Below are positions 1 to 64,000 of a stretch of DNA of 64,000 nucleotides, piece by piece. The translations under genes were made by a program, and so were the position numbers. Numbering within the stretch: position 1 is the first letter of the stretch; each line of letters begins with the position of its first letter. Where the stretch lies: the NCBI RefSeq assembly GCF_000787815.1, contig NZ_BBPO01000013.1, positions 1 through 64,000 of the forward strand. The letters run 5' to 3'. Source of the DNA: Streptacidiphilus neutrinimicus. Lineage in GTDB: Bacteria; Actinomycetota; Actinomycetes; Streptomycetales; Streptomycetaceae. A model generated the notes under the pieces. That model ran no database searches. It saw nothing but the letters and a program-made list of their open reading frames with translations, and had not been told where the DNA came from.

Positions 1-1439
1 GCGCCGCCGGTACCAGAGCCCGGGCCTCCTGGCGGGCCGCCGGGTGCGCCGCGTCCGGGCGCGCCGCCCGGTCCACGATGACCGGGCCGGCCCGCTCCCC
101 CGGGCGGGCCAGGTGGCCTCGGTCTGCGCGGGTTGGGTCCGCCCGGTGTGCGCGGTGGACGGCGTGGTCCCCCACGGAGCATCCCGAACAGTCCCTGTGC
201 CCCCGGCGGGCCGAAGCGTCCGGCGATCTGCGCGCCGAGCGCGTACGGACCGAACGGCAGGCCCAGGGCGCCGAGGGCGACCTTCTGTAGCAGGTGCAGG
301 CCGCCCCGGCCGCCGCCGACGGTGCGCTGGACCGGGCTGGTGACCAGGCGCCGGATCCATCCGGGGATCTTGACGAGCAGGTAGAGGCAGCCTCCGAGAA
401 CGGCCAGGTTGATCAGCGGACCCGCGGTGGGGACACCGAGGAGGGCGTAGTTGCCGGGGTCGAGCAGCACTTTGACGGTCACCAGGAAGACCACCGACTG
501 CAGGACCTGGACACCCATGATTCCGAAGAACGCCTTCCACCACAGACGGGCTGCCCCCTCGGTGGCCGGTGACCCGTGGCAGGCCAGCAGCAGCGGCGCG
601 GCCACGACCAGAACCAGGACGCAGGCGACGCGGATCAGCACGGTGATCACAACCGCGACGGCGATGACCGTGACGGCCAGAGCCAGCACCACGAGGTAGA
701 CCGGGCCGGTGGTCGGGTTGCCGTTCAGGAGCATCCCGGTGAGGGTCGCGGCCAGGTCGTCGGCGGTGATGCCGTCGACGAACACGTCGCTGCTGATCGC
801 GTTCACCAGACCGATCACCTGGTGGCACATGGTCAACGACAGGTTCGCCGCCAGCATCCCCAGGGCGAGGCGCGGGACCAGGTCGCGGGCCGCCCAGCGC
901 TGCTGCACGGTGCCGTGACTCATGGCCAGGATCCCGGCGGCGAGCACCGCCAGCACGTACAGCGAGCACGCCAGCAGCCGCAGCCCGTCCCACAGCCCGG
1001 CCACCGTCGGCAGCTGCGTGACGTCCGGCGTGGACAGCAGCAAATGGGCCAGGAGCGCCATTACGGGCGTCACGAAGGGTTGCAGGAGGGCCGCGAGGAA
1101 GGATGTGATCGCGTCCTTCACCTCGCCTGGGATGTCGAAGATCCCGGTCGCGTTCGGGTCGGACGGGGTAGCCGGCTGGATCAGCCCGCCGCCCGGCGGC
1201 GGAGCCGGCTTACCCGCGTCCCCACCGCCGCCAGGCGATCCGCTGACCGGGGCGGGCGACGGTCCCGGAGCGGGAGCCGGAACCTTCCCCACGCTGCCCG
1301 GGGCTGGCGGCGTGGGCGGTGCTCCGGCCGAGGGCTGCGGCACCCCCGGATCGGCGACGGCGCTAGCCTGGACGACCACGAAGGGAAGCAGGGCGAGGGC
1401 GGCAAGGACGGTGATGCGGCGGAGGCGGTGGCACCTCAT
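1..1439 (-). CDS. VirB6/TrbL-like conjugal transfer membrane protein (partial)
   Basis: An ATG at 1439 on the minus strand opens a frame with no stop before the window edge (at least 479 codons), so the C-terminus lies outside the window. Visible in order are a signal peptide (RR near residues 7-8, hydrophobic core, ending ASAVA near 30), a Pro/Gly-rich linker to about residue 85, and then a series of hydrophobic segments (for example LACSLYVLAVLAAGI, YLVVLALAVTVIAVAVVI, VLVLVVAAPLLLACH). A Gly/Pro/Arg-rich tail begins near residue 430. Polytopic proteins of this kind next to a small pilin are the inner-membrane channel component of actinomycete type IV secretion-like conjugation systems. Its ATG overlaps the pilin stop as ATGA, which implies translational coupling. 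The function is inferred from topology and neighbours, since no enzyme motif exists in this family. Confidence 0.7.
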   Translation of the reverse strand, partial: MRCHRLRRITVLAALALLPFVVVQASAVADPGVPQPSAGAPPTPPAPGSVGKVPAPAPGPSPAPVSGSPGGGGDAGKPAPPPGGGLIQPATPSDPNATGIFDIPGEVKDAITSFLAALLQPFVTPVMALLAHLLLSTPDVTQLPTVAGLWDGLRLLACSLYVLAVLAAGILAMSHGTVQQRWAARDLVPRLALGMLAANLSLTMCHQVIGLVNAISSDVFVDGITADDLAATLTGMLLNGNPTTGPVYLVVLALAVTVIAVAVVITVLIRVACVLVLVVAAPLLLACHGSPATEGAARLWWKAFFGIMGVQVLQSVVFLVTVKVLLDPGNYALLGVPTAGPLINLAVLGGCLYLLVKIPGWIRRLVTSPVQRTVGGGRGGLHLLQKVALGALGLPFGPYALGAQIAGRFGPPGAQGLFGMLRGGPRRPPRTPGGPNPRRPRPPGPPGGAGRPGHRGPGGAPGRGAPGGPPGGPGSGTGG

Positions 1440-1792
1440 GCTCCGACCATCTTCTTCAGCACGGTCACGATGACGGGGGCGAGGATCGCGAGCATGTAGC
1501 CCTGGCCGGCGCTCCTGAGGGCGCCTTTGGCCTTCTCGACCTCGCCCGGGTCGCCGCCGGCCATCAGGTAGCGCACGCCGCCGATCGTGAGGAAGAGCGT
1601 CGCAAGTCCCGCCAGCAGGCCGACGATCCAGGTCGTGATGTTCGAGATCGTCTGGTCGATCGTCGCCACCGCGAGCACGCTGCTCGCGGCCCACGCCGCC
1701 GGGCTGCCGATCAGCCAGCAGCCGGCGGACACGACGGCGAGAACCAAGCACTGCGGCGGGCGCCGGGGGCGGGGGAACCGGAATCTGGGCAT
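1436..1792 (-). CDS. VirB2/TrbC-like pilin
   Basis: A 118-residue protein with a basic N-terminus, a signal-like hydrophobic stretch ending near PAAWAAS (about residue 36), and two further membrane helices separated by a short charged loop (MAGGDPGEVEKAKGALR). Small two-helix proteins with this GGxxYLMAGGDPGEVEKAK-type loop are pilin-like subunits of type IV secretion systems. The frame ends in an ATGA overlap with the downstream TrbL-like gene, so the two are co-translated. A long perfect hairpin lies just upstream. It is probably exported and assembled at the membrane as part of the mating apparatus of the element that ends at 7.9 kb. Confidence 0.75.
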   Translation of the reverse strand: MPRFRFPRPRRPPQCLVLAVVSAGCWLIGSPAAWAASSVLAVATIDQTISNITTWIVGLLAGLATLFLTIGGVRYLMAGGDPGEVEKAKGALRSAGQGYMLAILAPVIVTVLKKMVGA

Positions 1793-1835
1793 GCGGGAAC
1801 CTCCACGGGCCAGGGGCGGGAAGGGAGTGACGGCG

Positions 1836-1872
1836 GGGGGTGGTGCCGCCGAAGTTCAGCGGCACCACCCCC
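1836..1872. terminator. Perfect 14-bp hairpin upstream of the pilin gene
   Basis: The arms at 1836-1849 and 1859-1872 are exact reverse complements (14 bp, GC-rich) with a 9-base loop. The hairpin lies between the stop of the HTH gene (2045) and the pilin start (1792). No clear T-tract follows on the minus strand. It could terminate the HTH transcript or act as a 5' leader structure of the pilin mRNA. Confidence 0.6.
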
Positions 1873-1998
1873 GGTTCAGCGGGGAGAGGCTGGGTGTGGT
1901 GAGCCCGGGGAGTCCGTCGGACCTTCACCTCCCTACGAGGAGTCGTGAAGGACCGGATGGTGCGAAGTGTCAACGTCCGCGGCGCGGACCCCGGGAGC

Positions 1999-2035
1999 AC
2001 CACGGCCGGCGACTACTGGTGCCGGCCGGCGTGGT
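1999..2035. terminator. Terminator-like hairpin after the HTH gene
   Basis: The arms at 1999-2010 and 2021-2035 pair with one bulge across a 10-base loop, and both carry GCCGGC. It sits directly after the minus-strand stop at 2045, the position expected for a terminator of the HTH gene. Confidence 0.45.
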
Positions 2036-2044
2036 CTCTCACCC

Positions 2045-2866
2045 TCAAGAAACGCAATTTTCAGGCCGATCCAAACGCTCGAAATTCAATTCGACGTCCT
2101 CGCTGGACAGTCGACCCGACGCGATCGCCGCCGCGAGCTTGCGCTCGGTGCGCGTCCGGAGCATGAACAGGCTCTCCCTCGATCCGCCCAGTCGCCTCTC
2201 GACTTCGGCCATCGGCATGCCCTCCAGCCGGGACCATGCGACGATCCGAGCGCCCTTGGCGGAGACGATGCCCTTGCGGACCGCGAAGGCGAGCAGTTGC
2301 TCCGGCAGCACCCGCTCGCGCGGCGGGGCAGGAACGTGCTCCAGCTCCACCTCCGCCTCCCGGACGCGGGAGGTCCGGGTGAGTGCGGCACGCGCCGCCC
2401 GCTCGGCGGCCCACAGCAGTCGGGCCGGGATCCGGGCCGGGTCACGCCGCCACGTCCCGTCCTGCCGCATGGCGGCGAGCTGCTCCCAGAAGCCGCCCAG
2501 CACGATCATCTGGATCTCCGCCCGCTCCTCAGAGCCGGTCGCCTTCACCGTCTGCGCCCAGCGCATGCTCACCCGGGTCAGCCCCGGCAAGGCCATCCCG
2601 ACCGCGGCGAGACGCCAGTCCTCGCCTTCGCGTCCACCGAGGCCCGCCAGTTCGAGCAGCCTCGCCCACACCTCGCCGCGGGCCTGGTGGCCGAGCTGAG
2701 GGTGCAGCAGCAGTGCCCGCAACGCCACCACGTCCACCGGCCCGTCCGGCAGGCCCTCCCCATCCAGGTCTGCGGTCTTCATCTCCAGCGGCACCGGCCG
2801 CTCCACCAGCGCACGGAACTCCCGCGCCACCTGCTCCAGCGGGTACAGCGCTCCAGCGGCAGTCAT
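2045..2866 (-). CDS. Sigma-70 region 4-like HTH protein of a conjugative element
   Basis: A 273-residue protein counted from the ATG at 2866, chosen because GGGGA lies about 7 bases upstream and the longer frame to 3181 is low-complexity. The N-terminal two thirds is helical and lacks a recognisable catalytic motif. The C-terminal third (ARIVAWSRLEGMPMAEVERR, then SRESLFMLRTRTERKLAAAI) looks like a sigma region-4 helix-turn-helix: the pattern is 'ever simpler gene selection by AEVERRLG'. It is probably a regulator of the adjacent transfer genes, either on its own promoter or with RNA polymerase. The last 32 bases of the gene recur, slightly diverged, at 4221-4252, evidence of a duplicated or recombined copy. 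Function is inferred. Confidence 0.6.
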   Translation of the reverse strand: MTAAGALYPLEQVAREFRALVERPVPLEMKTADLDGEGLPDGPVDVVALRALLLHPQLGHQARGEVWARLLELAGLGGREGEDWRLAAVGMALPGLTRVSMRWAQTVKATGSEERAEIQMIVLGGFWEQLAAMRQDGTWRRDPARIPARLLWAAERAARAALTRTSRVREAEVELEHVPAPPRERVLPEQLLAFAVRKGIVSAKGARIVAWSRLEGMPMAEVERRLGGSRESLFMLRTRTERKLAAAIASGRLSSEDVELNFERLDRPENCVS

Positions 2867-3252
2867 GTCGCGATCCCCTTCGTCGAAGGCCGGCGGCGAC
2901 CCCGACGGGCCGCCTGGGCCTATCGCGCCGAAGTCGCCTCCTTCGTCCCTCCGCCCCAGCCCCGCAGCACCTCTCGACCATCTCCGGCAGGCACCCGATC
3001 CACCTCCCGCAAGAGGCTGGTCCCGAGCGGCCGGCGCACCGGAGGTCCGCCGCTGACCTGCGCAGACGACACCGCCGTCACAAGAGCCCGCGGCGCAGAC
3101 CCTGTCCTCGCGTGCAGCGAAATTCCTGTTCTCCGCCGCTTGCACCCACGGACCGATTGCGAGCGTGCATCGGCCGCACACGCTCGCGGCCCGCCGGCTC
3201 GCCGTCGCAGCACGGGGGTGCGGCTGGTCAGCGCCCGGCCTAGCCTGAAAAC

Positions 3253-3849
3253 GTGAAAGGCGTGATGGTCGCTGTCGCAGTGGTGGGCACCTTGGCCGGC
3301 GTCGCGGCCTGCTCGTCCGCTGCCACCTCCCAGTCGATCAACCCGACGCGCACGGTGACCACGACCGTCACTCACCAGTCCGCACCCACCCCAGGCACTA
3401 CCGCGCCCACACACACATCGCTGCCGCCGACCAGCGCGCACGCGGTGCAGCCCACGGCGAGCGTCGCCATCACCTCGCCACGCGCCACACCAACCTCGCG
3501 GGGTGGCTCCTCAGCAACGGCGACCAAGGTCGTGATCTACGACTGTGGCGCGCAGCCGGTCAACCAGCCCGTGACGTTCATCCTCGCGTGCGGCGACGCG
3601 GGCGCGGCCCTGGAGGGCCTGGGCTGGACCGGCTGGGGAGAACCCGCCGCAACCGCCACCGGCCGACTGCGGCAGAACACGTGCGTACCGAACTGCGCCG
3701 CCGGCGGCTCCGTTTCCTATTCCGCCACGGTGACCGTCAGCGGCCTCACAAACGGCCGCTACACGAGCATGCACATCAACGCGCCCAGCGCCCCCGCCCC
3801 CAGTTCGGACTTCAGGCTCGGCCTGAACGGACCGGTCATCAGTCGCTGA
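3253..3849 (+). CDS. Small secreted lipoprotein
   Basis: A 198-residue protein starting at GTG 3253. A short hydrophobic signal sequence ends in a good lipobox (LAGVAAC, Cys20), so the mature protein is probably lipidated at Cys20 and anchored outside the membrane. Next comes a Thr/Pro/Ser-rich spacer to about residue 90, then a compact domain with four cysteines (YDCGAQPV, ILACGD, NTCVPNCAAGG) that may form disulfides. Streptomycetes have many lipoproteins of this type with no known function. It is transcribed opposite to the HTH and pilin genes, away from the transfer operon, and may be cargo of the element. Confidence 0.6.
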   Translation: MKGVMVAVAVVGTLAGVAACSSAATSQSINPTRTVTTTVTHQSAPTPGTTAPTHTSLPPTSAHAVQPTASVAITSPRATPTSRGGSSATATKVVIYDCGAQPVNQPVTFILACGDAGAALEGLGWTGWGEPAATATGRLRQNTCVPNCAAGGSVSYSATVTVSGLTNGRYTSMHINAPSAPAPSSDFRLGLNGPVISR

Positions 3850-3935
3850 CCTGCCTGACCGACGACCACCCCACGGGCTTCGAATCGGGCCTGGGTGGCG
3901 CGCACCTGCGTGCGGCACGGCGACATGCAACCTCC

Positions 3936-4001
3936 GCCGTGCCTCCGGTCTTCCTCCGGTCACGCCAGGTAGGCGCACCGAAGGAAGACCGGAGGTACGG
4001 C
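3936..4001. repeat. Long imperfect inverted repeat (25-bp arms)
   Basis: Arms 3936-3960 and 3977-4001 match at 23 of 25 positions across a 16-base loop. The hairpin lies about 90 bases after the lipoprotein stop. It is longer than a usual actinomycete terminator and could be a terminator, a protein-binding site or the remnant of a mobile element. Confidence 0.65.
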
Positions 4002-4160
4002 CCTGACCAGCCAGAACGCGGCGCAGCACTCCGCTGTTCACCAAGCTGGTGATCCACGGCGCGCCACCACCACAGCAACCTCCGGCAACGTCCCCCGCTC
4101 CTGCCGCTGCCCCGGTCCCAGAGCTGACTCACGGCTCCTGCCGACGGCCCACCGCGCTCA

Positions 4161-4253
4161 CCTTGGGTGCCGCTTCGACCGGGATCGCAAAAGACTGCTG
4201 CGGTCGAATTTCTGATCGTGCGTTTGGATCGGCCCGAAAAATGCGTTTCTTAG
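4161..4253 (+). pseudogene. Remnant 3' end of a second HTH-regulator copy
   Basis: On the plus strand the frame ending at TAG 4251-4253 reads VEFLIVRLDRPEKCVS. The gene at 2045-2866 ends VELNFERLDRPENCVS. The DNA match over 4221-4252 is almost exact, with only about three differences by eye. No upstream part of that gene is visible, so this is a 3' fragment left by recombination or duplication. It lies 40 bases before the methyltransferase pair. Confidence 0.6.
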
Positions 4254-4292
4254 GGTGTCAACGTCCTGCGGCGCCCGTCGGGCCAGCCGTCC

Positions 4293-5093
4293 ATGAACGA
4301 CCACCGCACACCCACTTCCACCGATGACCCCGTCCCCGCCCCTCGCGGCCGGCACCGCCGCGAAACCCCCCGCCTGGACGGGCTGCCCTCCGTCCCGCTG
4401 TCGGTCTGGCTGACCGAACCGCTCACCGGGTGCTGCCCGCTGTGCACCGACCCGGTCGGCACCGCCTGCGCCCGCCGCCTCCCGCTCGCGCTGGTCCGGC
4501 AGATCACCGAGACCTACAGCGAACCGGGCGACGTCGTGTGGGTCCCGGACGCCGGCAACGGCAGCCCGCTCATCGGCCCCGTCACCTGCGGCCGCAAGGT
4601 GATCGGCTACGCCCGCACCCCAGACCACGCCCGCACCACATCAGCGCTCCTCAAGGAGCAGCCCACCGAAGTCGCCTCCCTGGCCGTACTCCGGCACGTC
4701 CCGCCCGCCGGCCTGCCGGGCCAGAGCGAACGTCTCGCCTCCCGCGCGGCGCTCGCGATCCTGGCCCCGCACCACCCCGCCGGCGCCTCCGAACTGGCGC
4801 CGGTCCTGGATGCCACGGTGCGCGTCCTGCGACCCGGCGGTGTGACGGTCATCGTCACCCGCCAGCAGCCCGGCCAGGACCGGCCCGGCCTGCTCACCGC
4901 CTTCGCCCAGGCCGCCGGGTTCACCTACCTCCAGCACGTCGCCGCCGTCGAGGCCACCGCCGCCAACGGCAAGCTGCGCCCCCGCACCGAGGCCTCCCCC
5001 GCGCACGGCCCCGACTGCGCCTGCACCGGCCCCGCCGCCCGGGCCGGACGGCACCAGGTCGCCCACCACGACCTGCTCGTGTTCACCAAGTAG
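4293..5093 (+). CDS. Degenerate methyltransferase-fold protein
   Basis: A 266-residue protein from ATG 4293. The C-terminal half has a Rossmann-like pattern (ELAPVLDATVRVLRPGGVTVIVTRQ, then a region with LLTAFAQAAGFTYLQHVAAV), as in SAM-dependent methyltransferases. However, neither a glycine-rich motif I of the usual form nor an (D/N/S)PP(Y/F) catalytic motif is present. The N-terminal part has a CCPLC pair and another Cys near residue 60. The gene is 14 bp upstream of a canonical DNA methyltransferase and probably co-transcribed with it, which suggests a non-catalytic partner or specificity subunit. This pairing is common on actinomycete integrative elements, but the role is not established. 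Confidence 0.55.
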   Translation: MNDHRTPTSTDDPVPAPRGRHRRETPRLDGLPSVPLSVWLTEPLTGCCPLCTDPVGTACARRLPLALVRQITETYSEPGDVVWVPDAGNGSPLIGPVTCGRKVIGYARTPDHARTTSALLKEQPTEVASLAVLRHVPPAGLPGQSERLASRAALAILAPHHPAGASELAPVLDATVRVLRPGGVTVIVTRQQPGQDRPGLLTAFAQAAGFTYLQHVAAVEATAANGKLRPRTEASPAHGPDCACTGPAARAGRHQVAHHDLLVFTK

Positions 5094-5107
5094 CCCAGGG
5101 AGCCAAC

Positions 5108-6100
5108 GTGACCGCCATCGCCCGCAACCTCGACTCCCCCTCCTCCCCGCTCGACGCCGCCCGCGCCGCGCTGGCCGACGCGCCGTGCTCGGTCTGGGTG
5201 ACCGCCCAGGCCAGCCCGGCCGCCCAGCGCAAGGGCCGCTACCTGCCCACCTCCACCGCCCATCCCGGCAAGATGCTCCCCGCGATCGCCCGTCACGCCA
5301 TCGACGTCTACACCAAGCCCGGCGACACCGTCCTCGACCCGATGTGCGGCATCGGCACCACCCTGGTGGAGGCCACCCACCTCGGCCGCCACGCCATCGG
5401 CGTCGAACTGGAACACCGCTGGGCCCAGGTCGCCCGCGGCAACGTCATGCACGCCCACCGCCAGGGTGCCCAAGGTGCCGCCACCGTCTACCGCGGCGAC
5501 GCCCGCGACGCCGACCGCATCGTCAACCCCGAACTGCACGGCAGCGTGAACCTGCTGCTCACCTCACCCCCCTACGGGGCGTCCCTGCACGGGCAGGTCC
5601 GCTCCACCCGGGAGACCGGCCAGGACGGCATCGTGAAGTTCCACGACACCTACGGCACGAGCATGGGCAACCTCGCCCACGCGCCCACCGACGAACTGCT
5701 GGACTCGTTCACGCAGATCCTGCGCTCCTGCCGGCCCCTGCTCGCGGACGGCGCCACCGTCGCGGTCACCGCCCGGCCCTGGCGCGAGCACGGGGAACTG
5801 GTCGACCTCCCGGCGGCCGTGGTCGCCGCCGGCCAGGCGGCTGGCCTCGTCCTGGTCGAGCGGTGCGTCGCACTGCTGGCCGCGGTCCGCGACGGACACC
5901 TGCAGGCCCGGCCCTCGTTCTTCCAGCTCCGCAACGTCCGCGCCGCCCGAGCGGCCGGCATCCCCATGTCGCTGATCGTGCACGAGGACCTGCTGTGCCT
6001 GCGGGTGCCCTCGCCCCGTATGGGCTGTCCCCCCGCTCAGCAGAGCAACGGCGCGGCCAATGCCGGCGGACCCCTGATCGGCCAAGTCGCCGCCGAGTAG
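5108..6100 (+). CDS. DNA methyltransferase (N4/N6 amino type)
   Basis: A 330-residue protein starting at GTG 5108, chosen for the AGGGAG about 7 bases upstream. Motif I is DPMCGIGTTLVEA (about residues 76-88), followed by acidic ELEHRW. Motif IV is TSPPYG (about 155), the catalytic signature of N6-adenine or N4-cytosine methyltransferases. Motif order is I before IV, unlike the common beta-class N6_N4_Mtase order. There is no partner nuclease next to it, so it is probably an orphan modification enzyme that shields the element or marks DNA for its own regulators. It forms an operon with the degenerate protein at 4293. Confidence 0.75.
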   Translation: MTAIARNLDSPSSPLDAARAALADAPCSVWVTAQASPAAQRKGRYLPTSTAHPGKMLPAIARHAIDVYTKPGDTVLDPMCGIGTTLVEATHLGRHAIGVELEHRWAQVARGNVMHAHRQGAQGAATVYRGDARDADRIVNPELHGSVNLLLTSPPYGASLHGQVRSTRETGQDGIVKFHDTYGTSMGNLAHAPTDELLDSFTQILRSCRPLLADGATVAVTARPWREHGELVDLPAAVVAAGQAAGLVLVERCVALLAAVRDGHLQARPSFFQLRNVRAARAAGIPMSLIVHEDLLCLRVPSPRMGCPPAQQSNGAANAGGPLIGQVAAE

Positions 6101-6189
6101 CTCCCGGCCAAGTGGTGGACCGGGCATGGCGACTGCTCATCCCCGGCTCGACATTCTGGTTGACATTCTCGCTGGTGGAGAGCGTCCAT

Positions 6190-6219
6190 CGGACGGCGGC
6201 CCGACCGGGCCGCCGTCCG
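6190..6219 (+). terminator. Perfect 13-bp GC hairpin
   Basis: Arms 6190-6202 and 6207-6219 are exact complements with a GACC tetraloop, about 90 bases after the methyltransferase stop. This is a strong candidate terminator separating that operon from xis-int. Confidence 0.7.
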
Positions 6220-6358
6220 GGACCGCAGAAAGGTCTTCGTGCCATGACGCGAAGCGCTCACCGAAGCCGCACCGCAATCCCTCTGCCCTCAGCCGATCGA
6301 GACCCGCGTCGCGTCGCGCCGCCGGGGCCCGGCTGCCTCCTCACCCATTCCGGAGGCC

Positions 6359-6574
6359 GTGTTGTCGAGCCACTCCCCCTACCCCGACAAGCTTTTGACT
6401 GCGCAGCAGACTGCCGACCGCCTTGGGCTCAGGCGCAAGACCCTCTACAACTGGGCCAGCCTCTGGGCACTGGAGCACCGCGGGCCGGAGCCCTTGCGGC
6501 TGGGCGGGCGGTGCTTGCGCTACCGGGAGTCCGATGTGGCGGCTTTCATCGCATCGCTCGAGCAAGTGGCCTGA
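6359..6574 (+). CDS. Excisionase-like MerR-type HTH protein
   Basis: A 71-residue protein. The core LLTAQQTADRLGLRRKTLYN followed by WxS, LRLGGRCLRYRESDVAAFI is the standard DNA-binding winged HTH of AlpA/Xis-type proteins (HTH_17). The start is ambiguous: GGAGG at 6352-6356 is only 2 bases from GTG 6359 and 5 bases from TTG 6362, so the true start may be TTG. It lies 30 bp upstream of the integrase on the same strand, the usual xis-int order, and should direct excision of the element. The call is a family-level inference from HTH type and position. Confidence 0.8.
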   Translation: MLSSHSPYPDKLLTAQQTADRLGLRRKTLYNWASLWALEHRGPEPLRLGGRCLRYRESDVAAFIASLEQVA

Positions 6575-6604
6575 TCGCGAGCTTCCCGGCCGAGGAGATC
6601 CGAC

Positions 6605-7933
6605 ATGGGGATTGAGCAGCCCTACGACCGCTGGCACAAGGCTCGTCCGGAGCCCGGCGAGCCGGAGTGCAGCGAACATCCCGGTCTCGTGCCGAGCCCC
6701 GAGCATGGCTGCGAAATGCGCTGGCAGGCTCGCTGGCGTGATGCCGCGGGTGCGCAGCGCTCAAAGAACTATCCGAAGAACAAGAAGTCAGCGGCACTCG
6801 CCTTCCAGCGAAGCCAGCGCGCCGCTGTGGCCGAAGGACGCGACCCGTTCCCCCACCGCGGCAGGAAGCCCCGAAAGAGCACAGGACCGACGATTGCCGA
6901 GTACGCCGAGACCTTCCTCTCCCGTCACGAGGGCCGCCAGGGAACCGTGGCCACATACGGCTACCGGCTGCGAACGCATCTGGTCCCAGCGCTCGGTTCG
7001 CGCGAATTGCGCGAGGTGAAGCGCGGCGACTACCGGGACTTCTTCACCTCGCTCAAACGGAGCGGGATGCCCGACTCCACTCGATCCGCAGTGAAAAAGG
7101 CCGTGTCGGCCATGCTCTCCATGGCAGTCGAGGACGGGCTACTGGACGGCAATCCCGTCGCCGGTATCCGACTGCCGAAGGGGCGCAGCCGCGAGGTCCG
7201 CCTCACTTGGCTCCACGTCGTTGCTCTGGCCGACGAGATCGATCAGCGCTATCGGCTGCTCGTGTGGTTCGGGGCGCTCCAGGCCCTCCGCTCCATGGAG
7301 GCGACGGGCGTGCGCCTCTCGGACATGGAGACAGTGCCAGGGATGCAACTTGTCGAGGAACAACGCCAGCGTGGCAAGGCCGGACCGCTCAAGACGTCGG
7401 CCAGTCGGGCGCCACTCGCGGTCGGCTCCTTCCTCCGCGGAGAATACGAGGTTCATCTGGCCCGCTGGCGCACCCCTTTGCGGGAGGCGGCCCTGCGCAA
7501 GCGCGATCGACGCGGGCTGCCCCCGATCCCGAACGAGTACTCGGACTTGGTCACGCTCTCGCGCTTCTGGACCCCGGTGTGCGAGAGCGGGCTGTGCCGC
7601 GCCTTCGATCTGGCAAAGGCGGGCGCCCGAGCGCGCGGAGTCGATGTCCCGGCCAATGCGACTTTCCGGGATCTCAGACACTTCGTCGACGCCGTGCTGG
7701 TCGCTTCTGGGCTCGAACCCCGCAAGGTCCAGGCTCGGATGCGCCACGCCAGGCTCGCCGAGACGCTGGATACCTACGGCTACCTCGTCTGGGAGGTCGA
7801 CTGGGAGAACGCCCCGGCCTCCTTCGCCGAGCTGTACGGAATTCCCGCACCGGCGGGGCTGCCCGAGGCAGCCCTGATCCCGAGCGCCGACCGCGTCGGC
7901 CCGGCTGGAACAGGTGAACTGACGGAGGCCTGA
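6605..7933 (+). CDS. int: Tyrosine-type site-specific integrase
   Basis: A 442-residue protein from ATG 6605 (GAGGAG about 10 bases upstream). An arm-binding N-terminus carries a Cys/His cluster (CSEHPG..PEHGC, about 22-36). The SAM-like core-binding domain follows (about 95-185), then the catalytic domain: Arg229 (QALRSMEATG), a possible Lys263, FRDLRHF at 354-360, His381 (MRHARLAET) and nucleophile Tyr391 (LDTYGYL). The first His of the usual HxLRH box is Arg here (FRDLRH). With the excisionase upstream this is the integration module of the element, and the attP site should lie just downstream (7934-8037). No tRNA gene or obvious att repeat was seen there. Confidence 0.9.
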   Translation: MGIEQPYDRWHKARPEPGEPECSEHPGLVPSPEHGCEMRWQARWRDAAGAQRSKNYPKNKKSAALAFQRSQRAAVAEGRDPFPHRGRKPRKSTGPTIAEYAETFLSRHEGRQGTVATYGYRLRTHLVPALGSRELREVKRGDYRDFFTSLKRSGMPDSTRSAVKKAVSAMLSMAVEDGLLDGNPVAGIRLPKGRSREVRLTWLHVVALADEIDQRYRLLVWFGALQALRSMEATGVRLSDMETVPGMQLVEEQRQRGKAGPLKTSASRAPLAVGSFLRGEYEVHLARWRTPLREAALRKRDRRGLPPIPNEYSDLVTLSRFWTPVCESGLCRAFDLAKAGARARGVDVPANATFRDLRHFVDAVLVASGLEPRKVQARMRHARLAETLDTYGYLVWEVDWENAPASFAELYGIPAPAGLPEAALIPSADRVGPAGTGELTEA

Positions 7934-8037
7934 CGCCCTCTCGGCGAACGGCGCCGCGGTCGCAATCCTCGTGCGTCCTCATGTCGGTGCCCTGTGGCAC
8001 GATCACTGCGCAGCGTTCGGGCCACGAAGGGGGAGCC

Positions 8038-9339
8038 ATGGGGCGTACGTTGGGCATGGGCGGCGTACTGCGGTACACGAGTGCCAAGGACGCCGCCCCT
8101 CCGCTGATCGACGGCTTCGACAACTTCTATTTCGTCACCGAGAGCCCAGGGCAGAAGCGAGTATTGCTGGAGGCTGGGATCAACCCGGTGGCCAAGGTTC
8201 GCACGCCGGTCGGCGCACGGCGGCCGGCGGTGCTGATCCGCTCCAGTCCATGGAAGGCAGGCTCCGAGCAGACGCCGTGGCACGACGTCTTCGACCTCGA
8301 CCACGGCCACGTCCGCTACTTCGGCGATCACAAGGTCAATACCGACAAGCCCGTCGGCGGGACAACAGGCAATTCCGCCTTGCTCGATGCCTTCGACGAG
8401 CATCAGGCCCCGACTGCCGCGGGACGCGCGGCCGCTGCACCGCTGCTGCTCTTTCGGTCCGTATCGCGAAACGGCAAGGTCAAGGGGCACGTCGACTTCT
8501 GCGGCGTCGGCCTGATCGAGCGCGCCGAACGGGTCGTCCAATGGGCGGGTCAGGCCCGCAGCACGTTCACCAACTACGTCTTCGACCTGGCTGTGATCGA
8601 CCTGTCCGCCGAGGGAGACAAGCTGGACTGGGAGTGGATCACAGCACGCCGAGATCCCGGCAGGTCCGATGCCGATGTGTTGAAGCTGGCCCCGGCGGCC
8701 TGGCGGGAGTGGGTGAAGCACGGACACTCCGTTCTCCCACAGGTTCGTCGGCGAGTCGCTCGAAGCAGCGTCGTCAAGGTACGCGACCAACGCCCCACGG
8801 TGGGCAGCAGCGCGGCAGCAGACCTGCAGGCTGTCTACCAGCGCTTCGACGGCAACAAGCACGCCTTCGAGGCGCTGGCCTCCGCGGTGGCAGCTCGAGT
8901 GATGCGCGCCTCTGGGCACGGATACCTGGAAGGCTGGCTGACCCGTCGGTCGGGAGACGGCGGCGCGGACTTCGTAGGGCGGATAGACCTCGGCAGAGGG
9001 CTCGCCGGCACCAAGCTTGTAGTGCTGGGTCAGGCCAAATGCGTCAAGCCGGACAGTCTGATCTCAGCCGAGCAGATCGCCCGGGTGGTGGCCAGGCTTC
9101 AGCGCGGGTGGATCGGCGTCTATGTCACAACGGGCTCCTACTCGGAGCCGGCTCAGCTCGAGATGGTCGAGGACCAGTACCCGATCGTCCTCATCAACGG
9201 CCAGGATCTCGTCAAGGAGCTCCGTGAGATCGCCCGGGAGGACCACGGGGGCGATCTCTCCGCGTGTGTGGAGCACCTGCTCAGCGGCCGTCCGCTCGAG
9301 GTCCTTAACCGCAGGCCGGAAGAGATCCTTCTTGGGTGA
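8038..9339 (+). CDS. AspBHI_N / Mrr-type restriction endonuclease
   Basis: A 433-residue protein; ATG 8038 is preceded by AAGGGGGAG at good spacing, so the longer frame from 7981 is rejected. The N-terminal half (GFDNFYF, then SPWKAGSEQTPWHDVFDLD at about 70-88 and VRYFGDHK) matches the AspBHI N-terminal DNA-binding domain. The C-terminal domain has a PD-(D/E)xK core of Mrr type: GDGGAD311 followed by GQAK334. AspBHI itself is a 5-methylcytosine-dependent enzyme of the MspJI family. Whether this homologue needs methylation is unknown, and the next gene is a C5 methyltransferase that would have to coexist with it. Confident as a nuclease, less so as to specificity. Confidence 0.8.
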   Translation: MGRTLGMGGVLRYTSAKDAAPPLIDGFDNFYFVTESPGQKRVLLEAGINPVAKVRTPVGARRPAVLIRSSPWKAGSEQTPWHDVFDLDHGHVRYFGDHKVNTDKPVGGTTGNSALLDAFDEHQAPTAAGRAAAAPLLLFRSVSRNGKVKGHVDFCGVGLIERAERVVQWAGQARSTFTNYVFDLAVIDLSAEGDKLDWEWITARRDPGRSDADVLKLAPAAWREWVKHGHSVLPQVRRRVARSSVVKVRDQRPTVGSSAAADLQAVYQRFDGNKHAFEALASAVAARVMRASGHGYLEGWLTRRSGDGGADFVGRIDLGRGLAGTKLVVLGQAKCVKPDSLISAEQIARVVARLQRGWIGVYVTTGSYSEPAQLEMVEDQYPIVLINGQDLVKELREIAREDHGGDLSACVEHLLSGRPLEVLNRRPEEILLG

Positions 9340-9622
9340 CTTTGGGCAGCCGCCCACCAGTACTGGACCCGTCAGCCCAGCATTTCTGGGCACCGGGCGC
9401 ACCGAGCGGGCCGAGCTGGAGAGCAAGGCCCGACGGGCCCTTCCGCAGATGGTCCTCCTGCGACTGAACACGACAGAGGGTGCACATCGAGGCGCGGAGC
9501 GTCACTGTCAGTGCGCCGCGGTAATCTTCAGGGTCGCCGAACAACGACAGTCAGAGCGGGCAACGAGATCACCGAGCTGATGGCACCGTCGCCCCGTTAC
9601 GACATACCTGGAGAAGACCCAA

Positions 9623-10720
9623 GTGCAGCCCACCAAGATCGTGGACCTGTTCGCCGGCCCCGGCGGACTCGATGTGGCGGCAGAGAAGCTTGGTGTCCCA
9701 ACCGTGGGAGTCGAATGGGACTCGGCGGCGTGCACGACCCGCCGCGCGGCAGGTCTGGAGACGGTGGAGGGGGATGTACGCCTGTACGACCCGTCCCATT
9801 TCCCCGAGGCCGACGTCCTGGCCGGAGGACCTCCTTGCCAGACCTTCACCGTCGCTGGCAGCGGGGCCGGCCGTAGGGCGCTCGACGACGTCCTGAACTT
9901 CGTCAAGCGATTCGTCGCCCGGGAGAGCCGTGAGGAGATCGAGAAGGATCTCTCCAAGCTCGACGACGAGCGGACGGGTCTTGTCCTGCAACCTCTTCGC
10001 TGGGCCCTGGACGCCATCGATCGCTTCGACCGACCGTACCGGGCAATCGTTCTTGAGCAGGTCCCGGCGGTGCTCCCCGTGTGGCAGGCCTACGCCGAAG
10101 CGCTGGACGGCGAGGGCTACACCGTCGACGTCGGCATCCTGCACACCGAGGCATTCGGAGTCCCTCAGACGCGCAGGCGTGCCGTACTCATCGCCCGGCA
10201 TGGGGATGTCGAAGTGGCGCTCCCCGACCCCACTCACCGCACGTACCGCAAGGGCGTGCCCCGCGAGGAGGGACCTGCCGCCCTCGAAGAGTGGCGCAGG
10301 ATGGCCGACGTGATCGATCGCCCCACCGCCTTCGAAGTGATCTCCAACTACGGCACGGGCGGCGACCCCAAGGCACGCGGCCGTCGAGGATCATGGGAGC
10401 CGTCAGCCACGGTCACCGGGAAGATCTCTCGCAACCGCGTCGTCGGGCTAGACGGCTCCGAGCTGGACCGCTTCTCCTTCTCCGAGGCGGGGCGCCTGCA
10501 AACATTCCCGACCGACTACCCGTGGTCCGGGCGCGACGTCGGGCAGCAGATCGGCAACGCCGTTCCCCCGCGGCTCGCCATGCACGTGCTGTCCGCTGCA
10601 TTCGGCTGGTCCCCTCCGTCCGAGGCCATGCTGCGCAGCCTCAACACCTGGAAGGCACACGGCCCCTCATCGCCAGCCGCCGATACCTCTGTGCCGAGCG
10701 GCTCCAGCCCCTCCGAGTAA
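9623..10720 (+). CDS. DNA (cytosine-5) methyltransferase
   Basis: A 365-residue protein starting at GTG 9623 (CTGGAG about 9 bases upstream). All main C5-methyltransferase blocks are visible: motif I DLFAGPGG (8-15), motif IV GGPPCQTF with catalytic Cys72, motif VI LEQVPAVLP (ENV replaced by EQV, Glu145), motif VIII QTRRRAVLIA and motif X GNAVPPRLA near the end. A charged helical insert (about 95-120) follows motif IV. The gene is flanked by two nuclease genes on the same strand. NaeI systems use a C5 methyltransferase, so this enzyme could be the cognate modifier of the NaeI-like enzyme at 11983. A role in blocking or licensing the Mrr-type enzyme is also possible. Confidence 0.93.
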   Translation: MQPTKIVDLFAGPGGLDVAAEKLGVPTVGVEWDSAACTTRRAAGLETVEGDVRLYDPSHFPEADVLAGGPPCQTFTVAGSGAGRRALDDVLNFVKRFVARESREEIEKDLSKLDDERTGLVLQPLRWALDAIDRFDRPYRAIVLEQVPAVLPVWQAYAEALDGEGYTVDVGILHTEAFGVPQTRRRAVLIARHGDVEVALPDPTHRTYRKGVPREEGPAALEEWRRMADVIDRPTAFEVISNYGTGGDPKARGRRGSWEPSATVTGKISRNRVVGLDGSELDRFSFSEAGRLQTFPTDYPWSGRDVGQQIGNAVPPRLAMHVLSAAFGWSPPSEAMLRSLNTWKAHGPSSPAADTSVPSGSSPSE

Positions 10721-11003
10721 CCGGAGCCTTCGGGCGGCCCCGAACGTGTCTGCTTTCCCGCCCAGGACCTTGCTGCCGGAGTACCGGCTCATCGCCGCCG
10801 GTCGGTCGCGCTGCATGCCGGGGCCTACCGAGCGAGCGTTCTGTGCCGTGCTGGCTTCCCCGACAGCCTCAGAGACGCTGCGCCGCCGCGCCGTCCAGAG
10901 TGTCAGCAAGTCGAGCTGGTCCCACGAAGTTGCGGGTCGGTTTCGCCCAGCAGGCCGCGAGAATGGTGAAGGCGCAGACGCCGACAGGGCGAACAGGGGT
11001 GGA

Positions 11004-11747
11004 ATGACGATGAAGCGCTACGACTACGCGATCGACGCTGCCTTTCACTACAGCCGGGACCGACTCGCCTACCCCGTGGAGCAGAAGCTGTCCTGGCCCG
11101 ACTCCGGTAAGGTTCTGGCGCGCTCGTTGGAGTATGCCGTTAGCGGCCTCGGAATCGCTTGGGGTCACCCAGTGAAGGCTGGCCCGAAAGCTCAGCGGAT
11201 CTTCGACACGCTCGGCCCCCACACCCCGCCCGCCCTCGCCACCGCAGTAGTCGGGATCTGGGCTGCCGAGGGGCAAACCGACGCGAAACTCCCCTTCGAT
11301 CAACTGCACGCACTGGCCACCGCAGCAGTCGACTCCCTGCACAAGCTGAGCAACTCGACGCCCCCGACCGACTTGGCCGTCCCACCCTCGCCACAGCCGA
11401 TCAACTGGGAAGATCTGGATCCTCAAGATCAGGTCCTCCTCAGCACTGCCGCTGCGGAGGCCCGCAAATGGGTCCCGGACCTTCAGGTTCGGCTTTTCGG
11501 TTCGCGAGCTGCGGGTCGCGCCCGCCCCGACAGCGACTACGACCTTCTCCTGATCTTTCCCACCCTGCCCCACCCGCAGCAGTCATTGGCGATCGGCGAC
11601 CTCACCACTCACGTGAGGAACCACGACGCCGAAGTCGACAGGGTGGAACTGAGCGCAGCCGCCTGGACCCAGCCCGAGCCAGCTGACGAGCTGATCGTCG
11701 ACCTCACCCGACAATGCTCGATCGAAGTCCCGAGCGCCTGCAGTTGA
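11004..11747 (+). CDS. MNT-type nucleotidyltransferase with helical N-terminal domain
   Basis: A 247-residue protein; ATG 11004 follows GGGGTGG, and ATG 11010 is an alternative start. The C-terminal third carries the minimal nucleotidyltransferase signature GSx10DxD exactly (Gly166-Ser167, then ten residues, Asp178-Tyr-Asp180), with a later acidic strand (DAEVDRVEL). The first ~115 residues are helical (YAIDAAFHYSRDRL, RSLEYAVSGLGIAWG). This resembles a HEPN-MNT fusion in arrangement, but I do not see the Rx4-6H motif of an active HEPN ribonuclease. MNT proteins are antitoxins that AMPylate HEPN toxins or are standalone defence enzymes. Here the gene sits between the C5 methyltransferase and the NaeI-like nuclease. 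Confidence 0.7.
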   Translation: MTMKRYDYAIDAAFHYSRDRLAYPVEQKLSWPDSGKVLARSLEYAVSGLGIAWGHPVKAGPKAQRIFDTLGPHTPPALATAVVGIWAAEGQTDAKLPFDQLHALATAAVDSLHKLSNSTPPTDLAVPPSPQPINWEDLDPQDQVLLSTAAAEARKWVPDLQVRLFGSRAAGRARPDSDYDLLLIFPTLPHPQQSLAIGDLTTHVRNHDAEVDRVELSAAAWTQPEPADELIVDLTRQCSIEVPSACS

Positions 11748-11982
11748 GGAGGAGAGGCACGGACCGGATTGTCTCAGGCGCCACCGCCAACCTGCTCGAC
11801 CCAGAGCGGGTGAGCACTCCAGTCTGTCGGTGCCTGCTGCCAGACTGCAGCGCGTGACGATACAAGAGGGTCTGCCTTTCCCGCAGGATGTTGCTCAGGC
11901 TGGCATGCAGGAGTCGCGAGCGTTGGCGGCGATGCACTCGCGCCGCAACTCGTTCCGCACCTGGGACCCCCCGTGCGAGCCC

Positions 11983-13050
11983 ATGAGCAAGGTGCCGCGC
12001 GAATGGCGGATACAGTCGGGGCTTACGCAGCAGGTCCCCGATGACCTTGCCCCCTTCGTTGAGTGGTTCAACGAGCAGCCGGAGGCACGGGAGCGGTTCC
12101 GATGGGCGCTGCGCGACTCCCTCGATGAGTTGCTCGATGGTCAGCGGACGGGGCGCTGGGCTTACCAGCACCTGACGAAGACCGAGAAGACGTATCTCGG
12201 CACGGCCGTCGAGGTGAACCTCACCAAGGAGTTCGCCATCGCCAACGGCGCAGACCTCGACTGGTCGATCGCAGACCTTGACATTGACTGCAAGTTCTCC
12301 AAGGACCTCGGTGGTTGGGAGATCCCAATGGAGATGTATCTGTGCGGCGACCACGGTGAGCGGGGTGGTCGAGCCAACCATGCTGCAGTCGTGACCTGGA
12401 TGAACGACGACACGAGCCAGTGGGCCGCGGGCATCGTGCGGATCACCGACGGGCGCCTGCGCTGGAAGAAGGCGACGGCTGCAAACAGCGACCGCGTCCG
12501 AGCGTACAACCGGGACAACAAGCGCAAGCTCTCCGATACCGCCAAGTCCGATGTGTACTGGCTCTGGGGCGGCCTCCAGACCGATCTGCCGACGAACCTG
12601 CTGCGCCACCTGGATCCTGAAGCACGCGAGCGGATTCTCTCTGCATCGCTGCCGGGCCGGCGCTCGTCGGGCCAGCAGCGGCTGAACCAGCTGTTCCGCG
12701 AGGTGCGAGACCGGATCGTCGGCCGACAGACTGTGTTGACCGTCGGTCAGCAGGACGACTCGCCGAAGCGTGCACGCGACGCACGAAAGCATCTACGCCC
12801 CGACGGGATCGTCGTGCTGGGTCACCAAGGGTCACACCCGCAGGTCGCCCGCGCGCTCGAACTGCCAGTACCGATCAAGGGCGAATGGATCTCCACCCAC
12901 CTTGTTCCCGTTTCATCTGACGATGCCCGACCGAAATTCTCGCTGGACGGCCAGTTCTGGGCTCGCGCTCGTGGGAATGAGCTGTTGAATCCTGAGCCCA
13001 ATCCTGCCCCAGACCTACCTGATGACCGAGCGATTGATGAGCCGTGCTAG
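11983..13050 (+). CDS. NaeI-family type II restriction endonuclease
   Basis: A 355-residue protein from ATG 11983. A GTG at 11830 would add 51 residues without similarity, although ATG 11983 has only a weak ribosome-binding site. The sequence aligns well with NaeI from memory: LDGQRTGRW (51-59), HLTKTEKTYLGTAVEVNL (63-80), then LDWSIADLDIDCKFS. NaeI catalytic residues E70, D86, D95 and K97 correspond to E77, D93, D102 and K104 here. NaeI Leu43, whose change to Lys converts NaeI into a topoisomerase, corresponds to Leu50, so a nuclease is predicted. The C-terminal Topo-like DNA-binding domain (QQDDSPKRAR, LRPDGIVVLGHQG) is also present. NaeI cuts GCCGGC and needs two sites. Confidence 0.85.
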   Translation: MSKVPREWRIQSGLTQQVPDDLAPFVEWFNEQPEARERFRWALRDSLDELLDGQRTGRWAYQHLTKTEKTYLGTAVEVNLTKEFAIANGADLDWSIADLDIDCKFSKDLGGWEIPMEMYLCGDHGERGGRANHAAVVTWMNDDTSQWAAGIVRITDGRLRWKKATAANSDRVRAYNRDNKRKLSDTAKSDVYWLWGGLQTDLPTNLLRHLDPEARERILSASLPGRRSSGQQRLNQLFREVRDRIVGRQTVLTVGQQDDSPKRARDARKHLRPDGIVVLGHQGSHPQVARALELPVPIKGEWISTHLVPVSSDDARPKFSLDGQFWARARGNELLNPEPNPAPDLPDDRAIDEPC

Positions 13051-13240
13051 TGATTGAGTACTCGGGTCGATCACGTCGTCCGACAGCCCACAAGTCACCC
13101 GGGGCTTCCGGCCGACGCGGCGTGCCTCAGAGAGAGGCGGCGAGCGGATACGGGGTACCGACTGATGCCATGAGTTGAGCTTTACTGCTGGGACCCCGGC
13201 GCGAGTGATCGAGCTGGCCCCGGGGTCCAGTGGTTGCGCA

Positions 13241-14521
13241 TCAGGGTCGGGGAGTGGCATGGAGTCGGCGCAGAGCCTGCTCCATGCCACGTAGTCCCGC
13301 ATCCAGGCTGATCTGCTGTAGCCAGTTGTCGACCAGAGTGCGACGTTCGCCTTGGTCGCGCTGATCGACGCCCGGGTCCGCCAGCAGGTTGGCTCCGTGC
13401 GAGGAGCCGGCATCAGGAAAGGGCGTCAGGCCGTTCCCAGTGAGCAGATCCTGCACGGGCGGCCCGGTGACGAAGTCCAGGCTGAGAGGCTGGGGTACGA
13501 CCAAGGGGTCGACGCCGGCCAGGGTGGCGAGCGCGGCAGTCACGCGCTCGTCAACGAGCGTGGCCACCATGGAGTCAACCAGGTCGTGGAGACGGCCGAC
13601 GGCCAGAGCCGGGCTGCTGGGCATCTTCAGGGCGTGCCCAATCCGCACGAGAGCCTCCAAGCTGACCCGCAAGTGGGAGACGGGGGCTCCGTAGGAGGCT
13701 GGCAGTTCGAGCTTTGCAACGGCTTCCAGGGCATACGGCTCCGCCGCGCCGGGGCCGCCTCGCCACAGGAGCCGAACTGTGCGGGCCCGGTTAAAGCCGG
13801 ACCGGTGGAACGGGTTCATCCCGCCAGTCCCGAGCGAAGCGCACCAGTGGAACAGTGCCTGGTGCAGTGGGGAGTTGTTCAGGGCGCCGGCGAAGGCGTC
13901 CACCGCGCTCTCGGAGAGCGGGCTCCAGGTCGCAGAGGCGTCGACCGGGACGAACATCCCGGTGTGAACCAGGAAGTCGGCCGCGTGCTGGCCATTGGCG
14001 TCCCGGGGCAGTTCAGGATGTGGCAGGCGCCAACCAAGGGTCTTCACCTGGGGCGCTGCTTCGGTGATCAGCTGAGTCAGACGCGGCAGACCAGCGACCG
14101 CGTTACGGCCATGCAGCCTGATCGGGGCCGCGCCCTGGATCAACAGGGGCCTGGGCGCCCGTGCGGGGTCAACGCGCACCACCAGCACCATCAGGCCGTC
14201 GCTGCCGGGCAGCGGCACCGGAATGATCTCGGGCTCCCACGGCGGTTCCAGCTTCTGGTGACAGGCGCTGACAATCTGAACGATCGTCGACTCCGGGACG
14301 CCGATGATCCGGTCATCCAGATTGCGCTCGGTCACCCCGACCAAGATCATGCCGCCGTAGGTGTTGGCCATTGCCGCAACCGAGTCGGGGATCTTTTGGG
14401 CGAAGCTCTCCTTGTACTCCAAGGTCAGGCTCTCGGGTTGGCCGACAGCCACAAGCTCGCGAACCCGCTCCAGAGTCACATCAGCTGGACGGCATGCGAA
14501 CAGGGAAGCAGTAGATGTCAT
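13241..14521 (-). CDS. AlbA_2/Schlafen-type putative ATP-binding protein
   Basis: A 426-residue protein from ATG 14521. The N-terminal ~150 residues have the Schlafen AlbA_2 signature: ESLTLEYKESF (about 30-40), then VAAMANTYGGMILVGV, and later LMVLVVRVDPARAPRPLL and IRLHGRNAVAGL. This domain is linked to nucleic-acid binding or RNase activity in Schlafen proteins and is common in bacterial defence islands. The C-terminal ~270 residues are not recognised. It is transcribed opposite to the restriction genes and in the same direction as the RES pair behind it. A role in defence is suggested by neighbours only. Confidence 0.75.
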   Translation of the reverse strand: MTSTASLFACRPADVTLERVRELVAVGQPESLTLEYKESFAQKIPDSVAAMANTYGGMILVGVTERNLDDRIIGVPESTIVQIVSACHQKLEPPWEPEIIPVPLPGSDGLMVLVVRVDPARAPRPLLIQGAAPIRLHGRNAVAGLPRLTQLITEAAPQVKTLGWRLPHPELPRDANGQHAADFLVHTGMFVPVDASATWSPLSESAVDAFAGALNNSPLHQALFHWCASLGTGGMNPFHRSGFNRARTVRLLWRGGPGAAEPYALEAVAKLELPASYGAPVSHLRVSLEALVRIGHALKMPSSPALAVGRLHDLVDSMVATLVDERVTAALATLAGVDPLVVPQPLSLDFVTGPPVQDLLTGNGLTPFPDAGSSHGANLLADPGVDQRDQGERRTLVDNWLQQISLDAGLRGMEQALRRLHATPRP

Positions 14522-14623
14522 TTGGGCCGCCCGGTCGATGCGGCAGTGCGCTTCGTGAGTGTCACGCCGATCAAGCTAACGAAGCACTAGTCAGCAGCGT
14601 GCAGGTTTCCCGCACGGCGCCAG

Positions 14624-14734
14624 CTAAAGGACCCGGCGGATCAGGAACTCACGCTCGTCGGGCTGGGCTTCGTCCAAGCTGACGGCAAAGTCGTCTGCCA
14701 TGTCGTCGAAGAGGCCGATGTCCCAGGCGCCATT
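14624..14734 (-). pseudogene. Truncated copy of the DUF4259 gene at 29163
   Basis: The minus strand here encodes GAWDIGLFDDMADDFAVS and LDEAQPDEREFLIRRVL then a stop at 14624-14626. This matches the first ~35 residues of the intact DUF4259 protein at 29163-29594 (GTWDIGPFDNDTAADFADS, LDEAQPGQREGLIRGVL). The codon at the intact gene's TTG start is AAT here, and the rest of the gene is missing. Similarity continues upstream into the 5' flank (14735-14780), so a whole segment was once duplicated. Confidence 0.7.
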
Positions 14735-14899
14735 GGTGATCTCCTCGCTGCGCTGGCGGGGATGCTGTCATCGACGACCCACAACGAACGGGAATGTCCG
14801 GCCGTGGTGACTTCAACGGGCAGGGGCCGGCCGATTCGCGGCAATCCTCTGACCCACGGCCGTGTCGGCCTCCCAGCCAGCCAGAGCGTGAAGAGAACC

Positions 14900-15523
14900 T
14901 CAGTCGAAGAGCGGCACCGGCGGAAAGTGGGGAACACCAAAGGTTCTTTCGATCTCTCGGAGCAGGTGCGAATTGATCGGCTTTGGCTCTCCGCACTGCA
15001 GGCGATCGTCATGCTCACCCGGCCGACCGTAGAAGGCGACGCAGTCGGCGCCCGACATGTTCGCCCTTCTGGACCTATGGCGGACGCCGTCGAAGCCAGC
15101 CTTCCGGAAGGCCCGCCCCCAGCTCTGCGTCTGACGACGAATCGTGCCGACCTGGATCTCGGCTCCGATACCCCAAAGGCCGACGGACTTGGGGGCGGTG
15201 AGGTCGGCAACCCCGTGAGTCGTCTTGGGCGTAACCTCGGACACCCGGTGGCTCTCCGCCCAGGTCGTGCTGATCACTGGAGCTCCGGCGAGGTTCTCCA
15301 GGACGGCGGTCTCGGGGGCGGTGGCGGTGCAGCAGCATCCATACTCGGTCTTCATGTTCCGGGGTGGGTCAAACCGGCAGCTACCGTCCGTGCAGTAGTA
15401 GAGAGCGCCATTCGACTCGCTGTGTGAGCGAAAAAGCGTTTCGGCGGGCTCAATCTGGGCCTTCGGGAAAGTCTCCCCGAGGCGGTTGATCTGCTTCTTG
15501 GATCGAGGAGCGCTGGAAGTCAT
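14900..15523 (-). CDS. RES-domain toxin
   Basis: A 207-residue protein from ATG 15521-15523, which overlaps the antitoxin TGA as ATGA. RES signatures are visible: AETLFRSHS with the conserved Arg, the CRFDPP segment, and YGCCCTATAPETAVLE with the conserved Glu. RES toxins deplete NAD+ in growing cells and are held in check by Xre/MbcA/ParS-type antitoxins. The overlap and order (antitoxin first) fit a toxin-antitoxin operon. A GTG at 15532 is an alternative start. Confidence 0.85.
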   Translation of the reverse strand: MTSSAPRSKKQINRLGETFPKAQIEPAETLFRSHSESNGALYYCTDGSCRFDPPRNMKTEYGCCCTATAPETAVLENLAGAPVISTTWAESHRVSEVTPKTTHGVADLTAPKSVGLWGIGAEIQVGTIRRQTQSWGRAFRKAGFDGVRHRSRRANMSGADCVAFYGRPGEHDDRLQCGEPKPINSHLLREIERTFGVPHFPPVPLFD

Positions 15524-16029
15524 TGAGCCCACCTCTTCGCGACAGCTCTCGCGAGCTTGAAGACCTCTTCCACCCTCCCTTCATCTTCAAGCAGTCCAGC
15601 GGGCGCCGCCTGTCCAAGCTCCTCGCATGGCGCGACCATCCAAGCTGCAATCATGTACGGATCAAACTCGCCGCTCGCTCGAAAGATCTGCAGAACTCGT
15701 TCGGCCGCGGGTCGCACTTGGCGACGCGAGCGATCGAACTGCCAGACTGGAAAGTGGGTCGTCTGCTTCCCCGGGAGCCCGATCAGGGTGTGCTTCTGGA
15801 CTCTCTTCTGCAGGGCCTGCCGGGTGACTCCCAGGAGATCGGTCGCCTCGGCCGTCTGCATCCGATCACCCACTGCACGAGCCCAGGCCACCGGCGCCAA
15901 GGCGGCGCGAGCCGCCTCATAGCCAACGTCATGGGGATCGACGTCATCCGGCAGCCCTTCGAGCAGGTCCTTCATGTCGATGAGCCCCTTTTGAAACCCT
16001 TCGACCAGTTGGTCATAGCGGTCACTCAT
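15520..16029 (-). CDS. Xre/MbcA/ParS-like antitoxin of the RES pair
   Basis: A 169-residue protein from ATG 16029; the longer frame to 16209 is out of family and lacks a ribosome-binding site. A central HTH is seen at MQTAEATDLLGVTRQALQKR followed by LIGLPGKQTTHFPVWQFD, typical of antitoxins partnered with RES toxins in actinomycetes. The C-terminal part (AERVLQIF, then FDPYMIAAWM) resembles the toxin-binding region of the ParS/MbcA family. It neutralises the RES toxin and probably autorepresses. A tandem 8-bp repeat lies just upstream of the start. Confidence 0.8.
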   Translation of the reverse strand: MSDRYDQLVEGFQKGLIDMKDLLEGLPDDVDPHDVGYEAARAALAPVAWARAVGDRMQTAEATDLLGVTRQALQKRVQKHTLIGLPGKQTTHFPVWQFDRSRRQVRPAAERVLQIFRASGEFDPYMIAAWMVAPCEELGQAAPAGLLEDEGRVEEVFKLARAVAKRWAQ

Positions 16030-16042
16030 GTCGCCATGATGC

Positions 16043-16058
16043 GTCAACCCGTCAACCC
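16043..16058 (-). promoter_or_regulatory. Tandem 8-bp repeat before the RES antitoxin
   Basis: GTCAACCC occurs twice in direct tandem (16043-16050, 16051-16058), 14 bases upstream of the antitoxin start. On the coding strand this reads GGGTTGAC twice. It is a plausible operator for autoregulation. As a -35 element it would be too close to the start codon. Confidence 0.4.
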
Positions 16059-16318
16059 CCGCAATCTGAACCGAGCAGTTTTGACCGATCGGGAACCGGC
16101 CCTGTCCAGCTTCAGGCGAGGGACGGCGTCGTCGAGCGCTCTGGACTTTGGCGGCACCGGCGCCCCGTCCGAACAAGACAGCTCCAGACGCTTCTCCAGC
16201 CCCCAGCAATCCTGATCAGGCGAGTCAGTGCTCACGTGGCTCAGCTTCACGGCGCAAGGCCTTGGCCTCGATGTCAGCAGGCGCAGAGCCTCGCCGATCC
16301 CACTTGCACCTGTGACTC

Positions 16319-16477
16319 AAGGAGCTGTACGCCGTGGTGGCGGAACAGAACCTGCCCGCCCTCTCGGCCCTCCGCCTCGCCGGCTTCCAGAACGCTCCCG
16401 CCACGACGGAGACCGCGGAGCTGAAGCCAGGGCTCCTCGCGCTGCGGCACCGGACACGGTTCGCGCGAACCTGCTGA
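16319..16477 (+). pseudogene. 3' fragment of a GNAT acetyltransferase gene
   Basis: The frame reads KELYAVVAEQNLPALSALRL, AGFQNAPATTETAEL and ends HRTRFARTC before TGA 16475-16477. This is almost identical to the last ~52 residues of the complete acetyltransferase at 31575-32180. Upstream sequence is unrelated, so only the tail is present. It is part of the longer direct repeat 16319-16628. Confidence 0.8.
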
Positions 16478-16628
16478 CCCGAAGCTCAGACCGCCCCACC
16501 GACGATCGTTCACGCGTTCTCGTCCTCGTGCACTACCCGTGCATTGCACCGGGGCAGCCGACATCCGCGCAGGTCAACAGGCATCTACCTGGGCGCTCCA
16601 GGGTCCCCGGCGTACATGGCCGACTCGT
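16319..16628 (+). repeat. Long direct repeat, copy A
   Basis: About 310 bases match 32032-32340 in the same orientation with roughly a dozen differences by eye. The unit holds the acetyltransferase tail plus ~150 bases of downstream non-coding DNA, including GCGCAGGTCAAC (16567-16578) and a GTGCACTACCCGTGCATTG stretch. The two copies bracket about 15.7 kb that contains the STAND cluster. Confidence 0.85.
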
Positions 16629-16725
16629 CCGCCGCCATACAACGCCGCAGGTCAGGCGGCTGCCTGAGCACACAGGGAACGCCTCGGGGCCATCGCGCTT
16701 CCGCCAGGCCTCACGCCGCCGCGGA

Positions 16726-16881
16726 GACTTCCCCGACGACGACGCGGCCCTCAAGGTCCTCTACCTCGTGATCCAGAACCCGATCAAGAACCAGGGCAAC
16801 GTCACCGGCCGGACCCAGTCCTGGAAGCAGGCCATTAACAGCCTCACCGGTTACTTCGGCGACCCCGTCACCGACCACTAG
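16726..16881 (+). pseudogene. C-terminal remnant of an IS256/Mutator-type transposase
   Basis: The frame ending at 16881 reads FPDDDAALKVLYLVIQNPIK, then VTGRTQSWKQAINSLTGYFG. This is the characteristic C-terminus of IS256-family transposases (FPxxxAALKxLYL, WKxALNxL). The catalytic DDE part is absent, so only a scar of the insertion sequence remains, next to repeat copy A. Confidence 0.7.
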
Positions 16882-17074
16882 ACCCGACCGAATGAGCACC
16901 TGATCACCCACAAAGGATCAGACACTCCCCCGTCCTGGCCAGCGGCACGGATCGTGGCCTCACCAAGGGCCAGGAGCGTCCGGCGGGCTACCCCGACGCT
17001 GGCTTGGGCGAAGGCCGGGCGGGGTCGAAAATTTCGGAGGACACCCCGCGGTGCGTGCAGCAGGATGACGCAGT

Positions 17075-18625
17075 GTGAAACCCGCGCTGCTCGGCCTCGC
17101 TGTGAACCCCGCCCTCCCGTCCCGCCTGGTCGACCGGCTGATCGACGCAGCGGACGAGGAGCTCGCCTGCGAGCTGGCGCTGCGTCCGGGCCTGAACCGC
17201 GCTCAGGTCCGCACGCTGGCGGCTCGGTCCGAGGCGGCTGCCGTCCAACTCGCCCACTGCGGCCGACTGCAGCCGGAGGACGTCAACCCGGCCTCGCAGC
17301 CGCTCGCCGCACTCGCCCTGCTCGACGAGGGGGCCGGCCTGTCACAGTGGGCCCGGTACTTCGCCGCGGATCCGCGCGTGGAGCACCGGGAGAAGCTGGC
17401 CGCCTGTCCCGGAATCCCGCCGGACGTGGCCCGCAGCCTCGCGGACGACCCCGATGTCCGGGTGGTCGCCGAACTCGCCCGATGGGCCCCGACCCACCTG
17501 GCCGCCGAACTCGCGCCGCATCCGCATGCGGAGGTCCGCTGCGCGGTCGCCAGCAACGAGGCGGCGCCACCGAAGCTGCTGGCGGCGCTGCTCACCGGCG
17601 AAGGCATCCCTCCGGTGGAGTTGTGCCGGGTCTGCGACCAGGAGCGGGTTCCCTTCGCTCATGCCCCGGACTGCCCCCGCGTCGACTGCCGGCTGCTGCC
17701 CGGAGACGCGTGCGACGGATCCCACCAGTCCGCCGTACACGACGTTCAATGGCAGGCATTGCACAACCCGGCCACCCCGGCGCCGGCCGTGGCCCGGTTC
17801 GTCGATCACCCGTCGGCGCTGCTGCGTGAACTCGTCGCTGCACGCGAGGGCCTGCCCCAACAGGCGTACGCACGGCTGGCCGGGGATCCGATGCCGGGGG
17901 TCCGCGCGGAACTGGCAAAGAACCCGTCGATCGACGAGCCCCTGGTCCGCAGGCTGGCCGAGGACCGCGGCCACGACGTCCAACGGTCCCTCGCACACCA
18001 CCCGGACCTGCCGCTCGACGTTCTGGCGCAGCTCGCCCGCTCGACCAAGCTCGGCTCCCCGCTGCTCCCGCGCATCGCCGCGGCCACGCCCGCCGAGGTC
18101 GCCGGCCTCGCCACAGCGGCCGACCCGACCCTGCGCATGCTGGCCGCCCTGCGCCGCGACCTGCCGGATGCGATCTGCGACACGCTCGCCCGCGACTGCG
18201 ACGCGAAGGTCCTCAAGGCGATCGCCCCGCACCCGGGCCTCTCCGAGGCACAACTGCTCGCCATGATCGACCGCCACGGTCCCCGCGTGGCTGCGAAGGC
18301 CGCCACGAACCCCGACGCAACTGCGATCGTCCTTGAGCAACTGACCCGTCAGCCCGCTTCCGCGCGTAAGGCCTTCCGGGAGATCGCCCGCCACCCGAAC
18401 ACGTCACTCCCGGCACTCCTCGCCTGTCTGGCCGACCCTCAGGCCCGCCCCATCGCCGCCGCCCGTCCGGAGCTCCCCACCAGCGTCCTCATCAGCCTGC
18501 TGGCCGACGAGCACTGGCAGGTCGCGACGGCGGCCGCCGCCAACCCCTCCCTCCCCGCCAACGCGATGAGCGCGCTCCTGCCCGCAGCCGCAGACCGCTC
18601 GTCCTCGTCCGGCTGTCAGCAGTGA
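17075..18625 (+). CDS. Leucine-rich-repeat-variant (LRV) protein with a Cys-rich insert
   Basis: A 516-residue protein from GTG 17075. It consists of about 17 helical repeats of ~24 residues with the LRV/HEAT pattern (LA.NP.LP..L...LA.D). An insert near residues 185-225 holds cysteines (VELCRVCDQERVPFAHAPDC, then CRLLPGDACDG), which could bind a metal or an iron-sulfur cluster, as in the Azotobacter LRV protein, although that cluster sits at its N-terminus. Repeat proteins of this kind mediate protein or nucleic-acid contacts. No enzymatic domain is visible. GTGA overlap with the next frame suggests an operon. Confidence 0.65.
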   Translation: MKPALLGLAVNPALPSRLVDRLIDAADEELACELALRPGLNRAQVRTLAARSEAAAVQLAHCGRLQPEDVNPASQPLAALALLDEGAGLSQWARYFAADPRVEHREKLAACPGIPPDVARSLADDPDVRVVAELARWAPTHLAAELAPHPHAEVRCAVASNEAAPPKLLAALLTGEGIPPVELCRVCDQERVPFAHAPDCPRVDCRLLPGDACDGSHQSAVHDVQWQALHNPATPAPAVARFVDHPSALLRELVAAREGLPQQAYARLAGDPMPGVRAELAKNPSIDEPLVRRLAEDRGHDVQRSLAHHPDLPLDVLAQLARSTKLGSPLLPRIAAATPAEVAGLATAADPTLRMLAALRRDLPDAICDTLARDCDAKVLKAIAPHPGLSEAQLLAMIDRHGPRVAAKAATNPDATAIVLEQLTRQPASARKAFREIARHPNTSLPALLACLADPQARPIAAARPELPTSVLISLLADEHWQVATAAAANPSLPANAMSALLPAAADRSSSSGCQQ

Positions 18626-18642
18626 CCTGTTCAATGTCCGCC

Positions 18643-19302
18643 ATGAACGTTCACGAGCTGCTGCCCGCGCTAGCCGACCCCGACATCCTGCGTGCCCGCT
18701 GCCGGGCACTCACGCTGCTCGACGCCGTACTCGGCGGCTTCGCCCCGAGGCACGACTACCTCCCGAGCTGGCGTCCAGGCGTGGACCTGGCCACGATGGA
18801 GAACGGTTCCGGTGATCTGTACGGGATCGTCTTCGACCCGGCCGGGGTCTTCCTCTACGGCTTCGACCACGAATGCGACGCCACGCCGTGGCGGGACTGG
18901 CCCAGGGCGCACTGGCCCGGGCTGCTGGAGGGCCTGCCCGCCGCGCTGGCGCACTACCCGGCCGAACCGGAGCTACAGTTCGAGGGCTTCTTCGACGCGA
19001 CGGTGTGCGCATGGCGCGAGACGGGCACAACCTCGTGGCAGTGCGGTCCGGTGGTGTTCGCGCCGGGAGAGTCCGATGGAGCCGGTTGGCTCTTCGCGGT
19101 GCTGACCGACGACAGCGCCGAGGCCGTCTGCAATGACGCCGAGGACTACTACGAACGCCCCGTCGACCGGCAGGCTGTCGCCGCACTCCTGGCCGCCGCC
19201 CCATTGGACCATCGGACAGTCGCTGCGCTCAATCCGGCGGCGGACTTCAAGGCGACAGCCGACCGCGCCCGCACGCTCGGCTACGCGGTGGCGGACGCCT
19301 GA
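18643..19302 (+). CDS. Hypothetical protein downstream of the LRV gene
   Basis: A 219-residue protein if the ATG at 18643 is used. A GTG at 18622 overlaps the LRV stop as GTGA and would add seven residues. The sequence is acidic and rich in Trp/Tyr, without signal peptide or membrane helix (SGDLYGIVFDPAGVFLYGFD, then HECDATPW and FDATVCAWRETGTTSWQCG). The pattern resembles small cytosolic immunity-like proteins of actinomycetes, but I do not recognise a family. Probably co-expressed with the LRV protein. Confidence 0.6.
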   Translation: MNVHELLPALADPDILRARCRALTLLDAVLGGFAPRHDYLPSWRPGVDLATMENGSGDLYGIVFDPAGVFLYGFDHECDATPWRDWPRAHWPGLLEGLPAALAHYPAEPELQFEGFFDATVCAWRETGTTSWQCGPVVFAPGESDGAGWLFAVLTDDSAEAVCNDAEDYYERPVDRQAVAALLAAAPLDHRTVAALNPAADFKATADRARTLGYAVADA

Positions 19303-19536
19303 ACGAGGGGACGGGCGTTCCGGACAGGCCCAGGCCACGGGCGTGGCCGACTGCTGGATGGGCAGAACAAACGTGTCCCACGACGCGGCCGCGATCGAGC
19401 GCCTCGCGATGCCGCAGTCTGAGAGCCGGCCGCCGAGGGAGCCCAGGCGCGCCGGGGAGCGGGGGAGCCGGACGAGTTTCGCTCCGCAGCCGGCGAGGCA
19501 CAGCTGCTGCAGTCCTCCACCCAGCGCGCTCCGGCC

Positions 19537-19974
19537 GTGATCGCGGCGTTCGTGCGCACCCGTGTGCTGGATCCCGAGCGGGCGGAGTTTCGCCGCGGTC
19601 TGGTGCTGGCCTACCAGGAGAAGTTCAGCGACGCGCGGGTGCCCTACGCCTACCGGGCCCCGTCCGGCCACCGGCTCGGGGTGTGGGTAGCCGACCAACG
19701 CCGCTACAAGGCCGTGCTGGACGCCGAGCGCATTAAGGAGCTGGACGAGCTCGGGATGGAGTGGTGTCAGCCCGCGCAAAATGCGCTCCGGCGTGCCTGG
19801 TAAGGGCGCTATCAGGTCGTCACCCTGAACGAGTATCCGAACCTGATGCAGAGGCTGGCCGGGCGGCTCCCTCCGGGGAGTCCTCAGGTATTCGATCCCA
19901 CGGTGGCCTCGGTGTATGTCAGCTGGACGAGGCACCATGCTGATATGGACGCTGACCGCGTGGCCCCGGTCTAG
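19537..19974 (+). pseudogene. Helicase-associated-domain fragment
   Basis: The reading frame from about 19537 to TAA 19803 carries one helicase-associated (HA) repeat: VPYAYRAPSGHRLGVWVADQ followed by RIKELDELGMEW. After the stop the same frame continues openly to TAG 19972-19974 (RYQVVTLNEYPNLMQRLAG). No helicase motor domain is present. HA-domain helicases are typical of Streptomyces plasmids and chromosome ends, so this is a decayed fragment. The 234 bases before it hold no recognisable gene. Confidence 0.55.
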
Positions 19975-20040
19975 CGGTCCGTGGCTCGTTGCACGGTTAG
20001 GCACTACGTGTGCCCTGTTGAAAGTGAGTCCGCGGCAGTC

Positions 20041-23000
20041 ATGACCCCACTCTTTCGTCGGCCCAGTTGGCTGGGCGGCGCCAAGCGCCCGGCCCCGTCG
20101 CCTACTCCTGCGCCGACGCCGGTCGCCTCTCCCGCCAAGTCGGTCGGCAATGTCTACGTGGAAGGCAACGCCAACACGACCCTTGGAGCGGGAGCCCATC
20201 ACAACAACACAGGGGACCTCACTGACTCAGGCGATGCCATCGTCTCGCAGTCGCCCGGTGGCGTCACGGTCACCGGTATCAACACCGCACCGATCACAGT
20301 CATCAACCAGCCAAAAGCCCAGGCCAACACCTGGTTGGCGCCAGGTCAGTACCTGAAGCAGATGAAAAGGGGGCCGATCTACTCCCACCGGTGGCGGCTC
20401 GCCGGACGAGCCCAGATCATGGACCGCCTCCTGTCACTCGCCTACAGCGAGGAAGGATCTGTAGCTCTCCTGGTCGGTAGGGGCGGAGTCGGAAAGACCA
20501 GAGTCTTGACCGCCTTCTGTGAGGCGATCGAAGGCGCAGCGCCTTCGGTGGCGGTGCGCATCCTGGGTCAGAGTCCTGAGATCAACCAGGAAGCGTTCGA
20601 TCAGTTGCCGAACGAGGGCAAGTTGCTGGTCGTGATCGACGACGCACACGATCCCACGTTTCCCCTCGGGAGGATCATCGCTGGCATTCAGGAAGCCAAC
20701 GGTGCTGCCAACGTGCTGGTCGCGCTGCGCCCCTACGGGCTCCCCCATGCCTACCGCGAGCTGTCCCGTGTCAACATGCACTCAAGCGAAGCAGCGCAGA
20801 TCGAGGTCGGCGATCTGGAGCTCGAAGATGCTGAGTCCCTCGCCCGTGAGGTCCTCGACGAGGCGAACCACGGCTATGCGCTGCGGCTTGCAGCAGCGGC
20901 GCGGGATTGCCCACTGCTGATTGTCACCGGGGCCGCACTGATCAATCGCGGAGACCTGGATCCCCGCCGTTTCGAGGGCGAGCAGCAGCTCCACGTCGAA
21001 CTCACGCGCCGCCTGGCCGATGCACTGGCGATTGATTCGAACTCGACCGCGCCGCGGCACGACCTGCTGAGCGCCCTGGCTGCGTTCCAACCGGTCCACT
21101 TGGATGATCCCGCCGCCTTCGCTTCGCTGGAGGCACTGACCGGTTCTCCCCCTGAAACCCTCTCCTCGCATCTGACTGCTCTGGAGCAGGCGGGGGTAGT
21201 CCTGCGCCACAACACCGCCATGCGCATAGTTCCCGATCTGCTGGGTGACGCACTCCTGATCAAGGCAGCGCGACACCCCGGAACGGGGATCGCTACCGGC
21301 TACCTCAACAGGGCCTTGGAAGCAGCCCAGGGCAGGGCGCTGATCAATCTCGTTGTAAACGCCGGGCGCGTGGACTGGCAAGACCGAGACGTCAGCGCCA
21401 ACGGGCTGATCGAGCCAGTCTGGGCGTGGCTCGCGGAATCCTTCATGGCCGCCGCGGACGCGCAGGACCGCGCCCGGGCGCTGGAGGTGGTGGCGAAGGT
21501 GGCGTTCTTCCAGCCTCGCCGGGCGCTGGAACTGGTCTCTTGGGCGATGGCCCATCCCAGTGCCCCGATCACCGCGGACATCGGCTTCGGCTACAAGCGT
21601 GCCTTCACGGACGACGATGTCCGGCAGGCCGTGCCGTCTGTCCTGCGGGCTGTCGCCTACCATCCTGAGTTCCTTGCCGGGGCAGCTGGATTGTTGTGGG
21701 AACTGGGGAGGGACGACGCCCGCCCCACTAACCAGCACCCTGATCATCCCTTGCGGGTTCTGGACGAGTTCGCCAGCTTCACCCGCTTCGGCCCCACTGT
21801 CTACCAGCAGATCCTTGTTGCGCAGGTCGAACGCTGGCTTCGGCGCCAATCCGCCGAGTCACTTCACCAGCCGCTGACCGTGCTGTCTCCCATCCTGGCC
21901 ACGGACGGACACGACGAGGTGTGGCGCAGGCCTGACACTTTGACGTTCATCGCCTACATGGTCCCGCCGGACCCGGGGGTGCTTGAACTGCGCGACCAGG
22001 TACTCGAGCTCGCATTCACAGAGCTGGGGAACGCCCAACTCGAACGCGCCGCGGCGGCGGTCAAGCTGATCGGCGCGGCACTCAGTCTGCCTCACGGCGG
22101 CTTCGGGATAACGGTGACGCCCGAGATGCGCCAGCCGTGGACGTCCTACATCGAGGCTGTCGTCGGTCGGCTGCAGCGTTGCCTTGCCGAGCACCCACTG
22201 GAGCCCACGATTCTGGTGGCTGTCCGGGAAGAGCTCAGGTGGCTCGCACAGTACGGTCCGGAGGAGCTTAGAGGGCCCGTCACAGTGGTGTTGGACTCGA
22301 TTCCGAGGACCGTGGACAACGAGCTCGCTCGTGCTCTGCACGGCGGCCCGACCGATCCGACCGACTCCCCCGATGCCCCAGACTGGCACCAGGCGACAGA
22401 AGACCTGTTCGCACGCGTGGTAGAACAGCTCACAGCCTGGTCCGACAGTGAAGTCATCGCCCGCATGAGGGCCCTCCTGGGCCAGGAGCAGAAGGTCTTC
22501 GCCAGCCAGAACAGCTCCGCGCGACTGTTCCTGGGGGCGCTGGTCTCACGCAGGCCGTCCATAGGCGAGTTGCTGTGCAAGCACGCCCTGTCCGCACCAA
22601 CCGACCCGCTGGCTTCCTTGGAGCTGGTGTCGGTCAGCCTCACCGCGATGGGCCACACCGCCGGCGGCCGGGCAGTTCATTGGGGCCGATCCATCTTGAG
22701 TGACGGCAACGTCGAGCTGGTACGCGAGGTAGCCATGGCATTCGGCCGCCAGCGCGGCCAGGCGGACCTGCTGCCCGGTGAAGCCGATCTGCTGCGAGAT
22801 CTCGCAGCCCACGAGGACGGCGCCGTGCACTCGGCGACGCTCGGCGCTGTCTTGCGCCTCGGCGCCCAGCACAAAGGCCTGGCGATTGAACTGCTCACCG
22901 TGCCGCGCGATGATGACGCCGGCCTGCATGAACTGGCAATGGCCCTGGGGCTGCCCTCGCTGGGTCCAATTTCGTGGGCCGACCTGACCAGGCAGCAGCA

Positions 23001-23718
23001 GGACGACTGCCTTGCGCGGTTGACCGCATGCCGCTCGATCGACAGCTACGAGATCCTGCAGCTCCTGGGGGTAATCGCACAGACAGCGCCCGCGGCGGTC
23101 GTCCAGCTCCTTCAAGCGCGCGTTGAAGCGTGCGAAAACGCTTCCACGCTGGCACCCCAGGCCCTTCCCCATTCCTGGCAGGCGTCTCCTCCTTTCCGCG
23201 ACCACCAGAGCTTCCCTCAACTCCTGCACCAGATCGGGGACTGGCTCACTGCCGCCCCCGGCTCCGCCTGGAGACGGTTCCTAGGAGCCAAGCTGTTCGC
23301 GCTCGTAGCCGCGCCCTATGACGAGCATGTCATCAGGCTGATCGACGAATACCTCGACGATCCTGACCCTGCGCGTCTGAGGACCGTCGCGACGATCCTC
23401 AGCGAAGCTCCTCGGGATCTGGTGTGGAACATCGCGTTCGTGCGCCGTTGCCTGCGCGCCGCCGATCGGCACGGCGACAAGCTCCTTGCCAGCATGCAGG
23501 GTGCTCTGGAATCAACCCTCAACAGCGGTGTTTTCTCGGCCGTTCCAGGACAGCCCTACCCCAAAGACGTCGAACAGCATGAGAAAGCCAAGGCGCTCGC
23601 TGGCCGTTGTGCCCCAGGCAGCGTCGAAGAGGAGTTCTACCTAGCCCTTGCGGAGTCTGCCCAGAACAGCATTCGCAGAACTCGGCACGATCTGCCCCCG
23701 GACGACCGTGACTGGTGA
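20041..23718 (+). CDS. Large STAND-type NTPase with N-terminal Gly/Asn signalling motif
   Basis: A 1225-residue protein from ATG 20041; the frame is open back to GTG 19981, which would add 20 residues. A Pro-rich start leads into a 22-residue motif at about 38-59 (VYVEGNANTTLG + AGAHHNNTGD). A second Val/Thr/Ile-rich stretch follows (GGVTVTGINTAPITVI, about 73-88). The P-loop is GRGGVGKT (146-153) and Walker B is LLVVIDDAHD (195-204). A winged-helix-like segment (LLSALAAF ... LTALEQAGVVLRHN) precedes about 700 residues of helical repeats that are probably the sensor. The architecture matches NLR-like STAND defence ATPases. The same motif occurs in the next two genes. Confidence 0.85.
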   Translation: MTPLFRRPSWLGGAKRPAPSPTPAPTPVASPAKSVGNVYVEGNANTTLGAGAHHNNTGDLTDSGDAIVSQSPGGVTVTGINTAPITVINQPKAQANTWLAPGQYLKQMKRGPIYSHRWRLAGRAQIMDRLLSLAYSEEGSVALLVGRGGVGKTRVLTAFCEAIEGAAPSVAVRILGQSPEINQEAFDQLPNEGKLLVVIDDAHDPTFPLGRIIAGIQEANGAANVLVALRPYGLPHAYRELSRVNMHSSEAAQIEVGDLELEDAESLAREVLDEANHGYALRLAAAARDCPLLIVTGAALINRGDLDPRRFEGEQQLHVELTRRLADALAIDSNSTAPRHDLLSALAAFQPVHLDDPAAFASLEALTGSPPETLSSHLTALEQAGVVLRHNTAMRIVPDLLGDALLIKAARHPGTGIATGYLNRALEAAQGRALINLVVNAGRVDWQDRDVSANGLIEPVWAWLAESFMAAADAQDRARALEVVAKVAFFQPRRALELVSWAMAHPSAPITADIGFGYKRAFTDDDVRQAVPSVLRAVAYHPEFLAGAAGLLWELGRDDARPTNQHPDHPLRVLDEFASFTRFGPTVYQQILVAQVERWLRRQSAESLHQPLTVLSPILATDGHDEVWRRPDTLTFIAYMVPPDPGVLELRDQVLELAFTELGNAQLERAAAAVKLIGAALSLPHGGFGITVTPEMRQPWTSYIEAVVGRLQRCLAEHPLEPTILVAVREELRWLAQYGPEELRGPVTVVLDSIPRTVDNELARALHGGPTDPTDSPDAPDWHQATEDLFARVVEQLTAWSDSEVIARMRALLGQEQKVFASQNSSARLFLGALVSRRPSIGELLCKHALSAPTDPLASLELVSVSLTAMGHTAGGRAVHWGRSILSDGNVELVREVAMAFGRQRGQADLLPGEADLLRDLAAHEDGAVHSATLGAVLRLGAQHKGLAIELLTVPRDDDAGLHELAMALGLPSLGPISWADLTRQQQDDCLARLTACRSIDSYEILQLLGVIAQTAPAAVVQLLQARVEACENASTLAPQALPHSWQASPPFRDHQSFPQLLHQIGDWLTAAPGSAWRRFLGAKLFALVAAPYDEHVIRLIDEYLDDPDPARLRTVATILSEAPRDLVWNIAFVRRCLRAADRHGDKLLASMQGALESTLNSGVFSAVPGQPYPKDVEQHEKAKALAGRCAPGSVEEEFYLALAESAQNSIRRTRHDLPPDDRDW

Positions 23719-24000
23719 CCGGCTCGAGCGGTGTCAACGCACGAAAAGTTCGAGCGACTCGATCCACGAATCAGGGGGTGACTTCCGACGAGTCCGACCA
23801 CGGCCGCTGCAGCGCATGGCTGTCGCCTGCCGAGCACCCCCGGACGGCCGCGGGTTTCCGGCGTCGGGCGCGGCAGGTGCCGCTCGCGGTCGGGCACCGA
23901 CTGATGGTGCCCGAGCCTGCAAGGGACCTTCCCCGCCCCGTCGGGGCCATCGACGAAGCAGCGTCTTGCGCTGGCAAGGGGGCGTAACCCGGATGGTCGG

Positions 24001-24030
24001 GTAGCCCTGGGCATCTCAGCCCCGGGCTAC
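24001..24030 (+). terminator. Hairpin downstream of the STAND gene
   Basis: Arms 24001-24011 and 24020-24030 pair at 10 of 11 positions over an 8-base loop. It lies about 280 bases after the stop and is followed by no clear T-run. The surrounding gap (23719-24080) shows no gene. Confidence 0.45.
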
Positions 24031-24080
24031 CACAGATCCGTACCTGAAAGCCTCCCGTCATACGGCTCTTGTCACTCTAA

Positions 24081-24378
24081 TCATCTGGCGGCTGTGCCCC
24101 TCTTGACGAAGCCGGTGTCGTCGATGATCAGGACTCCGTCGGGGGTGCCGAGTTGTTCGGCGACATAGGTCTGCAGGTCGTCGCGGACCTCGTCCGCGCT
24201 CCAGCAGGCGCGGGCGAGGAGGTGCTGGAGGCGGTGCGGGGCCGGGTGGCTGGCGAACTCGGCCAGTTGCCAGCTGTTCTTGCGGCCCACCGGGCCGAGT
24301 AGCCCGCGCACGTAGTCCCGCATCCGCCGCCGCGGCGTTCAGGTCCCGGTCCCACACCTCCGCCAGATCATCGATCAC
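24081..24378 (-). pseudogene. N-terminal remnant of an IS701-family transposase
   Basis: On the minus strand a first frame gives MIDDLAEVWDRDLNAAAAD, and after a frameshift near 24325 a second frame gives MRDYVRGLLGPVGRKNSWQL, RDDLQTYVAEQLGTPDGVLI and IDDTGFVKRGT. These are the first ~110 residues of IS701-type transposases, including the first catalytic Asp segment (IDDTGF). The rest of the gene is gone. It marks past insertion between the two halves of the STAND locus. Confidence 0.75.
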
Positions 24379-24603
24379 AACCGGGAGCTGTCCACGTCGT
24401 TGCCACTACATGCGGCGCGGCCACTCGTTCGCGCGACATCCCCGCGAACACCCCACCGCCCCTGGCGCAGCCCCGCTACACTCCTGACGACCATGCCGCT
24501 GACCAGGGAAAACGAAGAAGTCTCACTGGAGTACTAGGCTGTCCGTCCCTGGCGCAAAATTGGGCGGCAGACGAAGCGGCTCCACAGAAGGAGAGACGGG
24601 AAT

Positions 24604-25062
24604 ATGGGGCAACGGTGGGCGCGTTGGCGCGAGGTCCTCATCGTGGGCCTCGTCTTTCTCGCTGTCCTGGGGATCTCCTGGGGAGTATGCGCGGCCATCG
24701 GCCATCCTCACGACGGTTCGAATCGGTGGGTCGTGTGCGTGGGCTTCGCCACGGTCGTCGCTACCGCTGTGGGGATTGTCGTCCACCGGCTGTCTCGCGA
24801 GGATGAGCCCGCTCCAGCCGTCACTACATTCGAGGTAGAGGGGGACAACATCCGGGCGGCCGGGGCGGGGGCGTACGGCAATGTGTTCGGCGACCGGGCG
24901 TCCAAGGGCACCACGGGTTCCGGTCCGAGGCAGCTTCCAAGCTCGGCCGAGCGCGCCGCCCCGGCACAGAACATGACGGTTCGTGGAAACGGGAACCGGG
25001 TAGCCGGCCCGGGGGCGCACGACAACGACTTCGGCGACGACCCGGACAGCCACACGCCATGA
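24604..25062 (+). CDS. Two-helix membrane protein with two copies of the STAND motif
   Basis: A 152-residue protein; ATG 24604 is preceded by GAAGGAGA. Two membrane helices (about 10-33 and 42-62) are followed by a ~90-residue tail. The tail contains the 22-residue motif twice: residues 76-97 (FEVEGDNIRAAG + AGAYGNVFGD) and 124-145 (MTVRGNGNRVAG + PGAHDNDFGD), separated by a Ser/Gly/Pro linker. With short loops both termini are probably cytosolic. It overlaps the next STAND gene by ATGA. In amyloid-signalling NLR systems the effector carries the motif at its C-terminus and the sensor at its N-terminus, which is exactly this arrangement, so a membrane effector is a reasonable inference. Confidence 0.8.
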   Translation: MGQRWARWREVLIVGLVFLAVLGISWGVCAAIGHPHDGSNRWVVCVGFATVVATAVGIVVHRLSREDEPAPAVTTFEVEGDNIRAAGAGAYGNVFGDRASKGTTGSGPRQLPSSAERAAPAQNMTVRGNGNRVAGPGAHDNDFGDDPDSHTP

Positions 25063-27665
25063 AGCGCCTCTCCCGGCGGAAGCGCGCCGAGGCATCCCCC
25101 TCGTCCGTCCTCGAGTCGGGCTCGGTCCGGGCGCCTGCCTCAGCCGACACAGCCACAGTTGATGCCAGCGGCATGCGCGTGGAAGGCGACCACAACCGGC
25201 TCGTAGGACCGGGTGGCCACCACAACAACCTCGGCGATGTCCACTATGAGTTCCATCTGCAGGGCAAGGTGGACCCGCCTGACCGGCCGAGGCCGGTGCC
25301 GCAGTGGACCGCCCAGCAACTGAACATCCATGCGGCCGTGCCTGGTGACGTGCCGAATGCCCGGAGCCGTTTCGCGCTCCCCGCATACGTGCGCCGCCCC
25401 CACGACGATGAGCTGCGCCACCGACTCAACGGCATCAGGAGCGGTCAACGGGCAGAACTCGTGGTGGTGCGTGGTGGATCATGCGTCGGCAAGACCCGGA
25501 CCGCCTATGAGGCCGTAAAGGAGTGCCTGGCCGACTGGCAGCTGCTCTACCCCAAATCTGCGCAGTCCATCATCCTCGCCCACAAAGCCGGACTTCTGAC
25601 CGAGCGCACGGTGCTGTGGTTGGACAACGCGCATCAACTGTTCTTCGAGCCAGAAGGAGAGCAGGCAGCAGCCACCGTGCAGAGCCTGCTCGAGGAGAAC
25701 GGGCCCATTGCCGTGATTGCCACGATATGGCCCGAGGAGTATCGGGCGCTTACGGCTCACCCCGCGCCACGGGCCGGCCAGGATGAGCTCAAACCGCGCC
25801 CGGATCCGCACGGTCGGGCACGCGATCTGCTCGGCTCATCTGCTCTAATCACCGTTCCTGACGCGTTCACGGAACCTCAGATGGGTGACTTGCGTCGTCT
25901 CGCTCGGGTTGACCCTGCCTTGGAGATGGCCCTCGACTGGGTGTCTGCGCCCAGCGAGGTCACGCAAACCCTCGCTGCCGGACCTGAACTACTCGATCGA
26001 TGGGTTCACGCAACGAACCCGTACGGCGGCGCCGTTCTGACTGCGGCAATCGATGCACGGCGTCTGGGTGTGCGGTCGATGCTGCCTGCGGAGTTTCTGC
26101 GCGGTGCCGCACCGGTGTATCTCGTGGGCAAGCACCGGATCAACCCTCCCGAGGATTGGTTCGATCAGGCTCTGGCTTACGGTCTCGAAGAAGTCAAGGA
26201 CGTGGCTGGCGCTCTGCAGTTGGTTCCGCGAACTGACGGGATGGGTGCCCAGCCTGGCGTTTTCGATCTGGCCGACTACCTTCAGGAGCGCGCGGCTTCG
26301 CAGCGCCGGGGCGACGTGCCCGCCGACCCGTTCTGGCGGGCTGCCCTCGATCATCTGGACAATGGCGCCGACCTTGACCGGATGGGCACCCAGGCGTTCA
26401 ACAAGAGCCGGTTCCGGTGGGCGGAGCGGCTGTGCCTGCGCGCCGCCGAACTCGGTCACGCACCGGCTGTTGAGAGCTTGTGCCACCTGTACACAGAGAC
26501 CGGCCACATCCTGCTCGCGGCGACCCGTGACAGGCTGCTCGATCTTGCACGTGGCGCCGATGACGGTGGATACAGCCTGTGGTACGTGGGCTCCACATTG
26601 GCGTCCATTGCCACCGAGCCTGAAAGCGAGCCAGGACTCGCCGCAGTGGCGGGGGCGGTTCTCATCGAAGCCTTTGAGGCCGGCTCAATGGATGCGGTAC
26701 ACGCCTTCAAGGAGCTGTGCAGAGACCAGGGTGTCGATGCGTCCGCCTTCGTCCGTCAGGCCGAACAAAAGCGAGCAGCCGAGCAGCCACGCGAGGCGCT
26801 CTCGCGAGAGGTCGCGGTACTGAGGGCCGCCGCCGGTGGAGATGCCGATTCGGTGGCTGCCTTCGAGCACCTTGTCGCCGACCGGGGGCAGAGCTTTCGC
26901 GCACTTGTCCGCTACGGCGCCACTGACCAGAGTTTGGTCATCCTCGGGCTGTCCCTGCGGATGCGCAAAGCGGGTGGGCAGGATGCCTTCGAGGTGTTGC
27001 TGCGGGCAGTCGCTGATACCGGTGCCTGGCATGCCGTGTCCGGCCTGGCCTCCTACCTCTACCAGACCGACCGCGACGACGAGGCCGACGAGGTCCTCAC
27101 TCAGGCATGGACGCGAGGCGATGAAGACGCCTGGGTGATGCTGTGCAGCCATCTGATCAGCAGGGACTTCGCCAAGGCCAGGTCACTGATCGAGCAGGCC
27201 CGGCGGGAGGGTCGCGGGAGGTCCGTCGTGCGGGTCGTGCGGCCGCTTCTCGGTCGCCAGCCAGAGTTGATCCGCTTCGCCGAGACAACCCTGCGCGAAC
27301 TCGCAGACGACGGCGAGCCATCGGCCCAATTCGAGCTGTCGAAACTGCTGTTCCTCCGATGGTGTGACAAGTCTCGGAATCACATGGGCGAGGTCTCTAA
27401 CGCCGGCGACATGCCGGAGCAGATCGAGTGCCTGCTCATGACGGCCCTACCGCACGTCACTCAGGCGTACTGGCTGCTGGGACAGATGGCTGAGGTGAGC
27501 GGAGATGTCATTGCAGCGCAGCGCTGGTATCGCGGAGCCGTCGACCGTAGCGATTCTGAGTGCCTACCCCTGCTTGCTCGCGTACTTGTGCCGTCTGACG
27601 ATGCACAGGAGCAGCTGATCCGGATGGGTCTGGAAGCCGACGGCAGCCCGAGCCCGCCATGGTGA
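25059..27665 (+). CDS. STAND-like P-loop protein with TPR/Sel1-type repeats and the shared motif
   Basis: An 868-residue protein from ATG 25059, translationally coupled to the membrane protein by ATGA. After a basic, Ser-rich start the 22-residue motif is at 39-60 (MRVEGDHNRLVG + PGGHHNNLGD). The P-loop is GGSCVGKT (139-146) and Walker B is VLWLDNAH (185-192). From about residue 440 to the end the protein is built of helical pairs like TPR or Sel1 repeats (AERLCLRAAELGHAPAVESL, later AQRWYRGAVDRSDSECLPLL), a likely ligand-sensing surface. It is a second sensor-type ATPase feeding the same motif-based partner. The P-loop has a Cys in an unusual place (GGSCVGKT). Confidence 0.8.
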   Translation: MKRLSRRKRAEASPSSVLESGSVRAPASADTATVDASGMRVEGDHNRLVGPGGHHNNLGDVHYEFHLQGKVDPPDRPRPVPQWTAQQLNIHAAVPGDVPNARSRFALPAYVRRPHDDELRHRLNGIRSGQRAELVVVRGGSCVGKTRTAYEAVKECLADWQLLYPKSAQSIILAHKAGLLTERTVLWLDNAHQLFFEPEGEQAAATVQSLLEENGPIAVIATIWPEEYRALTAHPAPRAGQDELKPRPDPHGRARDLLGSSALITVPDAFTEPQMGDLRRLARVDPALEMALDWVSAPSEVTQTLAAGPELLDRWVHATNPYGGAVLTAAIDARRLGVRSMLPAEFLRGAAPVYLVGKHRINPPEDWFDQALAYGLEEVKDVAGALQLVPRTDGMGAQPGVFDLADYLQERAASQRRGDVPADPFWRAALDHLDNGADLDRMGTQAFNKSRFRWAERLCLRAAELGHAPAVESLCHLYTETGHILLAATRDRLLDLARGADDGGYSLWYVGSTLASIATEPESEPGLAAVAGAVLIEAFEAGSMDAVHAFKELCRDQGVDASAFVRQAEQKRAAEQPREALSREVAVLRAAAGGDADSVAAFEHLVADRGQSFRALVRYGATDQSLVILGLSLRMRKAGGQDAFEVLLRAVADTGAWHAVSGLASYLYQTDRDDEADEVLTQAWTRGDEDAWVMLCSHLISRDFAKARSLIEQARREGRGRSVVRVVRPLLGRQPELIRFAETTLRELADDGEPSAQFELSKLLFLRWCDKSRNHMGEVSNAGDMPEQIECLLMTALPHVTQAYWLLGQMAEVSGDVIAAQRWYRGAVDRSDSECLPLLARVLVPSDDAQEQLIRMGLEADGSPSPPW

Positions 27666-27690
27666 CGCCGGAATCACGCGACCGCCCGCG

Positions 27691-27987
27691 GTGAGCATGG
27701 TTGGCGTTAACGGTCTGAGTTGGCCCCAGTTTTCCTGCGGGCTGACCGAACGGATGACCTCCAGCTCGGCCGGAAACGGCAGGGTGGCAAGCGCGGTGCT
27801 GGGCATGCGCGTCGTCACCCCGGCCATGTTCGACAAGCTAAAGGACGCCGTGACGAGCTACGCGGCCGCCCTCGCCAGCAGCCCGGACCGTTGGGCGGAC
27901 GAACAGGCCGTCCGCGAACAGCTCGCCCGCCACAAGCTGACCGGCGACCGCTTCTTCACCACCTACTCCGAAAGCGTGCGCACCTGA
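27691..27987 (+). CDS. Small hypothetical ORF or gene remnant
   Basis: A 98-residue frame from GTG 27691. The first ~45 residues are low-quality, while the end (MFDKLKDAVTSYAAALASSP, then WADEQAVREQLARHKLTGDR) has coding-like composition and helix-forming sequence. No family is recognised. It sits directly upstream of repeat copy B, so it may be the tail of a lost gene. Confidence 0.3.
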   Translation: MSMVGVNGLSWPQFSCGLTERMTSSSAGNGRVASAVLGMRVVTPAMFDKLKDAVTSYAAALASSPDRWADEQAVREQLARHKLTGDRFFTTYSESVRT

Positions 27988-28049
27988 TCAGCACCCGAAG
28001 CCCCGCGGGCTGGTGTTCGGGGGCGTTGTCGAGGACGCCCCCGCCGCGA

Positions 28050-28330
28050 CGGAGACGGAGAAGCTGGAGCCGAGGACCGGCGTTGCGACATCGGACGCGG
28101 TTCCCGCCTACCTGCTGACCGGGAGCTCAGTCCGCCCCGCCGACGGTGTGCATTAACCGTGCATTGCCCTGGGGCGGCCGACATCGGCGCAGGTCAACGG
28201 GCATCTCCCCAGGCGCTGGGAAGTCCCGCGGGTACTCACCGACTGGTACGTGCAGGGGCTGACCTGCGGCATCTCCCGGGTCGGGTTCCCTGGTCTTCCC
28301 CAGCGACTGTGCACTGAATGTGCACTGGTG
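28050..28330 (+). repeat. Degenerate copy B of the dispersed repeat
   Basis: This stretch resembles copies A and C with much more divergence. It starts with a decayed acetyltransferase tail (GCGACGGAGACGGAGAAGC, then CATCGGACGCGGTTC), continues through GTGCATTAACCGTGCATTGC, then GCGCAGGTCAAC (28187-28198), then GGGGCTGACCTGCGG. It ends with a tandem TGTGCACTGAATGTGCACTG (about 28309-28328), which is mirrored in copy C at about 32465-32487. No gene is present. Confidence 0.65.
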
Positions 28331-28490
28331 CGGACCCCTGGAGCGCGCCCCCAGGGCGCTTCAGGCCGTCGCCGGAGACAGTCGACGACTTCACCGGCTT
28401 GCTGGCGCCCGGCGGTACTCGGCAGTCTGCTGGTCGGCGATTGACATGATGGGCAACAGCGAGTTCTCAGGTGTCTCTGGAGGGTCGACG

Positions 28491-29066
28491 ATGGCGTTCA
28501 AGACCGGAGCCGACTTCAAAGTCGCTGGCGGGGACGAGTGGTCCTATACGCCGGCTGTCGGCGTGGGACCGCTCCGGTTCGGTATGACCGTAGGCGAAGT
28601 GGTCGGGGCGGCTGAGGTTCTCGGCCCGACGAGGGTCGCCGATTGTGTCCGGCACCACGCGATCTTCTCGCCGACTTGGAGGGTCGAAGTCCACCGACGC
28701 CGGGCGGCTCCCTCTCCGCCTGCCGTCACGGCCTATGTGAGCCATGCCGTGGGGCTGTTCTGCATCGCTATCGACGCCGTGTACGGTCCCCAGGTCGCTA
28801 ACGGCGGACTCCTGCTGGTCGGGAGAGACCTGTCGGAACTGGAGAGCGACGCAATCGCACATGCCGAAGCAATGCACGCTCACATTCGCTACACGCCCGA
28901 GGGCTACGCGGGGCCAGACGATCCCGGGGTCGTCACGCGCGGACAACTGGTTGGGCAGGTCCTCCGATCGCGACCGTTGTTCATGGTGACCCGCGACGGC
29001 GCGAACACCGAATGGGACTCGATTCCCTCCGAGGAGTACCGCCTCAACGGTCAGTCCACGGCCTGA
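28491..29066 (+). CDS. Hypothetical cytosolic protein (immunity-like)
   Basis: A 191-residue protein from ATG 28491, chosen because GGAGGG (28479-28484) is 6 bases upstream. The frame is open further 5' but that part overlaps repeat B. The segment VGVGPLRFGMTVGEVVGAAE is a pattern often seen in small actinomycete proteins annotated as immunity or unknown. No signal peptide, membrane helix or catalytic motif is visible. It is one of several orphan immunity-like genes between 28.4 and 33.2 kb. Confidence 0.55.
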   Translation: MAFKTGADFKVAGGDEWSYTPAVGVGPLRFGMTVGEVVGAAEVLGPTRVADCVRHHAIFSPTWRVEVHRRRAAPSPPAVTAYVSHAVGLFCIAIDAVYGPQVANGGLLLVGRDLSELESDAIAHAEAMHAHIRYTPEGYAGPDDPGVVTRGQLVGQVLRSRPLFMVTRDGANTEWDSIPSEEYRLNGQSTA

Positions 29067-29162
29067 CGTGGTGTCTGCCGGTCCCCCACATCAGAACCGG
29101 GCCGTGTCGGTGCCCGAGTCGACCCAAGGATCCAGTGCTCCCGAAACTGGGCTTCGATGCGC

Positions 29163-29594
29163 CTATACGTCGAGGTCGAACAGCGGAACATCAGTCGTGG
29201 GCAGCGGGTTGAGAATCCGGCGGAGTCCGTTGATCATGGCTAGCCAGCGGGTGCCGTCGCCCGCATTGACCCAGGACTCGACGAGTCCGGAATCGTCCGT
29301 GACCTTGGCGAGGACCTCGTCAGCGAGCGCGCGGAGGTCCTGCGGCAGCTCGGGCATCATGCTCTGCGGCCCGTAGCCGCTGTCGACGGGCTGGCCGGTG
29401 GGGCACTGCGAAGCAATCAGCGCTGCGGCAGCGACCGCTTCCTGGGCTTCGTGGAGGTAGTCCGTCGCGGTCAGAGTGCGGTTGAGGACCCCACGGATCA
29501 GTCCCTCGCGCTGGCCGGGCTGGGCCTCGTCCAAGCTGTCGGCGAAGTCGGCGGCCGTGTCGTTGTCGAAGGGGCCGATGTCCCAGGTGCCCAA
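29163..29594 (-). CDS. DUF4259-family protein
   Basis: A 143-residue protein starting at TTG 29594, which has GAGGAG about 7 bases upstream. The N-terminus GTWDIGPFDNDTAADFADSL is the hallmark of DUF4259, small soluble proteins common in actinomycetes and often found in contact-dependent toxin immunity clusters. No catalytic residues are evident. A truncated copy of its first ~35 codons and 5' flank lies at 14624-14780. Confidence 0.75.
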   Translation of the reverse strand: MGTWDIGPFDNDTAADFADSLDEAQPGQREGLIRGVLNRTLTATDYLHEAQEAVAAAALIASQCPTGQPVDSGYGPQSMMPELPQDLRALADEVLAKVTDDSGLVESWVNAGDGTRWLAMINGLRRILNPLPTTDVPLFDLDV

Positions 29595-29660
29595 AGTGAT
29601 CTCCTCACTGCTTCTGCAGGGAGCATGCCATCAGCGACCGACAATCGGGGACCCTGGGAC

Positions 29661-29695
29661 CGCGGCACCGGACGCGGTTAGCACGAACCTGCTGC
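29661..29695 (+). repeat. Short copy E of the acetyltransferase-tail repeat
   Basis: About 32 bases (GGCACCGGACGCGGTT..GAACCTGCTG) match the end of the acetyltransferase genes in copies A and C. The flanks are unrelated. This is a small scar of the same repeated unit. Confidence 0.5.
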
Positions 29696-29741
29696 CCCGG
29701 CTGCTCTGGGTCGCCTCAAGCGGCAGCTGGAGGCCGGTACA

Positions 29742-30026
29742 TCAGCCGCTCCACCTCGCAGCGTGCTCACCGCCGTAAATCAAGGCCCAGCAGTGCGAGC
29801 ACCCGATGCAGTCGTTCTCCTCGTCTATGTCCACTTCCGGACGACGAGGCAGATGCCGCACGGCTTCGAAGTGCAGCGGGCCTTGCAGTGCGCAATACGC
29901 CCCGCCTTGGTTGTACAGAAACACCCCAGGCCTGTCTTCGTGGACCAGACGGTTACCCGCCTTGACCAGGGCCCTCACAAGCGGGACGAAGTGCTCAAAT
30001 CCGTCATCAGCCACGGCAAATCCCAA
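29742..30026 (-). CDS. Hypothetical protein, possibly truncated at the 5' end
   Basis: A 94-residue frame from TTG 30026, with no convincing ribosome-binding site. The body reads GFAVADDGFEHFVPLVRALV, then an ending with a CIGCSHC pair. The +1 frame upstream (MAPEARAVELDSWDLPWLMT) also looks protein-like, so a frameshift near 30020 may have split a longer gene. Its family is not recognised. It follows the 178-residue gene by 25 bases and may have shared its transcript. Confidence 0.4.
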   Translation of the reverse strand: MGFAVADDGFEHFVPLVRALVKAGNRLVHEDRPGVFLYNQGGAYCALQGPLHFEAVRHLPRRPEVDIDEENDCIGCSHCWALIYGGEHAARWSG

Positions 30027-30050
30027 GAGTCCAACTCAACGGCGCGGGCT

Positions 30051-30587
30051 TCAGGGGCCATTGTAGTAGCTGTCGTAGAAGGCGGAGTACTCGTCGGCGG
30101 AGAAGCCTTCGAATTGACCGTCCGTCTCAAGCTCGCACAGGCGGTCCAGCGCGGCGACTGCAGCAGTCATGGGGAGGGCCGAGAGATACGCCTTCGTTGC
30201 ATCCAGTCCACGCCCGAGCATGAGCTCGATGTCGACCGAGCAGGCCGCGTCGTAACTGGCTTCTTTCGCACTCCACACGAGGAGCGCGTCGTCGATGTCG
30301 CCGCTGTTGAACAGTTGGACGCAGCAGAGCTTCATCAACTCGGTGTCACCTTCACCCTGAGTGCGTCGCTCGCGCTCCGTGTGCGCGCTGAGTAGGGCGC
30401 GAATCTCGCCCAGGTCCGCGAGGGCAGGGCGCAGCCCGTAGCGGCGCAGGCCCTCCTCTTCGTCCATCGGCCGTCCTTCTTGGTCGTACAGCCCGCCATA
30501 CCTGTCTGACCGTGCCAATCCGGGCCACCGAAGGTCTACAGCAGCCAACATCGCTCGGACAAGTTCAGCAATGACAACAAGTGACAT
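30051..30587 (-). CDS. Hypothetical immunity-like protein
   Basis: A 178-residue soluble protein from ATG 30587, mostly helical and acidic (LRPALADLGEIRALLSAHTE, MKLCCVQLFNSGDIDDALLV, ALDRLCELETDGQFEGFSAD). The repeat-like segment GDIDDALLVWSAKEASYDAA and the pattern of a bound-partner scaffold resemble small immunity proteins, but no named family is recognised. It is divergent from the gene at 30644. Confidence 0.55.
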   Translation of the reverse strand: MSLVVIAELVRAMLAAVDLRWPGLARSDRYGGLYDQEGRPMDEEEGLRRYGLRPALADLGEIRALLSAHTERERRTQGEGDTELMKLCCVQLFNSGDIDDALLVWSAKEASYDAACSVDIELMLGRGLDATKAYLSALPMTAAVAALDRLCELETDGQFEGFSADEYSAFYDSYYNGP

Positions 30588-30643
30588 GCAGTGGGCCGCC
30601 AGATCGTCTTGATCGCGGGAGCTCGGGCGGCTTCAATCGGCGG

Positions 30644-31537
30644 GTGACCGAGAGCTATGTCGACCTCGGGGCTGTCGCGGCTCCCTCAGGTGTCCTCGTG
30701 CTGGGCATGGCGGCCTGGATCGATTTCTGGCCCGAGACCGGCCAACCGCTGTCCGAGCGCGCGTTCGCAGCCGTGGCATCGGGCGGCTCCCATCTGTTTG
30801 AGCCTGTCGACGGAGAGCCACGCCCGTGGAGCGGCGAGGCGATCGTCGTGCGAGCCGCGGCGAACCGGCTGCTCCCGGTACGGGCACTGACATCACCCTC
30901 GCCGTTCGACGGCGAGCCGACGATCTCGGTCCTCGAGGTCGGCCTCGGTCTGCCGTGGCCCGAGGACCGCGGCGCCGGACCACTGGTGCTGGGCGACCTG
31001 CCGGTTGACCGGTGCGGCATGGTGCTCGGCGACGCGCGGGCCCTGGACGGGTTCACAGGTCTGGACGGAGAGTCCATCGACGGCCTGGCCGACGTCACCT
31101 ACTGGGGCAAGTACGAGGGCGATGTTCACGCCGAGTTCGGCGGGGAACGCGTCCCTCAGCACCACGGTGGCTACGGGCCGCGCGGTTGGCTCGACCTGCC
31201 GCTCGCCGAGGCGGAGGCACTCGCGGAGAGGCTCCAGACGTGGCTTCGCGACGGCCCGGGAAAGGGCCTGATGATCGCGGTCGACGCCCACACCGACTAC
31301 CACAGGCTGAACCGGGCCAGCTGGAGCCATCCCCTGCTGGCTGGGATTGCCGAGGTCGGTGGCTGCCCGGTGCTCGGCATCGGCTGGGACCCCGGCGACC
31401 ACTCCATGCGCCACCGCGGCGAGCGCGCCTACGGACAGGTCTACCCCGCCACCCTCGAATCCCTCGCCGACACGACCGTCCTTCGCTGGACCATCCCGCC
31501 CTACTCCCCCGACCCGGACGACAGGCCGGCAAGCTGA
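30644..31537 (+). CDS. Hypothetical protein
   Basis: A 297-residue protein from GTG 30644 (VTESYVDLGAV); the open frame back to 30581 overlaps the divergent gene and is rejected. No signal peptide or membrane helix. There are conserved-looking blocks (VTYWGKYEGDVHAEFGGERV, GGYGPRGWLDLPLAEAEALA, CPVLGIGWDPGDHSMRHRGE) and a Pro-rich tail. I do not recognise a family. Context is an orphan immunity-like gene cluster. The next gene begins 37 bases later on the same strand. Confidence 0.6.
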   Translation: MTESYVDLGAVAAPSGVLVLGMAAWIDFWPETGQPLSERAFAAVASGGSHLFEPVDGEPRPWSGEAIVVRAAANRLLPVRALTSPSPFDGEPTISVLEVGLGLPWPEDRGAGPLVLGDLPVDRCGMVLGDARALDGFTGLDGESIDGLADVTYWGKYEGDVHAEFGGERVPQHHGGYGPRGWLDLPLAEAEALAERLQTWLRDGPGKGLMIAVDAHTDYHRLNRASWSHPLLAGIAEVGGCPVLGIGWDPGDHSMRHRGERAYGQVYPATLESLADTTVLRWTIPPYSPDPDDRPAS

Positions 31538-31574
31538 CCCCCAGCTCGCACCCACCATCGAAGGAGTAGGTCGA

Positions 31575-32180
31575 ATGCCCTGGCCCGGAAGACAGTCTCG
31601 CTGCACAAGTGGGCGGCACGAGGTGGCCGTCGGAGGGCTCATCGTGCGCTCCCCCGTCGACGACCTCGACTTCCTGGGATCAATGGCCGGAGCCTACGAC
31701 GACGATGCCCAGCGCTGGCTCGCCTGGGACCAGGAGGGACCTGTCGCGGAAACCCGTGACTGGTTCTTCAACGTCGACGACGCCAACCGTGAGCACATGC
31801 ACGAACACCTCGACGACAGCGCCGGGCACCGATACCTCGAGGCTCTCGAGTACCGGCACCTGATCGTCGTCGATCGCGACCACGGCCGCTACGCCGGAGC
31901 CGTGCAGTTGTTCGAAGATTGTCAGGTCAACGCTTGGCTCGCGCCGCACTTCCGCGGCAGGAACCTGGGCGCCGACCTCTTCGCCGCCGCCGCGAAGATG
32001 GCCCACCAGCACCTGGCGGTCAAGGAGCTGTACGCCGTGGTGGCGGAACAGAACCTGCCCGCCCTCTCGGCCCTCCGCCTCGCCGGCTTCCAGCACGCTC
32101 CCGCCACGACGGAGACGGCTGAGCTGCAGCCAGGGCTCCTCGCGCTGCGGCACCGGACGCGGTTCGCGCAAACCTGCTGA
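31575..32180 (+). CDS. GNAT-family acetyltransferase
   Basis: A 201-residue protein from ATG 31575 (GAAGGAG about 8 bases upstream). The acetyl-CoA-binding motif A is visible as WLAPHFRGRNLGADLFAAAA (about 115-135), followed by AVVAEQNLPALSALRLAGFQ, the usual N-x-x-S/A-x-x-x-x-x-x-x-G-F ending of RimJ/RimL-like GNATs. Substrate unknown. Its last 52 codons and the downstream non-coding DNA are duplicated at 16319-16628, and decayed copies occur at 28050 and 29661. Confidence 0.8.
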   Translation: MPWPGRQSRCTSGRHEVAVGGLIVRSPVDDLDFLGSMAGAYDDDAQRWLAWDQEGPVAETRDWFFNVDDANREHMHEHLDDSAGHRYLEALEYRHLIVVDRDHGRYAGAVQLFEDCQVNAWLAPHFRGRNLGADLFAAAAKMAHQHLAVKELYAVVAEQNLPALSALRLAGFQHAPATTETAELQPGLLALRHRTRFAQTC

Positions 32181-32340
32181 CCCGAAGCTCAGACCGCCCC
32201 ACCAACGGTCGTTCACGCGTTCTCGTCCTCGTGCACTACCCGTGCATTGCACCGGGGCAGCCGACATCCGCGCAGGTCAAAGGGCATCCACCTGGGCGCT
32301 CCAGGGTCCCCGGCGTACAGGCCGACTCGTCCGCCTTCCA
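32032..32340 (+). repeat. Long direct repeat, copy C
   Basis: Matches 16319-16628 at about 95% by eye, same orientation. It holds the 3' end of the acetyltransferase gene and ~160 bases beyond. Past 32340 the similarity continues only to copy B (ends at the paired GCACTGATTGTGCACTG near 32487). GCGCAGGTCAA at 32270-32280 and its inverse GTTGACCTGCGC at 32345-32356 form an inverted pair 64 bases apart. Confidence 0.85.
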
Positions 32341-32863
32341 GGCCGTTGACCTGCGCTTTTTCGGCGCGGACCAGTCGGACATGTCCCGCTCGTTCTCTCC
32401 GACTGGTTCGTTCTGGGGGCTGACCTGCGGTTTCTTTCGAGGCGAGTTCCCTGGACTTCCCTCGCGACTGGGCACTGATTGTGCACTGAAATGGCGCTGT
32501 GAGAGCGGCCCCCAAACGTCGCGCGGCATGCACCGAAATGGCGGAATGCCCAAGATCACGCCCAACCTTGCCGAACCTTCCAGGATGTTCCTCGCGCACG
32601 ATTTCGAGATGAGCGTCCGTGCGCCCACGTGCATGGATCCAGGACTGGTTCTCGCTCCCGTCTCTGCGGACCAGCCGGCCAGGTGCCGAGTACCAGCGCA
32701 CGGGTGAGTCGTCCTTACTGGCCCACATTGGATATTCAGGCAGGTCCACTCGGGCATAGCGCTCGTGGAGGCTCGGCAAGAGCGCGTCCGGCAGCTCGCA
32801 GGCGTCGTAGAGACGGAGGTCGTCCGCTCCGAAGAGCGACTCACTCAGCACGGTTCGACCCAC
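32213..32863 (-). pseudogene. Frameshifted C-terminal part of the SUKH protein
   Basis: This frame continues the SMI1/KNR4 protein of 32845-33195 after a one-base frameshift near 32860. It reads GRTVLSESLFGADDLRLYDA, ERYARVDLPEYPMWASKDDS and VRWYSAPGRLVRRDGSENQS, a coherent domain usual in longer SUKH relatives. Beyond about residue 120 (32500 and lower) the frame runs into repeat C and is no longer protein-like. Either a real inactivating mutation or a sequencing error. Confidence 0.55.
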
Positions 32864-33195
32864 GCGAGGGACGTCCGATCGAGGAACGGTATCCAGCCGT
32901 CGCGGGACTCCACCACCACTGGCGGATCATCTTGTTCGATCTCGGCCAGGGGGATCGCCCAGAAGGCGCAGTCCTGATTCTCATGGCGGAAGACCAAGAT
33001 GCCGCCCAAATCATCGGTGACGTATAGCCCCGTCGCGGGGACCAAGGGGTCCTGCTGCTGGGTCAGATCATGCCGACGCCCGAACAGCGCGTATCCCTCG
33101 CGCACGGCGGCCGGGAGTTCGAAGCCCAGCTCGGCTTCGACGGCCGCCCGCTCGCTCTCGCTGTAGCCGTCTGCCGCTTCAAGTGGACGGCCCAT
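32845..33195 (-). CDS. SMI1/KNR4 (SUKH) immunity-like protein, truncated by frameshift
   Basis: A 116-residue frame from ATG 33195. The SUKH core is clear: VEAELGFELPAAVREGYALF (helices 1-2), then LYVTDDLGGILVFRHENQDC, FWAIPLAEIEQDDPPVVVES and RDGWIPFLDRTS. SUKH proteins bind and neutralise diverse contact-dependent toxins. In-frame sequence before the ATG (FARWFADEW) also looks coded, so the original N-terminus may be a little longer. The stop after WVEPC comes from a frameshift, with the rest of the protein in the neighbouring frame. Confidence 0.65.
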   Translation of the reverse strand: MGRPLEAADGYSESERAAVEAELGFELPAAVREGYALFGRRHDLTQQQDPLVPATGLYVTDDLGGILVFRHENQDCAFWAIPLAEIEQDDPPVVVESRDGWIPFLDRTSLAWVEPC

Positions 33196-33298
33196 CCACT
33201 CATCGGCGAACCAGCGCGCGAAGTCGCCTTACTGGCCGCTGACCTGCGCTTTTGCGGCACGCACCAGTCGTGTGTGCTCGCCCGCGAGCCTTGCTTTC

Positions 33299-33343
33299 GG
33301 TACCGGATTTGGTACCCTATGATCGGGTACCGGATTTGGTACC
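33299..33343 (+). promoter_or_regulatory. Two 18-bp direct repeats, likely antitoxin operator
   Basis: GGTACCGGATTTGGTACC occurs at 33299-33316 and again at 33326-33343, exactly identical, 27 bp centre to centre. Each unit itself holds two GGTACC palindromes. The pair lies 48 bases before the ribbon-helix-helix antitoxin start, where such antitoxins bind to repress their own operon. Confidence 0.75.
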
Positions 33344-33390
33344 TGGCGACGCCACACGCCAACCACCACCTGGAGCCGGAGGCGGACACC

Positions 33391-33585
33391 ATGCCCGCAC
33401 TGAACATCACATTCTCCGACGAGGAGATGGAACAGCTCCGCAGCGCGACGCCCGCCGGAACGAGCCTCAAGACGTTCGTCCACGACGCCGCCCTAGTGGA
33501 GATTCACCGAGCCAAGGTCGCCAAGGCCGCGGCAGAGGTGGGGCGCATCTCCGCTGGCCTGGCAAAGCGCCTGGCCGAGAAGTAG
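33391..33585 (+). CDS. Ribbon-helix-helix type antitoxin
   Basis: A 64-residue protein from ATG 33391. The start MPALNITFSDEEMEQLRSAT has the alternating strand then helix of RHH/CopG-type antitoxins. The C-terminal helix is rich in Lys and Ala (VEIHRAKVAKAAAEVGRISA) and would bind the toxin. It is immediately followed by a Doc-family toxin gene. The perfect operator repeats upstream fit autoregulation. Confidence 0.8.
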   Translation: MPALNITFSDEEMEQLRSATPAGTSLKTFVHDAALVEIHRAKVAKAAAEVGRISAGLAKRLAEK

Positions 33586-33600
33586 CCACAGGAGTTCGCC

Positions 33601-34002
33601 ATCATCGCGTACCTCAGCGCCGACGACATCCTTGCGATCGCCACCATCAACCTGGGGGCATTCGACACGGAACCCAAGGTCCGGGACTACGGCCTGCTCG
33701 CCAGCGCCGCCGCCCGGCCCCAGTCCGGCGCGTACGGAGTCGAGGCCTACCCGACGCTGTTTGAGAAGGCCGCGTCCCTGCTCCACTCACTCGCCAGCAA
33801 CCACGCACTCATCGACGGCAACAAGCGCACCGCGTGGTGGTCCACCGCCGTGTTCCTCACCATCAACGACTGGCGTCTTGCCGAGCCCCTTGATGAGGAC
33901 GCGGCCGAAACCCTTGTGCTTGAGGCCGCACAGTCGCTGATCGATGTGCCCGAGATCGCGGAGCGTCTCGCCGCGTTCTTCGAGTACCGGCCGATGGGCT
34001 AG
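33601..34002 (+). CDS. doc: Doc/Fic-family toxin with a non-canonical start
   Basis: A 133-residue frame, open from the antitoxin stop (33583-33585) to TAG 34000-34002. The Fic/Doc motif NHALIDGNKRTAWW is present (about residues 65-78), with AYLSADDILAIATINLG at the N-terminus as in Doc toxins that phosphorylate EF-Tu. There is no ATG, GTG or TTG before the motif. AGGAG (33590-33594) sits 6 bases before ATC ATC GCG TAC, exactly where an ATG is expected, so either ATC initiates or a start-codon mutation has silenced the toxin. No canonical-start gene finder would report it. Confidence 0.75.
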   Translation: MIAYLSADDILAIATINLGAFDTEPKVRDYGLLASAAARPQSGAYGVEAYPTLFEKAASLLHSLASNHALIDGNKRTAWWSTAVFLTINDWRLAEPLDEDAAETLVLEAAQSLIDVPEIAERLAAFFEYRPMG

Positions 34003-34013
34003 CGAGGCACGGC

Positions 34014-34042
34014 GGCCCCGTCCAGGCACGGTGGGCGGGGCC
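34014..34042 (+). terminator. Hairpin after the Doc gene
   Basis: Arms 34014-34023 and 34033-34042 form 10 pairs with one G-T wobble over a 9-base loop, followed by a moderately T-rich stretch. It lies 12 bases after the toxin stop. Confidence 0.65.
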
Positions 34043-34615
34043 TTCGTCGTCTGTTCACAGTCGCGCGATCTCGCGCCGGCTAAGGGGGAGGCCGATCCTG
34101 AACCGTCCGCCCGCCACACCATGTCTTCAACAGGTCAACGCATAGCTCGCGCCACCCTTTTCGCGGTTGGTGCTTGGGCACCGACCCTTCATTCCGCTCG
34201 GCTGGCGGTCGTTCAAGCGTTCTCGTCCTCGTGCATCAACCGTGCACTGTGCTTGTCCGCAAAACCAACTCGGCCGGGTTCGAGCCCTCGGGCGAACACG
34301 GCCCGGTATCCGAGGTCGAAACGGTCTTCCTCCTCGAGCCCTCGAACGCCGTACACCCGGGCCACGCAGTCTGCTCTACACGACGTTGTGGCGTGCATGC
34401 CAGGCTGTCCGTTCGCCCGCCTTCCCCGAGCCTTTCCTGGCAATTTGCCTGTTCTGGGTTGCATTCGACATCCCAGGTACTCACACGTACGCGTGGTAGC
34501 CTCCCCGGGCCCCGCCGATTTCGAATTGTCCGCGCGAGCGGCTGCCAAGGAACGCGGCAGTGCCCGGCACTCGCCGACGGCCCCGCGCGGTGACCGGGGG
34601 GCAGGAGGATGGATC
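34043..34615. other. Non-coding junction between accessory and core DNA, with repeat copy D
   Basis: No supported gene in 570 bases. At 34205-34255 the sequence GTTCAAGCGTTCTCGTCCTC then GTGCATCAACCGTGCACTG resembles the middle of copies A and C. It is followed by a stretch resembling a tRNA T-arm (GGGTTCGAGCCC), which does not fold into a tRNA. Everything to the right looks like conserved chromosome, so this is the probable boundary of the accessory zone. Confidence 0.5.
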
Positions 34616-35959
34616 ATGGCCGCCGAGGCCGGCATACAGCCGCCAGCCAGCAAGGAGCGCGTTCGTGCGCAGAGCGGGCGAATCGCTCTGCCTTCCTGGC
34701 TGATCGTCCCCGGCGTGGTCGCCACCGTTGCGGCCCTCTGGGCCTGGCTGGCGTGGATGAACAGCCACCAGGGCGGCATGGCCTCCACCCTGGACCTGCA
34801 GGTGTACTACGACGGCGGCAAGGCGCTGCGCAGTAGCAGCCACCTCTACACCGGCAGCTACACCTGGGTGCGCCTGCCCTTCACCTATCCCCCGTTCTCG
34901 GCGATGGTGTTCGCCGCCGCCTCCTTCCTCAAGTTCGCCCACGTCCAGATCCTGATGACCACCGGCACGGTCCTCGCGCTGTTCACGACGGCTTGGCTGT
35001 GCTGGGGACGCCTGGGCCACCGGGTCTCCGTCGGACGCTTCGGCGCGACGCTGCTGGCGGGCGCGGTCGCGCTGGGGACCGAGCCGGTGCAGCAGACGCT
35101 GTCGTTCGGGCAGGTCAACGTCTGGCTCATGGTGATCGTGGTCGCCGACCTGTGTCTGCCCGACCGGTTCCGTGGCAAGGGCGTCGGCGTCGGTCTGGCG
35201 GCCGGCTTCAAGCTCGTCCCGGCGGTGTTCATCCCCTACCTCCTGCTCACCCGCCGCTGGCGGGCTGCCGCGGTCGCGACCGGGACGTTCGTGCTGACCG
35301 TCGTCGGTTCGTTCGCACTCTTCCCCACCGAGGCGCGGCAGTACTGGGGCGGGCTGTTCTTCGACTCCGCGCGCATGGGCGGGGTCGAGTACGTGGGCAA
35401 CCAGTCGTTGCACGGCATGATCGACCGGGCCCTGCACGGCGGGGCGGCCGTCCAGGCGGTGTGGTTCGTCGTCGCGGGCACGGTGGCCGTGGTCGGGCTG
35501 CTGCTCGCCGCCCGGCAGCACCGGCGCGGCAACGAGATGCTCGCGATCCTGATCACTGGCGTGGTCGGACTCCTGGCCTCGCCCATCTCCTGGTCCCACC
35601 ACTGGGTGTGGATCCTGCCCGCGCTCGTCGTCGGCGCGGACTGGGCCGCGCACGGCGCCCGTCGCCTCCTCGACGCCCGCTGGCTCGTCCCGCTCGCGGC
35701 GCTGCTTCTCTTCGCGGCCTGGCCCCGCTACGAGGGCGCCCAGACGGGCACACTGCCCTCGGGCATCATCTGGTGGCTCCCCTACGACAACCACGCCGAG
35801 TTCGGCTGGCACGGCCCACAGATCCTCCAGGGCGAGCTCTACACCCTCGTCGGCCTGGCCTTCCTCGCCGCCCTCGCCGTGCCGGCCGTCCGAGCGCTGC
35901 GGCAGCGCCGCCGGGTCGCGAGCCTCGGCTCCCCCGCGAACGGCGACGCGACCGTCTGA
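34616..35959 (+). CDS. GT87-family polyprenyl-phosphate-mannose mannosyltransferase
   Basis: A 447-residue membrane protein; ATG 34616 has AGGAGG 7 bases upstream, and the longer frame through 33944 is discarded. About ten membrane helices are visible. The early motif LDLQVYYDGGKALRSSSHLY holds the acidic DxxxY/D residues typical of GT-C enzymes of the PimE/GT87 (formerly DUF2029) family, and later segments FKLVPAVFIPYLLLTRRWRA and SPISWSHHWVWILPAL are characteristic. Such enzymes transfer mannose or another pentose/hexose from a polyprenyl donor to outer glycolipids or proteins. The terminator pair at 36017 closes the gene. Confidence 0.85.
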   Translation: MAAEAGIQPPASKERVRAQSGRIALPSWLIVPGVVATVAALWAWLAWMNSHQGGMASTLDLQVYYDGGKALRSSSHLYTGSYTWVRLPFTYPPFSAMVFAAASFLKFAHVQILMTTGTVLALFTTAWLCWGRLGHRVSVGRFGATLLAGAVALGTEPVQQTLSFGQVNVWLMVIVVADLCLPDRFRGKGVGVGLAAGFKLVPAVFIPYLLLTRRWRAAAVATGTFVLTVVGSFALFPTEARQYWGGLFFDSARMGGVEYVGNQSLHGMIDRALHGGAAVQAVWFVVAGTVAVVGLLLAARQHRRGNEMLAILITGVVGLLASPISWSHHWVWILPALVVGADWAAHGARRLLDARWLVPLAALLLFAAWPRYEGAQTGTLPSGIIWWLPYDNHAEFGWHGPQILQGELYTLVGLAFLAALAVPAVRALRQRRRVASLGSPANGDATV

Positions 35960-36016
35960 CGCCTCCGGCTCAGCCGGACCGCGCCTGAACGCCGCTGGTT
36001 CGGGCCGCGGACGGCA

Positions 36017-36063
36017 GAAGCTCGGGCGGGGCGGCCACGTCTTGGCTGCCCCGCCCGAGCTTC
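36017..36063. terminator. Strong bidirectional terminator
   Basis: Arms 36017-36037 and 36043-36063 pair at 20 of 21 positions with a 5-base loop. It lies between the convergent GT87 gene (plus) and the gene ending at 36078 (minus), so it can serve both. Confidence 0.85.
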
Positions 36064-36077
36064 GGGCGGTTCCCGGC

Positions 36078-36575
36078 TCAGGCCGCGCGGTGCGGGTCGG
36101 CGTAGGGGTTGCGGGTCGGGTCGTCGAGGTTGGTGAGGCGGCCCTCCTTGCGGGCGCGGCGGGCGTCGTCGAGCCACTCGCGGGTGAAGATCGCGGCGAC
36201 GGCGGCGACCCCGGCCCGCAGGACGCGGATCTCGCTGTTGTCGGCGGCGCCGACGAGGCGGACCCGGCGGGTGGCCGGGAGCGTGGTGCCCTTCTCGGCG
36301 TCCTTGACCTTGCCGCGGCCGGTCCACTGCACGTCCCAGTGGTCGACCTCGGTCTCCTCCGGCAGCAGCAGCTTGACCGAGGCGCGGCGCAGGTCGACGT
36401 GGATCTCGAGGTCGGCCGGCAGCTCCGCCGAGCGGAGGTCGAGGACGACGGCGCCGCCGCGGGCGCGGATCTCGAAGGAGTCGGCCGTGGTCCAGTGGCC
36501 CAGCCGCTTGACGACCGTGTGGTCGACGTTGAAGCGCTCGACGTGCCTGGTCGGGGTGAACGTGTACTCGGCCAT
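36078..36575 (-). CDS. Conserved actinomycete beta-rich protein
   Basis: A 165-residue protein from ATG 36575; the longer upstream frame to 36875 is rejected. It starts AEYTFTPTRHVERFNVDHTV and has alternating strands (VVLDLRSAELPADLEIHVDL, LLLPEETEVDHWDVQW). This pattern recalls the LiaF/cell-wall-response beta-helix fold, and near-identical proteins are widespread in Streptomyces. No catalytic residues or membrane segments are seen. It is divergent from the peptide gene at 36808. Function unknown, with a possible envelope-stress role by fold analogy only. Confidence 0.6.
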   Translation of the reverse strand: MAEYTFTPTRHVERFNVDHTVVKRLGHWTTADSFEIRARGGAVVLDLRSAELPADLEIHVDLRRASVKLLLPEETEVDHWDVQWTGRGKVKDAEKGTTLPATRRVRLVGAADNSEIRVLRAGVAAVAAIFTREWLDDARRARKEGRLTNLDDPTRNPYADPHRAA

Positions 36576-36665
36576 TTCGGTGGACCCTTCCGTGCGAGCG
36601 AGGACTGAGGTGTGCGGGGTTCGTGCTTCGGTGCGTTCCTTGCGATGACTCCATAGTTGCACTGA

Positions 36666-36687
36666 AACTAGTCTTCTGTCAACTAGT
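36666..36687. promoter_or_regulatory. Repeated AACTAGT in the divergent intergenic region
   Basis: AACTAGT occurs at 36666-36672 and 36681-36687 in the 230-base region between divergent genes 36078-36575 and 36808. Each contains the palindrome ACTAGT, and centres are 15 bp apart. A possible operator for a regulator of either side; otherwise nothing else is recognised in the gap. Confidence 0.4.
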
Positions 36688-36807
36688 GTCGATGGGCCTA
36701 TAGGTCTCGGGTCTCGACATGCCTTCGAGCAGCCTGCGAGACGGGGGCGGCAACCTCTCCGGAACCGCCGGTCCGCGGCGGAGGAGGTTTCACGATCGGA
36801 GGCAGTG

Positions 36808-36948
36808 ATGGGCATCCGCGACACCAAGAAGGCGCTCGACAGCTCCAGCGTTTCCGAGGAGTCCGACCTGGCCATGACCTCGCTCAGCGAGGAGGAGGAC
36901 AGCTACGACGCCCCCAAGACGATCATGAACCAGATCAGCGCCGCCTGA
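36808..36948 (+). CDS. Short acidic peptide, probable RiPP precursor
   Basis: A 46-residue peptide, too short for most annotation; ATG 36808 has GGAGG (36798-36802) at 5 bases. It starts MGIRDTKKALDSSSVSEESD, has a very acidic middle (LSEEEDSYD) and a short C-terminal part APKTIMNQISAA with no Cys. The leader-like acidic stretch and small C-terminal core, followed by a hairpin and an operon of two Fe(II)/2-oxoglutarate-type oxygenases, a GNAT and an exporter, suggest a ribosomally made, modified peptide. Lys37, Asn41, Asp34 or Thr38 would be natural targets for hydroxylation or acylation. The call is inference from context. Confidence 0.6.
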   Translation: MGIRDTKKALDSSSVSEESDLAMTSLSEEEDSYDAPKTIMNQISAA

Positions 36949-36957
36949 CGTTCCACG

Positions 36958-36991
36958 GAGCTCCGGTCGGGCCTGCGCCCGTCCGGAGCTC
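36958..36991 (+). terminator. Attenuator-like hairpin between peptide gene and operon
   Basis: Arms 36958-36972 and 36977-36991 pair at 14 of 15 positions over a CTGC loop, starting 9 bases after the peptide stop. In precursor operons such hairpins let more precursor than enzyme mRNA be made. Confidence 0.7.
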
Positions 36992-37041
36992 GGTTCGGCG
37001 AGACCACCGGGAAGGGATAGAGCGGAGAGCGGGAGCGAACC

Positions 37042-37902
37042 ATGGCGGCATCACTCGTCGACGTCCTGAAGGACGGCGGGACCTTCACCGAACACTGGGG
37101 CCGGGAACACCAGATCCTGCGCGGAGCGGTGGATCCCGCCGACTACATCACCACCGACCTCATCGAGGAGAAGCTCGACTCCAGCCTGCTGCGCTGGCCG
37201 TACTTCTCCGTACTCCGGGACGGGGCCGTCCCGCACACCGAGCACTACACCACCGTCCGGGATGTCATCGGCCACCAGCGCGACGGCTTCCCCGACCCGG
37301 TGGCCATCCGCCGCCTCATGGCGGCGGGCGGCACGCTCAAGCTCAACCAGCTCTCGCACTGGCACCGGCCGACCCGCCGTCTGGTGGAGCAGATCGAGGC
37401 AGTCGTCCCCGCCGCCGTCGACTCCTACGTCTTCTGGACCCCGCCCCAGCGCCGCGGCATGCTGCCGCACCGCGACGCCTCGCACGTGCTGGCGATCCAG
37501 CTGCACGGGCGCAAGGAGTGGCAACTGTTCGCCCAGGACGGCCAGATCCGCAGCGGCGCGGGTCTGGACGTGGACGCCGAGCGGCCGAGCCACACGTTCG
37601 TGCTGGAGCCCGGCGACGTCCTCTACCTCCCGCACGGCTGGCCGCACGACGCGGTGGCCCGGGACGGCGACTCGCTGCACCTGACGCTGACGCTGACCGA
37701 GCCCACCCCCGACGACCTGCTCCAGGCGCTCGTCAACCACCTGGTGGAGACGGACTGGGAGCTGATGCACCGCTTCCACGCCACCACCCTGGAGCAGCGC
37801 ACCGAGAACACCCGCGCCGCCCTGCTGCACGGCGCCGGCCGACTGGACGACAGCGCCTGGACGCAGCTGGCGCTGGCCTCGATGCGGGAGGTGACCGGAT
37901 GA
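37042..37902 (+). CDS. JmjC/cupin-type Fe(II)/2-oxoglutarate oxygenase 1
   Basis: A 286-residue protein from ATG 37042. The metal triad is visible: His143-x-Asp145 (MLPHRDASHVL) and His202 (LYLPHGWPHDA), with Lys158 (GRKEW) a likely 2-oxoglutarate contact. This is the JmjC/cupin_4 fold of ribosomal oxygenase-like hydroxylases (RoxA/YcfD type), which hydroxylate Arg, His, Asp or Asn of protein substrates. It is preceded by the peptide gene and hairpin and overlaps the next oxygenase gene by ATGA. The likely substrate is the upstream 46-residue peptide (inference). Confidence 0.85.
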   Translation: MAASLVDVLKDGGTFTEHWGREHQILRGAVDPADYITTDLIEEKLDSSLLRWPYFSVLRDGAVPHTEHYTTVRDVIGHQRDGFPDPVAIRRLMAAGGTLKLNQLSHWHRPTRRLVEQIEAVVPAAVDSYVFWTPPQRRGMLPHRDASHVLAIQLHGRKEWQLFAQDGQIRSGAGLDVDAERPSHTFVLEPGDVLYLPHGWPHDAVARDGDSLHLTLTLTEPTPDDLLQALVNHLVETDWELMHRFHATTLEQRTENTRAALLHGAGRLDDSAWTQLALASMREVTG

Positions 37903-38798
37903 GCGACAGGACCGGCGAGGCGCCCACCACCCTCGCCCAACTCGTGGGGGATGTCGACGACTTCTTCCAGAACCACTGGGGCAGCCAGCCCGTGGTGTTC
38001 CGCTCCTCGGCCGAGCTGCCGGCGCTGATCAGCGAGGAGGAGATGTGGGAGGAGCTGGACTGCGGTCTGCTGATCCGGCCCTACTTCACCGCCTTCGACG
38101 AGGGCGTGCGCAGCGCGGTGTCCGACATGACCCGCCGCCGCCACATCGCCGGACACGTCATCCCCGGCTACGTCAACGAGAAGCACATCCGTGAGGAGTT
38201 CGCGGCCGGCGGCACGTTCAAGTTCAGCCAGGCCGAGCACTGGCACCCGCGGATCAGGGCTCTGGTGAAGGGCCTGGAGCCGGAGTTCCGCGCGGGGCTC
38301 GAAGCGTTCGTCTTCCTCAGCCCGCCCGGCAAGACCGCGATCGCCGCCCACATGGACGGGGCGCACGTCTTCGTGCTCCAGGTGGCGGGGATCAAGGACT
38401 GGGTCGTCGGGCGGCTCGACGAGACCTCGATCAGCGACTCCACCCGCTACACGGGCGGGGTGATCCCGGCCGACCGCCGGGTGGAGGTGACCCTGCGTCC
38501 CGGCGACGTCCTCTACATGCCGCACGGCACCCCGCACTCCGCCACCGCGCGGCTGGGCAACTCGATCCACGTGGCGATCACCATCGAGGAGCCGAGCACC
38601 CAGGACCTCGCCCAGGTCTTCCTCGCCGAACTCCTCGACGACCCGCGCTACGTGGAGCTGACCGAGCAGCACCACCAGCAGACGCCCGCCGAGCGGTTCG
38701 CCGCGCTGCGCGCCGTGCTGACAGACCGTCTGGAGAATGCCGAGGGCGGCCAGGTGCTCAAGTCCGCGGTGCGGCTGAAGGCGGAGCACCTCGGGTAG
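37899..38798 (+). CDS. JmjC/cupin-type Fe(II)/2-oxoglutarate oxygenase 2
   Basis: A 299-residue protein from ATG 37899, sharing ATGA with the previous gene. The triad is His151-x-Asp153 (IAAHMDGAHVF) and His213 (YMPHGTPHSA); Lys166 follows. It is a diverged paralogue of the upstream oxygenase, with similar layout from HWGSQPVVF at the N-terminus to the helical tail. Two different hydroxylases in tandem suggest two modifications on one substrate, or a heterodimer. Confidence 0.85.
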   Translation: MSDRTGEAPTTLAQLVGDVDDFFQNHWGSQPVVFRSSAELPALISEEEMWEELDCGLLIRPYFTAFDEGVRSAVSDMTRRRHIAGHVIPGYVNEKHIREEFAAGGTFKFSQAEHWHPRIRALVKGLEPEFRAGLEAFVFLSPPGKTAIAAHMDGAHVFVLQVAGIKDWVVGRLDETSISDSTRYTGGVIPADRRVEVTLRPGDVLYMPHGTPHSATARLGNSIHVAITIEEPSTQDLAQVFLAELLDDPRYVELTEQHHQQTPAERFAALRAVLTDRLENAEGGQVLKSAVRLKAEHLG

Positions 38799-38808
38799 GA
38801 CCGCTCCC

Positions 38809-39390
38809 ATGGACATCCACAACCGGACCGGCGGCAACCCGGGCGACGGCGACGGGCGCGGCGGCGACGAGGTCACGCTGCGCCCGGTGACCGCCGAGGA
38901 TCTGGACCGCTTCGACGCGGAGTTCGCCGGGCCCGAAGGGCCGGGGCCCTACCAGTGGTTCGGCTGGACGCCGACCCTGCGCCTACGCGAACTGCACGCC
39001 CAGCGCGGGCTGCTGGGCGGCGACGAGAACATGCTGTCGGTGACGGCGGGCGGGGAGCTGGCCGGGCGCGTCGAGTGGTTCCGCCGCGCGTGGGGGCGCG
39101 CCGACACCTCCTGGTGCTGGGAGATCGCCATCGGCCTCTTCCCGGGAGCCCGCGGCAAGGGCATCGGCACGGAGGCGCAACGGCGGCTGGCGGCCTACCT
39201 GTTCACCCACACCAGGGTCGAGCGGATCCAGGTGACCACGGACGCCGACAACGTCCCCGAGCAGCGGGCCCTCGAGAAGGCGGGCTTCCGTCTGGAGGGC
39301 AGGCTGCGTCGCGCGCAGTGGCGCGCCGGGGACTGGCACGATCAGTTGATCTTTTCGCTCCTCCGTCCGGAGTGGTCGGAGGCACCCTAA
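38809..39390 (+). CDS. GNAT acetyltransferase (RimJ/RimL-like)
   Basis: A 193-residue protein from ATG 38809, 10 bases after the oxygenase stop. The acetyl-CoA motif is GLFPGARGKGIGTEAQRRLA (about 106-125), followed by TTDADNVPEQRALEKAGFRL, the RimJ/RimL (GNAT_3) ending. In peptide clusters such enzymes N-acylate the mature peptide, a Lys side chain or a resistance target. The position inside the operon supports a role in tailoring or self-protection. Confidence 0.8.
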   Translation: MDIHNRTGGNPGDGDGRGGDEVTLRPVTAEDLDRFDAEFAGPEGPGPYQWFGWTPTLRLRELHAQRGLLGGDENMLSVTAGGELAGRVEWFRRAWGRADTSWCWEIAIGLFPGARGKGIGTEAQRRLAAYLFTHTRVERIQVTTDADNVPEQRALEKAGFRLEGRLRRAQWRAGDWHDQLIFSLLRPEWSEAP

Positions 39391-39415
39391 CCACCGCGAC
39401 GTCCGGGAGGCCGAT

Positions 39416-40711
39416 GTGCGATCCCTGCTCACGTCCCTGCAGGGCCCCATGCGGACGCTGGCCCTGCTGCACGGCATCGACGGCGTCGGCGGCGGCTTCT
39501 TCGTCGCGGGGGTCGCGGTCTACCTCACGCAGGTGACCCACCTGAGCGCGGAGCAGATCGGCACCGGCCTCACCGTGGGCGGGCTGATGGGGCTGACGGC
39601 GCCGGTGATGTCCGGGGCTTTGGCCGACACCCTCGGCGCGCGCAGGCATCTGGCCGGACGCCTGGTCGTGCTCGGCTGCGGCTTCCTGGTCTATCCGGCG
39701 GTGAGCGCGGCCTGGCAGTTCTACCTGCTGGCCGGGTTCCTCGGGGCGCTGCAGTTCGGCCTGGGCCCGTCGTTCGTGGCGCTCATCGCGGAGTTCGCCC
39801 CCGAGGAGACGCGGGTGACGACCCGGGCGGCGATCCGCGCCGTCGGCAACGCCAGCATGGGCCTGGGCACGCTGGCCGCCGCGTTGCTCGCCGCCCTCGG
39901 CAGCCACCCGATGCTCCAGCTCTTTCCGCTGGTGAACGGCGCCTCGTTCGTCGTCGCGGGGCTGCTGGTGCTGCGGCTGCCGAGGACCGAGGTCCGCCCG
40001 GGCCCGGGGGGAGGGCTGCGACTGGTGGCGCTGCGCGACCGGCGCCTGCAGCGGGTGGTCGCCGTCAACGCGCTGCTCGGCCTGCACGACACCGTGCTGA
40101 GCATCGGCATCCCGCTGTGGATCATCGTCGGGACCCACCTGCCCAAGGCGACGATCCCGCTGCTGATCGGCCTGAACACGGTGCTCGTGGTACTGCTGCA
40201 GATGCGCTTCGCCCGGGGCGCGGAGGAGCTTTCGGGCGCAGCCCGGGTGGCCCGGCGCGCGGGGCTGGCCGGGGCCGCGGGCTGCCTGCCGCTGGCGGTC
40301 TCCGGGGCCGTGCCGCTGTGGGCCGCGGCGGCCCTGGTCGTGCTGGCGCTGGTCCTGGTCACCGCTGCCGAACTGTGGCACTCGGCGAGCGCGTTCAGCC
40401 TGGGCTTCGCGGTCGCGCCGGAGGAGCGGCGCAGCGAGTACCTGGGCGCGTTCCAGCTCTACCACAGCCTGCAGACGGTGCTCGGCCCGTTGCTGCTCGC
40501 GGCGCTGGTCGGAACCGGCCACGGCGGCGGCTGGCTGGTGGTGGCCGCCCTGTTCGGTGCGGCCGGGCTGCTGGTGCCCCCGATCGTCGCGGGCATCCGG
40601 CCGCAGGAGCGGCAGCAGGATCACGGGCAGGAACAGGAGCGGGAGCGGGCCGCCGCGCCAGCGGATGAGCGCGCGCCCGCCTCCGTCGCGGCCGCGCCGT
40701 CCGAGTCGTAG
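39416..40711 (+). CDS. MFS transporter
   Basis: A 431-residue membrane protein with about 12 helices, from GTG 39416 with GGGAGG 5 bases upstream. Motif-A-like GALADTLGARRHLAGRLVVL lies between helices 2 and 3, and the second half repeats the pattern. The hydrophilic tail is rich in Glu/Gln/Ala. Drug-exporter type, likely secreting the peptide product of this cluster. It overlaps no gene but is only 25 bases after the GNAT. Confidence 0.85.
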   Translation: MRSLLTSLQGPMRTLALLHGIDGVGGGFFVAGVAVYLTQVTHLSAEQIGTGLTVGGLMGLTAPVMSGALADTLGARRHLAGRLVVLGCGFLVYPAVSAAWQFYLLAGFLGALQFGLGPSFVALIAEFAPEETRVTTRAAIRAVGNASMGLGTLAAALLAALGSHPMLQLFPLVNGASFVVAGLLVLRLPRTEVRPGPGGGLRLVALRDRRLQRVVAVNALLGLHDTVLSIGIPLWIIVGTHLPKATIPLLIGLNTVLVVLLQMRFARGAEELSGAARVARRAGLAGAAGCLPLAVSGAVPLWAAAALVVLALVLVTAAELWHSASAFSLGFAVAPEERRSEYLGAFQLYHSLQTVLGPLLLAALVGTGHGGGWLVVAALFGAAGLLVPPIVAGIRPQERQQDHGQEQERERAAAPADERAPASVAAAPSES

Positions 40712-40742
40712 CGGCCGCCGACCCGACCGAGGAGGACGTCCC

Positions 40743-41624
40743 GTGCTGCACCCCGCCGCCGAAGAAGGCACGCCGGGCCCCTTCGGGCGCCGCGCGCTGA
40801 CGGAGGATCTGGAGGCCCTCGGCCTGCGCCGCGGCGACACGGTGATCGTGCACTGCTCGCTGCGCTCGCTGGGCTGGACGATCGGCGGAGGCGTCGCCCT
40901 GCTGGTCGCGCTCCGCGACGCCCTCGGACCGCAGGGGACCGTGGTGGTGCCGACGTTCACCACCTACCTGTGCGATCCGGCCACCTGGGTCCGCCGCCGG
41001 GTCCCCGAGGAGTGGTGGCCACGGATCCGTGCGAGCCTGCCGCCCTTCGACCCCGAGGTGCATCCCGCACAGCCGAGCCTCGGCCGGTTCCCGGAGCTGG
41101 TGCGAGCCTGCCGGACCGCGCGTCGCTCCGCCCACCCGCTCTACTCCTTCGCGGCGTTGGGACCCGCGGCACAGGAGGTCCTGGCCCCGCACCCGCTCGA
41201 CTACGGACTGGGCGCCGGCGGCCCGCTCGGCGCGCTGCTGCGGCTCAACGCCCGGGTGCTGCTGCTGGGCGTCGGCTGGGACAAGGCCACGCTGCTGCAC
41301 CTGCCGGAGCACCTGACCGACTTCCGCGGCCGCCGCAGCCACGTCATCGCGGTGCCCGAGGCTGGCGCCGACGGCGCGACCAGGTGGCGGGAGACCACGC
41401 AACTGGTGATGTACGAAGGCGACTTCCCCGCGGTCGCGGACTCCCTGCGCGGTGCGGCCGCGCCGCGTCTGGGCCGCGTCGGGGCGGCGGAGGCCAGGCT
41501 CTGCGAGGGCCGGCCCCTGGTGGACGCGGCCTGCCTCCGGATGGCGCGGCACCGGGACTTCACCCGCTCGGCGATGGGCCCGCACCTCGTCGGGATCGCT
41601 CCCGCGCCTGCGGCCGCGCTGTAG
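40743..41624 (+). CDS. AAC(3)-family N-acetyltransferase
   Basis: A 293-residue protein from GTG 40743 (GGAGG 7 bases upstream). The family pattern of aminoglycoside 3-N-acetyltransferases is clear: LGLRRGDTVIVHCSLRSLGW, PQGTVVVPTFTTYL, PSLGRFPELVRAC, RRSAHPLYSFAALGP and LLLGVGWDKATLLHLPEH. Members also acetylate non-aminoglycoside amines, for example in phosphonopeptide pathways. In this operon it may acylate the peptide product or give self-protection. A true aminoglycoside substrate is not implied. Confidence 0.85.
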   Translation: MLHPAAEEGTPGPFGRRALTEDLEALGLRRGDTVIVHCSLRSLGWTIGGGVALLVALRDALGPQGTVVVPTFTTYLCDPATWVRRRVPEEWWPRIRASLPPFDPEVHPAQPSLGRFPELVRACRTARRSAHPLYSFAALGPAAQEVLAPHPLDYGLGAGGPLGALLRLNARVLLLGVGWDKATLLHLPEHLTDFRGRRSHVIAVPEAGADGATRWRETTQLVMYEGDFPAVADSLRGAAAPRLGRVGAAEARLCEGRPLVDAACLRMARHRDFTRSAMGPHLVGIAPAPAAAL

Positions 41625-41830
41625 CGGGCGGCCCTCGGGCGTCACGCCGGAGCGCGGAAGCCCGGGTAGCCGAGGATGCGCGGGCGCTCGGCCGGGTTGC
41701 TGCCCCCCGGCAGGACTGATCCGCCCGCGCCGACGGCGTCGGAGCCGCGGTGGCTATTGACTTCTCCACCTCCCGGGGCGAGATTCCAGTTCCCGCCGCC
41801 GCGTGACCGGGCCGAGCACACCTCCGTTGA

Positions 41831-43537
<1,707 letters not shown>

Positions 43538-43550
43538 GCCGAGGGCCGAC

Positions 43551-44252
43551 TCACCGACGTTCGGGGAGGCCGCTGAGCATGGCCTTGAAGCGCTCCGAGA
43601 GTCGCCGCTTCGAGGCGCGGCGCTCGGCGCGCGCCCGCTTGGCGCCGCCCTCGCGGTAGAAGCGGCGGAACCACGGCGAGCCCGGGTAGCCGAGCCGCAG
43701 CGCGCCCCACAGCGCCAGGAAGGGGAACAGCACGCCGGCGACGCCCAGGAAGTACCGCCCCTTGAGGACGGAGACCACCGACAGGGCGCAGTTGATCAGG
43801 ATGAAGGTGACGAACAACCAGGTCCCCTCCCCCGGCTGCCGCGAGAAGGGATTGGAGACCAGCAGCCCGATCCCCCCGAGGGCCGCGACGCCGACGACGG
43901 TGTCGACGGACTTGCGGCCCTCGTCCGCCCAGTAGACGTCGGACAGGTGCAGCCACAGCGCGTACTCGTCCAGCGTGAGTGCCGCGCCGACGCCGAACGC
44001 GGCCGCCACGCAGTCACGGAACAGGCCGTGCGGCACGGCGAGGAAGACCACCACCCCGGAGACCAGCAGCAGGAAGATGCCCGGCACGAGATGGTGGACG
44101 TGGACCTCCCCCACCGCGACGTTCCCGAAGGGCCCGCGGCCGGAGCGGATCAGGCGCACGATCAGACGGGTGAGCGTGAAGGTGAGCACGAAGGCCACCA
44201 GCATGAAGAGCAGGGCGGTGCGTCCGGTTCCGAAATGCAGGGGCAGTTGCAT
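43551..44252 (-). CDS. Integral membrane protein
   Basis: A 233-residue protein from ATG 44252. About six membrane helices (ALLFMLVAFVLTFTLTRLIV, HLVPGIFLLLVSGVVVFLAV, VVGVAALGGIGLLV, FVTFILINCALSVV, FLGVAGVLFPFLALWGAL). HVHHLVPG lies before helix 2, and the basic C-terminal tail is cytosolic (RRFYREGGAKRARAERRASK). Streptomycetes carry close relatives next to serB. The function is unknown. It converges with the cholesterol oxidase gene, with only 13 bases between stops. Confidence 0.75.
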   Translation of the reverse strand: MQLPLHFGTGRTALLFMLVAFVLTFTLTRLIVRLIRSGRGPFGNVAVGEVHVHHLVPGIFLLLVSGVVVFLAVPHGLFRDCVAAAFGVGAALTLDEYALWLHLSDVYWADEGRKSVDTVVGVAALGGIGLLVSNPFSRQPGEGTWLFVTFILINCALSVVSVLKGRYFLGVAGVLFPFLALWGALRLGYPGSPWFRRFYREGGAKRARAERRASKRRLSERFKAMLSGLPERR

Positions 44253-44287
44253 CCCTCGATGGTGGCCGGACGCCCCGGCCGGGTCGG

Positions 44288-45556
44288 CTACGGCGCGCCG
44301 ACCTCGGTGTCCTCGTCGAACCCGGCCTCCTCGGCGTTCTCCACGACCTCCTCGACCTCCTCGACCTCCTCGCGCGAGATGCCGAGCAGGTAGAGCACGG
44401 TGTCCAGGAACGGGACGTTCACCGCGGTGTGCGCGGCCTCGCGGACCACCGGCTTGGCGTTGAACGCGACGCCGAGCCCGGCCGTGTTCAGCATGTCCAG
44501 GTCGTTGGCGCCGTCGCCGATCGCCACGGTCTGCTCCAGCGGCACGTCCGCCTCGGCGGCGAAGCGGCGCAGCATGGCGGCCTTGCCGGCCCGGTCCACG
44601 ATGTCGCCGACGACGCGGCCGGTGAAGCGGCCGTCCTCCACCTCGAGGGTGTTCGCGGCGGCGAAGTCCAGCCCGAGCCGCTCCGCCAGGTCGTCGGTGA
44701 CCTGGGTGAAGCCGCCGGACACGATGCCGACCTGGTAGCCGAGGCGCTTGAGCGTCCGGATCAGCGTGCGCGCGCCCGGCGTCAGCCGGACCTCGGAGCG
44801 GACCTTGTCCACCACGTTCGCGTCCAGGCCCGCGAGCAGGGCGACGCGGGCCCGCAGCGACTCGGCGAAGTCCAGCTCGCCGCGCATCGCGGCAGCGGTG
44901 ACCTCGGCGACCTTCTCCTCGCAGCCGGCGTGGGCGGCGAAGAGCTCGATCACCTCGTCCTGGATCAGCGTCGAGTCCACGTCCATGACGACCAGCCGCT
45001 TGGCCTTGCGCTGCAGCCCCGACGCCACGACGGCCACGTCCACGCGCTGTGCGGCCGCCTCCGGCGCGAGCGCCGCCCGCAGCACCTCCGTCGGCACGCC
45101 GGACACGGCGAGCTCGACGGCGGTCACCGGGTACTTCGCAAGGCGGAAGACGCGGTCGATGTTGCCGCCGGTCTCGGTGATGTGCGTGCTGAGCGCGGCG
45201 ATGGCGCTCGCGGGGAGGGGGTTGCCGAGGATGGTGACGTGGGAGCGCCCCTCGCCGCGGGGGCGGTTGTCGCCGCGGCCGGAGATCACTTCGGCGTCGA
45301 GGTGACTGCTCTCGGCCCACTGGTGGACCTGGGCCCGCAGCTCGCCGTCGTTGGGCGGTGCGGTCACGAGCGCGCAGAGGACTATCCGCCCCCGGGTCAC
45401 GACCTGCTCGAAGTCGACGACGTCGACGTCGTACTCGGCGAGCGTGGCGAACAGCCCCGAGGTGAGGCCGGGGCGGTCCTTGCCGAAGACCTTGACGAGA
45501 AGGGTCGGCTTGTCCGGATCGAGGCTGGCTGCGGTGGCGGCAGTCTTAGCGTTCAT
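44288..45556 (-). CDS. serB: Phosphoserine phosphatase SerB with N-terminal ACT domains
   Basis: A 422-residue protein from ATG 45556. Two ACT-like regions come first (LLVKVFGKDRPGLTSGLFAT, about 18-95; then VTILGNPLPASAIAALSTHI, about 105-180), followed by the HAD domain: DVDSTLIQDEV (nucleophile Asp motif I), GIVSGGFTQV (motif II) and AIGDGANDLDML (motif III/IV). It hydrolyses phosphoserine to serine, the last step of serine synthesis. The ACT domains suggest amino-acid feedback. A repetitive Glu/Val tail (EEVEEVEEVVENAEEAG) closes the protein. Confidence 0.95.
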   Translation of the reverse strand: MNAKTAATAASLDPDKPTLLVKVFGKDRPGLTSGLFATLAEYDVDVVDFEQVVTRGRIVLCALVTAPPNDGELRAQVHQWAESSHLDAEVISGRGDNRPRGEGRSHVTILGNPLPASAIAALSTHITETGGNIDRVFRLAKYPVTAVELAVSGVPTEVLRAALAPEAAAQRVDVAVVASGLQRKAKRLVVMDVDSTLIQDEVIELFAAHAGCEEKVAEVTAAAMRGELDFAESLRARVALLAGLDANVVDKVRSEVRLTPGARTLIRTLKRLGYQVGIVSGGFTQVTDDLAERLGLDFAAANTLEVEDGRFTGRVVGDIVDRAGKAAMLRRFAAEADVPLEQTVAIGDGANDLDMLNTAGLGVAFNAKPVVREAAHTAVNVPFLDTVLYLLGISREEVEEVEEVVENAEEAGFDEDTEVGAP

Positions 45557-45769
45557 GGTGCCTCCAAGGCTACCGAGTACGGCTCGCCGCCCGAACGCCC
45601 GTCCCGCCACCCGGACAGGCGCCTGCACCGTTCCTCGATGCGCCCTCCAGCGGCGCGCGGCGCCGCTGAGGTGCGGCTCCGCGCGAGCGCCGATGAGGCG
45701 GCCGGACGGGCCCCCGGAGCCAGGCCCTAGAGTTGTCGGCGGGAAGACCGTGTCTGGAGGAGTCGCTCA

Positions 45770-46564
45770 GTGCTGGTGCTGTTGCCGCCGTCGGAGGGCA
45801 AGGCCGCGACCGGGGAGGGAGCGCCGCTCGATCTCGGGTCGCTCGTGCTGCCCGGTCTGACCGGGGCGCGGGAGGCCGTGCTGGACGCGCTGGTCGCACT
45901 CTGCCGGGGGGACGAGGGGACCGCGCTGGAGGTGCTCGGGATCAGCGAGGGCCTGCGCGGCGAGCTGGCGCGCAACGCGGACCTCCGCACCGCGGCCGCG
46001 CTGCCCGCGGGCGGGCTGTACACGGGCGTGCTCTACGACAACCTCGGCCTGGCCGACCTCGCGCCGCAGGCGCGTGCCCGCGCCGAGGAGAGCGTGGTGG
46101 TGTTCTCGGGCCTGTGGGGCGTCGTGCGGATCACCGACCGGATCCCGCCGTACCGCTGCTCCGGCGGGACCAAGCTGCCGCCGCTCGGCGGCCTCGGCGC
46201 GCACTGGCGCAGGCCGATGGCCGCCGCGATGCCGGAGCTCGCCGGGGAGGGCCTCGTGCTGGACCTGCGGTCCTCCGCGTACGCGGCGCTGTGGAAGCCG
46301 ACCGGGGAGGTCGCGGCGCGCACCGCGACGGTCCGGGTGCTGCACGAGCGGGTCGTGGGCGGGGTGACCAAGCGCTCCGTCGTCAGCCACTTCAACAAGG
46401 CGACCAAGGGCCGCCTGCTGCGGCAGCTGCTGGAGTCGGGCGCGGCGCCGGCCTCGCCCGCGGAGCTGGCGGAGGCGCTGCGAGACGCGAAGTTCACGGT
46501 GGAGGCGCAGCCGCCCACGGGCGGGAAGCCGTGGGCGCTGGACGTGGTCGTCGCCGAGCTCTGA
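45770..46564 (+). CDS. yaaA: Peroxide-stress protein YaaA (DUF328)
   Basis: A 264-residue protein from GTG 45770. The family signatures are LVLLPPSEGKA at the N-terminus, LYTGVLYDNLGLADL, VFSGLWGVVRITDRIPPYRC and VSHFNKATKGRLLRQLLESG near the C-terminus. YaaA proteins lower free iron or protect DNA under peroxide stress. Divergent from serB; it converges with the RNase H/CobC gene. Confidence 0.92.
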   Translation: MLVLLPPSEGKAATGEGAPLDLGSLVLPGLTGAREAVLDALVALCRGDEGTALEVLGISEGLRGELARNADLRTAAALPAGGLYTGVLYDNLGLADLAPQARARAEESVVVFSGLWGVVRITDRIPPYRCSGGTKLPPLGGLGAHWRRPMAAAMPELAGEGLVLDLRSSAYAALWKPTGEVAARTATVRVLHERVVGGVTKRSVVSHFNKATKGRLLRQLLESGAAPASPAELAEALRDAKFTVEAQPPTGGKPWALDVVVAEL

Positions 46565-46652
46565 CCGTCGCCGTCGCCCGGGGTGACCGAGGTGTGCGCG
46601 TGGTCCGCGTCGACGTCGACGGTGATGAAGTTGTCGGTGGTCGGCTCGCTGG

Positions 46653-47846
46653 TCAGCGCAGATGTGAGGTGTCGTTGAAAAGCCTGAGCGACGCGTTCCC
46701 GTCGGCGTAGAAGGCCACGGCGGAGACGGCCGCCGCGCTGAGCTCCATCCGGTACAGCGCCTCCGTCGGAGCGCCGAGGGCGAGCCGGACGAGGGTCTTG
46801 ATCGGCGTCACGTGCGAGACGACCAGGACGGTGCGCCCGGCGTAGCGGGCCAGCAGGCGATCCCGGGCCGCGGCCACCCGGCGGCCGACGGCGACGAAGC
46901 TCTCCCCGTCCGGCGGAGCCGTCCTGGGCGAGGCCAACCAGGCGTTCAGGGCCTCGGGCTGACGCTCCTTCACCTCGGCGAAGGTGAGCCCCTCGAAGGA
47001 GCCGAAGTCGGCCTCGCGCAGGGCCTCCTCGACCCGGACTTCCAGGCCCAGCGCGTCGGCGACCGCCTGCGCGGTCTCCCGGCAGCGCCGCAGCGGCGAG
47101 CTGACGATCGCCTCGATCGTCCCGCGCGCGGCGAAGGACGCGGCGGCGCGCTCGGCCTGCCAGCGACCGCGCTCGGAGAGCGCGGGGTCGCCGCCGCCGC
47201 TGCCGGAGAATCGCTTCTCCGGCGTCAGCGCGGTCTCGCCGTGGCGCAGCAGCACGAGGGTGGTGGGCTTGCCCATGTCCGCGGGCGCGGCCCAGCCCAC
47301 CGGGGCGGTGGCCTTCGGCTCGGCGCCCTGATCGGCGGTCGGCTCGGCGGACGCCCCGGAGACGGGTGCGGCGGTGACCGGGGACGCCTGCGGCGGCGGC
47401 TTGGGCTCCCAGGCCCGGCCCGCCTGGCCCGCGTCCATCGCCTCGTTGGCGAGCCGGTCCGCGTGCTTGTTCTCCTTGCGCGGCACCCAGCGGTACTGGA
47501 CCCGCCCGGCCGGGAAGGCCGTACGGGCCTCGGCCGCGAGCGGCTTCATGTCCGGGTGCTTGACCTGCCAGCGGCCGGACATCTGCTCGACCACGAGCTT
47601 GGAGTCCATCCGCACCTCGACCGTGGCCGAGGGGTCGATCGCGGCCGCCGCGCGCAGGCCCGCGATCAGGCCGCGGTACTCCGCCACGTTGTTGGTGACG
47701 CGGCCGAGGTACTCGGCCGCCTCGGCCAGCACCTCGCCGGTGTCGCCGTCGCGCACGACCGCGCCGTAGCCGGCCGGGCCCGGGTTGCCCCGCGACCCGC
47801 CGTCGGCCTCGACGACGAACCGGCGAGCCTGCCCGCCTTCGGTCAC
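46653..47846 (-). CDS. Bifunctional RNase H / acid phosphatase
   Basis: A 397-residue protein from ATG 47846. The N-terminal RNase HI domain has the DEDD residues (VEADGGSRGNPGPAGYG, NNVAEYRGL, VEVRMDSKLVVEQ, KHADRLANEAMD). A Pro/Ala-rich linker (about 150-190) leads to a C-terminal histidine-phosphatase/CobC domain (VLLRHGETALTPEKRFSG, then VSSPLRRCRETAQA and VVSHVTPIKTLVRLA). This fusion is typical of actinobacteria (Rv2228c type): RNA/DNA hybrid removal plus alpha-ribazole phosphatase-like activity. It heads a minus-strand group with the zinc-ribbon and NIF3 genes. Confidence 0.95.
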   Translation of the reverse strand: MTEGGQARRFVVEADGGSRGNPGPAGYGAVVRDGDTGEVLAEAAEYLGRVTNNVAEYRGLIAGLRAAAAIDPSATVEVRMDSKLVVEQMSGRWQVKHPDMKPLAAEARTAFPAGRVQYRWVPRKENKHADRLANEAMDAGQAGRAWEPKPPPQASPVTAAPVSGASAEPTADQGAEPKATAPVGWAAPADMGKPTTLVLLRHGETALTPEKRFSGSGGGDPALSERGRWQAERAAASFAARGTIEAIVSSPLRRCRETAQAVADALGLEVRVEEALREADFGSFEGLTFAEVKERQPEALNAWLASPRTAPPDGESFVAVGRRVAAARDRLLARYAGRTVLVVSHVTPIKTLVRLALGAPTEALYRMELSAAAVSAVAFYADGNASLRLFNDTSHLR

Positions 47847-47892
47847 GGCATCATCGCCGTTCGTGCTCAGCTTCGGCTCCCCAACTGCGCGC

Positions 47893-48636
47893 TCACAGAC
47901 CCGACTCCGAGGTGCGGACGAGGATGCGCCCGCAGTTCTCGCAGCGCACGACCTCGTCCGCGGCGGCGGCGCGCACGGCGCCGAGGTCGGTGATGGAGAG
48001 CTCCACCCGGCAGCCCTCGCAGCGGCGCTGGAAGAGACGCGCCGCGCCGATGCCGGCGTTCTGGGTGCGCAGGCGGATGTAGAGCTTCATCAGGTCGGCC
48101 GGGATGGCCTCGGCCAGGATCTCGCGGTCGCGGGTGATCTTCTCGACCTCGGCGTCGATCGAGCCGTAGGAGGTGTCCCGGCGCTCCTCGGCCTCCTTGA
48201 CGGAGCGCTCGGCCTCGTCGCGGCGGGCCGTCATCTCGCTGACGCGGGTCTGCCCCGACTCGACGCGCTCCATGATCTCCAGGACCACGTCCTCCAGGTC
48301 GCTCTGGCGCTTGGCCAGCGAGCCGACCTCGTGCTGGAGGTTGGTGAGGTCCTTGGCGGAGCCGACGGAGCCGGAGTCGAGCAGCTTCTGGTTGCGCGCG
48401 GCACGCTGGCGCACCTGGTCGACGTCCTGCTCGGCCTTGGTGAGCTCACGCTGGGTGTCGCTCAGCTGGGTCTCGGCGGCCACGGTGAGCGAGCGCAGCT
48501 GGGCGAGGTCGGTGGAGCGCTGCTCGATCTCGGCGTGCTCGGGCAGCGTGCGCCGGCGGTGGGCGAGCTGGTCGAGGCGGGAGTCGAGTGCCTGCAGGTC
48601 CAGCAGGCGGATCTGGTCGGCGGGCGCGGCGTTCAG
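47893..48636 (-). CDS. Coiled-coil zinc-ribbon protein (DUF164/CT398 type), CTG start
   Basis: A 247-residue protein. The family N-terminus is LNAAPADQIRLLDLQALDSR. Its only sensible start is CTG at 48634-48636, with AGGAG about 7 bases upstream; the nearest standard start codon is ~60 residues later. A long coiled coil (about 30-170) is followed by a C-terminal zinc ribbon (RRCEGCRVELS, then VRCENCGRIL). The gene is 10 bases after NIF3. These proteins bind nucleic acid or act as scaffolds, and the exact role is unknown. Confidence 0.85.
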   Translation of the reverse strand: MNAAPADQIRLLDLQALDSRLDQLAHRRRTLPEHAEIEQRSTDLAQLRSLTVAAETQLSDTQRELTKAEQDVDQVRQRAARNQKLLDSGSVGSAKDLTNLQHEVGSLAKRQSDLEDVVLEIMERVESGQTRVSEMTARRDEAERSVKEAEERRDTSYGSIDAEVEKITRDREILAEAIPADLMKLYIRLRTQNAGIGAARLFQRRCEGCRVELSITDLGAVRAAAADEVVRCENCGRILVRTSESGL

Positions 48637-48646
48637 TTGGAGCTCC

Positions 48647-49492
48647 TCAGGCAGTGGTCGGTGCGAAAGACATGGGGGCGTGCGCGGTCCAGGGGTCGGT
48701 GACGTGGGTGGACACCCGCGTCTCGAGACCCCAGCCGTGCTTTTCGGAGACCGCCAGCAGCGCGCTCTCCGCGCTGCGCAGCCAGGGCCACTCGGTGGCC
48801 CAGTGGGCGGCGTCGACCAGGGCGATGTCCGCGTGCTCGCGGGCCTCGGAGGCCGGGTGGTGGCGCAGGTCGGCGGTGACGTAGGCGTCGACGCCGGCCG
48901 CGCGGACCTCCGCGAAGAAGCTGTCGCCGGAGCCGCCGCAGACCGCGACCCGGCGCACGAGGCGGTCCGGGTCCCCGGCCGCGCGCACACCCTGGGCGGT
49001 GGCGGGCAGTCCGGCCGCGACGCGGGCCGCGAAGGCACTGAGCGGCTCCGGGGCGGGCAGCTCGCCGATCCGGCCGGTGCCGCGGCGTCCCGCCGGGTCG
49101 GTCGGGTCCGGGATCAACGGGCCGGTGACGCGCAGGCCGACCGCCTCGGCGAGGGCGTCGGAGACGCCCGGGTCGGCGTGGTCGGCGTTGGTGTGCGCGA
49201 CGATCAGGCCGACGCCCTGGCGGACCAGCGTGTGCACGACCCTGCCCTTGAAGGTGTCGGCCGCGACGGTGGTGGTGCCGCGCAGGTAGAGCGGGTGGTG
49301 CGTGACCACGAGCTGCGCGCCGAAGGCGACGGCCTCGTCGACGACGGCCTGCACCGGATCGACGGCGAACAGGACCCGGGCGACCTCGTCCTCCGGGTCG
49401 CCGCAGACCAGGCCGACCGCGTCCCAGGACTCGGCCCAGGCCGGCGGGTACAGCTCGTCGAGGGCTCGGCGGACGTCGGAGAGTTTCGGCAC
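48647..49492 (-). CDS. NIF3-like dinuclear metal-binding protein
   Basis: A 281-residue protein from ATG 49492. The NIF3/YbgI signature is present: [34 protein letters not shown] (metal His-His), [17 protein letters not shown], later CGGSGDSFF and [12 protein letters not shown] with the second metal ligands. This family forms hexamers with two metal ions and is of uncertain enzymatic role (GTP cyclohydrolase I type 2-like). Standard neighbour of the zinc-ribbon and RNase H genes in actinomycetes. Confidence 0.93.
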
Positions 49493-49789
49493 GTGTCCGA
49501 GGGTATCGCGGCGCGGTGGCCGCGTCGGACAGCGCGCAAGGTTACGGGCCAGGAAGGAGCTCCACCCGTACGGGTGATGTATCCGCGATCCCGTGCGAGC
49601 GGCGCACGCCCGTCAGTAGCTTCGGTGGTGCGGACGGGCCCCACCGCGGAGGGCCCCGTCCAGGCCCCGAACCAAGGCGAGCCCGAACGACGCGAGCGGC
49701 TCTCGTGAGCTCTTCCGAACGCTGCGCACCTCTTTCTCTCCTGTTCTCTCCTCATCCTTCCCTTCCGTCATCCTTCCGTTCCGGCGACC

Positions 49790-51820
49790 GTGTCGTCCCG
49801 ACCGAGCTGCGGTGGTGCACCCGTGACCGCGATCCCCCTCACCGTTCCTCCCCGCTCCAGCTCCGCCACCGGGCCGGGGGCGTCGGTCTCCGCCGCGCTG
49901 CGGCGCGTCAGCTTCACGTTCGCCGCCGACGGCGCGCACGCGGCCTGCCTGGCGGCGGAGGCCGACGGGCGGTGGTTCGTGGAGAGCTGGCGGCTGGGCG
50001 GGGCCGCGGGCGAGGCCTGCGCGCCGCAGCCGCTGCGCCCGGGCGCGGGCGGGCTGCGCTCGGAGGACGTGCACGCGCAGCTGGTCGCGCTGACCGACGG
50101 GCGGGTGCTGATCTGCCGTCACGAGGACGCACGGCAGCAGCTGATCGTCCGCGGCACGGACGGGCAGGCGGACCTGTCGGCGGGCCGGCTCCCGCTGGCC
50201 GGTCTGCGGCTGCTGCCGCTGCCCGCGCCGGGGGCGGGCGGGCCGGTCGCGCTGGCCCTGGGCACGGACGGCCAGAGCTCCACCTCGGTGTGGCTGGTCA
50301 GCGCGGACGGCGTCTCCGCGCCGCAGCAGGTCGCCGAGCTGCCCGGCCTGTTCGGCGGCGGCGTCTGGCTGGACCGGGGCGGTCGGCTGCTCGCTCTGGA
50401 CGGGCTGCAGCGCCTGGGCGACGGCACCGGCCGGGTCAAGACGATCGTGCTGGACCTCGTCTCCGGTGGGCTCTCGCCGCTGCTGGAGCTCACCGAGCAC
50501 AGCAACGACCGGCTCGTCGCCTGCGATCCGGGCAGCGGCCTGATCCTGGTCCGCAGCGACGCGCCGGGCGAGGACCGGCTCGGTTGGGGTCGGCTCGGCT
50601 CGGCGGAGCCCCTGCACTTCCCCGAGTGCCTGCGCGGCGGCCGGCACTTCCTGCGCCCGGTCGCGATCGAGCCTGGGCGCAACCGGGTGGCGGTCCAGGC
50701 GGACTGGGGCGCCGGTTCGACGCTGGCCTTGTGGGAGCCGGGCGGCACCCGGCTCGAGCCGCTGCCGATCCCGCCCGGCCGCTTCGGCGGTGTGGCGCAC
50801 TGGTCGGCGGCGGGCCTGCGGATGCCCTACTCGGCGCCGGACCACCCGGCCGCGATGGCCTCGATCGACGTCGACCTGCTGCTGAGCGGGGAGACGCGGC
50901 CGCTGCCGCAGCCGGAGAAGCCCCGGCTGGCGCCCGTCCAGGGCGGCAGCGCGGGTCTGGCCAGCGTGGTGCAGGTGATACCGCAGCCCGTGGAGACCGG
51001 CTGGCGGCTGGACGGCAGCACCCGGCGCAGCGACGGCCGCCCCTGGGAGAGCGCGCGGACGGTCACCCTGCCGGGAGCCGCGGGCCCGGTCGAGGGCGTC
51101 GTGTACGGCGGCGACGCGTGGCTCAGCGCCGAGCACCTGGTGATGGCGTTGCACGGCGGCCCCGCCGACGCCTGGCACCTGGAGTTCGAGCCGACCCTCC
51201 AGCGCCTGGCGGCCGAGGGCATGGCCGTCGTCGCCCCCAACCAGCGCGGCAGCACGGGCTACGGGGTCGAGCACGCGCAGGCCGTCCAGCACGCCTGGGG
51301 CGGTCCGGATCTGGAGGACGTGCTGGCGCTGCTGCAGAGCATCGGCGGCCAGCGCGAGTCGCTGGGCCTGGGCCGGGTGGCCCTGTTCGGCGTCAGCTAC
51401 GGCGCGTTCCTCGCACTGCTGGCGGCCGGCACCGCCCCCGATCTGGTCACGCGGGTGGCGGCGGTCTCCCCGTTCCTCTCCGGTGCGCGCCTGGCCGCCG
51501 AGGCGGGCCCGGCGGTGCGGGGTCTCACGGAGCGGATGGGCGCGGCGACGGACCTGCCGGACGGCCCGCGGGACGTCCTGTTGCTGTGCCACCGCCTGAC
51601 GGCGGAGGTCCTGGTCGTCCACGGCGATCGGGACGAGGTCGTGCCCGTCACCCAATCCCGGCTGCTGCGGCAGGAGTTGCTGCGGATCGGCCGGGTCGAG
51701 GGGGCCGACTTCCAGTACGTCGAGGCGGCCCGCGCGGGCCACGAGGTGCTCGCGGAGGAGGGTGCGCCTCTTCTGCAGGAGTTGTTGGCGAGCTTTTTGA
51801 GGAGCGTGCGAACGGTGTGA
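49790..51820 (+). CDS. S9-family prolyl oligopeptidase-like serine peptidase
   Basis: A 676-residue frame from GTG 49790 (GTG 49823, VTAIPLTVPP, is an alternative start). The N-terminal half is a beta-propeller-like region. The C-terminal alpha/beta-hydrolase domain has GVSYGAFLAL with Ser536, Asp in HGDRDEVVPV and His in ARAGHEVLAEEG. HGGPADAWHLEFEPTLQRLA forms the oxyanion loop. No signal peptide, so it is probably cytosolic. It would cut short peptides, often after Pro. The gene after it encodes a 44-residue peptide with Pro-His-Gly repeats. Confidence 0.88.
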   Translation: MSSRPSCGGAPVTAIPLTVPPRSSSATGPGASVSAALRRVSFTFAADGAHAACLAAEADGRWFVESWRLGGAAGEACAPQPLRPGAGGLRSEDVHAQLVALTDGRVLICRHEDARQQLIVRGTDGQADLSAGRLPLAGLRLLPLPAPGAGGPVALALGTDGQSSTSVWLVSADGVSAPQQVAELPGLFGGGVWLDRGGRLLALDGLQRLGDGTGRVKTIVLDLVSGGLSPLLELTEHSNDRLVACDPGSGLILVRSDAPGEDRLGWGRLGSAEPLHFPECLRGGRHFLRPVAIEPGRNRVAVQADWGAGSTLALWEPGGTRLEPLPIPPGRFGGVAHWSAAGLRMPYSAPDHPAAMASIDVDLLLSGETRPLPQPEKPRLAPVQGGSAGLASVVQVIPQPVETGWRLDGSTRRSDGRPWESARTVTLPGAAGPVEGVVYGGDAWLSAEHLVMALHGGPADAWHLEFEPTLQRLAAEGMAVVAPNQRGSTGYGVEHAQAVQHAWGGPDLEDVLALLQSIGGQRESLGLGRVALFGVSYGAFLALLAAGTAPDLVTRVAAVSPFLSGARLAAEAGPAVRGLTERMGAATDLPDGPRDVLLLCHRLTAEVLVVHGDRDEVVPVTQSRLLRQELLRIGRVEGADFQYVEAARAGHEVLAEEGAPLLQELLASFLRSVRTV

Positions 51821-51909
51821 ACGGGTGGGAGAGGTGTGCACGGGGCTACTAGGGTGGGTCACCAGCACGAATGCCGGAATACAGAACAAACACGGAGAAG
51901 ACGACTCTC

Positions 51910-52044
51910 ATGTCTGATGCCCTCACCGACATCACCACTGAGAACGCCGCGGAGGAGGACCCGCACGGCCGCCACCGCGGCCACCTCGCCGAGGAGGAGC
52001 CGCAGGAGGCGAACCCCCACGGCCGCCACCGCCGCGCCGAGTAG
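51910..52044 (+). CDS. 44-residue peptide with duplicated PHGRHR motif
   Basis: A short gene, ATG 51910 to TAG 52042-52044 (GGAG 12 bases upstream). The peptide has an acidic start (MSDALTDITTENAAEED), then PHGRHRGHLA (18-27), an acidic spacer (EEEPQEAN), and a second PHGRHR (36-41) near the C-terminus (RAE). The tandem Pro-His-Gly-Arg-His-Arg repeat between acidic blocks looks like a precursor with two cores or a metal/nucleic-acid-binding peptide. It directly follows an S9 (Pro-type) peptidase and precedes a strong terminator. Function unknown. Confidence 0.6.
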   Translation: MSDALTDITTENAAEEDPHGRHRGHLAEEEPQEANPHGRHRRAE

Positions 52045-52080
52045 CACCCCTGGGGGCGCGGGGAACCGCGCCCCCGGGTG
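52045..52080. terminator. Strong terminator after the PHGRHR peptide gene
   Basis: A perfect 10-bp inner stem (52052-52061 with 52066-52075, GGAA loop) is extended by CACCC/GGGTG at 52045-52049 and 52076-52080. It lies between the peptide gene and the convergent SDR gene. Confidence 0.85.
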
Positions 52081-52085
52081 GCACC

Positions 52086-53027
52086 TCACCCGTGTTTGAG
52101 TCCCAGCACGGCCATGTTGGCGAAGCCGTCGCCCGGCTTGCGTCCCGCGTAGAACGGGGTCATCAGCTCGTCCAGCTCACCGGGCGTGAAGGCCTCCTTC
52201 GCCGTGTCGAACTTCGCCAGGACCGGCGGGGCGCCGAGGACGGCGACCATGCCGCCGTGGACGACGAAGCACTGGCCGTTCACCGAGGCCGCCGCCGGGG
52301 AGGCCAGGTAGGCGACCAGCGGGGAGACGTGCTCGGGGGCCAGCGGGTCGATGCCCGTCTCCGGCGCGCTCATGGAACCGACGAAGACGTCCTCCGTCAT
52401 GCGCGTGCGCGCGCGGGGGCAGATGACGTTGGCGGTGACCCCGTAGCGCGCCAGCGCGTTCGCGCTGCTGGTGGTGAGGCCGACGATGCCGCCCTTGGCC
52501 GCCGCGTAGTTGGGCTGTCCCGCGGAGCCCGCGACGAACGCCTCCGACGAGGTGTTGACGATCCGCCCGTAGACCGGCGCTCCGGCCGCCTTGCTGCGCC
52601 CGCGCCAGTACGCGGCCGCCGCACGGGTCGTGGCGAAGTGGCCGCGCAGGTGGACGCGGATGACGGAGTCCCACTCCTCCTCCGTCATGGAGAAGACCAT
52701 GCGGTCGCGCAGGATGCCGGCGTTGTTGACCAGGATGTCCAGCCGCCCGTAGGTCGCGACCGCCAGGTCGACCAACTCCTGCGCCGTGCCGATCTCGGCG
52801 ACGTCGCCGTAGTGCGCGACGGCCCGGCCGCCGAGGGCGAGGATCTCGGCGACGGTCTCGTCGGCGGGCGCCGCGGACGCGCCGCCGCTGCCGTCACGGC
52901 CGGGCGCGCCGAAGTCGTTGACGACGACGTTCGCGCCGGCGCGGGCGAGTTCGAGGGCCTCGGCGCGGCCGAGCCCTCGGCCCGCGCCGGTGACGACGGC
53001 GGTGAGGCCGGCCAGGGAGGTGGTCAC
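52086..53027 (-). CDS. Short-chain dehydrogenase/reductase
   Basis: A 313-residue protein starting at GTG 53027, which overlaps the ADH stop as GTGA. Rossmann motif AVVTGAGRGLGRAEALELAR; NNAGI (110s); catalytic Ser-Tyr-Lys (VNTSSEAF..QPNYAAAKGG); RMTEDVF follows. Similar to SDRs acting on acyl-CoA or steroid intermediates (17-beta-hydroxysteroid dehydrogenase/MFE type). Third gene of the operon MaoC-ADH-SDR, which has a KstR-like palindrome upstream. Confidence 0.88.
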   Translation of the reverse strand: MTTSLAGLTAVVTGAGRGLGRAEALELARAGANVVVNDFGAPGRDGSGGASAAPADETVAEILALGGRAVAHYGDVAEIGTAQELVDLAVATYGRLDILVNNAGILRDRMVFSMTEEEWDSVIRVHLRGHFATTRAAAAYWRGRSKAAGAPVYGRIVNTSSEAFVAGSAGQPNYAAAKGGIVGLTTSSANALARYGVTANVICPRARTRMTEDVFVGSMSAPETGIDPLAPEHVSPLVAYLASPAAASVNGQCFVVHGGMVAVLGAPPVLAKFDTAKEAFTPGELDELMTPFYAGRKPGDGFANMAVLGLKHG

Positions 53028-54118
53028 GCGTCCTGCCCGGTGTTGATGTCGATGACGGTCCGCAGTGCCTCGCCGGTGCGCATCTGCTCGATGGCGTCGT
53101 TGACGTGCTCCAGCGGGACGTGGTGAGTGACCATGCCCTCGAGGTCGAGGCGACCGGCCCGCCACAGCTCGATGACCTTGCGGTAGGTCGCGGGCACGTC
53201 CGCGCCGCCGTAGAGGGAGGGCAGGACGCGCTTCTCGTTGAAGAACAGCTCGAACATGTTGAACTGCGCGTTGTCGTCCATCGCGCCCGCGCCGACCACG
53301 ACCAGCGCGCCGCCGCGCCGGACCGCGTCGTAGGCCGCGCGCACGGTCGCCGAGCGGCCGACGACCTCGAAGGCGTAGTCGAAGCCCTCGCCGCCGGTGA
53401 TCCGGGCCTTGGCGTCGTTCAGCTCGTCGGGGTGGACGGCCTCGGTCGCGCCGAAGCGCAGCGCCCACGCGCGGCGCGCGGGGACGGGGTCGACGGCGAG
53501 GATCTGGGCCGCGCCGCAGACCTTCGCGCCCTGGATCGCGGCGATGCCGACGCCCCCGCAGCCGATCACGGCGACCGTCGAACCGGGCGGCACCTTGGCG
53601 GTGTTGACCGCGGCGCCCACGCCGGTGGTGACGCCGCACCCGATGAGGGCGGCGACCTCGTAGGGGACGTCGTCGGGGATCTTCACCGCGCAGCCGGCCG
53701 CGACGACGCTCTCCTCGGCGAAGGTGCCGGTGGCGGAGAAGCCGAAGACGTCCTCGCCGTCGTGCCGGTAGTTCGGCGTGCCCATGTGGGCGAAGGCGGC
53801 GAGGCACAGGTTGCCCTCGCCGCGCAGGCAGGAGGGGCAGGCGCCGCAGGGGGGCATCCAGCAGACGATGACCCGGTCCCCGACGGCCAGGCCGGTCACG
53901 CCCGCGCCGACCTCGACCACCTCGCCCGCGCCCTCGTGGCCGGGGACGAACGGGGCCGGCTGCGGCAGCACGCCGCTCATCGCGGACAGGTCGGAGTGGC
54001 AGAGGCTGGCGGCCCTCAGCCTGATCCGGACCTGGCCGGGCCCGGTCGCCGGGGTCTCGACGCCGTCGTGGACCTCCAGTTTCTCCTGGCCGGTCTCGTG
54101 CAGAACCGCTGCGCGCAT
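53024..54118 (-). CDS. Zinc-dependent alcohol dehydrogenase
   Basis: A 364-residue protein from ATG 54118 (GAGGAG 8 bases upstream). Catalytic zinc ligands are in SLCHSDLSAMSG, GHEGAGEV and GCGVTTGVG. Structural zinc uses PPCGACPSCLRGEGNLC. Rossmann motif VIGCGGVGIAAIQGAK. Looks like class III/S-(hydroxymethyl)-type MDR alcohol dehydrogenases. In this operon it could oxidise a sterol or hydroxy-acid intermediate. GTGA overlap with the SDR. Confidence 0.88.
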   Translation of the reverse strand: MRAAVLHETGQEKLEVHDGVETPATGPGQVRIRLRAASLCHSDLSAMSGVLPQPAPFVPGHEGAGEVVEVGAGVTGLAVGDRVIVCWMPPCGACPSCLRGEGNLCLAAFAHMGTPNYRHDGEDVFGFSATGTFAEESVVAAGCAVKIPDDVPYEVAALIGCGVTTGVGAAVNTAKVPPGSTVAVIGCGGVGIAAIQGAKVCGAAQILAVDPVPARRAWALRFGATEAVHPDELNDAKARITGGEGFDYAFEVVGRSATVRAAYDAVRRGGALVVVGAGAMDDNAQFNMFELFFNEKRVLPSLYGGADVPATYRKVIELWRAGRLDLEGMVTHHVPLEHVNDAIEQMRTGEALRTVIDINTGQDA

Positions 54119-54182
54119 CTTCTTCGCTCCTCGGTCGTGGCGGTGCGGAGGGAGAGTCGGGAAAGGGAGAGTCGGGAAGGGG

Positions 54183-55049
54183 TCAGGGCTGGTGGGTGAC
54201 GACGGTGTCGGCGAGGACGGGCGCGTCGTCGCGCTCCACGCTGGTCGCAGCGACGAGCAGCCGGTCCGCGCCGTCGCGCCAGATCCGGACGCGCAGCGTC
54301 TCGCCGGGGAAGAAGATCCCGGCGAAGCGGGTGCGGTACTCGCGCACCCGGGAGGCGTCGCCGCCGAGCACGGCGTCCACGACGGCCTTGAGGGTGACGC
54401 CGTAGGAGCACAGGCCGTGCAGGATCGGCCGGTCGAAGCCGGCCAGCTTGGCGAAGTCGGGGTCGGCGTGGAGGGGGTTCCAGTCGCCGGAGAGGCGGTA
54501 GAGCAGCGCCTGGTCGTGGCGGACGGGGATCTCACGCACCACGTCCGGCTCGCGGTCCGGCAGTTCGATGCGGACGCTCTCGCCGCGCTCGCCGCCGAAG
54601 CCGCCCTCGCCGCGGACGAAGATCTCGGTGTCGCAGGTGTAGAGGGGGCCGTCGTCGTCGGCGGCCTCGCTGCGCATCACGAGAACGGCGGCCTTGCCCT
54701 TGTCGTGGACGGCGGCCAACGAGCTGGTCAGCCGGGCCCTGCCGGTGGCGGGCATCGGGCGGTGCAGTTCGATGCGCTGCCCGCCGTGCAGCACCTGGGC
54801 GAGGTTGATCTGCAGGCCCGGCAGGTTGAACGCGCCCGCCTTGGCCAGGCCGCCGCCCGCGACGGTGACGAAGCTGGGTAGCACCTGGAGGTCCTTCTCG
54901 TAGGTCCAGCGCAGCTCGTCGGGGTCGGTGGCCGGTTTCTGCGCGCCCGCGCCGATGCCCAGGTGGTAGAGGATCACGTCCTTGTGGTCCCACGCGAGTT
55001 CGGTGACGCGTGCGGGGGCGGCGAGGGCTTCGGCGGGGTTGATGGGCAT
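54183..55049 (-). CDS. MaoC-family hydratase (2-enoyl-CoA hydratase type)
   Basis: A 288-residue double hot-dog protein from ATG 55049. The catalytic motif is LSGDWNPLHADPDFAKLAGF then PILHGLCSYG (Asp-Asn-His of hydratase 2). N-terminal hot-dog without motif; C-terminal with. This is the form of MaoC hydratases of fatty-acid and steroid degradation (Hsd4B/ChsH type). First gene of its operon; the operator at 55216 lies ~170 bases upstream. Confidence 0.88.
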   Translation of the reverse strand: MPINPAEALAAPARVTELAWDHKDVILYHLGIGAGAQKPATDPDELRWTYEKDLQVLPSFVTVAGGGLAKAGAFNLPGLQINLAQVLHGGQRIELHRPMPATGRARLTSSLAAVHDKGKAAVLVMRSEAADDDGPLYTCDTEIFVRGEGGFGGERGESVRIELPDREPDVVREIPVRHDQALLYRLSGDWNPLHADPDFAKLAGFDRPILHGLCSYGVTLKAVVDAVLGGDASRVREYRTRFAGIFFPGETLRVRIWRDGADRLLVAATSVERDDAPVLADTVVTHQP

Positions 55050-55215
55050 GGAGGGCCTCTCTCGTCTTCCGGGGTCGCTCACACAGGATTCTCGGGCCTG
55101 GCCTCGGCACTGGTGGACCCCGACGCGGCCGTCCGCACCGTCGGCCGCGCCGGGGTCGCTTCGACGCGGGCGCCGACTGCTGCTGGTCCGGCCGGTCCCG
55201 CGGGCTGAGGGCTGA

Positions 55216-55233
55216 GCTAGAACAAGTTCTAGC
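55216..55233. promoter_or_regulatory. KstR-like palindromic operator 1
   Basis: GCTAGAACAAGTTCTAGC is an 18-bp perfect palindrome apart from the central two bases. It contains TAGAACAAGTTCTA, which fits the KstR consensus TnnAACnnGTTnnA (55218-55231). It lies upstream of the MaoC-ADH-SDR operon. The region 55050-55309 holds no gene. Confidence 0.7.
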
Positions 55234-55309
55234 GCAAAGCGCTTCAGTTGAGAACGCCCTGACACGGGTCAGTCAGTCAGAGCCGGACCGGACGCCCACC
55301 CGTCCGTGT

Positions 55310-56503
55310 TCACCTGCGCAGCACGGTCACCACCGCCGCCCCGCCCAGGCCGATGTTGTGGGCGAGACCCACCCGGGCGTTCGGCACCTGGCGGCCCTCC
55401 GCCTCGCCGCGCAGCTGCCAGACCAGCTCGGCACACTGGGCGAGGCCGGTGGCGCCCAGGGGGTGCCCCTTGGAGATCAGGCCGCCGGAGGGGTTGACCA
55501 CCCAGCGTCCTCCGTAGGTGGTCGCGCCCTCGGCGACGAGCTTGCCGCCCGCGCCGTCCGGGCACATCCCGAGGGCCTCGTAGGTGAGCAGCTCGTTGAC
55601 GGAGAAGCAGTCGTGCAGCTCGATGACGTCGACGTCCTCGATGCCGAGGCCGGACTGCTCGAACGCGGCCCGCCCGGCCTCGCGCGACATCGGCTTGCCG
55701 ACGACGTCGATGCAGGAGCCGGAGGCGAAGCTCTCCTCGGTGTCCGTCGTCATCGCCTGGGCCACGATCTCCACCGCGCGGTCCCGCAGACCGTGCTCAC
55801 GCACGAAGCGCTCGCTCGCCACGACGGCGGCCCCGGCCCCGTCGGAGGTGGGCGAGCACTGGAGCTTGGTCAGCGGCGCGTGGATGGTCCGCGCCGCCAG
55901 CACGTCCTGAAGCGTGTACTCGTCGCGGAACTGGGCGCGCGGATTGGCCGTCGAGTGCCGGTGGTTCTTCACCCCGACGAGGGCGAGCTGCTCGGCGGTG
56001 GTCCCGTGGCGCTCCATGTGCTCGCGGGCGGCGTTGCCGAAGATCTGCGCGGTCGGCGGACTGGCCTCGAAGCCGTGACGGGCGGCCATCACACCGTAGT
56101 GCCGCGCGACGGGACTGGCCGCGAAGCCGCCCGCACCGGCTCCCGCGCCGAGCGCGCCCTTGCTCATCTCCTCGAAACCGAGCGCGAGCACGCAGTCGTT
56201 GAGCCCGCCCGCGACGAACTGGCGCGCGACCATCAGCGCGGTCGAGCCGGTCGCGCAGTTGTTGTTGACGTTGTAGACCGGGACGCCGGTCAGGCCGATG
56301 GAGTAGACGGCGCGCTGCCCCGCGGTCGACTGCTGCTGGCAATAGCCGGCCACGGCCTGCTCGACCAGCCCGTAGCCGACGCCCGCGTCGGCCAGGGCGG
56401 CCTCGCCGGCCTCCTTGGCCATGTCCCAGTAGTGCCAGTCCCTCGTCTCGGGCTTCTCGAACCTCGTCATGCCGACGCCGACGAGGAACACCTTCTCGGT
56501 CAT
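55310..56503 (-). CDS. Thiolase / lipid-transfer-type acetyl-CoA acyltransferase
   Basis: A 397-residue protein from ATG 56503. Thiolase features: [20 protein letters not shown] with catalytic Cys, [38 protein letters not shown] and the end [13 protein letters not shown]. Closest to SCP-x/lipid-transfer-protein thiolases (Ltp type) of sterol side-chain degradation. It follows the acyl-CoA dehydrogenase by 33 bases on the same strand, so it shares the operator at 58708. Confidence 0.88.
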
Positions 56504-56536
56504 CTCTGCTCCGACTCTGCTGCTGCGGCTCTGCTG

Positions 56537-58672
56537 CTACGGCTGGGGGTCGCGCGGGAGGCCGAGGATGCGCTCGGCGACCACGTTGAGCTGGACCTGG
56601 GTGGTGCCTCCCGCGATGGTCAGGCAGCGCGACATCAGCGCCGCGTGCCCGGCCTCGCGGCCGACGCCCTGGTAGACCGCGCCCGCCTCCCCGCACAGCT
56701 CCAGCGCGTAGGCGGCGACCCGCTGCGCGTGCGGCGCGGAGACGAGCTTGCGAACGCTGCCGCCCGCGCCGGGGTCGAGGCCGTCGAGCGCGCTGAGCGT
56801 GGTGCGCAGGTCGATGCAGGCGAGCACGTGCTCGTCGGCGACCAGGCGGCCGAGGACGGCCGGGTCTCCGCCGGGGGCGTGCAGCAGGCGCTGGACGACG
56901 GGGCCGGTGGGGCTGGCGTCGGCCATGTGCACGCGCTCGTTGCCGAGCGTGTGCCGGGCCACCCGCCAGCCGTCGTCGACCGCGCCGACCACCGCGTCGG
57001 CGGGCAGCCGGACGTCGTCGAGGAAGACCTCGTTGAAGACCGCGTCGCCGGTCAGTTCGCGCAGCGGGCGGATGTCGATGCCCGGGGTGCCGCGCATGTC
57101 GACGACGAAGTAGGTGAGGCCCTGGTGCTTGGGCTTCTCCGGCGATGTGCGGGCGAGCAGGATGCCGAAGTCCGCGGTCCGGGCGCTGGAGGTCCACACC
57201 TTCTGGCCGTCGACGCGCCAACTGCCGTCCTGCTGCCGGACCGCGCGGGTCCGCAGCGAGGCGAGGTCGGAGCCGGCCTCCGGCTCCGAGAAGAGCTGGC
57301 ACCAGGTCAGCTCGCCGCGCAGGGTCGGCATCAGCAGCCTCTCGCGCTGGGCGTCGGTGCCGTGGGCGACCAGGGAGGGGACGACCCAGTTGCCGATGGT
57401 CAGGTCCGGCAGGCGCACCCCCGCGGCGCGCAGCTCCTGCTCGACGACGAGCTGGCGCAGCGGTCCGGCGCCGAGCCCGTACGGGGCCGGGAGGTGGGGG
57501 GCGGCCCAGCCGTCGGACGCGAGGCGACGGCGCTGCTCGGCCGGGCCGAGCCCGGCGACCGAGGCCGCCGCGGCTCGCGCGTCGGCGCGGAACTCCTCGG
57601 CCTCGGGCGGCAGTTCCAGCTGCGGACGCCACTGATCCGCCGCGGCGGCCGTGTCCGCGACCGCGCGCCACAGCGCCCCTTCGCCGCGGAGGAGTTGGCG
57701 CAGTGCGAGGGCCCGGCGCAACCGCAGGTGGGCGTCGTGCTCCCAGGTGAAGCCGATACCGCCGAGGATCTGGACGCAGTCCTCGGCGTTGGCGCAGGCG
57801 GCGTCGACGGCCAGGGCCGCGGCGACGGCGGCGGCCGGCGGCGCGGTCTCCCGTGCGGCGGCCCAGGTCGCGGCGGCGGCCTTCTCGGCGCGGACCAGCA
57901 GCCCGGCGCAGAGGTGCTTGACGGCCTGGAACTGGCCGATGGGCCGCCCGAACTGTTCGCGAACCTTCGCGTGGGCGACGGCGCACTCCAGCGCCCAGCG
58001 AGCGAGGCCGCAGGCCTCGGCGGCGAGCACGGTCCGCACGATCGCGTGGGCGTCGTCGTCGGTGAGCGCGGCCAGGTGCTCGGCGGGGACGTCGTCGAAC
58101 TCGACGCGGGCGAGGCCGCGGGTCGGGTCGAGCGCCATCAGCGGCGTGATCCGCGCGGCGGAGGCGGGGACCGCGCACCAGACCGGACCGCCCCCACCGT
58201 CGGCCCGGACGACGAGCAGCTCCGCCTCCGCCGCGCCGAGAACCACGCCGGCCGCCCCGTCCAGACGTCCGTCCGGCGTCGCCGTCACCGCTGCGCGCCA
58301 GGCCACGGCGGCGGTCAGCCCGCCGTCGGCGAGAGCGGCGAGGCGTTGATCGTCGGGATCGCAGCGGGCGAGCAGCGCGGCGGCGAGGACGGTCGGCAGG
58401 TAGCCGCCGGGCAGGACCGCGCGGCCGGTCTCCTCGACCACCACGGCCAGGTCCAGCAGTCCGCCGCCGCCCCCGCCCGCCCGCTCGGGCAGGTGCGGGC
58501 CGAGCAACCCCTGCTCGGCCAGCGCCTTCCACCACGAGGGCCGGGCGGTCCCCACCGCACCCGGCTCCTCCGCCAGCGCCGCCCGGACCACCGGTCCGGG
58601 GACCTCCCGCTCCAGCAGGCGCCGCACCGAGCCCCGCAACTCCCGGTGCTCCTCGCTGATGCCGACGGCCAT
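56537..58672 (-). CDS. Fused two-domain acyl-CoA dehydrogenase (FadE34/ChsE3-like)
   Basis: A 711-residue protein from ATG 58672. It has two tandem acyl-CoA dehydrogenase domains. The first (about 1-350) is weak in FAD and catalytic motifs. The second carries QLFSEPEAGSDLASLRTRAV, VDGQKVWTSSARTADFGILL and GEAGAVYQGVGREAGHAALM. The length equals that of M. tuberculosis FadE34 (ChsE3, 711 residues from memory), a KstR-controlled sterol side-chain dehydrogenase. In such enzymes the halves replace the alpha2beta2 partner pair. Likely works with the thiolase and MaoC enzymes. Confidence 0.88.
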   Translation of the reverse strand: MAVGISEEHRELRGSVRRLLEREVPGPVVRAALAEEPGAVGTARPSWWKALAEQGLLGPHLPERAGGGGGGLLDLAVVVEETGRAVLPGGYLPTVLAAALLARCDPDDQRLAALADGGLTAAVAWRAAVTATPDGRLDGAAGVVLGAAEAELLVVRADGGGGPVWCAVPASAARITPLMALDPTRGLARVEFDDVPAEHLAALTDDDAHAIVRTVLAAEACGLARWALECAVAHAKVREQFGRPIGQFQAVKHLCAGLLVRAEKAAAATWAAARETAPPAAAVAAALAVDAACANAEDCVQILGGIGFTWEHDAHLRLRRALALRQLLRGEGALWRAVADTAAAADQWRPQLELPPEAEEFRADARAAAASVAGLGPAEQRRRLASDGWAAPHLPAPYGLGAGPLRQLVVEQELRAAGVRLPDLTIGNWVVPSLVAHGTDAQRERLLMPTLRGELTWCQLFSEPEAGSDLASLRTRAVRQQDGSWRVDGQKVWTSSARTADFGILLARTSPEKPKHQGLTYFVVDMRGTPGIDIRPLRELTGDAVFNEVFLDDVRLPADAVVGAVDDGWRVARHTLGNERVHMADASPTGPVVQRLLHAPGGDPAVLGRLVADEHVLACIDLRTTLSALDGLDPGAGGSVRKLVSAPHAQRVAAYALELCGEAGAVYQGVGREAGHAALMSRCLTIAGGTTQVQLNVVAERILGLPRDPQP

Positions 58673-58707
58673 GGACGTCCCCTTCCGAAGCTGACGTGGC
58701 GTCAGAG

Positions 58708-58721
58708 TAGAACATGTTCCA
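58708..58721. promoter_or_regulatory. KstR-like operator 2
   Basis: TAGAACATGTTCCA fits TnnAACnnGTTnnA, 36 bases upstream of the FadE-like start. With the first palindrome it forms a pair of matching sites at both operons, implying one TetR-type regulator elsewhere. Confidence 0.65.
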
Positions 58722-58789
58722 GAAATTGGGAAGTCCGGCACCGGGAGGTCCTTTCCTCGGGGCCGTCGGCTCGGGCATCATCTGCGGCC

Positions 58790-60127
58790 ATGACCACCCC
58801 CACGACGAGCGAGAACGCCGTCTGCCCGGAATGCTCGGGTTCGCTCACCAACGACCCGCGATTTGCCGTCTGGTGCCCTTCGTGCCATTGGAACGCGTTG
58901 CCGGAAACGACCCGCAAGCCGACCTCTCAGGAGAACAACCTGCGCCGCCGGCTCGACCGGGCGCTGGAGGAGCGGCTGTTCCAGGAGGCCGTCTCCGGCC
59001 GGGATCTGAAGCCCCACCGGGACGCCTCGTTCTTCGCCGCGGCCGCGCTGGCGCTGCCCGTGCACCTGGTCACCCTGGCGGCGCTCGTCGCGGGCGGCCT
59101 GCTGGTCGCCTACGGCTCCTGGCCGGGCTGGGTCGCGGCCGCCGCGCTCTTCGGCATCGCCTACCAGTGCCGCCCGCGCCTCGGCTCCTACCGGAAGGCC
59201 GTCCGCAAGGCCGCGGTGGTCACGCGCGCGGACGCGCCGGCGCTGTGGGCGCTGGCGGACTCCGTCGCCGACGAGCTCGGCACCCGACGGGCCGATGCCA
59301 TCGTGCTCAGCCGGCGTTTCAACGCCTCCTACGCGCGCCTGGGGCTGCGGCGCCGGGTCGTGCTGGTGCTCGGCATGCCGCTGTGGGCGTCGCTGTCGGA
59401 ACAGGAGCGGGTGGCGCTGCTGGCCCACGAGTTCGGCCACGGCGCCAACGGCGACGCGCGGCGCGGACTGTGGCTCGGCGCCGCGCTGAGCGGGCTGGAG
59501 GAGTGGTGGCGGATCCTGCAGACCAGCGCCCTCGCGCGGAACCGGAGCCACGGCCTGGAGGCGTTCGTCATGCTGCTGGTGAGCTGGCTGACGGCCGGGC
59601 TCGCCCAGCTCGTCCTGCTCTACGCGCGGCTGCTGAACTGGCTGACCCGGATCGGCAGCCGCCGCGCCGAGTACCTGGCCGACTCCTTCACCTCCCGCCT
59701 CGCCGGGACCGAGGGCGCCACCGGCCTCCTCGAGGCGCTGCGCCTCGGGACGGCGTACGAGAGCGTCATCCACCGACGTCGCGTCGCCGGTCAGCGCATC
59801 CCCGGCCAGCGACACCGCCGCGGCGGTGCGCCCGGTGCGGCCGAGCCGGTCGTGCCCGAGCTGTCGGCGGGCGACCTGTGGACGCAGGTGCAGGAGTACG
59901 TCCGGACCATCCCGGCCGCGGAGCGCACCCGGCGTCTCCTCGTGTCCGAGCTGACCCACGACGACTTCGACGGCACCCACCCGCCGACCCACCTGCGGCT
60001 GGCCTTCGTCCGCAGCCGTGAGACGGCCGAGCCCGCGGTCCGGCTGAGCCCGGCCGACTCCGCCGCGATCGACGCCGAGCTGCGCCCGGCGGCCGGGCCG
60101 ATCGCCGAGGACCTGCTCACCGGCTGA
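58790..60127 (+). CDS. M48-family metalloprotease with N-terminal zinc ribbon
   Basis: A 445-residue protein from ATG 58790. A zinc-ribbon start (CPECSGS, CPSCHW) is followed by two membrane helices (about 85-125). The catalytic motif is LLAHEFGHGANGD, and EYLADSF supplies the third ligand. A further amphipathic region lies between (LEAFVMLLVSWLTAGLAQLV). M48 (HtpX-like) proteases degrade misfolded membrane proteins. The longer frame upstream in this strand is an antisense artefact. A 9-bp hairpin at 60115-60138 spans the stop. Confidence 0.88.
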   Translation: MTTPTTSENAVCPECSGSLTNDPRFAVWCPSCHWNALPETTRKPTSQENNLRRRLDRALEERLFQEAVSGRDLKPHRDASFFAAAALALPVHLVTLAALVAGGLLVAYGSWPGWVAAAALFGIAYQCRPRLGSYRKAVRKAAVVTRADAPALWALADSVADELGTRRADAIVLSRRFNASYARLGLRRRVVLVLGMPLWASLSEQERVALLAHEFGHGANGDARRGLWLGAALSGLEEWWRILQTSALARNRSHGLEAFVMLLVSWLTAGLAQLVLLYARLLNWLTRIGSRRAEYLADSFTSRLAGTEGATGLLEALRLGTAYESVIHRRRVAGQRIPGQRHRRGGAPGAAEPVVPELSAGDLWTQVQEYVRTIPAAERTRRLLVSELTHDDFDGTHPPTHLRLAFVRSRETAEPAVRLSPADSAAIDAELRPAAGPIAEDLLTG

Positions 60128-60138
60128 CGCCGGTGAGC
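60115..60138 (+). terminator. Hairpin over the M48 stop codon
   Basis: Arms 60115-60123 and 60130-60138 are perfect complements (9 bp) with a 6-base loop. The TGA lies within the loop. It is a likely terminator of the protease gene. Confidence 0.7.
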
Positions 60139-60184
60139 GGGGCCCGAACGGCCGGTGCCCGCAGGTGACCGGCCGGTAGGGTGA

Positions 60185-60847
<663 letters not shown>

Positions 60848-60951
60848 GCGCGGAAGTTCTTGATCGCACAAACCCGCCTGCGCGCTGCGGGGGTTCGATA
60901 CGGTGGCGCCCATCGGTTTCGGGGTACCTGCGGTACGCGGCGAGGTGGGCG

Positions 60952-62409
60952 ATGAGCGAACGGGACGGGACGAGCCCCGCGGTGTGGGATCCGACAGCCA
61001 ACGGCGGCGCCGGCGGCTGGGTCCGCGGAGGCGCGGGCGGACCGCACGCCGGAGCCTCGCAGGACCCGCGCGCGGCCCGGCCGAGCGACGCCGAGGAGAC
61101 GGCGGTGCTGCCGCCGGTCCCCGGCACCGTCCCGCCCCCGGCGGGCGGCGCCGCGGAAGCGCCCTCGCCGACCCAGCTCGACCAGCCGATCGCCCGCCCC
61201 TACTTCCCCGGGGCTCCGGGCCGGCCTCCGGCGACTCCGCCCCACGCCTCCGGCCGTCCCACCCCGTTCACTCCTCCCGGCGTCCAGCAGCCCCCGCCGC
61301 CGGGCGCGCAGCCGCCGCACGGCCCCGGATTCAGCGCCCACCCCGGCCCCGTGGGCGCCGACGTACCGACCATGGGCACGCCAGGTGCGCAGCCCACCGC
61401 GCGCTCCGCCGCGCCCGGCGGCCACCCCGGCCACGCGGGCGAGGTGCCGACCGTGAGCGCGCCCGGCACGCAGTCGCCGTTCGGGGCGGGGTTCGGCGCG
61501 CCGCCCAGCCCACAGGTCGGCTTTCAGGCCGGTGCCGCTCCCTTCGCTCCGCCCGGTGTTCGGCCGGGCGCCGAGGCGCCGACCGTGGGTGCGCCCGCGT
61601 ATGCGCCGAACTTCCAGGTCCCGGCGCAGAGCCCCGACTACGGGGTGCCCGGGCCGCCGCCGTTCCGGCGGCCGGACTTCGGCGGCCCGCAGCCGCCGCC
61701 CGCCGCCTACACCGGTGCCGACGAAGCGCCGCGGCGGATGTCGACCGGTGTGATGCTCGCGATCGTGATCGTGGTCGCCGCGGTGCTCGGGGTCGGCGCG
61801 GTGTGGGGGCTCGGGCTCGGACGGTCCAGCGGCAGCGCCGGCTCGGGCGCCTCACCCGTCGCGAGCGGCGGCGGAAGCGCGTCCGGCTCCACCGGCGGCT
61901 CGGCGGCGCCGAGCGGCTCACCCAGCGGCGGGGCGTCCCCTTCCGCCTCCGGGAGCGCCACAGCGGGCGCGCAGGCGCAGGCGCAGGCCGTCGACAGCCT
62001 GCTGTCGCAGAGCAAGGGCGTGCGCCAGTCCATCGGCTCGGCCGCCACGGACGTGTCCGGCTGCACCAACCTGGCCGATGCGCAGGGCGCTTTCCAGAAC
62101 GCGGCGAACAGCCGCCAGAGCCTCGCGAACCAGGCGACCACCCTGGACGTCTCGCAGCTGCCGAACGGCGCCGCGCTGCTGCAGCAGCTCGCGCAGGCGG
62201 AGCGTGACTCGGCCAACGCCGACAACGCCTACGCGAGCTACGCGGGCTCGCTGGCGTCGAGCGGCACCTGCACCCCGAACGCTCCGCTGCCCCAGTCCGT
62301 GACCGCCGCCAACACGACGGCCACCAATGACAAGAATGCCTTCGTGGTGGAATGGGACCAGATCGCCGCACAGTACGGACTGCCTTCGTGGACGAAAAAT
62401 GACTTCTGA
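60952..62409 (+). CDS. Pro-rich single-pass membrane protein
   Basis: A 485-residue protein from ATG 60952. A long cytosolic Pro/Gly/Ala-rich part (about 20-260) with repeated APGVRPGAEAPTVGAP-like stretches is followed by one membrane helix (MLAIVIVVAAVLGVGAVWGL, about 266-285) and an outside domain with helices (QAVDSLLSQSKGVRQSIGSA). The gene overlaps the downstream amidase gene by 11 bases, so it is probably a partner in cell-wall or surface function. Family not recognised beyond general Streptomyces. Confidence 0.75.
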   Translation: MSERDGTSPAVWDPTANGGAGGWVRGGAGGPHAGASQDPRAARPSDAEETAVLPPVPGTVPPPAGGAAEAPSPTQLDQPIARPYFPGAPGRPPATPPHASGRPTPFTPPGVQQPPPPGAQPPHGPGFSAHPGPVGADVPTMGTPGAQPTARSAAPGGHPGHAGEVPTVSAPGTQSPFGAGFGAPPSPQVGFQAGAAPFAPPGVRPGAEAPTVGAPAYAPNFQVPAQSPDYGVPGPPPFRRPDFGGPQPPPAAYTGADEAPRRMSTGVMLAIVIVVAAVLGVGAVWGLGLGRSSGSAGSGASPVASGGGSASGSTGGSAAPSGSPSGGASPSASGSATAGAQAQAQAVDSLLSQSKGVRQSIGSAATDVSGCTNLADAQGAFQNAANSRQSLANQATTLDVSQLPNGAALLQQLAQAERDSANADNAYASYAGSLASSGTCTPNAPLPQSVTAANTTATNDKNAFVVEWDQIAAQYGLPSWTKNDF

Positions 62410-63355
62410 GGACTTCGGGCCCCAGCGACCGCACCGCGCCAGGACCACGACGCTCGTGCTGGTCCTGGCGGCGCTGGTGCCCCTCTGCTTCGCGGGCTGG
62501 CTGGGCTGGCGGGCGATAGCCGGCGAGCCGGGCAAGGGATCGGGCAACCGTCCCGCCGCCGCGGGCGGAGCGAGCCGCGGCGCCGCTCCGAGCGGGAGCC
62601 CCTCGGGCACGCCCGGCGGCAGCGCGCCGCCCTCCGGCTCCGCGTCCCCCTCCGGCTCCGGGGGCGCCGGCAAGCCGCTCGCGGGCAAGGTGATCGTGAT
62701 CGATCCGGGCCACAACCCGAACAACGTCGACCACCCGAGCGAGATCAACAGCCTGGTCTTCGTCGGCAACAGCAGCAAGGCCTGCGACACCACCGGCGCC
62801 TCGACCAACGCGGGCTACCCGGAGGCGGAGTTCACCCTCGACGTCGCGCGGCGGGTGCGCACGCTGCTGGAGGCCGAGGGCGCCACCGTCATCTTCACCC
62901 AGGACGGCAGCACACCGTGGGGCCCGTGCGTGACCCAGCGCGCGGAGATCGGCAACCGCGCCCACGCGGACGCGGCGATCTCCATCCACGCGGACGGGGC
63001 GGGCGCCACCGACCACGGCTTCCATGTGATCATGCCTCAGGCGGTGATCGCCGGAGGTGTGAACAACAGCGCGATCGTCGCCCCGTCGCACACGCTGGGC
63101 CTGGACCTGCGATCCGCCTTCGCGGCGGCGACGGGCGAGCCGTTCGCCAACTACATCAACGGCGGCGTGGGCTACGACATCCGCAGCGACCTGGGCGGGC
63201 TGAACCTGTCCACGGTGCCGAAGGTCTTCATCGAGTGCGCCAACATGCGCAACTCCGGCGACGCGCAGCGGGTGACCTCCGCCACGTGGCGTCAGGAGGC
63301 GGCCCAGGGCATCGCCGACGGCCTCAGCCAGTTCGTCCTCCACGAGGGGAACTGA
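62399..63355 (+). CDS. N-acetylmuramoyl-L-alanine amidase (Amidase_3)
   Basis: A 318-residue protein from ATG 62399, overlapping the previous gene. N-terminal membrane anchor (VLVLAALVPLCFAGWLGW), Gly/Ser/Pro linker (about 45-95) and an Amidase_3 domain: VIVIDPGHNPNNVDHPSEI, EFTLDVARRVRTLLEAEGAT, RAEIGNRAHADAAISIHADG, and KVFIECANMRNSGDAQRV with the catalytic Glu. Cleaves the stem peptide from peptidoglycan in the periplasm-like space. The long plus/minus alternative frames in the area are artefacts. Confidence 0.92.
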   Translation: MTSEDFGPQRPHRARTTTLVLVLAALVPLCFAGWLGWRAIAGEPGKGSGNRPAAAGGASRGAAPSGSPSGTPGGSAPPSGSASPSGSGGAGKPLAGKVIVIDPGHNPNNVDHPSEINSLVFVGNSSKACDTTGASTNAGYPEAEFTLDVARRVRTLLEAEGATVIFTQDGSTPWGPCVTQRAEIGNRAHADAAISIHADGAGATDHGFHVIMPQAVIAGGVNNSAIVAPSHTLGLDLRSAFAAATGEPFANYINGGVGYDIRSDLGGLNLSTVPKVFIECANMRNSGDAQRVTSATWRQEAAQGIADGLSQFVLHEGN

Positions 63356-63430
63356 TCCGGCTGGTACGGTCACAACCGGTCCCAGTGGTTCCGTGCGCCA
63401 ACGGCCCACGACACACGAGAGGCTTACGCG

Positions 63431-64000
63431 GTGAATCTGCGAACCGTCACCCGAGGGGACGCCGCGCTGGCGGCTTCGGCGCTGCTGCTCCTCGTCTCCT
63501 CCTTCTTCACGTTCTTCCAAGCGGGCGCGGACCAGTGCACCGGGACGGCCTCCACCTGCTCCACCAACGCGTGGAATGCCTCGCTCTTCCCGCTGCTGCC
63601 CGGCGTCGTGCTGCTCGGCGTGATCGGTCCGGTGCTGGTGCTGCTGGGCCGGCTGCTGCCGCACGAGCCCTCCGCGCTCGGCATCGGCCTGCGCCCGTGG
63701 GGCGTGGTGCTGACGGTGGCCGCAGCCTGGTCCGCGCTGTGGACGCTGTTCGGCGGCCCGACCGGTGACCTCTTCGGCCACCCGGAGGTCTCCTCCAGCC
63801 CGCAGCTCGGCGCGTTCCTGGCCTTCGTCTTCTGCGCACTCGACGTCCTGCTGGCGGTGGCCGCCCCAGTCCTGCCGTTCCTGGCCGCCCCACTGCTGCC
63901 GCAGGCCACGACCTTGGCCCCGCCGTCCCCGTACGCGCCGCAGGGCGCGGAGGGCCGGCCGGGCTTCCCGGATTTCGGCGCGCCCGCCGGCCAGCCGCAG
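63431..64000 (+). CDS. Membrane protein with Pro-rich tail (partial)
   Basis: GTG 63431 opens a frame that runs off the window (190 codons seen). Four membrane helices are predicted (ALAASALLLLVSSFFTFF, PLLPGVVLLGVIGPVLVLLG, WGVVLTVAAAWSALWTLFGG, FLAFVFCALDVLLAVAAPVL), and a Pro/Gly-rich C-terminal stretch starts near residue 165 (APPSPYAPQGAEGRPGF). The layout resembles proteins with a DUF1707-like or unknown function near cell-wall genes. C-terminus outside the window. Confidence 0.7.
   Translation, partial: MNLRTVTRGDAALAASALLLLVSSFFTFFQAGADQCTGTASTCSTNAWNASLFPLLPGVVLLGVIGPVLVLLGRLLPHEPSALGIGLRPWGVVLTVAAAWSALWTLFGGPTGDLFGHPEVSSSPQLGAFLAFVFCALDVLLAVAAPVLPFLAAPLLPQATTLAPPSPYAPQGAEGRPGFPDFGAPAGQPQ

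Follow-up and report, generated by a model that had tools for sequence, protein, structure and literature searches.

Background

BipG is a JmjC protein that gamma-hydroxylates ornithine of a RiPP precursor in vitro, as reported in the biphenomycin work (PMC12707348). Other JmjC enzymes, NO66, MINA53 and YcfD, are ribosomal protein hydroxylases. According to PMC13063428, RoxA and a YcaO enzyme modify the neighbouring residues Arg81 and Met82 of Escherichia coli uL16. Thioamidated RiPP clusters with YcaO and TfuA were described in two surveys (PMC6511847, PMC8120280). RiPPER Network 2, given in PMC6511847 as 25 Streptomyces peptides, may be the peptide family described here.

In the window, i.e. 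the 64,000-nucleotide stretch of contig NZ_BBPO01000013.1 of Streptacidiphilus neutrinimicus that was analysed, two JmjC oxygenase genes, J1 and J2, follow a small peptide gene. The cassette is a rare, conserved six-gene unit of a soil bacterium and looks like an undescribed RiPP family. This reading is based on the genes present and the order in which they lie, on their conservation and co-occurrence, and on catalytic residues and the predicted fold. No paired-JmjC RiPP was recognised in a search of the main texts of open-licence PMC papers.

Organisation of the cassette

The peptide gene begins with ATG at 36808, ends with its stop at 36948 and comprises 46 codons, none of them for Cys. The following features were assigned.

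36798 to 36802, forward strand: GGAGG, the ribosome-binding site five bases 5' of the peptide gene's ATG
36808 to 36948, forward strand: gene of the 46-aa precursor peptide MGIRDTKKALDSSSVSEESDLAMTSLSEEEDSYDAPKTIMNQISAA; start of the leader and C-terminus conserved in relatives, pN/pS below 1 in 6/6 pairs
36910 to 36945, forward strand: proposed core A35-A46 (APKTIMNQISAA); C-terminal motif in 23/27 loci, putative cleavage position
36958 to 36991, forward strand: GC-rich stem-loop between the peptide gene and J1; gap stem in 8/8 loci folded, sequences unlike
37042 to 37902, forward strand: J1 (286 aa), a JmjC oxygenase of the ROX type with the triad H143/D145/H202
37899 to 38798, forward strand: J2 (299 aa), a JmjC oxygenase of the ROX type with the triad H151/D153/H213; identity with J1 35%
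38809 to 39390, forward strand: GNAT acetyltransferase, PF13302; also in loci L031-L033
39416 to 40711, forward strand: MFS transporter, probable exporter, PF07690; also in loci L031-L033
40743 to 41624, forward strand: AAC(3)-fold acetyltransferase, PF02522; FrbF is the nearest solved relative

The original prediction had listed a 46-codon gene with a ribosome-binding site, a hairpin, two JmjC oxygenases coupled by ATGA, a GNAT, an MFS transporter and an AAC(3)-family enzyme. This content and order were found again, including the ATGA overlap of J1 and J2, with Pfam matches for the last three genes. Only the start of the AAC(3) gene was moved, from the longest open reading frame (40557) to GTG 40743. 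The latter is most likely the start because the longest frame would run into the MFS gene.

The six genes occurred in identical order on three Streptomyces plasmids, whose J1 proteins were 68-72% identical to that of the window. The collection searched comprised plasmids only. This recurrence, together with pN/pS below 1 between four peptides, indicates that the cassette is more than a chance assembly.

The nearest solved structure to the PF02522 enzyme was FrbF (PDB 3sma, E 1.4e-62), an enzyme of the FR-900098 pathway. FrbF acetylates a small aminophosphonate. The best chain named aminoglycoside acetyltransferase reached 1.4e-45, and the protein scored below the curated cut-off of NCBIfam AAC_3 (185.9 vs 270 bits).

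The predicted hairpin between the peptide gene and the oxygenases was present and consisted of 9 bp, a T-T mismatch, 5 bp and a 4-base loop. It was not followed by a U-tract. Taken alone, it surpassed shuffled sequences only modestly (z -1.71; 14/200 shuffles as good). A long GC-rich stem was present in the gap between peptide gene and J1 in all eight spacers folded, i.e. the window and seven relatives from 27 testable loci, with z from -0.51 to -3.10. Four aligned spacers had no common helix sequence. The stem-loop was kept out of the RiPP argument because single folds were weak and these four spacers shared no helix.

Paired JmjC oxygenases

J1 and J2 were both assigned to PF08007 (JmjC_2) with E values of 3.1e-23 and 1.3e-18 and scores of 82.1 and 67.2 bits against a gathering score of 22. 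The full HxD..H iron triads claimed for both proteins were exact in position and aligned with each other. Across the family, the J1 triad was intact in 27 of 28 loci. The J2 triad was complete in 14/14 loci of branch A, at 49-73% identity to J2 of the window, and lost in the 12/12 loci scored of branch B, where the gene still adjoins J1. The broken J2 rows were divergent in the alignment, so that the general loss is surer than that of any single residue. J2 was intact in the branch bearing the AAC(3) enzyme and had lost its triad in the other, a link that represents about one evolutionary split.

J1 and J2 formed separate clades in the tree, supported by 98/98 and 100/97. Their distances matched with a Mantel r of 0.84, which none of 2000 permutations reached. 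When each 90% cluster was reduced to a single locus, r was 0.82.

Relatives of the cassette

Matches at E 1e-20 were present in 86 of 297 genomes. Of these, only the eight genomes with E 1e-57 or better, the window's own included, and G035 with locus L043 were assigned to the family; the remainder were distant. In all, the family comprised 28 loci, which fell into 24 clusters at 90% J1 identity. L002-L008 lie partly on the same contigs as other loci (G022:C252/L049; G002:C86/L065) and were counted once, L042 represents G182 and L099 was left out of the count. The genome scan was built on three short patterns, and the family is surely under-sampled. Among 38 pattern matches on viral contigs, no relative was confirmed.

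YcaO and TfuA were encoded in 23/28 loci. An S9 peptidase was present in 17/28 loci, with a further weak antisense match in L064, and an M16 peptidase in seven; the copies in L034 and L048 were checked with Pfam. These YcaO, TfuA, S9 and M16 genes strengthen the RiPP reading. Neither YcaO nor TfuA was found in the window cassette. Three YcaO genes were detected in the host genome, all on other contigs, and no TfuA gene. TfuA-dependent thioamide chemistry in the window was rejected on the basis of this absence from the genome. Pfam recognised no leader protease or leader-binding domain, the latter a feature that some RiPP classes lack, among the six window genes, and the S9 and M16 peptidases occur in relatives.

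Streptacidiphilus carbonis NBRC 100919 (L065) is named in the thioamide cluster survey PMC8120280. The original remark that no named class is known with this gene set is limited to that extent: the YcaO-TfuA relatives belong to surveyed thioamide clusters, so the kind is not wholly unnamed.

The probable precursor peptide

The peptide had been proposed to fail as a precursor if the oxygenases routinely occurred without it or if it was not conserved in related genomes. L067 begins within J1, leaving 27 loci testable for an upstream peptide. A recognisable short peptide was present in 25 of these, or in 25/28 when L099 is included. Its conservation extended to both termini and reached as far afield as a plasmid of Mycolicibacterium. 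Both findings support the RiPP-like reading, together with the peptide-modifying enzymes and peptidases of the relatives. Among four peptides, pN/pS was 0.30-0.79 in 6/6 pairs, values from short sequences without a significance test.

Conserved C-terminal residues, for which a search had been suggested, took the form ..[Q/E/N/M]-I-[S/N/D/T]-x-A just upstream of J1 in 23/27 loci. Within 250 bases upstream of J1, 23 of 89 open reading frame ends carried the motif, vs none of 8,373 other ends in the same sources. The motif was drawn up after inspection of the peptides, which makes the 23/27 contrast partly circular. It was absent from all 10,351 ends in 55 loci that comprise L043 and the surroundings of JmjC genes less closely related (L009-L030, L043-L047, L068-L080, L087-L101). 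Within each peptide type, likeness spanned the last 10-11 residues, from Pro onward.

Near-motif peptides preceded J1 in L063 and L065, and L066 had a doubtful peptide without the motif. No upstream peptide was found in L043, whose J1 also lacks the triad. L099 held a single JmjC gene beside YcaO-TfuA; the tree placed this protein within the J1 clade, as a long branch, and its triad was intact by eye. Within the 16 kb examined there, neither a J2 match nor a motif peptide was found. Upstream scans of distant loci covered L009-L014, L043-L047, L068-L072 and L087-L101, and no convincing peptide was present in L047, L068-L072 and L097-L101.

On genetic evidence, a conserved gene-encoded precursor with a leader and a core, divided by a putative border, lies beside modifying enzymes, as in RiPP systems. 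A lanthipeptide or sactipeptide class, originally judged unlikely, was rejected since the 46 residues contain no Cys.

Proposed pathway

The cassette probably encodes a RiPP in which about 12 C-terminal precursor residues are modified by paired ROX-type JmjC enzymes, then acetylated and exported. We infer hydroxylation and N-acylation, the chemistry first proposed for this enzyme set. The 46-residue peptide would comprise a leader from residue 1 to about 34 and a core within the last 12 or so (APKTIMNQISAA). J1 and J2, encoded by overlapping genes, would form a probable heterodimer that binds the precursor and hydroxylates side chains near its C-terminus, at presumed sites and with a presumed type of modification. 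J1 may be the constant activity, with a target common to the cores, I-[S/T/N/D], here I43-S44. J2 may provide a second activity, retained only by the branch whose cores have [N/S]-[Q/M] ahead of that Ile (N41-Q42 in the window). A protease encoded outside the cassette would then remove the leader. Once released, the fragment would be acetylated by the GNAT and the FrbF-like enzyme, either to tailor it or for self-protection, and exported by the MFS protein. The order of these steps and any bioactivity are likewise presumed. The window branch would be a version of the wider family without YcaO-TfuA thioamidation.

A broader proposal is more doubtful than the pathway itself. Tandem ROX-type JmjC pairs could form a new actinomycete RiPP class that arose from at least three separate duplications (the window family, one with ..CxxC-Y/H-PDV-I/M precursors and one with 25-28-residue ..SYY[T/K]NIQ precursors). 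In the heterodimer, two active sites could persist, or one could degenerate and leave a binding subunit. The window pair would add two hydroxyls to a free C-terminal tail, and the FrbF-like enzyme would acetylate the product of the second.

If the RiPP reading is true, peptide natural products whose hallmark is the JmjC pair have been overlooked, since such a pair is, to our knowledge, not in use as a RiPP marker and since the window branch lacks the thioamide genes used to find its relatives. The family would also offer a natural series, with two active oxygenases or one active and a dead partner, and with or without thioamidation genes. The products of its members would reveal what each enzyme does. 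The family would also connect secreted peptides with a chemistry otherwise seen in oxygenases that modify ribosomes.

Alternative explanations

The loss of the triad in all 12 branch-B J2 proteins scored, with the gene still beside J1, suggests J2 as a binding partner of a catalytic J1. In the window, J2 could play the same part, its kept triad either idle or directed at the residue that J1 modifies. This is compatible with the proposed pathway and not very likely, as the full triad in 14/14 branch-A loci at 49-73% identity argues for retained chemistry. The peptide could also serve as a carrier, of which one to few C-terminal residues are modified and cut off as a tiny amino-acid-like product in scaffold-peptide style, with the FrbF-like enzyme acetylating a small amine. 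Peptide conservation at the extreme C-terminus and the rank of FrbF above every chain named aminoglycoside acetyltransferase are in line with this. However, none of the six genes was recognised by Pfam as encoding a peptide aminoacyl-tRNA ligase or another enzyme of the carrier type, and the likeness from Pro onward suits a longer core, so that a carrier function is considered unlikely.

A short open reading frame followed by a stem-loop ahead of enzyme genes, as in all eight folded loci, would also fit an attenuator, in which the peptide is a regulatory leader and not a substrate and the stem-loop is the terminator. Yet amino acids were kept at both ends of the peptide while the spacers diverged, the U-tract was absent, and YcaO, TfuA and peptidases accompany the family. 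Partial terminators are, moreover, common 3' of RiPP precursor genes. Attenuation is thus very unlikely. The poorest case is that of a resistance or detoxification unit against an outside drug, with the oxygenases acting on a ribosomal protein like YcfD. AAC(3) and GNAT folds, an MFS transporter and three copies on plasmids, in a collection of plasmids only, are what such a unit would show. It is scarcely credible given the sub-threshold score for aminoglycoside enzymes and the peptide-modifying enzymes and peptidases of relatives, and it leaves the conserved peptide unexplained.

Comparison with described systems

The RiPP proposed here resembles the biphenomycins (BipG/BpmG, cupin PbsQ) in having a JmjC oxygenase, which there adds a hydroxyl to one residue of the gene-encoded precursor, and an MFS gene is mentioned for the pbs cluster, as in the window (PMC12707348, PMC12257519). 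The biphenomycin clusters hold one JmjC gene instead of a tandem pair and a Phe-Arg-Phe core that differs from that of the window. They also encode an MNIO, a B12 radical SAM enzyme, an Arg-to-Orn enzyme and a metallopeptidase, all four of which are lacking from the window cassette. Pfam recognised no MNIO, B12 radical SAM or arginase gene among the six genes, which places the cassette outside the biphenomycin type. With the thioamidated RiPP clusters (PMC6511847, PMC8120280), the family shares YcaO and TfuA in 23/28 loci, genes that are absent from the window branch. The word JmjC does not occur in the main texts of these two surveys.

The uL16 pair (PMC13063428) matches what is proposed for the YcaO-bearing relatives, in that a ROX-type JmjC and a YcaO enzyme act on neighbouring residues of one polypeptide. 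It differs in its folded ribosomal protein substrate, in the absence of TfuA and in having no exported product.

By predicted fold and sequence comparison, J1 and J2 were nearest to NO66, MINA53 and YcfD. Like these, they combine the PF08007 JmjC fold and the HxD..H triad with a helical part after the barrel, which serves dimerisation in NO66, MINA53 and YcfD/RoxA. The J1 model aligned with residues 3-286 to residues 2-279 of the 372 of YcfD. With 286 and 299 aa, J1 and J2 are without the C-terminal part of YcfD, a winged-helix domain. In contrast to all three enzymes, the genes for J1 and J2 are paired and lie beside a small peptide gene.

Organisation and conservation of the cassette

The cassette in the window is real, conserved and rare. 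It is most likely a RiPP cluster, whose chemistry we infer. Direct reading and Pfam confirmed the parts list of the original prediction: a peptide gene, two JmjC oxygenases (J1 and J2), a GNAT, an MFS transporter and an AAC(3)-like acetyltransferase. The first three features, on one strand, were:

36808-36948, peptide gene, GGAGG 5 bases upstream of the ATG
37042-37902, first JmjC oxygenase, J1
37899-38798, second JmjC oxygenase, J2

Both oxygenases were assigned to PF08007 (JmjC_2). Their coupling via an ATGA overlap was borne out by the sequence, as was the claim that GNAT, MFS and AAC(3)-like genes come next in the same orientation. The six genes were found in the same order on plasmids of Streptomyces NBC_00316, HUAS 15-9 and NBC_00876 (loci L031-L033). 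As the order was kept on these three plasmids while the flanks differed, the cassette comprises exactly six genes. Directly after the cassette, the window encodes a GMC oxidoreductase (41852-43537) that weakly resembles cholesterol oxidase and does not adjoin the cassette in L031-L033. The peptides end in ..DSYDAPKTIMNQISAA in the window and in ..DLFDSPKTIMNQISAA, ..DAFDSPKTIMNQISNA and ..DVFDSPKTIMNQISNA on the three plasmids, with pN/pS values of 0.30-0.79 in all six pairs. A plasmid of Mycolicibacterium arabiense held only peptide, J1, J2 and AAC(3); its peptide has 60 residues, starting with MGIRDVRKQLD and ending with NRATLNMITQA.

The nearest solved relative of the AAC(3)-like enzyme was FrbF (E 1.4e-62), followed by YokD (3.9e-51). 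Chains named aminoglycoside acetyltransferase ranked lower (best 1.4e-45), and the enzyme fell below the NCBI AAC_3 cut-off. Judged by these similarities, a biosynthetic or self-protection role appears more likely than aminoglycoside resistance.

Distribution and peptide motif

Loci were collected by a pattern-based scan of 84,980 species genomes and by plasmid and genome searches. The J1/J2 family comprised 28 loci (the window, L031-L035, L042, L043, L048-L067), which collapsed to 24 clusters at 90% J1 identity. Counting the window's own genome each time, searches at E 1e-45 found it in 8 of 394 genomes of Streptomycetaceae, and searches at 1e-40 in 3 of 14 genomes of the genus, 2 of 396 sampled from the phylum and 2 of 394 sampled from the class.

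The proposed search for conserved C-terminal residues revealed a shared end motif. In 23 of 27 testable loci, an ORF with the C-terminus [IVLM]x(1-2)[QENM]I[SNDT]xA lay within 250 bases upstream of J1; L067 was left out because its record begins inside J1. The motif occurred in 23 of the 89 ORF ends within this upstream zone, in none of 8,373 other ORF ends (at least 25 codons) from the same 27 sources and in none of 10,351 ORF ends from a set of 55 loci made up of L043 and the surroundings of more distant JmjC genes, a contrast that gauges specificity and does not prove prediction, as the motif was derived from these same peptides. Near-variants were detected in L063 (..MVIGVINEA) and L065 (..PVLLENIDD). 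The objection that the oxygenases might routinely occur without the short gene therefore mostly failed, with recognisable peptides in 25 of 27 loci; it held for L043, which had no upstream peptide, and possibly for L066, where the peptide is doubtful. The count becomes 25 of 28 if L099 is included, a locus with a single JmjC gene adjoining YcaO-TfuA and neither a J2 match nor a motif peptide. L043 (9700-15023) carried J1/J2 relatives and YcaO-TfuA beside a Cys-rich precursor that looked thiopeptide-like by eye.

Of the 28 loci, 23 encoded YcaO and TfuA alongside J1/J2; the window, L031-L033 and L035 did not. A genome search found no TfuA in the window's genome, and three YcaO genes were located elsewhere in it (L082-L084, contigs C163 and C144). 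Peptidases of family S9 were present in 17 of 28 loci (L064 has an additional weak antisense match) and of family M16 in 7 of 28, single copies being checked by Pfam. Near the peptide, L042, L056-L061 and L063 had a gene of transketolase type, with pyrimidine-binding and C-terminal domains; some of these loci also had an aldo/keto reductase.

Phylogeny of the oxygenases

The JmjC tree held 105 rows, one of 106 being dropped as too short. Support was 98/98 for the J1 clade, which included L099 on a long branch, and 100/97 for the J2 clade. Window J1 and J2 each grouped with the plasmid trio (99/99 and 100/98). J1 and J2 distance matrices agreed, with a Mantel r of 0.84 for 27 loci and 0.82 for 23 cluster representatives.

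The HxD..H triad of J1 was intact in 27 of 28 loci, the exception being L043. For J2, L065 was not retrieved and was left out of scoring; the triad was intact in 15 of 27 loci (the window, L031-L035, L043, L048-L055) and broken in 12 (L042, L056-L064, L066, L067). The sequences indicate that the dead J2 still adjoining J1 in these 12 loci is a putative pseudo-oxygenase partner. A third JmjC gene was added in L059-L061 and L067, and a CmcI-like methyltransferase in L059-L061, all with dead J2.

The AAC(3) gene was present in 13 of 14 loci of branch A (intact J2), the record of L052 stopping short of the expected site. Within the DNA examined, it was found in none of the 13 loci of branch B (J2 triad lost in the 12 scored), and it was absent from L043. 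Active J2 and the AAC(3)-like enzyme co-occurred with an 11-residue tail counted from Pro, where Pro is present, and dead J2 with a 10-residue tail; being near to one evolutionary split, this association is only a hint.

More distant homologues again formed tandem JmjC pairs downstream of short peptides. In a second clade, from Streptomycetaceae, all ten loci fetched (L046, L087-L095) had precursors ending in CxxC[Y/H]PDV[I/M], of 63-69 aa with an Ala-rich hydrophobic stretch (for example L088, 7169-7360); L090 and L095 held two tandem copies and L093 three. In a third clade, L044 (6800-18655) is a candidate for a further RiPP cluster, with three identical 28-residue peptides (..SYYTNIQ), two JmjC genes, MFS and M13, S9 and M1 peptidases in a row. 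L096 had one likely copy (..SYYKNIQ), and no such peptide was found in L045. According to the tree, the pairs of both clades arose by duplications separate from that of the window family. Since these clades also follow short peptides, tandem ROX-type pairs might tentatively be viewed as a new actinomycete RiPP class with at least three separate duplications, a doubtful proposal at present.

Comparison with known systems

AlphaFold2 models of J1 and J2 had pLDDT values of 88.3 and 86.9, and their best structural matches were NO66, MINA53 and YcfD (best Foldseek E-values 1.5e-18 for J1 and 5.5e-18 for J2). J1 aligned to NO66 (4ccn) with a VIA Z of 23.4 and rmsd 6.5 over 253 residues, and to YcfD (4ccl) with a Z of 19.0 and rmsd 4.5 over 240. 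Unlike YcfD, modelled J1 lacks the C-terminal domain, because its last residue aligns to YcfD residue 279 of 372. ROX enzymes dimerise through helices after the JmjC barrel, and a J1-J2 heterodimer would suit this arrangement.

No publication on a paired-JmjC RiPP was found among the open-licence literature searched. The probable RiPP family is not described there, and its relatives are partly listed already as thioamide clusters. A cluster of Streptacidiphilus carbonis NBRC 100919 was named for two TfuA and three YcaO genes (PMC8120280); the word JmjC is absent from the main texts of PMC8120280 and PMC6511847. Eukaryotic JmjC-RRE fusions have bacterial relatives in RiPP-like contexts, the window family not being named in the accessible portion of that report (PMC12710340). 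A JmjC protein that hydroxylates a RiPP precursor is already known, BipG of biphenomycin (PMC12707348; PMC12257519). Cupin-4 enzymes occur with NHLP-type precursors in sponge metagenomes, which hints at another JmjC_2-type RiPP (PMC9426513). In uL16, RoxA and YcaO modify Arg81 and Met82 (PMC13063428), a parallel to JmjC plus YcaO in most J1/J2 loci.
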